The notes under the pieces are model-generated. The model searched no databases. It saw only the letters and a program-made list of their open reading frames with translations, and had not been told where the DNA came from. Positions 1 through 64,000 of a DNA stretch of 64,000 bases are shown one piece after another (within the stretch, counting starts at the first letter, position 1; the number at the start of each line of letters is the position of its first letter). The DNA lies in contig OU015490.1 of assembly GCA_907164885.2 (NCBI GenBank), forward strand, positions 11,275,466 to 11,339,465, written 5' to 3'. This DNA is from Dolomedes plantarius (Eukaryota; Arthropoda; Arachnida; Araneae; Dolomedidae). A program made the position numbers and the translations under genes.

Positions 1-182
1 ATATGATGCAATTTTTATTTCGAAATTTAGATGATGGATAGCATACTGACAATGTAAAATATTTTTCGATTATTTGTTTATATTTGGAAATACATGCATG
101 TTTATTTGGCAGATAAAATTGAGGGTCTCTCGGAATTCTTTCTCTTATATAATAGGAAAAGAATAAAATGCTGTATGTAATT

Positions 183-222
183 ACACACGCACACGCATAC
201 ACACAAACAAACACACACACAA

Positions 223-302
<80 letters not shown>
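183..302. repeat. composite microsatellite (CA)n-(TA)n-(TG)n
   Basis: A CA-rich block (183-230) runs into about 49 bases of alternating A/T (231-279) and then GT repeats (280-302). The whole unit is its own reverse complement in outline. The same CA-TA-TG architecture recurs at about 25.3-28.9 kb. Confidence 0.95.
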
Positions 303-880
303 AGTCCGTATTATTACAAGTACATTTGACTCGATTGCAAGTAAATTTTACCTACAGTTTTCACCAATAGCTTAATTTTATTTTAAATTATTTGAATATT
401 TTAAGTTCCATCGAAGTTACGCAATAAATTTCGAAGCAAAGAGATAATTTGTAGCCACCCACAAGCGTCTTGAAGATTGTAATTAGTTAAACAGAGGCCT
501 GTTTTGCCTTAACAGAACCTCCAAATTTTACACATAAGAGGAATTCTGCCACATATATAATTTATTTCTTTGTACATATATTTAGGGTGGATCGACGATA
601 TTTCCTCTAGATCCATCTAGAGGTTTTGCTGGCGTTAAAGTAATTTTGCTTATTTCGTTAAATTTTACAAATCTTACTTTTTCCTAACTATTATTATTTT
701 TTAATGGGACAATGCAGTTTACTGGACTCAAGAGTTCTATGATTGGTAAAGGTTGAAAAGTAGCTGTCTTCGAACAAGAGTAGAACATATATTTTCTTTC
801 CTGTTACGCTTGAGTATGATTTCGCTGTTAATGTACTTAAAAGGATGCACGGTGTCCTTTTCTGAATATAGATGTTCCTT
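303..880. other. unannotated AT-rich DNA
   Basis: No reading frame with recognisable protein similarity and no obvious repeat structure. Confidence 0.6.
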
Positions 881-883
881 ATA

Positions 884-1674
884 TACACTGAAGTGCCACT
901 GAATTAGGGATACCTACCTAGTAACGAGTTGGGCCTCCTCTGGCCTTGATAACGGCTGCCACACGAGGCATAGATTCAACAAGTTCCTGGAAACGTTCCA
1001 CGGGAATGGCTCTATATTCTCAGCCTCCCGTCGGCGTTAAGTAGTCGGAATCGAGACTCATCACTCCATGCTACTCGTTTCCAGTCCTCTACACTCCAGT
1101 CTCTGTGTTCTCTTGCCCAGGCAAGACGTGCAGCCCGATGGCGAGTATAGAGCAATGGTACTCTCGTAGGTCGACGGCTCCCGAAACCCATACGGTGAAG
1201 CAAGCGTTGCACAGTCCGTTTACTGACTGTACGACTGGCACCGTCAGTAAACTGGGTGGTAATTTGAGCTAAAGTTTGGCTTCGCTGGCTACGTACAATA
1301 CGCCTGATCCGTCTCTCACCACGCAGTGTCAAGGCTAATTGTCCTTTGCAGTTTGTCCGATCGCTAGTTTTTTTTTCCACCATCCATATATTCTTGGTAT
1401 ACTCTTGACACTGTCGACCTTGAAAATCCTAGCTGTCTGACGATTTCGGAAATTGAATGGCCCATGCGTCGAGCACCTACGATTTGTCCGCGATCGAAGG
1501 CGTCTAAATCAGGCAGTTTACCCATACTGGCAATTCCAACAACTAATTCAGAACAACCACAGTACGCGCTATATATGCAGTTACCACAGCGCCCTCACTT
1601 GCGCATACATGATGCGCAGAGCTACACAATTTGCATAAGCTTTGCTATCCCTAATTCAGTGGCACTTCAATGTA
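884..1674 (-). mobile_element. internally deleted Tc1/mariner transposon
   Basis: Inverted termini lie at about 886-912 and 1646-1672. They start CACTGAAGTGCCACTGAAT on the left and differ from the right end by about one base. Each end abuts a TA dinucleotide (884-885 and 1673-1674), the usual Tc1/mariner target duplication. At about 787 bp it is roughly half the length of a full Tc1 element. The interior carries a broken transposase on the minus strand. Confidence 0.9.
918..1525 (-). pseudogene. Tc1 transposase remnant, catalytic core deleted
   Basis: The minus strand starts at an ATG at 1523-1525 and encodes an N-terminal helix-turn-helix typical of Tc1 transposases (RGQIVGARRMGHSISEIV, then FSRSTVSRVYQ). 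A run of nine A on the minus strand at about 1370-1378 shifts the frame; the downstream frame continues with Tc3-type DNA-binding sequence and WSDESRF, which holds the first catalytic aspartate. At about 1012 the sequence jumps to the family's C-terminal tail (ELVESMPRVAAVIKARGGPT) and a stop at 918-920. The segment with the second aspartate and the glutamate is missing. Only about 200 residues remain of the usual ~340, so this copy cannot be catalytic. Confidence 0.9.
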
Positions 1675-1679
1675 TATCT

Positions 1680-2790
1680 ATATGCACATCAGGCGCTGTA
1701 GTATGATGCAGAAAATACCGGTTGCTAAAGCTTCATCTTTGTTTTGTCGATGAGATTTTTATGCTTTTGTCTCCGCAACGGTATCTTATCAAAACTTTTA
1801 GGTTATATAGTTTCTTGATTCAGCTACCTAGCTAACTGTGATGATATATCTACTTATTTGATAATTTTATAAAGGGTTTTTCTTTAATCCTTGCTGTTTT
1901 GGACGTGCTAAAAAACACTTTACCCGTCTATGATGAATTACCAAGAGATTTCCAATAGCTTCATATAGTGTTCTCTTCCTAACTTAAGTTGGAAAATAGA
2001 AATCTTCTAACCAACATAATTTGTTAATTAGGTTCAGTTAATTGTTTCTCTTTTCATGTAATATTTTCTGAATTTTTAATTTTAATACTCTAATAGCTGA
2101 TAATTAAGATAAGTGAACTTCCGGTGAAGAGTTTTTGGGCGGTAATTTACTCTGGGATACCTTGAAAGTCTGCTCGATTTTTTCCTCCACAGAGCAGATA
2201 CGATTACCTCGTATCAGCACTAAGTGCCGCATGTATGCCTGAAGCAGCGAAGTCTACCATATGGCGAAATAGCCGTTATAGCTTCTAAAAGTTTTTACAT
2301 AGATTTATTATTACTCAAACGATATCGAAATAGTTGCATTATATTTTAAATCTCACAAGCCTGTATGTGTTTTCTCATTGACTTTAATTCAACCTGGAAG
2401 ACTATTTTGCAGAATTTAATTCCAATTTTTTTGTTATTCACCAGAAAATTTTAAGGCATTTCTAGTTAATGGTCTTTTATTCATTACGCCTAATTTTCTC
2501 CACTTTTGCTTCGTTTTGACATTATACGCCTGTCTCAGATTTTTTTGTTGTTTCCAATGCGGCTGACACTATGTCCATTACAATATTTGCTCACTGACAC
2601 CGCGAATTTGTAGGCTTCTTTTTTATGGAATCAGCATATATGTAGGCCAACATAGCTCCCTAATCTCAAACTTTTCCTCGGTTGCTTTTGCTGTTGCAAA
2701 TCTCCATGACTAGCCCCAGCTAGACCAAATCCACGAGACCATTCACTCGCAGAAAATCAGAAAACAAAAGAGGATCTGAAAAACGGTCGT
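1680..2790. other. unannotated AT-rich DNA
   Basis: Nothing recognisable on either strand. Confidence 0.5.
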
Positions 2791-2796
2791 CAAAAG

Positions 2797-3003
2797 TCAA
2801 TTCCCGGCATTCGACAATGTTAACTGGGAAGGCCTTGTCCGAATGGCAGATTTAATAACTTTACGATCACAGTTATATGTGAGACTCTTCAGATGTCCAC
2901 TGAAAAAAATCCGAGAGAGTGCCGTCCGTGTGGGGGTGTCGCAGTTGATAGCAAGGTATCTTCCGAGATCCTTACCACGATACCAAGGACGTTCCGGGGA
3001 CAC
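2797..3003 (-). pseudogene. LINE ORF2 C-terminal fragment (Jockey-like, spider type)
   Basis: Read on the minus strand, a short open frame contains RPWYRGKDLG followed by TALSRIFFSGHLKSLTY. This resembles the segment between RNase H and the C-terminal zinc-binding motif in non-LTR retrotransposon polyproteins common in spider genomes. The Cys/His motif that should follow is not preserved. It is a second, separate copy relative to the LINE tail at 3541-4105, because each has its own version of this segment. The family assignment rests on remembered motif patterns. Confidence 0.55.
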
Positions 3004-3029
3004 AATCCATGTCTGCCAATCAAGGTTTC

Positions 3030-3170
3030 ATTATCAAGACTTTTTGCCCATCAAGACCTTTTCCTCGGACAAGTGGAAATCGAATCCACAACCTGGCAGT
3101 GAAGGCACTTAAAAAATATACGAGAGCCACTGCACCTCTTGCCCGGCAGATTATTTTTTGTAGAAAAGGC
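3030..3170 (-). repeat. possible tRNA-derived SINE fragment
   Basis: The minus strand contains a stretch resembling a tRNA A box (near 3135-3150, GAGGTGCAGTGGCT) and a degenerate B box (GGATTCGATTTCC near 3070). Spacing is roughly tRNA-like, but no tail or target duplication is visible. Confidence 0.3.
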
Positions 3171-3540
3171 ATCCATCTCTCTTTGTGCCATTTTGCCTCC
3201 AGAGTGACAGTTTCACGATGTTTGTTTTACTAAATATAGAAATATATGCTTTTGAAGATGGGGAATTATTTTTTTCCCTTTCTTACTATAGTTGTTTTAA
3301 AGTATTTTTCATTCCTATCACCTGTTAGTACATTCAGTACTATATTTTCTGATCTACTCTGTCAGTCAAGTGCTCTCTTATGAATGTCATTAAGATATCT
3401 TCCATGCAATTCTATAAGAATGGCTTAAATTCGATGTATCCTAGTTGATTATGTTTGCTTATAAATCTCTTTAAACAGGAGGTCTGAATTTACTTTCGCA
3501 TATTTTATTCTTCTTGCTACTAATCCCTCCTGATCTAGCG

Positions 3541-4105
3541 GCACTAGATCAGCTCCATGAGTCCATGGAACCTCGGTAGGTCCATCAAACGGCGAGGGTC
3601 TGTAATATCCTGCCTAGATAAGTTTAGACAAGTTAGGATGTGACCAGGAGTGGCCTGCTCCTTATTACACTTTTTAAAAGTGGGAAAGGTTTTGTTTCGG
3701 TGATCAAATTTTAGGCATCCCAAGTCGCCACTTGAAAACCGAGATAGCAATCTGCTCAGATCTATTAACCTTGAAGGCGAGAACCTTACCAGGACAGACA
3801 CCAATGTACCAGTCATGGACCGGGGGAGATCTCCAATTACTCTGGATAAAAGATTTCCTTACGGAATATGCCTCCAGATAAGTAAGAGCTAAAGAAGTTG
3901 ATGAACGTTCAGCGGTATCCTCCTTTTCTAGGATGTCAGCCATCTCATTGCCAAATAGGCCCACATGAGAGGGGACCCAATGCAAATGGATATCATGTTT
4001 CATAGAGAGTCGATCTAGCTGGTACAAGATGGACAAGCTGGTTCTGTAGCTCACTCTTGTCCAATTGCACTTTCCCATATGCTTGAATTTACTGATTGAA
4101 CACAT
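3541..4105 (-). pseudogene. LINE ORF2 3' end: RNase H and C-terminal zinc motif (Jockey-like)
   Basis: The minus strand encodes the C-terminal part of an RNase H domain with the hallmark HWVPSHVGLFGNEMAD (the conserved His and Asp of the fold). It is followed by the spacer HDWYIGVCPGKVL and a Cys/His segment CNKEQATPGHILTCLNL that ends in DLPRFHGLMELI. A frameshift near 3720 separates the two halves. The RNase H degrades the RNA strand during target-primed reverse transcription. Endonuclease and reverse transcriptase are absent, as expected from a 5'-truncated LINE. The wording of the tail strongly resembles spider LINE proteins. Confidence 0.8.
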
Positions 4106-4109
4106 TTTG

Positions 4110-5445
4110 TTATATGCAGTATTTTCTATTCACTTTAATTCATATAAATCTTTATCTCAATAATGTTGCTTGGGGAGGTATCATTTATTGAATGTATTTT
4201 TGAATATTTTCCTGCAGTATGAATTATCAATAACTTTTCCTGTAAAAAATATCCTTTTACAAGTATGTTTTTATTATCGTGAGCAAAATTATATAGTTTC
4301 TGTTTTAACAAAACCAGAGTACATTTCATAAAGTCTGAAGTCGATAATTACGAAATTTCCATTGAAAAGAATAAATTAGGATTAAAATGAAAAATACCAA
4401 ACTTTAGAATAGTAGCAATTGTTTAGAAAAGTGGTGAATTGTAATACTCAATGAAAAAGAAATATTAAGTTGACAGGTCAGAAATAGCATGGATTAATTT
4501 CAGGAATATCTACATCCGTGCTTTATCAACGTCACTTTCTTTTCCAAAAATCGAAATTTGAAAAGTTTGGAACTCCCTTAAGCTTAAATAATTACTTCAG
4601 CGAAAGTTTACCATTATTTGAAAGAACTTAGCCAAACTCATTTTACAACAAATAAGTTAAAATCACAGACGCTATACAATCTCACGAAGATAGCGAATTT
4701 AAAAGTATTTCTCTATATGAAGAACTTCATTTAAGGGATTTCAATACTTCTCCCTTACGACTTTCCGAAGCTTACGGTACTTTAGTTTCTTCTCTAGTAT
4801 TAATATTAGTATATGTCTTTACAATTTCCTGTGTTGTGTGATTTCGAAAGGGGATTAGTTATTTCAAATGAATTTCAGTGAGAATTTCGAAGAATAAAGA
4901 TATAGTTATTTGGTGAAAATGATTTCATTTACTGATACATATTCTTTTTCAGTTTATGTGAAGGTGGTAAAAACTTAAATTTTTTGTTAGCATTAATACT
5001 ATTGGTCGCATTTTGCTTATTAGCGTATTTTTCTTGAGGTTTTACCGCAGGTAGTAATTTTCGATTAATCTTTGTTGCTATTTACAATACCAATATTTAG
5101 AAAAATAAATTTGCTCGAAAATAAATTATTGGTATAATTTTATAATATCTTAAACTCAATAAACAAGGTGTATTATATAACCTACAATTATTTACCTAGA
5201 CGAATTCAATACTCTACAATGTACTCTTATAAAAATAAACTGATATTTATATAAGTTCAGTCTCCACAATACATCTTCAGTAAAATTTAATATAAATCCA
5301 CTTCCTTTTATCAGAAATAAATAGAATACTGAAGATAAATGTAAGCATAAATTATGCTTTTTGAAAAATTACGTAACCTTTATACAAAAAAACAATAAGA
5401 AATGGATATATTTTTTTATAGTAAATCTCTAGTGAAATCATGTAA
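4110..5445. other. unannotated AT-rich DNA
   Basis: No supported gene or transposon boundary. Confidence 0.5.
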
Positions 5446-5449
5446 TACA

Positions 5450-5600
5450 GTGAAACTTCTCTATGACAGCCTATCATGGTTCCGGTAAAAAAATGGACGT
5501 TTTGAGGGGACGTTTTGAGGTGACCGTCGAATAGGGCACCCAGTAATGGTTCCGAAAAAAAATGTGGCCAGTTTTGAGGGGTGTCCGGCTTCAGAAATTT
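5450..5600 (+). repeat. short internal duplication, possible transposon end
   Basis: The motif ATGGTTCC, an A-run, then a G-rich block with TTTTGAGGGG occurs twice (about 5476-5510 and 5548-5583). The block opens with CAGTGAAACTTCTCTA, which resembles the terminus of pogo/Tigger elements. No partner end was found. Confidence 0.35.
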
Positions 5601-5722
5601 CACCGTTTTTATAATGTGTATACACAAGCAATTTTGTAAACTTGTAAAACTGGACCTTAAAGGATGCGTAAAATAAGGTGACATGTTAGAAACTTAACAG
5701 TTGTAATTGAGTAAATCGGTTA

Positions 5723-5933
5723 CTTTTTCTAAATTGAAAGCATTAGTGGTAACGCGTTTGGCTTTAAAATGGCATTGTTCCGTTCGAATCCTGACTAACG
5801 CCATTAATTATCTCTATCTAGACCAGATATGGGTACGTTTAATGCATAGACTGAAAAGTCTTTCCACGAGGACAGTGGGTGAGGGAATGTGTGAGCCCTC
5901 CAGATATCGCCTCTAGGGGTAGTTGGTCAAAAT

Positions 5934-5935
<2 letters not shown>
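5723..5935 (+). repeat. SINE-A copy 1 (tRNA-derived, 3' truncated)
   Basis: A degenerate tRNA head with a B-box-like GTTCGAATCC is followed by the body motif GATATGGG and CCCTCCAGATATCGCC. These are shared with the copies at 8970, 35486 and 59549. The copy ends where the TA microsatellite begins. Confidence 0.7.
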
Positions 5936-6221
<286 letters not shown>

Positions 6222-6224
6222 CGA

Positions 6225-7830
6225 CTCTGCGCAAATGTCTAATAAAGTTCCTCAGCATCAGCCAAAAAAACATTCCGGCAGGTTTAAAAAGAAATTACTA
6301 TTTTTCAAGGAAACAATTTATGACGCAATAATACATCTGAGCTGAAAATTAAAGGACTTCTTATTTCCAATTCTTTCTTACGTCCTGAAGAAACTGGACT
6401 GATTTATATTGTTAAGTTAACAACGATATTGTGATTATAATTCTCTTTCATTAGAACTTAAAATTCAGTTCTCAAATTTGGAAAGCATAAATAAATATCA
6501 GTCTCAAAATATATTCGAAAGTTAACAAAAAATATTTCTCGCTGTGGTTTACGATATTTTTATTAAAATTTCTTCAGTTAGTCAGATATGAGTTATGGTT
6601 CTTAAATTTGAAAGAGTAATTTTTATAATTTATGTATGTGTTGACTATCTACACTGTCTAGAGGATTATTGTTTAAAAATGGAAAATTAATTCCATTTCT
6701 TTTTGAACCACTTTCATAAAATATCCAGATTTACTTCTTTTTATTTATACTAAAAGTAAGTATCTCAATAGACTTCTAAGTGTTCGTATTCAGTAATCCA
6801 TTTTTAAACGAAGCTTCAAGAAGACAAATAAACTAAAAACGGTGTAACATTGTTATTTCCTTTTATTCATTTTCTGGTAAACAACAAATTTTTAACAAAG
6901 AAAAGTGTTTTATTTTAATACTTAATTATCTTTAAGGCTTATATGAATTTAAAATGTCACTACTAAATAATTTTAGTTCGTTTAGTTTTTTAGGGATTAA
7001 TGTGATTAGAGATTTGTGCTTGAGAACTAAAATAATTTTCAATTTTGAATTCACACAGTAAATATTTTACGAACCCAAACTGGCGGGGCATACCCACAAA
7101 ATTTATTATTCCGCTTAATAACTTTTATGTAGGGATTTTTTTTAAAGCTTACTATGCTGTGCTTACCATGAGGTACCGTTACGTATTTTTACGTAAAAGT
7201 TATGTCTGAAAATTATTCATTTCGAATCTTCTAATGCATATGACTAATGAGAACAACAAGTGATATTGAGAAAATTTTTACTTGAAAAATCAGAAAAAAT
7301 GTAATTTTCAAATTACTTAATGTAAGTATGTTTTGATAATAATCATTGATTCAAGAAAAAGCTAGGCAGAATTTCTTTTGAAAAACCAATTTTCTTTTTC
7401 TGCAATTGTATTGGAAATACTTTTTTCTTTTTATTTCAAAGGCAATTTGTAATTCCTTTTAAAAATTCGTTCTGAACCTATTAATATGTCTTTAATTTCC
7501 CCCATTATATAAATTAAACATAAATCAAAATATTACAAATTGAGGAGTATCGTAATAAAGATTTCAGCCTTAAACATAGTCTGCAAAAAAAAATTAAATA
7601 ATAATAATAAAAAATAAATAAAATAAAATAAATATATATATATATATATATATATATTTGGATGGTTGCCAAGTACGTCAAAATATTCTAAAAAGAATTT
7701 TAAGGTGAATTTGAAAAACATGTGTTTTTATCATTATCTTTTTTTATTTAATTAACATTTCTAAGGATCTGTTCAACATGTTTTCAGGCAATATGAAAAA
7801 AGTGAGCAATTTTGGATTTTTATTGCAATT
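6225..7830. other. unannotated AT-rich DNA with a short (TA)n at 7632-7659
   Basis: No coding or repeat structure beyond the short TA run. Confidence 0.5.
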
Positions 7831-7837
7831 GCAAATA

Positions 7838-8290
7838 ACCTTTGGGTGAACTTTCATACATCCATTTCTACACTTTATCATGTTTGAATTATTCCTCAAT
7901 TCTGTCTGACAAAACTTGTATTTCGAAACTAACTCAATTATCAAAATTCTGTTACTTCAAATCCCTTTTGAGTTTCCATGTCAGTTTAGAGTTTTAATTA
8001 CTCAAAAATAATGTTACATTTTTTTACGTCTCGAGATGTAATCGTGAATTTTCCCGAACTGAAATGTTGCGAAATTTCCCAATAAGAATATTTCGTTTTA
8101 AGTTTTTCTCCGATAAATGTATTCTCACTATTTAGTTTTAAGTTTTGAATCTTTACGACTTTTTTGGGATGAAGGCTGAGTCTCGGTTGCTAGGATACCC
8201 TTTGGAGGCGCTTCCTATCCATTGTTTTCTAAGATAAACCAAACGACCAAGGTGCCACTATATCTTCTTAGAGACAAAAGGCGATAACTT
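7838..8290 (+). repeat. left arm of ~450-bp inverted repeat pair
   Basis: Its reverse complement matches 11445-11885. Shared landmarks include CTAAGAAGAT, GTGGCACCTTGGT and TATCCTAGCAACCGAGACTC. The arms are diverged but collinear and enclose about 3.15 kb. No target duplication is obvious at the outer ends. Confidence 0.75.
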
Positions 8291-8960
8291 TCCTTGATAT
8301 TCTGTTTAAATAAAGCATGAAGAAAAAATATTTTATAGTAAAACAGGCAGACCCACGTAATAACAAATGCCGCCATATAAATTTATTTTTAACAAGCTAA
8401 ATTTTTTGCTATTGTTTTATTAAAACATATGAGATAGTTTTCCCAGTAACATACAATTTACTCTGTCTTATAAAGCTAGTTAAAGTTAATAATGTTCTAA
8501 GTACCTATAATCTAAATGTCATTTATACTTTATTGTGCATTTTATTCTTCTGTTAGAGGTATACTGCTCTTGCAATGCCTCCGTTTGTAAACTTTCGCAG
8601 ATAAGAAAGTAAATTTGAAATATAATACCTCGTTGGCAATGAGAAAATTTCTTTGATAGGACATTATCTTCACATAAATCACTCTACTTAGTTGCATTAA
8701 TTACGTTAATATTCCAAATGTTACTGGCGAGCTTCTTTGCCTTTACATGAAGCTTGTAATAGAAAAAAGAATTATCAATTATTTTATTTTCTGATATAAA
8801 TCCCTTTCGATATTAAATAGTTTAAATGAAAAAAATAATATTTATGCTTTACTTTGTCCATACTTGCTCTGCAAAAGATATATCTGTATCCTGATGATTT
8901 TGTGATTTTAATCAGCAAGAAAATCTCTCTGGTCTTGAAAATTTTAGTAAGGGGCTTCGT
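8291..8960. other. unannotated spacer
   Basis: Nothing recognisable. Confidence 0.5.
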
Positions 8961-8969
8961 TGCGATTTC

Positions 8970-9360
8970 GTGGTCCGAGATAGTTTAGCCTTAGAGCGTT
9001 TGACTTCGGACAGAACGTATTCAATTCGAATCCCGATGATCACAATTGAATGTCTCTGTGTCTAGGACGGATATGGGCATGTAAACAGGAATGTCCTCTC
9101 ATGTCAGAGTACGAGTCCACCAGATGCCCTTTTTGGGTGCTATGTCAAAATTGTGTTGGCACTTGGACTCCGACTAGGACTCCGACTTGTGCTGCCGTTG
9201 TAAACCGGAACCTCATTCCTCTATGCAAGCAGTCATCTACGGATACAGATGTGGCATGTTCCAGCCATGTGGCATGATTTCTTTTTTTTTAAAGAAAAAC
9301 TAACAATAGCTCATTAGTGACAACAACAACAACAATAACGATGACGACGACGACAAAACT
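8970..9360 (+). repeat. SINE-A copy 2 (tRNA-derived)
   Basis: The tRNA-like head carries a B box, ATTCGAATCCCG, near 9022. It is followed by GGATATGGGCATG and CCACCAGATGCCC as in the other copies. The 3' end has the (CAA)n-type tail (9322-9360) typical of this family. Confidence 0.75.
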
Positions 9361-10500
9361 GCATTGGGATTTTTAAAAAGTAGTACAACATTTCATGGTC
9401 GTATTACTTTTAAGATGAGAAAAGATGTAGATCGAATATAACCCCTCCATTGATGATCTGCAAAAATAAGAACAAGACTGTGACAGTAAAAAGGTCAAAA
9501 ACTGGATTGGTGATCATCTCGTTATTTTATTTGGTTGAAATAAATGAAAGGCCATGACAAAAACAAAAGTATCAGATGGTCCTTTTAGGATCTGGAGGGC
9601 GTCTCCATCTCAGCTTGGTACATCTGCTCGCTGGAACTGGTAGGCCGCGGAACCGTTCTATTCTGCCCCTCATGGCTACGTCCATCACGGGTCGTGGAAA
9701 AAGGTGTTCTTCGTGATTGTCGTTAAAATTCCCTCTTGAGTCTCGGATGATCACGTGGTCTTGATGAGCTGTCCAGATGTGGAATTTGGCGCCGTCAAGC
9801 AGTGGAGCCGCGACCGCCAATCAGTGGAGTGGAGCTTAGAGAACAAAGATTAGTGGTTTTTGAGTGTCTAAGAAGGGAAGGCGAGGAATGCGCCAAAGTG
9901 GACTGGACATTGAGACTAACCCTTTTGCACGTGCATCCTGGAATGTGTAGACATGAACACAGCGCCTAAAATCGGGCAAAAAGAGGATTTTTGTTGAATT
10001 GAAAAGGCTTGCAGACGGGGCCGTATCCATATCTACAAGATGCGAAGCGTTCTTAAGGGAACAATCCTTAGATGGTGAATATGATGAAAAGGGTAGAATA
10101 TATCCAGTCTAAAAAAGCTGATAAACGTTACGACAGGATTTCGTTTTCAAAAGACTCTGGTACGCCAAACAATGCCGAACTTATCAACTTGTCATAGCAC
10201 GTTTCTGCCCCTGAGACATTATCAAGTAAATACCTCTAATCTGGTCAGTAGAACATTGCCTGAAGGCTGCTATGTACTAAACAAAATCGTATTTCCCTTT
10301 TCTTCTTCTTGCAGACTCGTTGTAGTGGGAGGAGTCCAGTTGACAGTTCGAGAATTCCACCCCCCTTAGGATTGACATTTAGAGGGATTGTACTGGCTCT
10401 CTCTCTCTATAGAGGGTTAACGCTGCCCCCAAATTTTTTATTTAAATTATATTTTTATCAACTATTTACAGGTACATATATGTTTATAATCAAATAAAAT
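9361..10500. other. low-AT stretch with short open frames, unassigned
   Basis: The region 9570-10130 is richer in G+C than its surroundings and has short open frames on both strands (82 residues on minus at 9572-9820). I do not recognise the products; a decayed retroelement is possible. Confidence 0.35.
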
Positions 10501-10504
10501 TGGT

Positions 10505-10820
10505 ATAGTCAGATACCCTGAACTTTCCTGCAAAGCGCTACAGGATTCATTTTATAAATTTCGTCCACCGAAGGATTTATGAGCGTTTAAAACACACTAT
10601 ACCAGATTTTTCCCCGAATAATTTAAATTAAAAATTATTAATTGCACTTTTTTTAAAAAATCAAAAATGTACACAAATGAAAAATTTCTTTCTCCATGAC
10701 GGAGTTCAATTTTTTTTTTAAATCTTTGAATCCAAGTCGGAAATCCGTGGACAAATTTTCTCCATGGGTTAACATTGTGGTGAGCGAATCCAATGGGGTT
10801 AGTACATAGCAACCTTAACG
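10505..10820 (+). repeat. dispersed repeat D, copy 1
   Basis: Matches 31275-31610 in the same orientation. Shared landmarks are ACAGGATTCATTTTATAAATT, the following CGTCCAC, and GAGCGAATCCAAT. No gene content and no ends resolved. Confidence 0.75.
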
Positions 10821-11440
10821 CACAAAGTTAGAATCATTTTTAAAGTTTCGCACTAATCTGTTTCATTTATGCCCTCTAAGAAACTTAATATATCTTGCAT
10901 TTCAGCTTAACGAACCATTTTGGCTAAATGCTATAAACACCTGAATCATTAACAGAAAGGCATATTGTATTGGGGACCTTCTTGTGTTTCAAAAGGTATT
11001 TATATCACACAGTAACAAGTCCGTAGAGGCGTAGTACATACTAGTTAATCTTGGAGCAACTGCTATATATTACCTGCAACTGAAGAAAACAATCCACAAT
11101 AATAAGTCAAGAATATAGCACACGATAACAAGTTCTCACATACCTATAGCCACAATTTGAGCTTATAGGAATTGTCAGTCGCACGTGCATATACTCACCA
11201 AACAACATGACTAATGTAGTTAATCATAAAACAATTACTATCTATTACTTACAGTAGAAGAATAAAATCCACAATAACGTATAGATAGCGCTTAGTGTAT
11301 AGGCACATAGAATATTGTTAGCAAGAACTGAAATTACCTTTATAAAACAGAGTAAATTGTACGTTAAGGGGAAAATTATGTCATATATTTCTGAAAACTA
11401 TAACAAAAATATCTACAACTAAAAAATTATATACTTTTTT
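10821..11440. other. unannotated spacer inside the inverted-repeat pair
   Basis: Contains loosely repeated phrases such as AATCCACAATAA (about 11088-11100 and 11265-11275) but no gene. Confidence 0.45.
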
Positions 11441-11444
11441 TTGT

Positions 11445-11885
11445 CTCCGAGAAGATTTAGTGGCACCTTGGTAGTTGGGTTGATTTTAGAAATCAGTGGA
11501 CAGGAAGAGACGTCAAAAGGTATCCTAGCAACCGAGACTCAGTGTTCTTTTTAAAATAAGTTGTAAAGATTTAAAATTAAAAACTAAAATGTGAGAAAAC
11601 ATTTATCAGAATAGAACTTAAAGTGAATTATTCTTCTTGGGAAATGTCGCAACATTTCAGTTTGGGGAAATTCACGATTCCATTTCATTCCTAAAAAATG
11701 TGACTTTATTTTTGGTTATTAAATAGCTAAATTAACAGGGAGATTTAGATGGAATAAAGTAACTGAAGTTTGATAACTAAATTCTGTTCTCAATACAAGT
11801 TTTTTCAGACAGAAATGAAGGATTATTCAAACATAATAAAGAACAAACATGGGTATATGAAATTCAGCAAGGTTATTTCTACTTG
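11445..11885 (-). repeat. right arm of ~450-bp inverted repeat pair
   Basis: Inverted partner of 7838-8290. A further partial copy in the same orientation lies at about 12655-12800, so the sequence belongs to a dispersed repeat family. Confidence 0.75.
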
Positions 11886-12235
11886 TAGTGTAAATGAAAA
11901 CTTTTCGCCTTATGTTTAATGAAAGAAAAAAAATTGTGAATTGATCTCATAAACGTTAGTTTAACTAAAAAAATTCCTTGAAATGCACTTTGTCTATTTT
12001 AGCATATTTTAGAAAGATTCGATAAAATCCGATTATCATAATGTTTTTTTAACCTTTTACTTTTTTACATATTTAATTTAAAGTTGAAATCATCATTGCG
12101 ATACTCCTGAATTTGAATTATTCTGATTTAGTCTTCATCACAAAATAAATTGTAAAGATTTAAACAGTGTGTAGAGTATAGCTCACTTCTACCCACACTT
12201 GGGTATATATAATTTGAAGTGGCTAAAAAATGAAG

Positions 12236-12545
12236 CTTCTAAATGAATTTGATACAAACACAGTTTATACATGAAACAATGTTTATTGAATTCGTTGCAC
12301 ATATAGAATTTGCTTTTACAGCAATAACCATACGTACTACTTGTACGGAATATATATTATCATTCAATAAAAATACACATTGCAAATACTCACAAACCAG
12401 CAGAGAGTCAAACCAGCAGTATTGCCACGTAAACTTTGGGCCCCCTAAGCACTGGTGCAGGATAGCACCTGGAGCTGCTTTCCTCGTAGCTCCCTTAACT
12501 CGCTTATCTATCAACCTTAACAACCTCCTAACTTAATCAAGCTGT
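12236..12545. other. short open frames on both strands, unassigned
   Basis: About 95 residues are open on each strand across the same interval. The GGGCCCCCTAAG with TGCAGGATAGCACC resembles transposon-flanking sequence, but I cannot name a family. No splice or start context supports a host exon. Confidence 0.3.
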
Positions 12546-12988
12546 TTGGTATTTATACCAAGCGCGTATGCCAAAATTAGCATATCTCAAGCAGCTTCTT
12601 TAATTCATTCACTCAAAAGTTCGATTCTTGTGAATCGAATCTTATGTATACCTTACAAGTGAAACTAAAAAGTGAATATACTTTTATCAGAAAAGGACAT
12701 AAAGAGAAATAGTATTTGTAGGGAAGTTTTGCAATATTTCTTGATGGGAAGGAAGAGAATCCTTCTAAAAATTCCTTCTGAATTCCTTCCATCCTTTTTC
12801 TGGATAAAATCTCGTTTTATTGTGGATTGCAAGATGCTGTTATTTTAATCTTTAAACCCCTTTATATTTTGCTTTGAACAGTTTGCCAGCGCTTTCAAAA
12901 GTCGCCATTTTATGTAATGCTCATTAAGGTATCCGACTGTTTAAAATGCCAATTTTCAGGAAAATTTCGAATTTTTTTCACCCATTTC

Positions 12989-13712
12989 TTAAGGTGACTG
13001 CCTATTTTCAAAGCCAATTTTTCTTAAAAATTGTTTTTTTAAGGATTGTTTGGTCTTTTATGGTAAAATAGCATTTAAAAAAAAACTTGTCTGTAAATAC
13101 CATACTTTTTTATAAATTGGTTAATTTCAAGTAATTTTTAATGAAATTTAGCTAAAACGCCTATCACTTTGCGCAAAATTCTAATACCACTATTTTAATT
13201 TCCTTCTCACATATGATACATATAACAGCTATCTTCAAAATGACCCACAATCTAAGAGAAATTTTAAAATTCAAAAACAATACAGACAATTTTATGTTTC
13301 AATAGGAAAATTTTCCCCAATTCGTCATTCCTTTCCTTATAAAATCAGCCCCAAACAAAAACTATGTATTATACATCAATTATTGTGAGTCATTCCGTTA
13401 ACAATAGCATCTAAAGCATTTCCCGAAAATTTTATCGAATTATATGCATTATTATGTGAAATATCATGATAACGGTATAGATTTGTGCTAAAAACATAAT
13501 TCTGAGAAAAACGCATTTAATGTTGTTTGTCACTTCAATTTTGTATCAGACGATGTTTCTTAAAATAGCTATAACTCTGTTTCTAATTGATGTAGAATGA
13601 AAATAAAAATGGTTTTGAAAAGATAAAAGACTGAATGTCACGATTCTTGCAAAAAATAAAATTGACCAAAATAGTCAAAAAATGGCATTTTCAATGTAGG
13701 CAGTCACCTTAA
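12989..13712. mobile_element. MITE with TTAA target duplication
   Basis: Inverted termini read AGGTGACTGCCTATTTTC on the left and pair with GGCAGTCACCT on the right. Each is flanked by TTAA (12989-12992 and 13709-13712). The interior (~716 bp) is non-coding. TTAA duplication is characteristic of piggyBac and Kolobok; the AAGG-type terminus resembles the other TTAA elements here. Confidence 0.8.
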
Positions 13713-16020
13713 AAAATGTTAATTGTCGGTTTCTAAATTTTCTTTTATTATGTGCAGTAAGATCATTAGAAAGGAAATTGGATTTATTTAAAGACGAGCA
13801 AAAGCAGTCAATTTCAAAAGAAGAGGAAACTTTAACTGGGTTTTTGATGAACTTATTTTTAATGAAAAGTGTATAACCAGTTACTATGAAAATTCAGAAT
13901 TTTTTCCGGTATGTGTTCCATAATGCTACGAATGTAATAAATTACAAATTAGGCTGTAGGCATATTTATGTTGATTTATTGCTTACTTATTAAAAAATGT
14001 CACGAGAAATGTTTGATAATTTACATGTAATTGCGTATAATGACCAGAATTTTTTAAGATTTCAAAATATCCATTAGTATTTAGTCCATTATACTCACGA
14101 AGGACTTACGTACATATGATTCAAGTAAATTTATAATTTATTATTTTTATACCTAGAGCAGTTTATGTAAATGTTTCGAACAAAAGTCTTCAAATTGTAA
14201 AAACTTGCATAGTCATGGACAATTTTCCCCCGATTTTCCTATTTTGTGGCTAGATTCTTTCGAAAAGTAGGAGATTTTTCGAAATAATTTTTTTAATGCA
14301 TATAAAAGTGCGTTAAATTAATTACTACGTTCACTCATTATTAATGCTCATTTTCGTATGCTTTATAACAACGCTATATATTTTGAATTTGTATAACCTA
14401 TTTTAAAATGATCGTGAACAGAAAATTTTAATTTTTTCATTTACAACTATTTTGTAATTGTTTCAAAATTTTTATTATTTTACTTCTTTTCCAGCGTGAT
14501 TATTTTACTTCTTTAACAGCGTGAAGCTTTATATTAATAAAATTTTAAAAAAAATAAACAAGTTTAGTTTTTAAATATTTGATGGAACAATTGCTTTGTT
14601 TGCAGTTTCCTTTTACTTTCGCTTATAAAAATAGGTTGGAGTGGATTTGCCCGGAGGTTTTGTAGAATCATGATAGTACAATTTTAAGAGAAGATAACTT
14701 TTGATTCGGGACCAATAACTAAAGGGAAAAAACACCGGGAAACTGTAAAAAAATTTTGAGGGAAATTAGGAATTTGGTATGTATATATCTTATTATAAAG
14801 CATGACATAAAAAATCATAAATTTCATTCCATCATGATTGGACTTGATATGCATATACAAATGGTACACACAGAAAATTCATATGAAATTTTACAATTGA
14901 TAATTTAATCATCGTATAAATATGCCTAGTGTGTTACTTAAAGTATTTTACCACACCTGGTACAGAAAGGAAATATGAAATTTATTTCTTAGGAGTTTTC
15001 AACTATTTTTCAGTGTTTAGAACTCGGATAAGATAACTCTACTAAGGCAGTGTCCTTTATTTTTTTATTGACTTTCCTCTCCTTTCTCTGTCGCACATTT
15101 TCTAAACTCCCTTCCCAGTTTAGTTTAGGCTTGTTTTCAAATCTGCCTATAAAATAGGTTTTTTTTTTCTTAAGAGAACTTGTACTTCAATAGCTCTATA
15201 GGTTTTTATTTTGTTCTTTGTGTGCTTTGCTTGATTATCGTTGGCCAAAATAGACGTTCTCTTGACCTTACTAGAAAATAGCATAAGAAATTTAAAAAGA
15301 AAATTTCCAAGTCTTCGGATGCCAACATTGTCAAAATTTACATTTTTTAGATGAGCTGAACCAGAATATTCCAGAATTCGTTTGTTAAACTGAAATATAT
15401 TAAAAATTATTTTAGAAAAAGCCATGCAATCACCTTTCTCGATGACAGCATCTCTCGTGATGCTGCCATTTACTATTTATGAAGAATTTTTAATTTTTCA
15501 TATTGCATTTTGTTAATGTTCCTCGCTTTTCTAATATTTCTTTAGTCTTCTTTTTTTATTCTTTTTTGTTTTACAATTTCTTCGACTGTCAAGTTGTCTT
15601 AATATTATTTCGGTTAAAAATCTTCAGTTTATAAGCATGTCATAATTTAAATGTTTTAGATGGTAGACCCAGAATTCTCCCGACTTTGATCGCTGAACTG
15701 GACTATGTTGAAAATTATTTTATAAAACGGAACACTAACACCTGGTTTATGACAGTATCTGTAATTATAATATTTTTCCAACTGATGACGTTACCATATG
15801 TTTTTTCCCATTAATTTTTATTTCTGCATTCCATTGTTTTATGCTCCTTGCTATTTCTTATTTCTTTATTTATTTTCACGTAGGATTACATTCCTCCATA
15901 ACGGCCCTCCGAAAAGCAAAATTTCAGGTTTCATCCTACGTCACGAGTTGTGATTTTGGCAGCGCGCCAAACCCAGTTTTTATAGCTTTGGCAATCAGTA
16001 AACAGTTAAACAGAAAAGTA
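13713..16020. other. unannotated AT-rich DNA
   Basis: No supported gene. Short open frames show no recognisable similarity. Confidence 0.5.
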
Positions 16021-16022
<2 letters not shown>

Positions 16023-16076
<54 letters not shown>

Positions 16077-16148
16077 TTTGGAAAAGGCGTGTTAATAATG
16101 AAAAGGTTTGAAATTTATTTCATATATATACATATATATATATATATA
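16023..16148. repeat. (TA)n microsatellites flanking an LTR-like scrap
   Basis: (TA)n at 16023-16074 and at about 16127-16148. Between them, about 40 bases (16090-16127) match the reverse complement of the left end of the LTR-like block at 25421. Confidence 0.85.
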
Positions 16149-16249
16149 GCCAAGTAATTGAATCCTTTAACTGCACAAAAGGCGCTAGAAAGAAATGGCG
16201 AAAACCTTATATTGAATAATTAAAATTCCAAAATTCCTTACCTTTTTTT

Positions 16250-16370
16250 TTCCTACACAGCATTGTTCCCTATGAAGGAGACGACACAGAAATGACCGGT
16301 CCTTATTCGGGATTTGGACCCAGGCCGACTGTGTTCCACCTCAGAACGCTAACCACTATACAACGTGGGT
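16250..16370 (-). repeat. SINE-C: tRNA-derived SINE head
   Basis: On the minus strand, TATAGTGGTTAGCGTTCTGA is an A-box region and GGGTCCAAATCCCG a B-box region at tRNA-like spacing. A short unrelated 3' part follows. It differs from SINE-A and SINE-B. It does not fold as a complete tRNA with an acceptor stem. Confidence 0.6.
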
Positions 16371-17023
16371 GTAAAAGAATTTCCGTGCTATTATATTATA
16401 TTTTATATTACTTGTTTTTGCACCCTAAAGATATGACTTAATTTACACAAAGCGCTTTCTGTTCCTTATTTGTTAGAAAACTGCATTAATCAATCCGAAT
16501 GAACGTTGCAAACACCAAATCATTTCAACTAAACCTCCTAACATATCACCTACATGCCTGCTATAAATGATTTTAATTCATTCTTCTTTACGAATTCTAA
16601 ACATCTAGACGCAATCAAATGTCACTTCGTGTGGATCCAGATTGCATAAGATAAATGACTTAAATACAGATAATCAAGGTGTAAATCCCTAAATAATTCT
16701 CTAATAGAAGGTATTCAATATGCAATGTCAGTAATTACTGCAAGAGCTCTTGCAATATTTGGTAACTGAGACAGATTTTGAAATAGCGGAGTAGAAAATG
16801 AAACCGCAGAAATCAGGCAGTGCGCATTTGATTAATAAGTAAATAATATCTAAGTTTCGTTTCAAGATTTCTAAATAAGCATTCCATCTTAAAGGTAAAT
16901 GTATATAATAAATTTAAAAATTTTGGAGCACTGGTTGTTAATGTTTGAATTTGATAAATATTTTATTATAAATTGTGTGAAATAATAGTCAAGCTTATTA
17001 AAGCACATTCATTTATTTGCTTC

Positions 17024-17116
17024 TAATATTCTATCTAATTAATCTAATATTTTGATGAAATATGTATATTGCTAATTATTACAAATAACTTTAATTTAAA
17101 ATACATTCTATTTTAC

Positions 17117-17156
<40 letters not shown>

Positions 17157-17258
17157 AAAATACAATGTATTTTAAATTAAAGTTATTTGTAATAATTAGC
17201 AATATACATATTTCATCAGAATATTAGATTAATTATATTAGATATTAATCTAATATTC
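17024..17258. repeat. foldback: ~95-bp inverted repeats around (TA)n(GT)n
   Basis: The arm at 17024-17118 (GCTAATTATTACAAATAACT and flanks) is repeated almost perfectly inverted at 17154-17258. The loop is a TA-GT microsatellite. Confidence 0.85.
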
Positions 17259-17289
17259 TGACGAAATATTATATATATATATATATATG

Positions 17290-18110
17290 AATGAAAGCTA
17301 TGAAGTTTAGGTTGATCCCCTGTAAATATTCTTTCCCTGCCATGCTTAGGATGACATTTCTGGATGTTGTTTTCACCTCAGCTATCCCTGGGAAGCCACG
17401 AAATTATCCGACCCTTTTCAATGGCCAAATAATGAGATCTTCCTACACAACTCATGCTGCTTGCAAGAAACATCTTTGCTCAGCAATTCTTAGGGACGTC
17501 TTCGACAAACAAAAACATAGAAAATATGGCTATTCTTTACAAAGCCATAACTATTTTAATTACTTTTGTATTACCATAAATGTTTTGCCAGAAATGAATG
17601 GAGTATTTGAAAATGCTGTAACATAGAATAAAACATTTTAAGTCAATAATATTTTTTATACAGCAATTCGAACACAAAGTGCTTTTTTTACGATGAAAAA
17701 TTTTCGTACATTTTCAGGTACACTTTACTAACAAACCAAAACATACCTTACTCTATAAATTTTCATGATCATTTAAAATACTGCATTTAATATTGTGAAT
17801 ATAATTTAAGTTTAATAAATACCATAGAAACTTATTTAAAAAATTTCAAACTTTAGTGATCAAAATATGAAAAATTTTCTGATATTCAAAGTTACCTTAA
17901 AAAATTATATGATTTTTAAATAAATATGTTTGAATTCAGAAGATGCAAAATAACTCATTAAACACTGTGATAACTTTTCAAGCATGTAGTAGTCATAGTA
18001 ATTGAAATAACTGTACCAAAAGAGGAAAAACAGTCATTTTGAGAAATCTTAAAAAAACACTTTAAACACTTACTGTTAATAAGTTTTAATAAATTCAGAA
18101 CATTTCTGAA
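17290..18110. other. unassigned, downstream of the Mutator-like pseudogene
   Basis: One 111-residue frame on plus (17291-17626) has no recognisable similarity. The missing far end of the Mutator-like element should lie here, but no TTAA-type terminus matching 24995-25020 was found. Confidence 0.4.
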
Positions 18111-18571
18111 CAATACTCAGTGTGTGAAAGCATTTTAGCCCTTTCTGCTTGTTTTTTAATTACGTTTCAGTGTTTTTGGTCCTCTTTTGAATGCTTTTGC
18201 ACTTTAATTTCGGCATCACAAATTCTGGTAGGGTCGATTTTACGGAGGGCTGCTCGCATATTTGATCCAGGATTAATTCCCATTGCCTCTGTCCCCTTTG
18301 TGGGGCTATACATGCAATCATTAAAGCAGATTACAGCATCCATAACGTCAATTTTTAGAGTTTTGATGCTCAGGAATTTAGTTTTGGGCAACCGTTCCCA
18401 AACACAACTGTTAAATGACTTATTCGTGTTTTGAGTACATCCATGCATACACTTTTGCAGAAGCCTTTTATCTGTAAGGCTTCTAAAAACTGGCTTTATT
18501 GCTGTCAAAACTGCTTCAGGCATTGAATGACTATGGGAATATGCCTCACCCATTTCTTTTCCCCTATTATA

Positions 18572-19283
18572 CCCCAGTCAAAATAGACCCGATTTTGACG
18601 AATGGCTAAAGAAGTATGAAAGTTTTGAAAATTGGTGGAGATGTTTGTTTCAGCATGTTAATGAACATACTAAAAGTCCCCACCGATCAGACTTGAGCTT
18701 TCGCCGCCATCTCGGAAAATGTGTAGACTTTTTGTTTATTTGCAAGTAACTTCAGAAATATAGATTTTATGTAAAAAAATTTAATACAAAAATTGAAGAG
18801 CATTAAATTATGAACAAGAACATGATTTACTTTTTTTTATAAGTCTAACACGAACAAAGATAATTGATTTTTGAATATAGCGAACAATCACGCGTAGGAC
18901 GCGGATGGGCGGGTCATCCCCATCGCTATGGGCGGATGACCCGCGTATATGCCCCAAAAATCTTGCACACTCACGTGTGTCAAATCTCTATATATCAAAG
19001 CTCGAAATAAAGTTGCAGCAACATCCAAACCATTGTTATCAGGTTGTATTGTGAGGCTTCGTGGATTCTGTCTTTTTATGTCATACTTAGACTGCATTGG
19101 GTACATAATGTCTGGAAGTGGGTAAAAATAAATACTAAATTTGATGTATGCAACTACGTCTGTAGCAAAAACGTTGCCTGGCCATGCATACGCTAGAAAA
19201 ATCCTAGATTATTTATTTACCCAAACAGCTTTAGCAAAATAAATTTTGAAGCCATGGATATATCTGATTTCAAAAGCAATAAT
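18572..19283 (+). repeat. left terminal inverted repeat (~712 bp)
   Basis: Inverted match of 21385-22083. Besides terminal sequence it contains sense coding sequence of the carried gene from about 18960 onward (VRLRGFCLFMSY and GYIMSGSG at 19051-19125, then GHAYARKIL). Confidence 0.92.
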
Positions 19284-20866
19284 CTCTATGAGTTGTTTAG
19301 AGATATTGCTACTGAACTACTATCACTAGAAACCATATATGGACATACTCTTTTACAAGAGACATCGAGATTAAAATGAGGAAGACTTTGAAGCAGTTGA
19401 AAGAAAATGGCCCAACTTCAGCTCTCTGGGTTCGGAACTTTGAAATGGCAAAGCTTATGAAAGCTTGATCACCGTCTATTGTGCGGTGAAAGTAAACGGT
19501 TTCAATACATTAGTAAACCCGTTGTTGCTTTTTCATAGGATAGAGATTGTTAAACAAAACGACGAAGAAACGAGTAGCATTTTATTTAGAATATGAGTTA
19601 GTTCATTTTACATTTGCTCTGTTTAATGAAGCTGGCATGCGAGAGACAACGACATTGGCTAGGTACGACGTTTTTGAAGTTCCAAACAAAGACCTTAACC
19701 TCCTGAACTGCGTCAACACTGTGGACAGTGGTTTTCTCCTACACCGTGTCAAATGGGGAACACAATAAACTTTTGCGGATGTTTGCACAAATTAAGTTAA
19801 CTATATAAAAAAAGCATTATGGGACCAGCTGTATAGTCGTTTTTAATGTCTAATCCAACACCAATAACAGTACAAAAAATTGAAGAAAATCTACGGTCTA
19901 TTATAATAAAATCTGTAGACATAAGTTTTGATGGAAACATGTGAGTTACTGTTCAACGATAACAGTTCCTTTCAAATGAAAACAACAAGAGCAAACTGAT
20001 CAGCATGCTATCAGCTGAGCTGGAAAACAGTGAGATTCGATTCCGACAATGTAATGACGAAGTCGACATTCTCTTTGTAAATACTGCAATTAATGAAGCA
20101 TGTTCTGGTAACAACATCGTTGTAATCATCGGTGAAGATGTTGACCACCTGGTTCTATTAACATCTCTCACTCCTACAGAAAAGACATTTTCCTTGTCAA
20201 AACATGCAAAGGGAAAGCAAAGAAAAAAATACATTCGTCAAATAAAATACCATCATCGGGACATACCAAAGTATCCTTTTTCTCCATGTGTTCAGTGGAT
20301 GCGATACTACTTCTGCAGCATTCAACAAAGGAAAGAAAAATTGTGTAAAAATGTTCCAATGTAAAGATATGGAACACGACGTGACAGTAGTTAATAAATG
20401 CAACTCATTGCATAATGATGTTGCTTAAGCAGGAGAATGCTTTTTTCTGATCTGGTATGGAGCACAGCCCAGTGAAAAGTCCCTAAATAAGTTTAGGTGC
20501 AAATGCTTCGCAAAAAATGTCACTAAAATAAAACCATATATTTCGTCTCTTCCCTGAACTGAAGAGGTAGCCATGCGACATCCCTTTCGGTTGTATCACC
20601 AAGTGCAAAAGTGGTTTGGGAATGAGTAGAATTCTGAAGTGTGGGCTGGAAATGTCAAAAAAAAACCCTCGTGCCCATCACAACTATGGATGCAGTGGCT
20701 CCCGTTTCAGTTTTATGCATGGTGTTTCACAACTGTAAGAATTACTGGGGAGAAAGATGTGTGGGTCGGAAAGAAACATCAACTGCGCAACGGCCTACAA
20801 TAACTGCAATGGGGTATGTCACAATGACATACCCCATTGCAGTTATTGCACTGTAGATCATGAGGA
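18960..20866 (+). pseudogene. CXC-domain / PIN-like transposon protein, broken
   Basis: In order on the plus strand: VRLRGFCLFMSYLDCIGYIM (19051), AKTLPGHAYARKIL (~19160), ENGPTSALWVRNFEMAKLM (~19405), PNKDLNLLNCVNTVDSGFLL (~19685), then IGEDVDHLVLLTSLTPTEK (~20130). In another frame HVFSGCDTTSAAFNKGK follows (~20290) and finally a Cys-rich tail (HNCKNYWGERCVGRK, CNGVCHND; 20730-20830). This series matches a large protein family found in many arthropods and cnidarians, sometimes annotated as Tesmin/TSO1-like CXC domain protein. The acidic GEDVD and GCD motifs resemble PIN/XPG nucleases; that function is an inference. Frameshifts and stops are numerous. The N-terminal part expected upstream is absent, so the copy is truncated at the 5' side. 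Confidence 0.75.
20798..20848. repeat. perfect 24-bp palindrome with 3-nt loop
   Basis: Arms 20798-20821 and 20825-20848 are exact complements (arm begins CAATAACTGCAATGG) around CAA. It sits in the Cys-rich tail of the carried pseudogene, at the point where family similarity ends. Confidence 0.95.
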
Positions 20867-21384
20867 TCCAATAAAAGGAACTAATTAATGAGGTGGTGCC
20901 AGCTGACCCATAGACAATCTTTTTAAGACTGACGACGCGAACAATCCCGTACCGAAAAAAGCACGACAACCATAAAGTAGGTAAGCTTAAAAAATATATA
21001 CAATGAAAATATAGTAGTGAATAAATCCAAGTTTATTACATTCGTTCATAAAATTAAAAATGATCAACTATATACATACCAAAAAACATTAGTCTATTTT
21101 CTTGTGTTTAAAAATAGCCCAAATGATGTAGGGGAGAGAATTCAAAGGAAAACGACTGCAACGAGACTTGGACGCTACATTCATAATCAACCCGCATTTA
21201 ATAGTCAATATTTTGTTCGAGTTAGGATTGCGACAAAATGTATTTAATATTTTATGTACACAATTTAATGTTCTTTAATTTTTGTACAAAACTTTTTTTA
21301 CATAAAGATAATATTTCCCAAGTTATTTGAAAAAACACAAAATAGGCCTTCAAAATCTTAAAAGCAATAATCTCCATGAGTTGT

Positions 21385-22083
21385 TTATTGCTTTTAAAAT
21401 CAGATATATCCATGGCGTCAAAATTTATTTTTGCTAAAGCTGTTTGGGTAAATAAATAAGCTAGGATTTTTCTAGCGTATGCATGGCTAGGCAACGTTTT
21501 TGCTACTGATGTAGTTGCATACATCAAATTTAGTATTTATTTTTACCCACCTCCAGCCATTATGTACCCAATGCAGCCTAAGTATGACATAAAAAGATAG
21601 AATCCACCAAGCCTCACAATACAACCTGATAACAATGGTTTGGATGTTGCTGCAAATTTCTTTCGAGATTTCATATGCAGAGGTTTGACAAACGTTAGTG
21701 TGCAAGACTTTTGGGGCACATGCGCGGGTCATCCCCCCATCGCGATGGGGATGACCCGCGCATCCGCGTCTTACGTGTGATTGTTCGCTATTTTCAAAGT
21801 CAATTATCTTTGTTCGTGTTAGACTTATAAAAAAACTAAATAATGTTTTGTTAATAATTTAATGCTCTTTAATTTTTTGTATAAAAATTTTTTTACACAA
21901 AATCAATATTTCTGAAGTTAATTGCAAAAAAACAAAAAAGTCTACACATTTTCCAAGATGGCGGCGAAAGCTCAAATCCGATCGGTGGGGACTTTTAGTA
22001 TGTTCAACATTATGCCCAAAAAACATCTCCACCAATTTTGAAAACTTTCATTTTTTTTAACCATAAAACCTATTTTGACTGGG
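21385..22083 (-). repeat. right terminal inverted repeat (~699 bp)
   Basis: Inverted copy of the left end. On the minus strand it encodes a second copy of the same protein segments (KEICSNIQTIVIR, SVAKTLPSHAYARKIL), so it is not the natural 3' end of the gene. Confidence 0.92.
21722..21770. repeat. GC-rich palindrome inside right TIR
   Basis: GCGCGGGTCATCCCC and its complement flank a CATCGCGATG core. A decayed version lies in the left arm at 18900-18947. Both stand out against the AT-rich background and are CpG-containing. Confidence 0.85.
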
Positions 22084-23563
22084 CTATTATAACCACACCA
22101 GCTTTCTGGACCAGTAGGGCAGAGGCCATGTTGTGTATGGTCATCTGTGGATAAACGGTGAAAATAAATTGCTCAAATTGATTTTGACATCTCATCCACA
22201 GACTTTTTCACATTTCACCTTATGGCTAAACCATAATAGTTCTGAAATTTGTTTATTTCAGAATCAGTTAATCGGCCACGTCCAGAAATACTCTTCCCAT
22301 CAGAAAGTTTTTGTGCTTTCAAGTTATTTTTTATGGATCTCAATCGTGACCCCATTATTTTCTGGACATGGCCAACGCATTCGAGTTTTTCCACTTTGGT
22401 GTCTTTCCCGTATACATTGGCCTCTGATACACTTAAAAAACCTTTAGAGTCACCATCACCGAAGTATTTAAAATAGCGCACGTTACGAGTAGCTTAGGAG
22501 CATTGTAAGATGCTCAAAGTCCCTGCCGCTTCCATCCCACCACTGAATCCATAAAAGTTTTTTTTCACAATCGTGGGAATCTGGAGTGCTATTCTTGCAC
22601 GAGAAACAAAACTTAATTAGTCACTCAAAATCCATCCCTTTTCTATTTTCAAGGGACGTAGCACATACAACCACATTGAGAGATGTATGATCCCATTTTT
22701 GCCACGTGCCATCCAGGCCAGCAACTATGTCCCTATTACCATTCTGCAATGCTACAGTTTTCTTTACAGCATTCATCATAGAGTTTAGAGATACAGTTGA
22801 TAATGAATTTATTATCTTGTATCTGTAGCGTTGAAACTTGGCAGGAAGAGGGGGTATGTTCATAACACCTTCCAATATGGTACAGATGTGTTAGACGCAC
22901 CTCATTGCCAAGTTGGCGATTTTTTTAAATTTGCAACCCAGTTTGAACCTAGTTGTGTGTGTTTGTTTACGTGATATAGTATGGCGGCCATTTTGTTGCG
23001 AAATATTAATGACGTATTTTGGGGATAGTATTAGATGTAGATTTTACTTTGGTGTTGCCAATTTGTGTTTTTGTTGCTTTTAGGATTTTGTTGTTGCCAG
23101 ATTCGGGTGTGTCTTGTGTTTTGCATCATTGAATGGTTTTTTTAACGTTCTTTAGTGTAGTTATATTATGTTGTGGCAACGGTTTTTGAATATTTCGTTT
23201 GTTTTAATTCAGATTTTAAGTTTCAGCTAGGATGCAGCTTGAATACAATAATCTGGTTGTATATTTCAATATATTTTTGTTCATTTATTTATTATCTGTT
23301 CAGTATTTAGTGTAATTTAGAAATATCAGGGGATTTTAGTGTCTAAAATAGAGGCGATATAATGGAAATAGATCGTTTGAATTTGTGCTGTAATATATGT
23401 TTAATGAAGAAATATATATTTAACCAAGGTGTTTTTTATGTTTATTTATATTAGTTATTATTAGTTGGACTGACTAGTTGTATTATACTGACGTTTTTAG
23501 CGAGTGGGCCGCCCACCTAACAAATTTCTCATTAATTTTAAGGTTTTAGTTTTTGTATTTATG

Positions 23564-23880
23564 CAGCCGTTTTTAGATATATGTTTTTTATACAGCCGTT
23601 TTTAGATACTTTTGTGTATGTTTTAAAGTAGCGGTTGAGCATTTCTATTTAGATTTTGAATTTTAATACAGCCGTTTTTAGATATATTTGCGTATGTTTT
23701 AAATAAGTGGTTGAGCATTTCTGTTGAGGTTTTGAAGTTTAATACAGCCGTTTTTAGATTTTTTGCGTGTTTTAAAGTAGCGGTTGAGCATTTCTGTTTA
23801 GGTTTTGAATTTTAATACAGCCGTTTTTAGATATATTCGTGTATGTTTTAAAGTAGCTGTTGTGGTTTTGTGACATGTTT
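23564..23880 (+). repeat. ~76-bp tandem repeat
   Basis: The phrase CAGCCGTTTTTAGAT recurs at 23564, 23593, 23669, 23745 and 23818. The last four are spaced 73-76 bp and are followed by AAAGTAGCGGTTGAGCATTT-type sequence. Confidence 0.9.
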
Positions 23881-23998
23881 TTGAAAGTTTATTATTACCA
23901 TTGGTAAGTTTGTTTTGAATTTATTTTTATATTTGAGTTGTTATTGATATTTTGTGTATATTTGTTATTTTAAGTGTAAAATGTCCGCGTAGGCCTGT

Positions 23999-24090
23999 TT
24001 TGGCGACAAGTTGGCGACAAGTTGGCGACAAAATTTTTTTGACGAGTATTTGGCGTCAAAACAATTTTGTCGCCAAATTGTCGCCAAGGG
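23999..24090. repeat. clustered GGCGACAA / TTGTCGCC motifs
   Basis: TTGGCGACAAG occurs three times in a row (24000-24033). Inverted TTGTCGCCAA occurs twice just before the right end (24067-24090). Possible subterminal transposase-binding array. Confidence 0.8.
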
Positions 24091-24939
24091 AGGTGCGTGT
24101 AATACATCTGTTCCCAAAATACATCTGCAGCTTTTCTGGCTTTACCTATACACCTCATGGCATATACTAGGCGAAAGTTTATAGCATACTCTGTGAAACA
24201 CTTGCGGATAATCTAGAACTCATAGATGATGTAGAATTTCTACATTTTAAACACGTAATCACTAAACTAATGGCTAATTATTTTCGACTTCCAACATCTA
24301 CATAAACGTCAAGACTATTTGAAGAACTACAGCTTTTACATGTTGAAACTGTATTAATTAAACAGCGAATAATATCAATTTCAATAATGATATTAGAGTT
24401 TCCTTTGAATAAATCTTCATTTGCATCTGAAGAATTTATTTTTTTCCCAGATGCACTCGTATTCATAAGTTCAGAATTGTCAACATTTTTTGCTCTGTTC
24501 CCCAGATTGCCGTAGTATTTCCTTTTACCGAATTTTTTAACTTGAAGCATGGCAAAACGAAGTAAAAATTAGCAAAATACAACAGTTAAAAGATGTATTG
24601 ATGAAAATATACTGACAACCTTTATCAGAAAGCTAAGAAATGAAATAAAACTGCGAGCGATAAAATATGACGCACGTGAATCAAAAGTGTAAACAACTCG
24701 CTTGAATGTCAGGAAAAAAACACACAGCTTGGGAGGTATACGTAACGTTAAAGTTGAAGTTAACATTCGGCGCGTTCGAAATCAAAATAAAAAAAGCAGT
24801 GTAAAAGTTTTAACAGGCAAAGGATTGAAAAAAATGTGTGGCCATTTAAATAGGCCTTTAAATACTCTGTTTACACTTTTAAACTTAACTTTTTTAGCGC
24901 TTTAAGGTTGAAAACTATATAAACTATGTATTTTCAGAA

Positions 24940-25020
24940 TCAGTGAAATGTCCCCAATTTTTTGAGATACGAATTGAAAAATTGATTTTTTTAACGATTT
25001 TGGCGTCCCTGACCCCTTAA
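24940..25020 (-). mobile_element. probable outer end of the Mutator-like element
   Basis: Read on minus, TTAAGGGGTCAGGGACG begins at 25020, about 470 bp upstream of the transposase ATG. In the second Mutator-like element the TTAAGGGGACT end lies about 490 bp upstream of its ATG. No matching opposite end was found. Confidence 0.55.
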
Positions 25021-25071
25021 CCGCAGATACCTCTACAGGCTAGCTCTAGAGACATTCGGGTGCTGGTTGTC

Positions 25072-25263
25072 TATGGGCCTGTTCACATAAGAGTCCGTTG
25101 CGTTGCGTTAAGGAAAAGATGACGTTGAGACGAAAATAAACCAATCATAGGCGTTAAAAATTTCATTGCTAATCGGTTGGAGGCATATGATTGGTTTATT
25201 TTCGTCTCAACGTCATCTTTTCCTTAACGCAACGGAACGGACTCCTATGTGAACAGGCCTTAT
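25072..25263. mobile_element. 186-bp palindromic MITE
   Basis: Arms of about 74 bp (25075-25148 and 25187-25260) are inverted with only a few mismatches. They begin GGCCTGTTCACATA and contain GATGACGTTGAGACG. A 3-bp TAT flanks both sides (25072-25074, 25261-25263). The GGCCTGTT terminus and 3-bp duplication suggest PIF/Harbinger, though that group usually duplicates TTA or TAA. Confidence 0.85.
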
Positions 25264-25336
25264 TAGTAAAGATGTAAGTTTAGACACTCGAAAATAAAGT
25301 TCTTATTCTTGAAAGATTATGTAATCTGTTCAATTC

Positions 25337-25340
<4 letters not shown>

Positions 25341-25420
<80 letters not shown>
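25341..25420. repeat. (CA)n-(TA)n microsatellite, left part
   Basis: CA repeats (25341-25386) pass into TA repeats (25387-25420), interrupted by the block at 25421. Confidence 0.95.
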
Positions 25421-28251
<2,831 letters not shown>

Positions 28252-28253
<2 letters not shown>

Positions 28254-28284
28254 TATATATATATATATATATATACATATATCG
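28252..28284. repeat. (TA)n microsatellite remnant
   Basis: Short TA run between the Tigger element and the next block. Confidence 0.9.
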
Positions 28285-28905
<621 letters not shown>

Positions 28906-29418
28906 TACTTATAGGTAAAAAACAATCTGATGACCATACAGCAAAATCTTCTTTAAAAGAGAGTAACGTACATAACTGTTTACCTTTATGCATTGGTTTA
29001 GTATCATCGTAAAATCCATAAAATCCGTATGAACAGTTACAAAAAATTTGAAGGAAATGGAATGAATATCAGCTAATTTCATTCCGCTGATTCATTTACT
29101 TTTAACATGAAACTATATACATATGAAAGGAAAATCGACATATTTATTGGGTAATGTTATTTTCAATATATAATCCAAAGTCAATATAAGTAGACGCTTA
29201 TAGATTGTCAAAATCAAAATCACCTTAAACGTAGTTAAAAATATAGTCTTAAAATCCATATGATCAATTACAATGATCCGTATGATCTACTGAAATCCGT
29301 ATGAAGAATTACAAAAATCAAATGTAAATAGCACGAAGATCATTTTTCATCCTGCCTATTCGTTTACAATCAACCTACAACTTGATATATTTATGAAAGG
29401 AACGAATCTGTGAAAATA
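28906..29418. other. unannotated AT-rich DNA
   Basis: No recognisable gene; a phrase AAATCCGTATGA recurs several times between 29010 and 29310. Confidence 0.5.
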
Positions 29419-29419
29419 T

Positions 29420-30684
29420 TAGGATGGCCCAAATGAAAGTGAGACTTTTGTTTTAGCGGCAGTGGTTAAATAGTCTTTGCTTTTTTGCCAGTAGATGACA
29501 TTGTACGTTGCGAAACATAGCTGCTAGGGTCAGAAAGTGTCCGTTTATAGTTTAAACGTGCTTCATGAAGATGATTTCGTACGATCAAGTCATAGATTCG
29601 TCTAAACAGATCGAGAGAGCAGTTATTTTATATTTGATGGCAGAAATGAAGTTGTGAGTTTAGCCGAAATTAATCGTCGTAGTAGAGAAGTGTCTTCGCA
29701 TGAGTTTCTGGCACAGTGAACAGTATTCATAGGGCTTAGGGATTTCGTAATGGACGTGTGAGCACGAGACATAACGAGACTTACCCAAGTAAACTTGGTC
29801 ATCACCCAGTAATTAACGCATTGGACAAGATTTGTAGCGGCAATTCCAATGAGCACGTCCTTGACCATTCCTTCCCTCTCTCCACTCTCCTTGCGACTGC
29901 CACATATGTGCCTCATTGGAAAATGTTTTCAAGGCCCATCTTTTTTCTAAATATATTAAGGTCCCGGAAGTCAAGTCGCAAACAACTACGGTCGCGACAC
30001 TCAAGGTATCCAAAATCTAGGGAAGCACTTAGCACCTACGACAAGATGACTCTATGTAGAGGATATGTAGCCATGTACCATTATTACTTCCTGTAGGTTC
30101 ACGTATTATAACGAAAAAAACCGTTACAGGAAAACACCAAATGTCTCACTGTTCTATCCAGCATCAGCAATGACAATTCGTGGACGACAGCACTGTCATC
30201 GTAATTTTCTTAATTTTGTAACGTTTTGTGGCAGAATCAACTTTTTACCAGAAATCTGTTGCACGTGTAGCGAGCAGGGAGTCAAAAACGGCTTCTGTTC
30301 AATTATTCTGTTTTTGATGTATTCTTCTAATTGAAAGGCTTGGATGACTTTTGGGGTTCGAAAAATATTCTACGTCATTGATCTGTAAGTCAAATCATAA
30401 TTCATACTCTTTATCCTTATTGGGTTTTTCATTTCCGCAAAGTTGATACATCCCATATATTCAATTAAATTATGCAATTGTATTATATTAATTGTGCAAG
30501 CGCATTCTATTAATTCTGCTAGTGTATTCTATTAATTGCGCAAACGCATTCTATTAATTTTGCAAATCTATTCTATTAAATGTGCTTATATTATTATTAG
30601 GTTTAAATTCTAAATAAATCTTAAAGCCTTACAGTCCACTAAGTCTATAAATCTAAACACTCACTTTCATTTGGACAATCCTTA
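29420..30684. mobile_element. DNA transposon relic with ~24-bp TIRs
   Basis: GGATGGCCCAAATGAAAGTG at 29422 is inverted at 30660-30682. TA-like dinucleotides lie at the borders, so mariner-type mobility is plausible. The interior has fragments of open frame on both strands (29623-30096), but none is recognisable as a transposase with confidence. Confidence 0.6.
30478..30600 (+). repeat. minisatellite, ~31-bp unit
   Basis: TTCTATTAATT followed by TGCAAACGCA-like sequence repeats about four times (for example near 30508, 30540 and 30570). It lies just inside the right end of the element above. Confidence 0.8.
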
Positions 30685-30689
30685 CATTA

Positions 30690-31270
30690 GGGGTATTTTC
30701 CTTAATCTGTTAAACATGATAATTATAACAAAATATTCAGTATATCAAATGAGATATAATAAAAAAATTCTGACAAAATCATGCTTTATAAAACGCGAAA
30801 TTTGCATGCCTTATTGAAGCAAGAAAGCAATTCCTACTGTCACATCCAAGATACAAAATGCAGGGCAGGGGAATCTCTTTAAGTTTCTAAAAGATCACCA
30901 AACTGATAAACACCATTGCGGTCTTCAAAGGGCCCAAATATGCCTATTTTTCTGTCCATCCTTACAAGTTTTACAAAACAATATTCAGCAGAAAAGTCTT
31001 ATGTAAAATATGGATTTTATAAAATCTCCCCTAAGCAATTTGTTATTTAGTTTCGTAAACATAAATCCTACTCTACACTGAAAGCAAATACTAACAAAAT
31101 GTCGTTTTGTTCAATATGAATACATGACATTATGGACTAAACACCTAATTTATCGTATATGAATTAAGGTTGCTGTGTACTATCGCTATTGAATTCACTT
31201 ACCTCAACCTAGGGAAAAAATGTGTCTGCTATTAACAGCTACATAAATGCTGATAATTCAATATAAATGG
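30690..31270. other. unannotated AT-rich DNA
   Basis: Nothing recognisable. Confidence 0.5.
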
Positions 31271-31274
31271 TATT

Positions 31275-31720
31275 TTCAGATAGCCAGAACTTTTCTGTAC
31301 CTTGCAACAGGATTCATTTTTACCTTGAAACAGGATTCATTTTATAAATTGCGTCCACTAAAGGAATTTTTTGAGAGTTTAAAACATACAATACCAAGAT
31401 TTTTCTCCCGAATAACTTAAATGATAAAATATTATTTACATTAAAAAAACCCGAAAACTAGCCAAAGGTGTAAAATTTCTTTCCCTAATACGCATTTCAA
31501 TTGAAAAAAATCTTTAAATTTAAGTCAACATTCCTTGGACACCTTTTCTCCATTGGTTAACATTGATGTGAGCGAATCCAATAGGGTTATTCCACAGCAG
31601 CCTTAAGAGTGCATCATAAGTTATTGTTATGTGATGGATGATTTTGATCTTGAAATCCTATAGGCATTATCAGATTTTGACTTTGAATCGCCGAAGGACA
31701 TATCTATGTGCTACATAAAT
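31275..31720 (+). repeat. dispersed repeat D, copy 2
   Basis: Matches 10505-10820 (first part) and 33200-33330 (last part, TTGAAATCCTATAGGCATTA and TTTTGACTTTGAATCGC). It has a short internal duplication of CAGGATTCATTTT at 31309-31345. Confidence 0.8.
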
Positions 31721-32055
31721 CTGTATTTTATAAAAAAACTGATTTATTTCCCGGCCTCACTCGGGATTCAGTTTCTGTTATTATTTTTTTACAATGATTA
31801 GCGTCATGTTATGATGGTCTAAAGTGATAACATCTCTTAAACAAATGAATTTCATGTTTTCAGTAACTCGTTAAATCTCCCCGGCCCCATCCCTTTTCGG
31901 GTATCGGCCGTGAATCACTGAAGACAGGTTGCTACGTAGCAATACCTGAATACGCAGTCGAGGGTTAATTTCCGAAGTTCAGTGACATTTTTCATTGCTG
32001 TGGGGCTCGAGGATGCAAGACAAACAGTACAGATCTGTCATCCACTCAAGGCACC

Positions 32056-32342
32056 CCAAGCCCCAGGGCCGCCCAGAGACTTTACTGGGCCTGGTGCAAA
32101 CTTCTGTTGGGGGCCCCAAGGAAAATAAAAAATGCAAAGAGACGAAAGCACACATTCAAATTAAGTTACTCATACTTAAAATTTTATTACATGAATGATT
32201 AACATAGTTATTATATTTCATTGCACTGTTCTCTTGTTATATTTTCTGAGGAAATCTAATAAATATTTTTTTTTAATTTTTGGGCCCCCCCCCGACAGTG
32301 TCCCAGTTGCCCCCCCCCCCTCTGGGCTGCCCTGCCAAGCCC
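32056..32342. mobile_element. 271-bp hAT-type MITE with 8-bp TSD
   Basis: Termini CAGGGCCGCCCAGAG (32064-32078) and CTCTGGGCTGCCCTG (32320-32334) are inverted with one mismatch. The 8-bp CCAAGCCC is duplicated exactly on both sides (32056-32063 and 32335-32342). CAGGG termini with an 8-bp duplication are the hallmark of hAT. The interior is non-coding with C-rich runs. Confidence 0.93.
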
Positions 32343-33160
32343 CTTCATGTATTCAGTAATAAAAAAATTCATTTATTAAATAATTTGTTTTCATTTTCAT
32401 ACTTGCCAGTACACAACATTTTTTCCTTCTATTTTATCATCTGCGACAATGTATAATTCTGATTGATTCCTTGCTCTAGACACTCCCACTTACAGCTGAT
32501 CATGCGAAAAACATTCTTCTGTCAGATCCAGTCCAGTGCTCTCTTCTTTTTCGGACTTTTAAAGCATTACTTTACAGATAGTCAATGATGTTTGAATGGA
32601 TTTATTATTACAGAAAAAGAATCAATAATGTTTGAATGCATTGAGAACACATTCAATAATAAAACACAGAATATCTGATAAATATTATAGAAAAAGTATA
32701 TAACATATTTCATGCTCGGAATTCTTTCTCAAAACTAAATCGTCTACTACGTTTCAAAGCCACTTTCAGACATTCTTAATTAAAATATACACATATTTCA
32801 TGATTGTAATTATTTCTCAAATCTAAATCGTCTGCTATGTTTCAATGTCACTTCAGCTGCATAAATCTTCTAACATAATTTGGGAATGGAACGTCATAGC
32901 GGGATGAAAATAGTCACATTCATCCTCATTTTCCAGGAACACTAAGCCATGTAAATCTCATCAAGGTATGGCTCACGGTTCTTTAGTTTTTGTGACTCAC
33001 ACATAGAGACATGACCCATTTCCCGTTTCTGTTTTATATATAAGATAATAATATAGATTAATATCAAACGACAATTTCTGTTTTTTAAAATAATTATAAA
33101 CCAAAGTTAGAAAAAATAAACATATTTCAAATTGTGTAAAATATTAATATTCCGTAATTA
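32343..33160. other. unannotated AT-rich DNA
   Basis: Contains a local near-duplication of CTCAAAACTAAATCGTCT (32728 and 32817), otherwise nothing recognisable. Confidence 0.5.
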
Positions 33161-33164
33161 TTTT

Positions 33165-33340
33165 CATTAGGATAATTTGCTATTGTCTAATGAAACATTA
33201 AGGTGTGCGAATCCAAATGGGTTAGTACATAGCAGCCTCAAGAGTGCATTATATGTCTTTATGTGTTACGCGATTTTTATCTTGAAATCCTATAGGCATT
33301 ATCAAATTTTGACTTTGAATCGCAGAAGCATTAAACTCTG
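33165..33340 (+). repeat. dispersed repeat D, copy 3 (partial)
   Basis: Corresponds to 31560-31710: GTGTGCGAATCCAAATGGGT, then the TTGAAATCCTATAGGCATTA phrase. Confidence 0.75.
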
Positions 33341-35480
33341 TGATACAAAAACCTGTATTTTGCAAAAGCTAGGAATGTCGATTAATATCTGAAGACAATT
33401 TTTGCCATTAAATAAAAATTATAAATCAACGTTAAAAAACAAACATAAACATATTTTAAATTGAGATAGATGTTGATTTTCCGTAATTATTTTCGGTAGA
33501 CTAAAAGTGATACAAGTAAAATTTCGGGAAATCCTCCTCTCTCATTCAGAATTTAATTACAAAATTTCGAATAATTGTATTCAATGCCGTAGGGTTCATA
33601 CAAATGTTTACGACTCTAGTTAAAATTGTCTAGTTAATGAATAACATATTTTTTTAAATATAATTAAATATTTTTCCCTACGGATAAAAAATGTCTTGTA
33701 AAGATGTATAGAATTATGGTTAGTGTAAAATTTAAAAAATTGAATAAATGTTTATTTTTATTAAGAGAAATAATAATCGTTATTCAGAATTTAAATAAAT
33801 ACACAATTTGATTACTTCTTATCGTAAAAGCAGCTAGTAGAAGCATTGGCTTAAAAAATAAATCTATAGAATCGTTTTCTTTTGTATTTCTTTGGCGTTT
33901 AAAATATGAGTTCAAAAGAAATATGCGAATCTAATTGAGACTATTAACATTTGCGGATAAAATAAATTTCGTTAAACAAATGTAACAAAAATTTAAGACA
34001 CAACAACATGACTTATTGCATTTATAATTACACACTATTTGGCACTTTAGAAGATGTTGAATATATTTTAAATGACACTGTCCTATATTTTAAATAATGG
34101 TTGAAACGTAAAAATACAGATTTTCGTCGTTTTATATTAAACGTATGTGAAGTTCACTGTTTCCTTTACCCTTAAGTTAATGTATATACTAAACAATGAA
34201 CTCACCATTAACAAGATCTGACGGGGTTTTCTATACTAAACTGTTTATTACAACACAATTTTTTTTTTGTAGACAACATAAATACCGTACTGAATTGCTA
34301 GCAGGAATGGGGAATTATTTATCGCGTGTGTTAATCCCGGTAGTTATATTACGGAAACCCTACCAGAATTCAGCAACGACACTGCTTCTACTTCCGCCGC
34401 ACTAACCTTTCCGTCTTCCCTTTATCACCAGGTCGCTGGAACGATAGCTAACTTCAAAACGCTTTCTATAACTTGATTATGTCCTCCTGCTCTACGGCAA
34501 AGCGATTTTCACTCCAATCGCTTTTCGTTCGCTGCTCTCCTCCGTCCAAACTTGCCTCGTAGTGTTTCCTCTCACTGCCGTAAGTGTACGCTATCCACGG
34601 GGATTCGCATACAGTAGAAAAGCGCCGCTCGTTTTCATAAGGCACTTCTTCTTCAAAAGCGATTTATTTAAACCAGAGGGGTTAATTTTGATGCAATACC
34701 TCACAGGTATTACATTTTATTTGAATTCATTTATCTAGATCCATTTATCTTTCTTTCTAATATAACAAAATATAATGGTTTCTAGGTGCAAAGCATTTCA
34801 AACTAGTAATTATTTAGATATTTTCTCCCAATTTACCTGATAAAACACCAAAATTACGTATACAGAAGTTATTTATTGCATTTTTCATAAATTATTCTTG
34901 ACCAAATGTCTTGAACTTATTTAAATACACAAAGGCCAACTCCCAATTGAACACGAGAGACTAATTTTATCAAGTTCAGGTATAATGAATAGCTGGAACA
35001 AATGGAGCTATATCCGTCTCCTCAAGCAATAATTTCTTGATTTGTAATTAGCTGCTAGATAATACTCCATTGCTACTGCATTTGAATTAACCTCTTTTTT
35101 TTCAACTTGCATTCTCTCCAACGTTTCCGTAGTAATTAATAAGATTATTTGAATAGTCTTCGTGAATATGCAAACAGTCAAATATGTATATTTTATTTCT
35201 GCATTATATATAATTAATGAAACTATATTTTTTCATAAGTAAATTGTATAATACCGCAGTGCTACCTTATCAGATATGACTTATTTTTAAGGATTTTAAT
35301 TAAAGTAATTTATACAGGGCAATTATTTGTGAATTATTTGTTCTTATTATTATAGTAAACCCCTCCCCCCCCCCAAAAAAAAAGCAAATGCATGAATGAA
35401 TAGTCTTTACCTTAAACACTAGAAGACTAAAACTGTAGGCATCCAAAAGCATAATTTACTTTAACATTTTATATATCTAT
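33341..35480. other. unannotated DNA with a GC-rich patch at 34300-34660
   Basis: Mostly AT-rich. The patch at 34300-34660 has more G+C and CpG than its surroundings but no frame I can identify. A promoter, an old LTR or an unidentified exon are all possible. Confidence 0.35.
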
Positions 35481-35485
35481 AAGAG

Positions 35486-35840
35486 GTCTCGAGGTAGCCT
35501 TGTGGTAGAGCTCCAGCTTTCGAAGCTGAGAGAACTCGGATCGAATCGAGACATGCGCAATGAAACACCTCCGCATCTCGGCCGGAATTGACACTTTAAT
35601 TCCTCAGGCCGGAAAGTCATTTTATGAGGATGGGAGAGGATGGGAGAGGGTGCGATCCCCCAGATGTCACCCCCAGGGGTGCTTGGTCAAACTTGAGGGG
35701 TCAACTAGCTAAGACGGACTCTGAACCTTGTGGTACTGTATAAACCGGAGTCTCACACTTGAGCCCGTAGCCTATATGGACCTGGTCTAAAACTTCCGGC
35801 CAGGGGAGAATTATAAACAACAACAACAACAACAACAACA

Positions 35841-35843
<3 letters not shown>
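35486..35843 (+). repeat. SINE-A copy 3, best-preserved
   Basis: The tRNA-like head has an A-box region (GAGGTAGCCTTGTGGTAGAG) and a B box (GGATCGAATCG). The body shares CCTATATGGACCTGGTCT and GATCCCCCAGATGTC with the other copies. It ends in (CAA)n at 35817-35843. Confidence 0.85.
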
Positions 35844-35901
<58 letters not shown>

Positions 35902-36834
35902 AGCTTGTCTGTTTGTTTGTCCGCTATAGAATCATAGACTGTTTCACCCACCGGGACCAAATTCGGCACAGTTAATGTTTAGGACCCTAGAAACTTAAAT
36001 CAGCAAAAACGAAGTTTGGGGCTCAATTAGTTTTTTTTTAAATTAATTTTTTTTAATGATTTTTTGTGGCCTTAACAGGTGCGAGTACCCCCTGTGGATA
36101 CAGACCGTTCCCCACAACATGTTATCAGTGAAATCCGAACCTATCCCCCGGGCGGTTATTTCCAACACCTCTTCCCCTGCGCGGGGGAATAGGGGTGCTC
36201 GGGGGGGGAGCTTCATGGTAATAACCTTTGGCCTTGCCTGCCTAACTGACTGACTGACTGACAGATAACGCACAGTCCAAACCGTTGGACATAAAGAGCT
36301 GAAATTTTGCATGGCGATTCTTCTATAGTGGAGTCTATAGTGGAGAGGTGAACTGAGAAAGATTTTTGAAAATTCTTCTTCGATTTTTTAAAATTAAATT
36401 TTTAAGCTGTTTTTCTAATTTTTTTAAGTTTGCATTTAAAATGATAATCTGAGGGTTATAAAATTTATATCACGAGAAAGATCATAAAAATTCATTTAAA
36501 ACGAAATCTTTTTAGAATCTTTACCTCTCTTTTCCGATTTTTGGTGAATTTTTAAAGATTAATTTTTAGAATTTAATTTATGAAATGCTGATCACGTGGT
36601 TTCTTTTCTTTTTTTCTTTTTACTTTAAATTAATTTTGCGTTACGTGCATAACAACGAAATAAATTGACAAAAGAAATATTACAATACGGTAAAAGATAA
36701 AATTTAACCACTAGACTAACTGAGATAGGAGTTTTTTAAGAATGCAGTTCAAATTAGTATGTTTTAACACAACTTTCCCGGGTCTGTTTTGTGTCCTTTG
36801 TTATTTGCAGTTTTTGTCATCACTTGAACCGATT

Positions 36835-36975
36835 TACAATTTGCTTTTTCTACGGTTTTTGGCCTTAGGAAAATTAAAAACCGAATTACAATTCGCTTTT
36901 CTAACGGTTTTTGGCCTTGGGAAAATTAAAAACTGATACGGTTTTTGGCCTGTCGACAATAAAAAACCGAATCAC
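36835..36975 (+). repeat. ~60-bp tandem repeat in Helitron-like element
   Basis: ACGGTTTTTGGCCTT followed by AAAATTAAAAACCGA recurs about three times (36853, 36914, 36949). The last copies are shortened. Confidence 0.85.
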
Positions 36976-37060
36976 CAAAGTAAGGAAAATAGGCTTCGTG
37001 TGGAATCCCGTCTTACTTTGAATAAATAAAGGGTATAATGCATCTTGCACTTTACCGCTT

Positions 37061-37140
37061 GGGTGATGTGGAAAAAAGTGCGTCTCTTGGGTGATGTGGA
37101 AAAAAGTGCGTCTCTAGGGTGATGTGGAACAAACTGAGTT
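37061..37140 (+). repeat. 28-bp tandem repeat, three copies
   Basis: GGGTGATGTGGAAAAAAGTG starts at 37061, 37089 and 37117, exactly 28 bp apart; the third copy is diverged. Confidence 0.95.
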
Positions 37141-37533
37141 TTTAAGGGAAAATAAATAATAAAGGCAAATGCAAATTATAAAACCTATTTCTGATTAAAC
37201 AGTGGATCAAACAAATATAATTAAATATAATTAAACAGTATCTAACAAATATAATTAAACAGCAAACTTATTCAATCCAAACGTGCGAATCACGCAACAC
37301 TGTGTTATTAATTCTCTATAAAATCAGACGTATAATCAGACGAAGGTCCGCAGGCTCAAAGTTTCTTTTTTTCTTTTTGTTTGTATATCATTTCAGTAGA
37401 AACGCGCTAAGCGCAATCTGTCTAGCCAGATGAACATGAAGAACGGGGTTTGCAGCCCAGTATTTTTTTGATGGAATGCATCAAAAATTTTATATCTATA
37501 TATCTACCCGGGCATCGCCGGGCAATAATGCTA

Positions 37534-37534
<1 letters not shown>

Positions 37535-37574
<40 letters not shown>
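37535..37574. repeat. (TA)n and (CA)n microsatellite
   Basis: TA repeats follow the Helitron end directly and lead into ACACACATATACA at the Tc1 border. Confidence 0.95.
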
Positions 37575-37576
<2 letters not shown>

Positions 37577-37578
<2 letters not shown>

Positions 37579-38736
37579 GTCCAGTCATATTAATGTGACC
37601 ACCGCCTACTCTTGACATCAACGTTAAATAACCAATCGCAGAAACCACGTGTCATCAGCAAATTTGGTGGATATATAAAGTGGGTTGTAAGCATTCGGAA
37701 AGCATTTCAGTTCTTGCAGTGATGCAGAAACGGAGCGATTTATCCGATGTCCAAAACGGCATGATCATTGGCTTTCGGGCAAAGGGTGGAAGCATTTCCG
37801 AAACAGCTAATTTGGTAAACTGTTCGCGGGCCGCCGTTGTAAAAGTATACCGTGCATGGCAAAATGGCTCTATCCAAAATCAGGAACGACGGCTGCGGAG
37901 ACTCGTTCGAGCGAATAGACGTGCAATCGCTGAGCAACTGACCATCCATATGAACCAAGGGGCTACCAACAGTGTCTCCACAACGAAGGTTCAGCGAACA
38001 TTGTAGTATATGGGCCTCCGCAGCAGACGCCTGGTTAATGCACCTATGCTGACGCTGTTCATCGGTGACGAAGGCTGGAATTTGCACGCCAGTACCGCGA
38101 CTGGACCTCCACTGAGTGGATACAGGTGGCTTTTTCCGATGAATCGCGTTTTATGCTCTATCGGACAGGGCGTATACGGTGTGACACATCTGAAAGCAAA
38201 CATCCTGCCACAATTGCCGGAAGGGTCTAAGCTGGAGGAGGGATCATTATGATCTGGGGAATATTTTCGTGTTATTCTCTGGGTCCCCTCATCATTGTGG
38301 AAGGCACGATGGATCGACAAAAGTATGCATTTATTCTTGTGGACCATGTTCACCCCTACATGCGAATTGTTTTTCCTCAGGATGATGGCATCAACCAGCA
38401 GGACAATGCGAGGTGTCATACAGCTCGCAGTGTACGTGCGTGGTTCGAAGAGCCCCAGGATGAGTTTACCGTACTCCCTTGGCCAGCAAATTCCCCGGAC
38501 TTGAACCCAATCGAGAATCTGTGGGACCACATCGATCGGATTGTTCGAACCATTCATCCTCGAACGAGTAACCTACCGCAGTTGGCCACGGCACTGGAGT
38601 CGGCATGGCTCAACATCCCAGTGAACACCTTCAGGAACCCAATTGACACTCTTCCTGCACGTCTCGCAGCTGTCCGCTCTGCGAAAGGTGGTTATTCTGG
38701 ATTTTGACAGGTGGTCGCATCAATGCGACTGGACTG

Positions 38737-38738
<2 letters not shown>
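37577..38738 (+). mobile_element. Tc1-like transposon, near full length
   Basis: Inverted ends CAGTCCAGTCATATTAATG (37577) and its counterpart ending at 38736 (CAGTCCAGTCGCATTGATG on minus) match with a few changes. A TA follows at 38737-38738; the left flank reads CA, probably a mutated TA. About 1.16 kb. TA arrays lie on both sides. Confidence 0.9.
37720..38707 (+). pseudogene. Tc1-family transposase, frameshifted
   Basis: The frame starts at ATG 37720 (MQKRSDLSDVQNGMI) with paired-like helix-turn-helix sequence (ETANLVNCSRAAVVKVYRAW). A TAG stop is at 38004-38006, and the central part up to about 38250 is in other frames, where FSDESRFML holds the first catalytic Asp. From 38249 the frame is open to the stop at 38707. 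It contains QQDNARCHTA (second Asp) and SPDLNPIENLWD (catalytic Glu), with 36 residues between Asp and Glu by my count. The total of about 330 codons is full family length. Inactive because of the stop and shifts, but only mildly decayed. Confidence 0.88.

Positions 38739-38740
<2 letters not shown>

Positions 38741-38788
<48 letters not shown>
38741..38788. repeat. (TA)n microsatellite
   Basis: Separates the Tc1 element from the gypsy retrotransposon; both abut it directly. Confidence 0.96.
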
Positions 38789-38791
<3 letters not shown>

Positions 38792-39334
38792 CACTGAGCT
38801 TGTCTTGCTCCCGTGTTTAAATCGATGTTATGCAGTCAATACATACATTAAATAACTGGGCGAGTGGTAGGCCATGAAGGAAGTAGTCCAATTACTATAA
38901 ACTTCTTATTTATTGATTCTCATGATTTTACCAATGCTCCAGGGTAAGCAATTTGCTCCGCCATTTTGTCGACCTACCCGGCACGACTGCCGCGAGCTTC
39001 CGATCTCAGCGAAATTCGCATCCAATCTGCCACCAAAACTTAATTTCCTCCGAGCTCCTGCTGCAAGACGCATGTGCAGACCTTAACCTTGGTCATCTGG
39101 ACCTTTATTATTCATGATCGTACAATTTAACTTCGCGCCCAAAGACCTGTACCTTTCTAAAAATAAATCCTCTCGCCCAGAATTCTTCGCTTTCTGCTCA
39201 AAGTCGCTTTTAAAGGATGATTCCCCACTGAAATATACGCGTGCTTTGTAAATGAAATGTTACATTCTTATTATTTTAAACCCCCTTTCACCGTACTTCT
39301 CAACTATATTTTGACAGTTCATTATATTTTGACA
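38789..39334 (-). repeat. 3' LTR (left copy)
   Basis: 546 bp. On the plus strand it begins TGACACTGAGCTTGTC and ends TATATTTTGACA; on the minus strand this gives TG...CA termini. About 6% different from the other LTR by hand comparison (roughly 30-35 differences). Confidence 0.93.
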
Positions 39335-39350
39335 ACTTTCCCCCCGTCCC
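39335..39350 (-). other. polypurine tract
   Basis: On minus, GGGACGGGGGGAAAGT lies immediately upstream of the left LTR, where plus-strand DNA synthesis is primed. It fixes the element's orientation. Confidence 0.8.
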
Positions 39351-41010
39351 TCTGAATACGTGCACACAAAGAGTCGCGAATTCTCTGCGACACGTCCCCA
39401 GAAGAGAGAAACAAAGCTAATTCCAGAACTAAATTAACCCATTGGAAAATGCTGAGTAGGTCTGCAGTCCCTAGTCAACAAATTCCCAACTTAACCGATC
39501 AATTAATTCCTAATTTTTTCCTTTAAAACCCCTACATTACTCTTCTATCTTCCTGGAGCAGTAGTTTTTTTAGAAAATACAGTGCATATTCATAACAGTT
39601 TTACATCGATATGGTCTTGAGTCTTGAAAAAAAGTATGTAATAATTGGTTAGTAGAAACAATAGGAAAAACATAGAGGTATCATCTGAAAGATCTCACTT
39701 AACATACAAAAATATCACATAAACATACTAAAATATTATTCACAATTTTCACTGATTACTTGGACGGTTATTAGAGTAAATAAGTCTCTACCTTACCAGA
39801 TACTTACTCTGATCCTGAGTGGAGAATATTTTGACAGTCCTACAAACTGTCCACTCATTCTCACAATCTTAAACAGTTCCAGTTTAAATCAGTTACAGAT
39901 GTATTTAATTTATTTACATAAAATTAGGATGGAAATATGAAGTATACATGAATGAAAACAACTTAATGATGACAAAAGCCATGGTTGACAATCATGCGTG
40001 ACCCCTGTAAAAACTCAGAGACATCACATATTAATAATTGAAAAATACAGATTTTATCAACTTATTATATTACAAAATCACTTTACAAAATCAACTTAGA
40101 GATTCTCTCAACTATTAAATTCAATTTCCCATGTGATAATTTTTCTCATATACTTAATTTTCAGCATTATTATTACATAACATCATCTCATTTTAACCTG
40201 GGTTACAAGAAAAAGCGCTTTTGATACTCGAGTTATGATACAGACACAAATTTCACAATAATTTTACAATTTATCTACAAATCAATTCACCCTTATCAAA
40301 ACATAAATATAATTAACACTTTTTATTACAAAAATTCACAATGATAGATTCATTATGTTAAAACACAATATACTTTCTGATTGGTTGTGCATAGTTGGGT
40401 CAGAGGAGAGCAGGTTCAAAATTTTCCCACAGTCTTAACCACAGTAATGGCTTAAGAAACAAAATCTTTGTTGTCACATTTGGTTTTTGGCTCAGAAGAT
40501 CCAAAACATCACATACAATAGTTCTCTAATAGAAAGTTTAACCAAGATAGCTTTTTTTAAAGTATTTTATTAATTAATTTTAATTTAAGACAACACATTA
40601 AGTTTAACCACCTAAGTGGAGTCAAAAGGGTGTTAGGCACCCAACAAGTAAAATCAATTAAGAAATGGATCTCTGGGATAGGAAGTTTGATCATATTTGG
40701 GAAACTGTAAACACAGTTCAGCACATTATACAAACAAAACATTTCAAAATAATCCAAAAATTAGGTTTAGCCAAAGTTCTTTCATTAGTTACTAAATTTC
40801 AATTCAAAACATACAATTGTTAAAAATCAATAAATTCAATACAAATCATATTCTAGTTTAATTTCACAATATCATCAATTCCAAATTTTTTTATTTTATT
40901 CATTTACATTCATAATTTTATAATTTCAATTTTTTTTACTTGTAATTCGTACCAAAATCTGCTCCTAATTTCCTCCCCCCCTCCCCAAGAAAATTGTGCA
41001 TGAAACAAAT
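39351..41010 (-). other. 3' non-coding region of the gypsy element
   Basis: About 1.66 kb between the end of pol and the polypurine tract. No open frame and no recognisable third gene. Very A/T-rich. Confidence 0.6.
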
Positions 41011-43990
41011 TTATTTTAATTTAAACTCATTATGTGGATGAAAATGCCTTAATCTGGTTGAGTGCACAATTTCACTCTTTTTCCCAGTGTATTGGTTTGG
41101 TTTATCAATTTCGAAATTAACATTCGACAGTTGGTTTAAAATTTTATAAAGGCCTGAGTAAGGTGGATCTAATTTTCTTTAATTTAGGTGTTTAAATTCT
41201 TCGTACATCACTAAGTCACCAATTTTAAAATTTGACTGTACAAAATGTCTGTCATATCTCTGTTTATTAATTTTGTGGTGCTGAATGGTTCTTTGTACCG
41301 CAACTGGCGGATAATTTAATGAAGTTGTTTTAGGCAATGGGGAGTCATATGGTAAATGTCCAAATAAAAGGTAAATCGGGGGGAATCCAGTTACACTATG
41401 TGGTTAGTTATTATATTCAGAAGTTACTTGCTCTAAAATTTTGGTCCATGGAGTTTTCTTCGAAGAAGTATTTACTTTACATCTTAATTTTGACACAATA
41501 GTTTGATTACATCTTTCATTTTTACAGTTACACTGAGGCCTATAGGCTGACGTGAGTAATTGTTTTGTATTGTGGTGTTTTAGGAATTTTTTAAACCTTG
41601 AGGAAGTAAATGCAGCATTTCTGTCACTTAATATTTGTTTGGGAACTTTAATTTTGAAAATTTGCTTTAAGCAGTTAGTATATGTCTCAGTTGTCACACT
41701 TTTAGAAGGAAAAGTCCAAATATATCTTGACGCATGATCAATGACCAGATAAAGATATTTTTAGTCGAGTTATAATAATTAAAACCTCCAATGGTAACAA
41801 CTGAAATTAGGTCAAACAGTTCATGGGTAACTGGCAGCTGCTCCATCAGGCAAAATATTTTCTGTGTTGATTTTTTGTTTTTCTGACATGTTTCACAACA
41901 ACGAACAAAATTTGCAATATCTATTATTATATCTTGCCGATAGTAAATAGGGGAAATTAATTGTAACATTTTTTTCACAGCCGGATCTCCAAATTTATCA
42001 TGTGCAGAAGTTAATAATTTTAGTTTTAATGATGGCGGAACTACAATTTTGACTAGATTTTTCTTTCTCACTGTTAAAACTGAATTATATTTTTTGTACT
42101 TTATATTGTTTACATTATCATTTAATTGTGCTTGAATAATTTCATCTGTGCTTAAAAAATAACAATATTGGGATACAAAGTGGCTTATAGGATTTCTTGA
42201 TAGCATATCAGCTTCATAATTATATTTACCTTTTATGTCTATTATCTCATAATCATATATGGAGAGTTTTAAAGACCATCTCAACAGTCGTCCAGTTAAA
42301 TATCTAACATTTTTGAGCCATTGCAAGGCTGAATGATCCGAATGAATTGTGAATTTTTCCCATGCAAGTAACAATGGTATTTATCAATAGAGTCAATTAT
42401 AGCCAAACATTCGAGTTCAGTGGTAGCATGGTTTTTTTCATGTTTCTTTAATTGTCTGGAATGAAAAGCAATTGGGTGTAGTTGACCATCACGATGTTTT
42501 TGTTTTAAGACAGCAGTAACTGCTTCTTGACTCGCGTCTACAAAAAGGTGACATGGATAATCTGGGTTAAATAAAGTTAAAATTGGTTTTGAAATGAGCT
42601 TATCTTTTAATCTCAGATACGAATTTTGACATTCTTGGGACCAATCCCATTTTAAATCAATGTTTAACAATTTGTTTAGGGGGAGTCTTAATTTTGCATA
42701 GTCTTGTATAAATTTTTGGTAAACATTTATTGAGCCTAAAAATCTTTGCAATTCCTTTACATTTCTTGGCGGTAATAATTTTCTAATGGTTTCAATGTTT
42801 GTATTATGTGGAAAGTATTTTCCTTGTGTTATTTCACAACCTAAGAATTTGATTTATTTTTGTGCAAATTGGCATTTAGCTTTATTTAACTTAATGTTTT
42901 CCTGCTGACAAATTTTGAAAATTTTCTCTAAATGTCCCATGTGTTCAAGAAAAGTGTTTGAGAAAATTATTATACCATCGAAGTAGTTAAGGGCAAAATT
43001 TATTTGGTGTTTATTTAGAATTTGTCGTATTGCTCTTTCATCTATTTGTCGTTTAATTATAGCATTTTCTACTTGGGATGCATGATATGGCCTCTGTGAT
43101 ACTCGTAATTCTGACGTTAAAACGATTTTTTGGGGTTCTAATCTAATCTTGCCAACATTGTATTTGTTTTTATAAAAAATGTGTTCGAAATTTTTGAAAA
43201 TTTTGTCTAATTGGGTCCAGTATTTGTTCTGGTGGCTTTGAGTCAAAAACATCACCGGGCTCTTTAAACAGAGTGTTCAGTGTATCATCGGGGATACCTG
43301 ATGTCTCCTTATAATTTAGAACATCTCAATCATTATTTTTTACACTTTGAAAAATTTCAATTTTGACATTAGACTTGCTCATGCTCTGATTTTGGTCATA
43401 AATCGATGTGTCACATTTATTAACTAAAACAGTTTCAATACTTTGGTTTACACAATTTCTCTTTTTACATTTCTAGGATTTAGCTCAAGAGAGTGACCAT
43501 GTCTTAATTTTTTTCTCTTTTGAAAATTACTTCTTCTACAAAAATTTTTTATGTTATAAAAATTCTTAGTACCATAAAAATTTCTACATTTATACACATT
43601 ATTATTGACCCTTCTTAATTTATACATACAATCATGAGCATAATACTTATTTTCATTATACAAATTTTCACCATTATTTTCAAAGTACTTATTTTGAACA
43701 TGAAATGCTATAGGACTTAAAAATTTATAATCATCATACAACTTTATCTCATAACCAAATTGATACACTCTTAAATTTCTAAAATTAACATCTAATTTAA
43801 ATAACTGAATATGTTGTAAACTCAATAATAAATAAGGTAACTCACTATCAATTATCAGAATTTCAATTTTTCTTTTAACACTTCCTATTTTTACTGCACA
43901 TTCTATTAAATTTGGCACAATTACATTACCAACATTTTGCTTTATTAATACATTCTTACTTTCTTTTTCATGAAATTTTTTAATTAGCAA
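41011..43990 (-). pseudogene. pol: gypsy pol pseudogene (protease linker, RT, RNase H, integrase)
   Basis: Minus strand. The aspartic-protease region survives as a decayed linker (LIIDSELPYLLL, near 43850). RT is internally deleted: VENAIIKRQIDE jumps to ALNYFDGIIIFSN, where the catalytic YxDD box reads YFDG. Then KFLGCEITQGKYF and RFLGSINVYQKFI lead to RNase H (HLFVDASQEAV, ATTELECLAIID). Integrase follows: a zinc-binding HHCC domain with the second His replaced (HDKFGD...CCETCQ), FDLISVVTIGG (Asp changed to Val), LSDRNAAFTS (second Asp) and NCKNERCNQT (Glu). A C-terminal GPY/F-like PPYSGLYKIL and a stop at 41011-41013 end it. Several frameshifts; no activity possible. Confidence 0.92.
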
Positions 43991-44079
43991 TTTCCAAATT
44001 AAGCAATTTGGAAGATAATAAGGTCACCGTCGACCCACTGACTAAAAGACATGGAAAAGTTTTGTCACTCACCCGAGCT

Positions 44080-45040
44080 TCGATTATCAGTCATCTTCGG
44101 TCATTTGTGTTATCCTCTCGTCCGTAGATGTTTTGGTAAATGTTCGAATTCTGATGCCGTTGGTTGAATGCCATGAATCTATCGTGTCCATCGCGATTTT
44201 GATATCTTCTTTGATGATAATCCTCTCAGCCTTTAAAACAGGAGTCATTGTAGTTTGTCCATCGCTGTCGATTATCTGTATCATTTAACTGTCGATAGTT
44301 TGTTTGCTGATTATAAAAAGGTTGTCGTCTTGTAGATGAATTGAAGTTTTCACCTCTCTACTCACATATTTCCGTCTCGAATTTGGTAGATGAATCTTGT
44401 CTGCAACTTCTAACCATTCACCTGGAGTTTGTATCTTCTGCAATGTCTGGATTGTTCTCATTTGTGGAGGATTAAAATTTACTACTAATACACTATCTTC
44501 TTTTTGAAGTGATCTACCGAGTTCTATCTTGTCTTTAAAATAACCTACTAGATCACCTTGCTGTGACAATTTTAAACTTCTGTATCGTGTAATTTGTTCT
44601 TCTCGACTTTTTGAAAATATAGCATTCAGCTGTTTTTTCATTACTTCATAAGCTTCCCTATACAGTTCTGTTGAAATTATTAGTTCTTGTATATCCTCAC
44701 TTACATAATTTATGATGTTATCTTTTTTCCATTCAATGCTTAAATCCATCTCTCGACATTTTTCTTCATATAGCTATAACTAAGGGATTATATTTTTGAT
44801 TTTTTTGTTGTCATACGTTGCAATTTGTAATTTGATTTCTTGTCTTCCTTTCTCAACATTTCTCTTCCACCCATCATCTGTCGGATCTCCTTTTTACTAA
44901 TTTTTTTTTCCGTTCTCATATTTTTCTATTTTTCCCTGACTTGTTTCTGCTCCATCACGAATATCTTGCTGTTGCACATAGCTATCGTCTAAGTGCATCT
45001 TGATGCTTTTTAGATCAGTCTCTGGGTTATTTGTAGCCAT
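44080..45040 (-). pseudogene. gag: gypsy gag pseudogene
   Basis: Starts at ATG 45038-45040 on minus (MATNNPETDLKSIKMH) and is frameshifted around 44760-44900. It resumes with MDLSIEWKKDNIINYVSE and REEQITRYRSLKLSQQG at 44749-44285, a capsid-like helical segment. A tail rich in Asn, Gln and Arg is visible in one frame down to about 44080. No intact CCHC knuckle is seen; a single Cys remains. Gag would form the virus-like particle that packages element RNA. Identification rests on position upstream of pol and composition. Confidence 0.7.
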
Positions 45041-45158
45041 CCTTAATGATTTACGTTTTTATCCCTTTAAAAATAATGTCCTTTTTTTTCTTCTTTTCCG
45101 GAGTGATAATCCATTGGTTTTGTAGTTTCGCCCGTGACAAATTTCACAACGCGGCTAC

Positions 45159-45704
45159 TGACACGAAGCGTGTCTTGCTCCCGTGTTTCAATCGATGTTA
45201 TGCAGTCAATACATACATTAAATAACTGGGCGAGTGGTAGGCCATGAAGGAAGAAGTTCAATTACTATAAACTTCTAATTTATTGATTCTCATGATTTTA
45301 CCAATGCTCCAGGGTAAGCAATTCGCACCGCCATTTTGTCGACCTACCCTGCAGGACTGCCGCGAGCTTCCTCTTTCAACGAAATTCGCATCCAATCTGC
45401 CGCCAAAACTTAATTTCCTCCGAGCTCCTGCTGCACGACGCATGTGCAGACCTTAACCTTGGTGATCTGGACCTTTATTATTCCTGATCGTACAATTTAA
45501 CTTCGCGCCCAAAGACCTGTACCTTTCTAAAAATAAATCCTCTCACCTAGAATTCTTCGCTTTCCGCTCAAAGTCGCTTTTAAAGGATGATTCCCCACTG
45601 AAAAATACGCGCTCTTTGTAAATGAAATGTTAGATTCTTTTTATTTTAAACCCCCTTTCCTCGTACTTATCAAATATATTTTGACAGTTCAGTTATGTTT
45701 TGAC

Positions 45705-45705
<1 letters not shown>
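45159..45705 (-). repeat. 5' LTR (right copy)
   Basis: 547 bp, collinear with 38789-39334. It carries the start of transcription in the minus orientation. The expected TGG-type primer binding site just inside (45120-45158) is not clear. Confidence 0.93.
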
Positions 45706-45777
<72 letters not shown>

Positions 45778-45782
45778 TATAC
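45706..45782. repeat. (TA)n microsatellite
   Basis: Continues the TA array interrupted by the gypsy element. Confidence 0.96.
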
Positions 45783-45789
45783 TCTTAAG

Positions 45790-46250
45790 AAGATATTCTT
45801 TTACTTTTGAAATATAATATTTTTAGAAACACCAATTTTGATTATTTTTTCAATAAACAGTCATTGTTTTACAGACGAATATTTGAATGTGAGGCAGTAA
45901 AATCACATATTAAACAGACAGCCACATATTTAGATATACATTGTTATAATCCATTGATCGGATTAATATGATGTCAAATGAAAGATAAGTTCGTTGAAGC
46001 CCCATTGCTCAATTATAACTAGAGCTTCATTATCATTATCAACCGAGTTTTATCAAATTAATTATCGAGCATGTTTGGCATATCTTTTGGATTATCAGAA
46101 AAGTTTTCAATTATGATCCCTCATGCATTTAGCAAATAACTGTGTCCCATTTGCATAGTATTGGAACATTTATACCAACCCTTCTTATATGCCTCTTAGT
46201 GCAAAGCTATAATATTTGGAATATGTAATACAAAATATAAAATAATAAAA
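45790..46250. other. unannotated AT-rich DNA
   Basis: Nothing recognisable. Confidence 0.5.
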
Positions 46251-46253
46251 TGT

Positions 46254-46254
<1 letters not shown>

Positions 46255-46302
<48 letters not shown>

Positions 46303-46352
46303 GTGCTTGTGTTTGTGTTTGTTTGTGTTTGTTTGTTTGTTTGTTTGTTTGT
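46255..46352. repeat. (TA)n-(TG)n-(GTTT)n microsatellite
   Basis: TA to 46276, GT to about 46300, then GTTT-type repeats to 46352. Confidence 0.95.
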
Positions 46353-46639
46353 TTTTCAAACGCATAGAGGCATTAAATTTCCCCATATAAAAATTAAATG
46401 AATGGACATCGAAAACAGTTTTAACATACATTAAATGAGTAAGTAAAGGGGAATTGGAGCGATCTTTTCGATGCGAATGTATGAAGTATAACTCGGGTTT
46501 CAAATAAATACAGAAATTAGGAGCCGCGAAGGGAAAAGCTATAAAAATTATTAAATTATCTTTATGTAACTGTATGATTTTCTAAATTAACTTTGACAAT
46601 TCTTCTATGTATGATATATACAAAATTTTACAACCATTT

Positions 46640-47180
46640 TAGCTGCATTCCGAACCATCCTTGTTTAATCTTTTCTTTCAGATCTACTGCAGTTGAGAAT
46701 TTACGTCCATAGGCTTACACATCGCTATATAACATGCTCGAAACGTTTGCCTTCGCGTTAAGGTCGAGACCGTGGAATGGTCAATCCATATCTGTAACAT
46801 GACTGGGGTTAAACCACCATACATTTCAAACTGAAGTAACGATCTTTGCACTGTTCTTCTAGAACGTGTAATCATTTCCTGCAAGACAGTCTGCAGTCTT
46901 TAGGAGATTGACCTCTGAGTAAGATCTGGTTAATATTCAGAGGTTTGTCTACCCTTTAGTAAGGCAGTTTTAGAGATTCCACTGAAAACGGAGGCACCCA
47001 AAACCGCGACAGATTCCCCTACACTCTGTGTCTGTAGAAAAAAGTTCGTGGCCAGCGCCTCGAATGCTGCTAATATCAGTTTCAAAAATCGGAATCATCC
47101 AAGTTGAACTTTTCATCGAAATAGATGGTTTTAATCCTTTCAAGGGCAACTCCCTCCCCGTCTGCACGGTGCAGATTTTT
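46640..47180 (-). pseudogene. Tc1/mariner transposase fragment
   Basis: Minus strand: TIYFDEKFNLDDSDF resembles the first-Asp segment of Tc1 transposases (normally W-S/A-DEKKFNLDGPDG). It is followed in another frame by GESVAVLGASVFSGISKTAL (normally GGGSVMVWGAFS...). Further on, RSRRTVQ and STLTRR resemble the D/E region and its aftermath. No intact catalytic triad, no termini found, many frameshifts. Confidence 0.5.
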
Positions 47181-47184
47181 TTCC

Positions 47185-47545
47185 TATTTTTTTTAACCTA
47201 AAGAATCTTTTAAAATTTTCCAACTAAAGGTTACAAAATGTTTCTTCTTCTTTAATATGATAACAGATGGCACTACTAACCAATTTTCTGCTCATTTAAC
47301 AGGAATACATTAAATTCAAGTGGAAAAAAGACTATAGTTAAGCGTTTGCACTATGCAATCGGTGCCCATCAACGGATTAATTCATACGTTCTCCTTTTAC
47401 AGATGACCTTTGGCTTAGTGCTATCGAGCGAATTTATGGTGCTGTATGTATTTGGGCACCGGTCGCATTTTCAGGAACACAAGATCCGACTATCGGGTAA
47501 ATTTATCAGACAGTTATTTTTAGGCCCTACTTTTAAAGGTTGAAT
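47185..47545. other. unannotated
   Basis: A 65-residue plus-strand frame (47346-47543) has no recognisable similarity. Confidence 0.4.
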
Positions 47546-47548
47546 ATG

Positions 47549-48703
47549 TTTTATTCGGTACTTTTCCGTTAGCCGGGTGCAAGTTATATTGCCAAATATA
47601 ACTTGGCAATAACTTAGTTAAGAACATATATTGCCAAATATGGTTCTTAAGTCACATTTTGCTTAATCAACTCTAACTTTTTCGTAATACGTGTACGTGA
47701 AAGAACAAAATATATAAGTAAGCATTCATTTTAGTCTTTAAGTAAATAATTCCTTAGTAGGCCAAACATCTTTTAATGTCCTTCAAGATGTCTTCAAAAG
47801 GGCCCTCTTTTTGAAGACATCTTTGGATTGTATTGGAACATTTGCTATTGTCGTCGCCCAAGAATTTCAAGAGAACGATTGTAAATGGTGTCATGCCGTT
47901 CCTCAATGCTTTTTCATGTGAACGTTTCCGTTCTTTCATACGGTGCACAACTGCTCAATCTTTTGTGCGATTTTGAAGAAAGCTAGAAAAGTTTGGATTA
48001 AATTGTTTCCAATTTTTACCATGTTTTTATTAACTCGTTTTCTTGTTTCTTTGTGTGTTTGTCTCGTACAAATCTTGCAATAGATTTTTAACTAACTTCC
48101 CGACTACCTAGACATTTGTATCTTTTAGAATAGCTCAGAACCCGATGGCAATGCATTATTTTAATACTCTTAGCCATCTTTAAATAGAATTAAATTAATT
48201 TTCAGTTATTTTCAGTTAATTTTGTTTTGTAGACTGTTGCAGCCATCTATTGGCCGGGACGGGAATGAAAAGTTAAACCCAAGTTAACTTTCAATTAACT
48301 TCATTTTCTTTCAAGTTGATGGGATAAATTCATAAAAAAAATTTAAAAAGTATTTATTAATACATAGAATTGTCAAGTTTATATGATTCAATAGAAAATT
48401 TAAAAACATGGAATATATAAAGTTATTTTTATCTTGTAATTATTATGCATGTAAATTTCGGGGTTATATACCTGGGTCTCTGAACTTAACCGTATTTTTC
48501 TCACATGATTCATACCCGTTGATCTATCATCTTATTCCAAAGTTTCGTGTGTGACAATGCTTCTACAAAATTTAGTCCATCTATTTACTATTGAACTGTT
48601 TTCCTAGGGTTGTTATGTTGGCTACTTTTCATTCTCGACAATGGTGATACTTAATAGGACGAACGCCAAATGCGCCCGACTAACGGAAAAGTATCTTTTA
48701 TTC
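47549..48703. mobile_element. 1.14-kb DNA transposon with 8-bp TSD, superfamily unassigned
   Basis: Termini GGTACTTTTCCGTTAG (47557) and its complement ending at 48695 extend to ~25 bp with few changes. TTTTATTC is duplicated exactly at 47549-47556 and 48696-48703. Terminal bases do not follow the hAT consensus. One minus-strand frame (47754-47948, rich in Lys/Arg) is unidentified. A hairpin of TTATATTGCCAA-type sequence lies just inside the left end (47583-47640). Confidence 0.88.
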
Positions 48704-49140
48704 TCTTACCATTCGAACATAGTCTATATATTTGCATTAGTAGATGAACGATATTTTTTTAAACTGATTATATTGGGAGATGCTGAATCATTGATATTTT
48801 ACATTTTTTCAATTTAGTCAGTACTTTTATCATCTATACCAAAATAAATTTGTTGTTAAATAATGCGCGTGGTTCTATATGAAATTACAATTATAGCAGC
48901 TACTATAAAAAACATTTTATATACAATTTTTGTCTTATTCGATACAATACATAAATGAAAAGAAACCTGAGCTTCTCTACACAGTAACAGAATTTTTTAT
49001 TAGTTTTACTGGTCGTTATTTAAGAGCTTATTCCTTAACAAGAGATACTTCCTGAATTTCATTCTTGTGAAAAACGTTTTTGAATGATTGAGCATAAAGC
49101 TTGATATTTCTTCTTCAGTTATGGGGCAATATAGTACGGG
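48704..49140. other. unannotated AT-rich DNA
   Basis: Nothing recognisable. Confidence 0.5.
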
Positions 49141-49143
49141 AAA

Positions 49144-49454
49144 TCTTTATAATGTGTGTGTGGCTAATGTCCCTGGGGGATGACGAAATTACACCCCAGT
49201 CCGGTGTACATATGAATACAAGACATAGAAACAGACAAATGACACAATCACAGAAAAATTTTTTATTGACAAACGATGACACCGGCGATGGACGATGGGT
49301 TGCAGCTTCCCTTTCTAGACGGGGCTCCATTTGCAGGCGGAAGACTGACCGGTTCCCCAGAATACAGCCAATTCTTATGCGGGAATCGAACCCGCACCCC
49401 CGGCGTGGCAGGCTGATGCCTTTAACCACTTAGCCACTGGGCGACTCTTTATAA
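49144..49454 (-). repeat. SINE-B copy 1, full-length with 9-bp TSD
   Basis: On minus, from 49445: a tRNA-like head with A box (CCCAGTGGCTAAGTGG) and B box (GGTTCGATTCCCGCA). The body (GGGGAACCGGTCAGTCTTCC, CATCGTTTGTCAATAAA) and a CACA-rich 3' end at 49153 follow. TCTTTATAA is duplicated at 49144-49152 and 49446-49454. Confidence 0.93.
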
Positions 49455-49651
49455 CGTTCGATGCTAAACATTTATTATGCTTTAAACCACATTTTAATTA
49501 TAAATTACATTTTGAAACGCTATGCTACTGTCGTTTTATAGGTGTATTTTATGGAAGGAAACTTACTGAATTCCATTATTGTAAAAAGGTTAATTTTTGT
49601 AACATTGAGGTAAAAAATGTATATTACCTTGGCTATAACAAAGAAATTTTA

Positions 49652-50410
49652 TACACTTTCTGGACAAAAGTATCCGGCCGCCCAGTGATACGGACTCGGA
49701 AAGTACAGAGGCATATATTAATATGATGTTGGTCCTCCTTTTGCATCGATGACACCCTGCACACGTCTGGGGAGAATTTCCACCAGTTTTTGATAGTTGT
49801 CCATAGGAATTGATTTCCAGGCGTCCATCACAGGTGAAGTGAGTGCTGGCAGTGAGGATGGTCTATTTGGCTGGCTACGTAATCTGCGTTCTTATTCGTC
49901 CCAAAGGTTTTCAATGGAATTGAGACAGAGGTGAGAACTACAGTCCAGTTTTTGAACACTCATTTCATCAAGCCATGCCTGCGCAAGTCTCGATGTGTGA
50001 ATGGAGCAGTTATCCTGCTCAAAGAGAAATGGGCCTTCCGCGAAAGCTTGCTATAGAGTTGGGAGAGCAGCATTGTCCAGAATGTGTTCCCAACCACAGG
50101 GACTAAGGAACCCAGGCCAAACCCTGAAAAACACCCCCACACCATGATGCTGCCACCACCAAACTTAACAGTCGGCACAACACAGTCACGTAAGAAGCAC
50201 TCGCCGGGCATCCGCCAAACCCAGACGCGTCCATAGGACTGCCAAATTGTAAAGCGAGATTCATCACTCCAAAGAACATTTTTCCACATGTCCACAGTCC
50301 AATGAAGGTGAGCTTTGCACCATTGCAATCGACGCTTCGCATTCTGGGAAATGATGTTCGGCCTGTGAGTGGCTGAACGACCTTGGAATCCCAGTCATCG
50401 TGTTCTGAGC
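49652..50410 (-). mobile_element. Tc1-like transposon, 5' end truncated
   Basis: The terminal CACTTTCTGGACAAAAGTAT with TA (49652-49653) marks the end downstream of the transposase. The opposite end is missing: similarity stops near 50410. The family terminus reappears only in the separate short element at 51012-51502. Confidence 0.8.
49715..50345 (-). pseudogene. Tc1 transposase C-terminal two thirds, frameshifted
   Basis: Minus strand from about 50345: [20 protein letters not shown] then DESRF (first catalytic Asp), [15 protein letters not shown], and in shifted frames [19 protein letters not shown] (second Asp), SIENLWDE (Glu) and the tail KLVEILPRRVQGVIDAKGGP. The SPDLNPIE box is decayed to a form lacking Pro and Asp. 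The N-terminal DNA-binding domain is absent. Confidence 0.85.
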
Positions 50411-50447
50411 TATTCTAAAAGTTTCAAATGTCTAGCTAGTTGGTAAG

Positions 50448-50728
50448 TTAGTTAAAAATCAAGACAGTTTCAACCAGATCTTCGTCAGCAGCAAATATCT
50501 TCCTTCGAAACGGGATTACGATACAAGCATACCGAGAAGGATTAACCGGAATCCGCAACTCAAAAGCGAATCTTCTTTCTTGCACTGTCGGCAAACTCTC
50601 GGGAATGCTCAACCGGTCCCCGACAATTAAAATGCCAATCTCTTCATCACCTGCGATGCTAAAGTACTGAGAAGAGTCAACCGGGCCCACACCGCAGAAG
50701 TGAATCCTTGAAACTTTTTCTAACTATT
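50448..50728 (-). CDS. unidentified open frame, possible exon or retroelement piece
   Basis: An open frame of about 90 codons on minus with balanced amino-acid use (SSQYFSIAGDEEIGIL, RRFAFELRIPVNPSRYA, FRRKIFAADEDLVE) and higher G+C than the flanks. I do not recognise the family. There is no ATG near the start; the frame opens after a stop near 50724. No clear splice acceptor is seen. It lies between the truncated Tc1 and the MITE at 51012. Confidence 0.3.
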
Positions 50729-51011
50729 CTATATATTCGATTTTCTCTCTTCGTTGCTCACGCCTTCTCATTACTCCCACATCCACTCAGGAAAGCTTTA
50801 AAATACCATCCACTTAGCTTTAATTTCTATTTTCTTCATTGGCTATCTTCTTAAATCGTGTACGCCCGTCTTACATCCTTTCACGACCACCCACGTCCTC
50901 TCCACGTGTTCTAAGGTTTTGAAATTGACTCTCCATGCCATAAATTATCTACCAAGGGGCTTTGTGATTTAACGTCAAACCCGGTATTTTAACTCTCGAC
51001 GAACAGTCCTG

Positions 51012-51504
51012 CTGCTATCTGGCCAAAAGTATCCGGACCCCCCCCCCCCCCAAAAGAAGTGGATCTAGCAGGTGACGTATCTAGCACTGACGCCTGATGA
51101 ACTTTGGAACTCCTGAGTGATTTCAATCAACGCGGACTTAGTTTCAGTACCCTTTTCAGAGTTCTACGGCTGTGTTCACTAATTTTTTTTCAGCTTGCCA
51201 CTTCATTTTTCTGCAGTTTCACTGCCTCGACGTTTCCACTTCACAATTTCATCACTCACAGTGTATTTTGGCTTCTATAGAATGTCCGAAATTACACGAA
51301 CTGATTTCTCACAAAGGTGGCATCCCACTATAATGCCACGATCAAAGTCACTAATCTCCTTTGACTTACTCTCACAAACGCATAAATATGACCTGACAAA
51401 CCACTACCAACACTTTTATAGCTTTCGGTTATGCATCAAATTACGTCACCTGCTAGATCCACTTCTTTAGGGGGGTGTCTGGATACTTTTGGCCAGATAG
51501 TGTA
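51012..51504 (-). mobile_element. Tc1-derived MITE with ~60-bp TIRs
   Basis: Left end CTATCTGGCCAAAAGTATCC, then a C-run, then AAGTGGATCTAGCAGGTGACG. It is inverted at 51442-51502, with TA at 51503-51504. The interior keeps a minus-strand piece of Tc1 N-terminal sequence (LISDFDRGIIVG near 51340). Its termini match the single end of the truncated Tc1 at 49654, so both come from one family. Confidence 0.85.
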
Positions 51505-52232
51505 AGTATATCCTTTTTAAACGTATTTCATAAGAACCAGTTATTAAAAACAACTTAAGTCATATCCACTAAAAAAGATTTAACTTCATTTATCTACTTT
51601 ATGAATTTAATTTTTCTTCAAAAGTTTCTTACTATATTTCATTATTTTTAAATGAGAAGGATTTTCTTTTGCATTTTGCCTTCACTCCAAGTTTTACTAT
51701 CAAATGTTGAATGTACGCACTTCTTTACCCTTAACTAGTTACTTTTACAAAAAGTCCCGTAATTTATCGCTTGTCTTAGTTAGAGTTCCTTTTTATAACT
51801 CTAAAAATAAATACTCCTTGAGTTCAAATGTATTGAAACTTCAAAAATGCAATATTTCCCATGTGTTTCTTTGTTGTTCTTTATAAAACATACCCTATAA
51901 ATGATGCTTACGGGCATGTAGATACAAGATAAAATACCAAAATTTATTGCCAAAAAAAACTTTTCCTTTAAAGAAATTGTATCTGATGTCAAAGTTCACG
52001 GCTTAATTTGTTGAGGCATAGAGTGATATTGTTACTGAGGGATATGTACCGGAAAACTTTTACTCTTTCCCCTGTATTTTTTTAATGTGTCGCAATCTGT
52101 CGCTTAGATAGTCACGTTCGGGGCCTTAAATAAATCAAAGTTCTGTATTGATGTACATTTTTCAACACAAACTTTATTTCAAATGGTATTACAAGGGCAT
52201 GCTTTTTTCTCGCTAAGGAATGGATAATGAAT

Positions 52233-52940
52233 TTAAGTGGATAATGGACTTTCAAATTAACGAAAATCGAAGAAAAATTAGAATTTTTGGGGGGATGTAT
52301 TAATATTTTAAAAATATGCAAATATTGGAATAAAATGCATTTAAAATATGAAAAGAAAAGTAAAAAGAAAACTTGAGAGCTTTAGAAAAGTAAGTAATAA
52401 ATGTAGGCGAAAAAACATTCTTTAAATGGCTTTTTTTCAAAGTGAGTCATTTCCAGATTTGCAAGTCATTGAAATGCTCCTTGCGGCAGAATTTTTAAAT
52501 GGAATTTTATAAAATTTATAATAAAGATTCCTCTAATTCATCAAAAAAAGTTAAGTATCCATTTTAGGAAACCGACATCATTCAGATTATCAAAGTTTAA
52601 CTTAAGTGTAGAACAGTACAAAAATTGCCCGAAAATTCAGAGTGCAAGCATAAAAATAATTCCTAAAAATTACGTAATCAACGAATGTACAAAGTAATAC
52701 ATAACTCTGTTCAAAATGTATATACAAGCAATACAGATGCAAAATTAAGGGGGAAAGCTGAAAATTGGATCCCAAGGAGCATTAAAAAAATGAATTTTCA
52801 TTTTTTAAAAATATTTTTTTTAAAATATTGATAAATTTTATAAGGTTTTTTAATATAGTTATACTTTAATGAAAATATGTTCAAAATTCCATATCACTAA
52901 GGTAAAAATTTCAAAAATCGCTTTGTCCACCATCCGCTAA
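52233..52940. mobile_element. TTAA-type MITE Y, copy 1
   Basis: The left TTAA is at 52233-52236 followed by GTGGATAATGGACTTTC. The right end is the near complement (GTCCACCATCCGC) followed by TAAA, a mutated TTAA. Unit 3 of the tandem repeat has a single intact TTAA at the same position (56442-56445), an empty site. Interior ~700 bp, non-coding, with a G-run. Confidence 0.9.
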
Positions 52941-54253
52941 ATGTGGGTTGGCTATTGATGCAACATCTGACAAAAAATGGGTTTATTAAATACGACACTA
53001 TAGTGTCACATATAAGCCGCTATAATCATACAAATGTTTCTTCAAAATAAAATTGAGATCAAAATCTCCACCATGCTACTCAGTACCGTCAAAGTTAGTC
53101 CTCATGGCATTTATGCATGACAGATATTCTCACAAATGGTATCCTCACAATGATATTGGATCACAATGGTCAATTATCACAATGAAACGGTCTCAAAGTG
53201 AAATATGGTCATTTATCACAAATAAATGATTTAAAAAAATTATATTCTCATAAATCATAGTTCTCTTTTTAAAATGTCGGAAAATCTTTTGGGTTTGGGG
53301 TTTAAGTATGCCACCTTTTTTCCCTTCTTTTACAGTCGTATCAGAAATGTTGCTCTGAAAACTTTATTGTTTACTCTACCCCCATATAAAGTTCATATAA
53401 AGTTATTTCTCAAAAGATCTCTTGGTGGTTTCATTCTTTATTTTGTGTTTGTCTTTCCCTTTCATTTAGCTTCTGCAAGTTTCCCTTTACAGAGAGTGTC
53501 TTACTATTTATGTTACAATCATGCGAATCTAGTTGCATAATTATGAACTCCTTTGTACTAATATTTCAGTCGAAAACTTAACGATTTCCTAACTAAAAAA
53601 TAAATATTCCTAGAGTGCAAATCTACTTAAACTTCAAAAATGCATTGTTTTGCATGTTTTTCTTTGTTGTTGTTAAATATGAAACTGTTGTTGTTCTTAA
53701 TAAAACATACGCTAGAAAAAATGTTTAAGGGCATGTAGATACAAGATAAGACAGCAAAATTTAAGGGGACTCAGCACCCTACCAGTATCGAAATTTCGTA
53801 AAAATTTCGATTTTCAGATTTTTGTCCTATCACATACCACATAATTTCGACTGCATTCTGACAAAATTTCAGACTGATACTGCATATAGAAGTATAGTTA
53901 CAGCTGATTTAACAAACATCTGTTATCACGTTGTTCATTTAAATGCCACACCCATCTCTTTATTTACACAAGTCTCTCAGTCAATTTCTTGCTGCATTTC
54001 CCCCATGGTTGACTCAATGTTTTTAAAAATACGCAAATAAGTAAAGGAATCATTGCTGCATTCAGTTTACCTATATTTGTAACCGATAACGTTGTTTATT
54101 TATTTGAATCAAAAGCAAGCGTTTTACTCCTTGCTTTTTTGTATCAAATTTCTAATTTTTGTGATAAAAACTGTCTTTTTCAAGACAATGTTACATTTTA
54201 TTTTGTATCTAAACGTGATACTTATCGCTTTTATTAATTATAATTGATAAATA

Positions 54254-55310
54254 TGCCTCGGAAGATCAAAAAATGTGCAAAAGTTTTATATATGATCAAT
54301 ACAGGTTGGTGTGGTAAAACAAATCTTGAAAGAAATACATCCGTTTTAGTTCCAAGTAATACTGACGCAAGACAGCAAAATATTTCATTTTCGAGTAAAT
54401 ATGAAGCAGATTCCCGTGATGAATACATTATTGTCAGTTTAAAAAAACTGCAGAATTTGAAACTCTAAAGTGCTCTACATGTGAACAGAAAACTTTGTTT
54501 TTACAATCTTGTGGTAAAGTTGGATTTTCAACTAATTTAAAAACGAATTGCAAAGCCTGCAGTCAGGAAACTGCATCTGTGAATACTTCATATACATCAA
54601 CAGAAAATAATTCATCAGATGTAAATCTGCGAATTAAAGAGGCTTTTTTGCATATTGGTAAAGGTTACTCTGCTATAGAAAAATTTTGCATGGTGGTGAA
54701 TATGGCTCATTTTTCTTCTGCACCTTTTTCTAAGTGTTTAGATAAACTAAATGAAACACAATCATTTGCCTGGAAAAATATTTTCACAGAAGTTCACAAA
54801 GAAATGAAAATTGCACTTGGTTTGGATATTTCACAAAATCATGTCTGTGACTTAGCTGTATCATTTGATGGAAAAGGACTTACTCGTGGCCATACATCTT
54901 TGATTGGGGTAGGGTGTGTTATTGATATTTTAACAGGTTATGTCATTGATTTTGAAGTTATGAGTAAAATATGTCGATTATATAATGATGATAAAAGGGA
55001 TCTAGATGAACATAGTGCTGAATTTGTGATATGTAGGTCATAAACCTGTGTGTGAGGAGCTAAACCATAGCGGATCATCAGCTTCGCTGGAAATGGAAGC
55101 TGCTTCAACTATATGGAAACGTTCCTTTGATTATGAATTTCGGTATATCACTTTATTATCAGATGGGGATGCAAAAACATTTAATCATTTATTAGACCAG
55201 CATATATATATGGAAAAGATGTGATGCTAAAAAAGGAAGAATGGCCCAGGTTGCTTCTACGATTTTTATGTGAAGGAAAATAATGTGATAGTTTGCCATT
55301 CTGAATTTTT
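54254..55310 (+). pseudogene. Mutator-like transposase 2, C-terminal half missing
   Basis: From ATG 54254 (MPRKIKKCAKVLYMINTG). A frameshift near 54465 leads into a frame with CSTCEQKTLFLQ and CKACSQ (zinc-like pairs), then GKGYSAIEKFCMVVNM, LAVSFDGKGLTRGHTSLIGV (first catalytic Asp; FDGTW in relatives), and after another shift at about 55035 KPVCEELNHSGSSASLEMEA and LLSDGDAKTFNHL (second Asp). Similarity ends near 55230. The H/Q-rich segment and CLHGKTQN region seen in the copy at 18-24 kb are absent. The two copies are clearly different subfamilies. Confidence 0.87.
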
Positions 55311-56150
55311 AAATACAATTATATTTTTATATCCACCTGACATTATTTTATTTTCAATCAAAGTATAATAAGTTTAATTTACAGCAATATTAACTTATAA
55401 TAATATTTTTTATCTATTTACATCCAATCTTTAAAAAAAAGTACAAATTTCTTGAATTATAACTTTTTGCTTGTACTCAGTTAAAAGTCTGTAATTAATA
55501 GTAAAATAAGAATATATACCCTTTTTAACAGTTTTTACAGTTTTTACAGTTGTTTATGGCTATTAGAGTATGCATAAAATAATTTTTCTTAAAAATGATA
55601 ATTTAACGAAGTTATGAGTAAATAAAGTTTTTAAACGCGTTTATCTCAGTTTGGTTTTTTTCAGATTTTTCATGTCTTCAAAATGCTAAAGCATTTTTAA
55701 ATATACATGAAAGTGTTTGAAAATTTTTTTATTTGCACATAATACTATATGTAAGAGATTTAAATAGCGGATTTTTAATATTTTGATAACTTTAAAAAAA
55801 AATCACATGTACAAAAACTAGTCATTTTTTTTGCTTTTTTCCACTTGTATATAGTTATTATTTTTTTCTCTAAAACTATTGCTATAAAAAATCCGCTATT
55901 TAAATCTGTTTAAACTATTATTACTGACCTGAAATAAAAAAAATCTCGTGATAAATTAAAAAAATAAAATACTAGTGGCGTGTTAAAATCAGTAGTTAAA
56001 ATTGAACTTTTTTTAAATTTTGTGAAAAAAAATTTAATTTTTGAAAATTTTGGATTAAATTATTCGTATCCAACATTTAAATAATAATATCCCCCCCAAA
56101 AATAAGTTGATAATAATTTTTGGGGGGGAGGGGGGGGGTGCCAAGTCCCC
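55311..56150 (+). other. non-coding 3' part of Mutator-like element 2
   Basis: AT-rich; AATAGCGGATTTTTAA recurs inverted as AATCCGCTATTTAAAT (55765 and 55890), forming a large imperfect hairpin. Confidence 0.6.
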
Positions 56151-57239
56151 TTAATGCCAAAAAAACTTTTCCTTTAAAGAATCTGCTCCTGAAGTCAAAA
56201 TTCATGGCTTGATTTGCTGAGAATAGACTGATATTGCTACTGAGGGATATGTACCGGAAAGCTATTTCTCTTTCCCATGCATTTTTTTAAATGTGTCGCA
56301 ATCTCTCGCTTAGATAGTCACGTTCGGGGCCCTAAATAAATCAAAGTTCTGTAACGATGTAATTTTTTCAACACTTAAACGTTATTTCAACTAATATTAC
56401 AAGGGCATTTCTTTTTTATCCCTCAGGAATGGTTAATGAATTTAATGTGAGTTGACTATTGATGCAACGTCTAACAAATAAAAGGTTAATTAAATTTGAC
56501 ACTATACTGCCATATATAAGCCGCTATAAACATACAAATGTTTCTTCAAAATATAAAGAGATCAAAATCTCCACCATGTTACTCAGTACCTCCAAATATA
56601 TTCCTCATGGCATGTATGCAGGACTGATATTCTCACAATTGGTAGTTCTCACAAATGGTATTCTTACAATGATACTGGATCACAATGGTCAATTACCACA
56701 ATGAAATAGTATCACATTAAAATCGTCAATTGTCGCAAAGAACAAATGATATTCTCACAAATCATAGTTCTCGTTTTGAAATGTCGGAAAAGATTTCGCG
56801 ATTGGGGTTTAAGTATACAACCTTTCTTTCCTTCTTTTATAGTGGTATCATAAACTTTGCTATGAAACCTTGATTGTGGACTCTACCCCATATGAAGTGC
56901 CCACCATATGAAGTTATTTTTCAAAATATCTTTTAGTGGTTTCGTTCTTTATTTGATGTTTGTTTTGCCCTTTCAATTAACTGCTGCAAGTTTCCATTTA
57001 CAGAGAATGTCTTACTATTTATGTTACAATCATTCGATTCTACTTGCATAATTACGAACTCCTTTGTATTAAAGTTTTAGTTACAATCTTAACAATTTCC
57101 TAACTATAAAATAAAAATTCCTAGAATGCAAATCTACTTAAACTTCAAAAATGCAATTTTTTTTTCTTTGTTGTTGTTATTAATATAACTTAAGCTAGAA
57201 AAGACATTTCAAGGCATGTAGATACAAGATAAAATACCA

Positions 57240-57345
57240 AAATTTGGAATATTTAATATATGTAAGTTTGTGAATATTTGATAAATGTAATTTTCTGAAT
57301 ATTTGATAAATGCAATTTTGGGAATATTTGAAAAATGTAATATCT
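57240..57345 (+). repeat. ~28-bp minisatellite
   Basis: GAATATTTGATAAATGTAATTTT-like units (shorter core GAATATTTGA) recur about four times. Confidence 0.85.
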
Positions 57346-58095
57346 TATGCTTTTAACTGATCTTAACGTTTAAAATATAATACAGACAACGGATGTACTT
57401 ATTTGTAACGTAAAATTAAATTTTAATGTATTAAATACAGTGCAATCACTTTTAATCGCTCAATAACGATTCATACTTTGTTAGCTTTAACTCGCATCCC
57501 ATCGCTGCTATGCTACAGTTTTACGTTAATTAAATATGTAACTTCAAACTATAGTTTCCCCATAATCTTATCATTTCTAGTAGTTCTGCAACTGAGTTAT
57601 CTAAAGGTCTACAAGCAACGCGGGTGAAACACGTTATTCAACAGTAAACAATCCACGTTGTAATAATTAACTGTGTCAACTTCAACGCCGTTTCCTGTTT
57701 GCATATCATTTCCATTTTAAAGGAAGCGGAAGGTTTCCCGAGAAAATAAATCGATGTTTGTTGAACAACTCTCTCGTTTACCAGAGTCTAAACTGATCGC
57801 ATCTGCTAGGTAATTGCATCAAAATATTATAATTGAATCGAGAGTAATAATATGATTGAATATAACGGAAATGATGGCCAAATGAATACAGTCATTCCTG
57901 AATGTTTGGGAATTTATACTTCTGATGGGCGCATATTCGCCTGCGATATGTAATGCGAGTAACATTAATCTGTAATCTATTGAGTGGTACGAAATTTTAA
58001 ATAAATGTTCAACGGGCTATTATTGGTTCATAACCTTTTTAGTGTCTTGGAATCTGACGAAAACTATGGACCCTTCCTTCTGATGATTAACACTC
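57346..58095. other. unannotated
   Basis: Nothing recognisable. Confidence 0.5.
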
Positions 58096-58100
58096 ATAGA

Positions 58101-58376
58101 ACAATCGCTTAACACGCCGGGGGTGCGGGTTCGATTCCCGCATAAGACTTGGCTGTGTTCTGGGGAACCGGTCAGTCTTCCGCCTGCAATTGGAGCCCCG
58201 TCTAGAAAGGGGAGCTGCAACCCATCGTCCAACGCCGGTGTCATCGTTTGTCAATAAAATTCTTCTGTGATTGTGTCATTTGTCTGTTTCTATGTCTTGT
58301 ATTCATATGTACACCGGACTGGGGTGTAATGTCGTCATCCCCCAGGGACATTAGCCACACACACACAATCGCTTAA
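58101..58376 (+). repeat. SINE-B copy 2, 5' truncated, 12-bp TSD
   Basis: The body from 58113 (CACGCCGGGGGTGCGGGTTC) is collinear with SINE-B copy 1 but lacks the A-box part. ACAATCGCTTAA is duplicated exactly at 58101-58112 and 58365-58376, indicating target-primed insertion with 5' truncation. Confidence 0.93.
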
Positions 58377-59098
58377 GGGAGTGGACTTTCAAATTACCAA
58401 AAATCGAACAAAAAATGGAATTTTTTTTTTTTGGGGGGGGATGTATTTATATTTAAAAAAAATGTAAATATTGGAATAAAATACATTTAAAACGTGTAGA
58501 GAAAAGTAAAATGAAGACTTGGTGGCTTTAGAAAAGTAAGTATTAAAGGTAGGTGAAAAACAACTTTTAAATGGCTTTTTTCTCAAAATGAGAAATTTCC
58601 AGATTTGCAAGTCTATAAAATGCTCCCCGTGTCATAATTTTTGCCGAAATTTTATGAAATCTATAATAAAGACTCCTGTAATACATCAAAATAAAGTTAT
58701 GTATCCATTTTAGGTTTCGAGGTCATTCAGGTTATCAAAGTATAACTTAAGTGCAGAAAAGTAGAAAAATTCCCCAAAAATGCTGATTACAGCATAAAAA
58801 TATTTCCTTTAAAATCAACTATTCAACGAAAGAACAAAATAATACATAACTTTGTTCAAAATGTATCTATAAGCCATATAAATGCAAAATTAAGGGGGAA
58901 AGTAAAAAATTGTGTCGCAAGGAGCATTTAAAGAAATGTAATTTAATTAAAATTTTTTTAATTATAATTTTTTTTTAATATTTGTAAAATTTTATATGTG
59001 GTTTCATATCATTATACTTTAATGAATGTATATGCAAAATTCCATATCTCTGAGGTAAAAGTTTTAAAAATCGATTAGAAAAATCCTCCATCCCCTTA
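58373..59098. mobile_element. TTAA-type MITE Y, copy 2
   Basis: TTAA at 58373-58376 and 59095-59098 flank GGGAGTGGACTTTC and its counterpart GGGGATGGAGGATTTTTC. The interior is collinear with 52240-52930. The left TTAA is part of the SINE's duplicated target. Confidence 0.9.
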
Positions 59099-59264
59099 AA
59101 AAAGTGGGAAATGTAAAAAAGCAAAAAAAAATAGTTTAAAAAATTTCATTTTAATAGAATGGGAATGATATGCATAAAGTAAGATACAAAGGATTACAAA
59201 ATATATCAGTACACTAAAAAAAAAATTATTTAATAGTGTATTTATACTTTATTGACGTATTATT

Positions 59265-59298
59265 AACCGAATGACTACGGCACAGTTGTCATTCGGTT
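59265..59298. repeat. 11-bp hairpin
   Basis: AACCGAATGAC and GTCATTCGGTT around a 12-nt loop. No context to assign a function. Confidence 0.7.
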
Positions 59299-59548
59299 AA
59301 CTGTGTAAATTCGGTTCATGTGATTAAAATCAAATTCATAGGTCAATACATATTTTTTTTTTCAAATTTAACGAGTGCATCCATTTTAGTTTGAAATAAA
59401 AAAGTTGTGAAATGTGTGTTTTGCCTTATGAGCAAGTTACTAGACTAGAACTCCCCTTGAAGTCGGCGGAACCCCTTGAATTTATTCATGGACCCATCAA
59501 TAGGTCCATGTACCACAAGTTAAGAAACCATGGTAATTATAGTGCAAA

Positions 59549-59900
59549 AGGGCTCTGAGGTAGCCTAGCAGTAGCGCTTCGGCTTTCGGTGCTGAGGGTG
59601 CTTTAATCGAATACCAACAAGTGTAATTAAATACTTTCATGTCAAGGCCTGATATGGGAACGTTAAATCTTTAGACCGGAAATTCCTTCTATGATGTCAG
59701 TGATGGTGGGAGAGGGTATGATCCCTCCAGATGTCGCGCTGGTGGTGCTCGGAAAAAATTGAGGAGACACCTGGCTAAATCCGACCATTGAGGTGCCATT
59801 TTATACCGGAGACTGACCTCTCCTCCCGATAGCCTATATGGACCTGGTCTGGAATGCTTCCAGCCAGGGGGCATTAGAAACAACATCAACAACAATAGCA
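59549..59900 (+). repeat. SINE-A copy 4
   Basis: Head GCTCTGAGGTAGCCTAGCAG and a degenerate B box, then GATCCCTCCAGATGTCGC, CCTATATGGACCTGGTCT and a CAACAT/CAACAA tail at 59878-59898. Confidence 0.85.
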
Positions 59901-60575
59901 GAATAGACAAAATCATTGTAAACGATAATATGAATTATACCATTGTGTGTGCGGAACCGAGAAAATAAATCACTAATAAATATTAAACAGGTTTTTCTGT
60001 CATAACTTCACAAAGTTTTCTATATGCGTAAATTTCACTTAAATAACAATACCAAGTTTTAGTAAAATAAAGTTAAAAAGTTTAATTGAAAAAAAACTCC
60101 TCTGTTTCTAATTTTTGAATAAGTATGAAAATATACGAGTACTTAACAGCCTTACTAAGGTAAATGGGTATATATTATATCAGGTTTTAGAAAAAATATC
60201 TACTTGGCTGTAAATGTGGAGGTATATCAATGAAACTTCCAAATGAGATAACTTTTAGAAAATTCAAAAATTTTGGACTCCTATTTTACATTTGTAAAAA
60301 TATAATTATGTCTGAAAACAAAAACAAACGAATCATTATTCATTAAGATCTTCTGTTACTAATGGCACGATAGCCTTTGGAATCCTCATAGCATTAAGGG
60401 TTTGTAAAGTTTTTTGAGAAAGTAAGAATATTGATTTTGCAAATTAAAAATTCAGACAGTGATATTGATTTAAGTAATTAAGAGATGGGAATAAAAGCTA
60501 AACTAAATATTTGACTAGTAAATAATTAAGTATTAATCATAGAATCGCAATTTTACAAATTGAGATGTTGAATGG
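59901..60575. other. unannotated AT-rich DNA
   Basis: Nothing recognisable. Confidence 0.5.
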
Positions 60576-60578
60576 AAA

Positions 60579-60792
60579 AGAGGTGTAAGTCTTTTTTCCC
60601 CTATATTTCGAGATTGTGCCACAAATGAAAGTTCTTCATTCTGTTGCTTGTTAAAGCTCTATGCTGGCTAAATTCTAGCCAGTATAGAGTGAAGCTAGAC
60701 TTACACCGCTCGAATACAAGATAGAATGAATATATAGATTTTGATTGGTGATGTAATCTAGAAATGGGAAAAAAAAGACTTGCACCACTTTT
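60579..60792. mobile_element. nested-hairpin MITE
   Basis: GAGGTGTAAGTCTTTTTTCC (60580) pairs with the right end at 60767-60788. A third, internal inverted copy GACTTACACCGCTC lies near 60698-60712. Between the left end and this copy is a hairpin, CTCTATGCTGGCTA / TAGCCAGTATAGAG (60656-60695). Confidence 0.75.
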
Positions 60793-62395
60793 GCTTTCCC
60801 CAGTTCATATACGAATTATGGATAAGAACTTTTTATAGTAATAATAGAGGTCAGAAATTTATAAATAGCTACTGCTGACACGTCTATAGCAGTGGTGGCC
60901 AAACAGCGACTCTACGCCAAAATTTCGGAAACTTGTGCCAGAATCAAACTACCCCAAAATCAAAATAATCAAATTAGCGTTGTGTCGAACAGCCTTCATT
61001 TTTGGTGCAATATATAACTGAATCTTTGTATTCGACATTTAAGTTTACTAAACTTAAACAGCGTCTTGTGGACTAATCAGCATTTAACTGAATCCCCGCG
61101 AAATAAAAAAAATAAAAATATTCCAGGATCGAATATGTGGTGTACTCACCGTCACCTAGGAACGTAAGATTGAGCCTGCGCTAGTGCATCTTATTGTAAA
61201 CTTTATTTGTAAACTGTACTTTTTTGTAAGTTAGCTATAGGAGTGAATCACCTAGAAGCAATGGATGCATGCATGGGTTGGAACAAGCAAGGAATACAAC
61301 GCATTGATCTTAAACATACATTTATTTGATAACCCAAATTTCAATTAACTTGTCAGAGCTATTGATATTACAATCAGTTTCATATTAACAATTTTGACAT
61401 ACGATACCCAGAAGCAGAGGCAAACTATAGAGTGAAATATGATTTTTAGAGTCTATCGGGGAGGCACTTACTATAACGGATGTATGCAACGATGATCGTA
61501 GCATCGGCGACCGGGACCCAGTATCATCTCCAGTGTAGGAACACGTTGGCGGGATATTGGCACTTCTCCACGGCTATAGGGCAGACGAGAGCCTCCGACA
61601 TCTAACTCTCAGGAACCCAATCTCAAATCCGTCTCTCTCTTTTTTTATTCCTTCCGTCCTTAGCGAAGCTGTTGTCCGTTTACAGGGGGGCCATTCTGGC
61701 ACGCCCCTCACTTTAATTGGGCAGTGGGCTGTTTCTCTTTCAGTGGTTCCTATCCCTAATTGGTTCTTTATTATACCGCCTCTGTCGCCTCTGTCCATAG
61801 TCTATGTAGTACCTCTCCCCACATACGTTTATTTTGTAAAACAACTTTGATTCTTCTCATCTGACGTTTTTACTGTGGGCCATAAAATAACGACCATCCA
61901 TCTTGTAAAATTTAAACTTCAGATCGCTATCACTGGCCACACCGACAGCTATTCTTCTAATTTTTTATTGGTTTACAATCCTGTATTTACCCCTGTCTCT
62001 GCATCCTTTATAATACATTCTTTATTGTCCACACACCGTGGGGAATTATACCATTTTCACTTCTACATTAGCAAGTTTTTATATGTTAATAAACTAAAGG
62101 TTTTTTATATCCTCGAGTACTGTCCCAAGTAAGAATCTAGAACACATAATATTATGGAGTCAGCTTTGACAAGTATCATGGGTACTAAAAGTAATTTGGA
62201 GAGACAATTAGAAAAAAAGAATTTCGAAATATTAGATAAGAACATTTCTTAAAAGTGGTTAAAATTTCTAGTTTTGGCTCTCCAAAGTATGTACATATAC
62301 CCTAATGGATCTTAACATGGTTTATCTTGGTGACATGTGGTCTACAGAGACAGTTACACGTTATTCTCTGTTGTGTGAAAAATGCCCACTGTTAT
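60793..62395. other. unannotated, with a higher-G+C stretch at 61490-61850
   Basis: A 97-residue plus frame and a 74-residue minus frame overlap at 61557-61850. Neither is recognisable; the GC content suggests an old retroelement but no motif supports it. Confidence 0.35.
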
Positions 62396-62994
62396 TTAAC
62401 ACTTCAGCGGGCGCGCCTGTGTACAAAGTGCAACATTTTCAAAATTTTTAATTGTTTTGTTTTCCCCTTAAGGTTTGAATGTTCTAAGCGGTTTCGATTT
62501 ATAGCTACACCAGTTCTAATGCCGGCCTGATTTTCTGATTCTTGTATTCCTTTCCATTCATTGTTAGTCGTGATTTAACTGTGATAAACCAGAGATTATA
62601 CTGGATTACAATACGACAAAATCAGGAGTTGATGTAGTCGATCAAATGTACAGCTATTACACGGTATCCCGCTTATCACGAAGATGGACAATCTCATTGT
62701 TTTTTAGGTTTTTGACATAATAGGAATCAATTTCCTCGAGTTGTCCTTAGATCCGATAAACCGGACACTTTTGAAATAAGGCGATTTTATCTGCATTCTT
62801 TGGCTTTTAATTATGAATATATCTCATTATTATCACCATTTTATATCTTGTCATAAGACGCAGAATAGTTATTTTCAATTTGAAAAAAAAAAGTTTATTA
62901 CAAAAAGAATAATCAAGGTTGAAAGTGGCGTTGCACTTTGTGACACACGCGCCTGCTGGTGTTCCAAATATTGGCGTGCCTGCTGAAGGGTTAA
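62396..62994 (+). mobile_element. internally deleted piggyBac element
   Basis: TTAA at 62396-62399 and 62991-62994. Ends CACTTCAGCGGGCGCGCC and (on minus) CCCTTCAGCAGGCACGCC, with a shared inner CAAAGTGCAAC. The right side has a subterminal repeat of the TIR. It carries a fragment of piggyBac transposase. Confidence 0.88.
62583..62770 (+). pseudogene. piggyBac transposase C-terminal fragment
   Basis: DKPEIILDYNTTKSGVDVVD with QMYSYYTVSRLSRRWTISLF matches the conserved end of the piggyBac catalytic domain (normally DYN-TKGGVD-VD). It includes the region of the last catalytic Asp. A stop and frameshift follow (~62708), after which GINFLELSLDP continues. Nothing upstream of this segment is preserved. 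Confidence 0.88.
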
Positions 62995-64000
62995 GGAAAC
63001 TAATGAAATTTAAATGTTGATAAGCATTTCAGAATTTGTTAACTGATTTTTCAGTTCCCCGAAGTTCTATATTTGGAACTACAGTCAAAATACATAATCC
63101 ACTAATAATGCATTAACATTTGGAAATTGATTACTAATTTCGAATTCTTGATAAAAGATAGATTTTATACATATTTATCAATCAGTATCCTAACTTCATA
63201 ATTCCATTGATAAATATTCATAAAGTTGGTTTGGATTGCCAAACATTTTAATTTTTGTTTCAAATGTAGATAGCAATATTTATTATCTACAATCATAATT
63301 TTTAAAACCATTTTTGATTCTTTTAATATTAAACATTTAATTTTATTTATCTAGCAAAATAATTTCTTTAAAAGCATTTGTCTGTTATGTTTTAAAAATT
63401 TTTAGTTAATAAATATTCTATATATTAAACTTCCTTTGAGAAGATTGGTATTACATCAACGTCAAATTTTATGACCAGCATCTCGTCTTGTCAAAATGTT
63501 ATGAGTTACTTATTCTTTCATGGTTGCTCTCAGATAGTATGTTAAAAGTCTTGTATTAAAAATCATGTCAAAATAAAGGTGTCCAAGTGCGTTAACATTT
63601 ATGTCAAATTAGGTCTAAAGTGGCTCGACATTTACTGAAGCTGGTGCAACAATAGAAAACAGAATGTTTTAAACTGACTATTACGAAATTTAAAACAATT
63701 TTTACTTTCGTTATTTTCAAACGTCAAAAGGAAATTTCTTCTGTAATGAATAAATAACAATTCATTTTATTTAAATAGTGTAATACTTAAAAATGTAATG
63801 TATATTATGTGTTTATTTATAATTTTATCAGTCAAGTACGTACAATAGCATACTTTTATTTTACTCCTCTACATTTTTACATGAAATTGATTTAACCTTC
63901 ATTTTATACCTAAATATAAATTTATATGTAAAAATCACATTTAGTTTCAATGTTTAAAATTCATTCAAACATATTAAGCAATATTAAAAAAAAATTTATA
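62995..64000. other. unannotated AT-rich DNA
   Basis: No gene or repeat boundary seen. Confidence 0.5.

Follow-up and report, generated by a model that had tools for sequence, protein, structure and literature searches.

The 3.5-kb stretch at 18570-22086 of the window (the 64,000-nucleotide segment of Dolomedes plantarius DNA that was analyzed) is a genuine insertion, a transposon relic within another transposon. The inserted element is very likely an internally deleted, non-autonomous member of the Academ superfamily, of the lineage AcademX, with long terminal inverted repeats (TIRs), that moves by cut-and-paste, is mobilized in trans and produces a 3-bp target site duplication (TSD). It would represent a new non-autonomous family of Academ-type transposons, which are already known. 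The following features define the element and its host gene.

18570..22086, unstranded: whole element, 3517 bp, with the termini TACCCCAGTC...GACTGGGCTA (conservation among 18 copies and empty-site paralogs)
18567..18569, plus strand: left copy of the TSD, TTA
22087..22089, plus strand: right copy of the TSD, TTA
22090..22493, minus strand: host gene, upstream side, Mutator-like transposase (PF20700 and joined frame)
18170..18569, minus strand: host gene, downstream side, same frame (161-codon joined frame)

The original prediction described a long-TIR mobile unit inside a Mutator-like transposase gene, the removal of which restores the reading frame, and both statements are supported here. 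The element contains inverted repeats of ~0.7 kb, the translation of 22218-22493 (minus strand) matches PF20700 in Pfam with an E-value of 5.2e-16, and the joined flanks form a single 161-codon frame (...GPESWCGYNRGKEMGEAYSHSH...); the 161-aa joined-flank piece scanned alone matches no Pfam family. The uninterrupted form of the host gene was sought in the 2.78-Gb assembly, where the right flank of the host has 40 scored matches (the window among them), from which 12 flank paralogs were examined over 71 bases each across the site. All 12 lack the insert, with flank running into flank. Over CCCCTATTATAACC, one of them (L059) reads exactly as expected for the empty site, relative to which the remaining 11 show nothing but substitutions. 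Excision of either 18570-22089 or 18572-22091 gives the same joined sequence; therefore, the frame argument is sound for mobility but blind to the length of the TSD. Several other mobile elements are recognizable in the window. The same Mutator-like host gene appears to be split by a second insertion at 22879-24114, with 25-nt inverted arms (GGTACAGATGTGTTAGACGCACCTC / GAGGTGCGTGTAATACATCTGTTCC, 88%) and, within it, TTGGCGACAAG repeats as well as a 76-bp tandem array at 23585-23862. Farther along the window, the minus strand carries a piece of a CENP-B/Tc5-type transposon (27311-27778), the RNase H and integrase regions of a retroelement (41694-42853) and a piece of a Tc3-type transposon (49960-50394).

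The borders were determined by comparison of copies of the family. Twenty long loci were fetched, three of which (L045, L047 and L049) lack the right end and were dropped from the border counts, leaving 17 two-ended copies that, together with the window copy, make up the set of 18. Conservation begins sharply at TA on the left (T in 18/18 copies, A in 18/18), and likewise at TA on the right (T in 18/18, A in 17/18, then G in 17/18). In 13 of the 18 copies, TA...TA is flanked by a perfect direct repeat of 3 bp, against a background of 0.075 for left-right pairs drawn from different copies. The five exceptions are L033 and L048, with two of three positions matching, L050, with none, L037, whose right TA is mutated, and L046, which lies within an AT repeat and matches at the even lengths 4, 6 and 8. 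The 3-bp prediction was tested on four further copies with both ends known, and holds in all four (TCT, AAA, TAT and CAT). Because conservation starts at TA, the 3-bp repeats lie outside it, and the four further copies agree, the element spans 18570-22086 and its TSD is TTA.

This result bears on two other readings of the borders. The word CTATTATA is identical at 18564-18571 and 22084-22091, as originally reported, but its interpretation as an exact 8-bp duplication does not stand. The eight letters match because, in the host, TTA is preceded by CTA and followed by TA, which are also the last and the first letters of the element, respectively. An element with a true 8-bp TSD would be of the P, hAT, Zisupton or MULE-like kind; the exact word on both sides of the window copy and the restored frame fit such an origin, which is nevertheless extremely improbable given the rest of the family. 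In the 8-base register, the window copy matches at 8/8 positions but the 17 other two-ended copies only at 1 to 5 of 8, so that an 8-bp TSD, the absence of which from other copies would by the original prediction's own terms refute it, is lacking in all 17, and hAT, P and Zisupton were rejected on this count. L046 does match at 8/8 in the 3-bp register, yet lies inside the AT repeat; in 17-18 of the 18 copies, the TA and the C/G next to it are part of the element; and the 3-bp TSD predicts the same empty site. A 9-bp TSD with one mismatch was likewise dropped given the empty sites and the 3-bp repeats. Alternatively, the TA found at both ends of 17/18 copies could itself be a 2-bp target duplication, as in Tc1/mariner-like elements, the five further matching bases being fortuitous. 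This is very improbable, since the predicted join would be 5 bp longer than the observed empty sites, which fit the 3-bp join, and the 3-bp repeats outside TA...TA (13/18 and 4/4) would be left unexplained; a Tc1/mariner-like assignment was rejected accordingly. A 3-bp TSD combined with matching element and host letters can thus mimic an 8-bp TSD, so that a class assigned from one copy may be misleading.

Within these borders, the element consists of long TIRs and the remnants of a large protein, identified primarily by tblastn; residue numbers are those of P0029.

18570..19282, plus strand: left long TIR, approximate (inverted arms I1, I2, I5, I7, I9 and I13)
21385..22086, minus strand: right long TIR, approximate (inverted-arm search)
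21255-21342: partial third copy of the outer TIR sequence, adjoining the right TIR (I6, I8)
18949..19251, plus strand: DDE-like transposase remnant, residues ~240-341, inside the left TIR (tblastn)
21366..21713, minus strand: inverted second copy, residues ~242-357, nearly all within the right TIR (tblastn)
19361..19462, plus strand: remnant of residues ~376-409 (tblastn)
19426..19825, plus strand: remnant of the beginning of the XPG/FEN1-like nuclease, residues ~611-746 (tblastn)
19882..20160, plus strand: XPG/FEN1-like nuclease remnant, GEDVDHLVLL region (tblastn; fold of relatives)
20270..20647, plus strand: XPG/FEN1-like nuclease remnant, FSGCDTTSA region, in another frame and with stops (tblastn)
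20644..20871, plus strand: remnant leading into the C-terminal CXC (Cys-rich) region (tblastn; end approximate)
20798..20848, unstranded: perfect 24-bp hairpin within the CXC remnant (I10)

The right TIR includes a coding copy of residues ~242-357; therefore, the long TIRs contain transposase-coding sequence. A family consensus was built from 11 of the 18 two-ended copies, which are 95.6-97.6% identical to it (95.6% for the window copy). Inner matches of the terminus query suggest that the partial copy of the outer TIR is present in most other two-ended copies as well. Longer copies were considered as ancestors; extra DNA is present in L035, L037, L041, L042 and L043, and in L035, L037 and L042 it looks, by eye, like insertions of Tc1-like or similar elements, which appear to encode Tc1-like transposases.

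The PIN-like/CXC protein that the element had been predicted to carry is indeed present, in the form of tblastn remnants. Residues 242-409 of P0029 align with the consensus, as do, with gaps, residues 629-1098; for the window copy, the alignment covers parts of residues 240-1056, and the frames are broken. The CXC-side remnant of the window copy is matched to position 20739 with P0029 and to 20760 with P0027, the end at ~20871 being derived from the 11-copy consensus. At E <= 1, tblastn detects no match in the element to residues 1-239 and none in the consensus to residues 410-628, the latter including the third putative catalytic residue, E415. In the remnant at 18949..19251, the second putative catalytic aspartate, D250, is replaced by valine, and altogether the window copy has lost the putative catalytic residues D84/D87, D250 and E415. 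A Pfam scan of two pieces of the element itself yields no match.

The nuclease piece has 150 scored genome matches (of 3166 candidates), and 594 protein relatives were detected at E <= 1e-5 among 7996 scored candidates. In the best 120 of the 594, all those with an organism name are from arthropods, and the longest relatives among the matches listed are about 1050-1170 aa. Fold searches of the relatives identify, in the best 50 rows each, 5' nucleases of the FEN1/EXO1/XPG/XRN kind. A domain survey of 41 relatives, chosen mostly for length, finds DUF6589 in four, weakly and below the Pfam cut-offs, XPG_N in one, single chance-looking matches to four unrelated families, and no helicase family. 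The putative catalytic residues D84/D87, D250 and E415 are conserved in the relatives (D250 in 24/24) and are located on strands or a helix in the structure model; the N-terminal half is a putative DDE catalytic domain. In the same genome, where 42 of 11886 candidates were scored, full-length stop-free matches are found at four places, with open frames of 1319-1641 aa, for example at C1:140204608-140207922 and C10:81926015-81929329; these could be the source of the transposase. Among the papers listed in literature searches, judged by titles and the starts of abstracts, no description of the XPG/CXC protein as a transposon was found. In several arthropods, the protein carries database labels such as "uncharacterized", "Tesmin/TSO1-like CXC" or "Protein asteroid", and Academ-type elements are a likely home for it.

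The length of the TSD, the nuclease of XPG/FEN1 type and the DDE-like N-terminal half now allow the class of the carrier, not settled in the original prediction, to be given with fair confidence as Academ, and within it AcademX as described in publications. The nuclease of AcademX is of the XPG type. In the part of the description relevant here, AcademX has TSDs of 3 or 4 bp, tied to its encoded nuclease, and AcademH has TSDs of 9 or 10 bp, tied to its encoded helicase (PMC10045372). A passage on Repbase practice states that non-autonomous families are assigned by the same TSD length and by terminal alignment (PMC4455052). The 3-bp TSDs of the present family fall in the AcademX range and not in that of AcademH, and a nuclease is recognizable both in the remnants of the window copy and in the fold of the relatives. 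It is unlikely that the XPG/CXC protein defines a separate superfamily near Academ, rather than AcademX, that also makes 3-bp TSDs. Two points are compatible with such a superfamily: a scan of 14 relatives with cut-offs gave a single match above one of them, to STPRs (N-terminus of P0018), and the likeness to AcademX is one of description rather than of sequence alignment; but the nuclease and the TSD length both agree with the published AcademX. A related possibility, rather unlikely, is that the XPG+CXC protein marks a lineage of its own, related to Academ, in which the ends are of the TA[C/G]CCCAGTC type, the TSDs are almost strictly 3 bp long and the non-autonomous families copy transposase-coding sequence into both ends and so grow long TIRs.

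Under the preferred assignment to AcademX, the ancestor would have encoded one large protein combining an N-terminal DDE transposase, a FEN1/XPG-like nuclease and a C-terminal CXC region, and an internal deletion would have given rise to the non-autonomous long-TIR derivative. A full-length AcademX-type transposase, acting in trans, would bind the TACCCCAGTC... ends, excise the element and join it to staggered 3-bp target cuts, with repair producing the TTA duplication; the nuclease might, as a speculative guess, trim 5' flaps or gaps at the joints.

Compared with known systems, the element shares the nuclease and the 3-bp TSD with AcademX, and its relatives have the single large DDE-like and XPG-like protein; it differs from AcademX, as described in the literature, in being deleted and frameshifted and in having ~0.7-kb TIRs that hold transposase-coding sequence. 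AcademH belongs to the same superfamily as AcademX in the literature but, in the part of the account cited, has a helicase rather than a nuclease and TSDs of 9-10 bp (PMC10045372). The FEN1/EXO1/XPG nucleases show 10-18% sequence identity to the relatives among the best fold rows and, unlike them, lack a fused transposase-like half and CXC region. Finally, Mutator-like elements (PF20700) are the class of the host gene and not of the element inserted into it.
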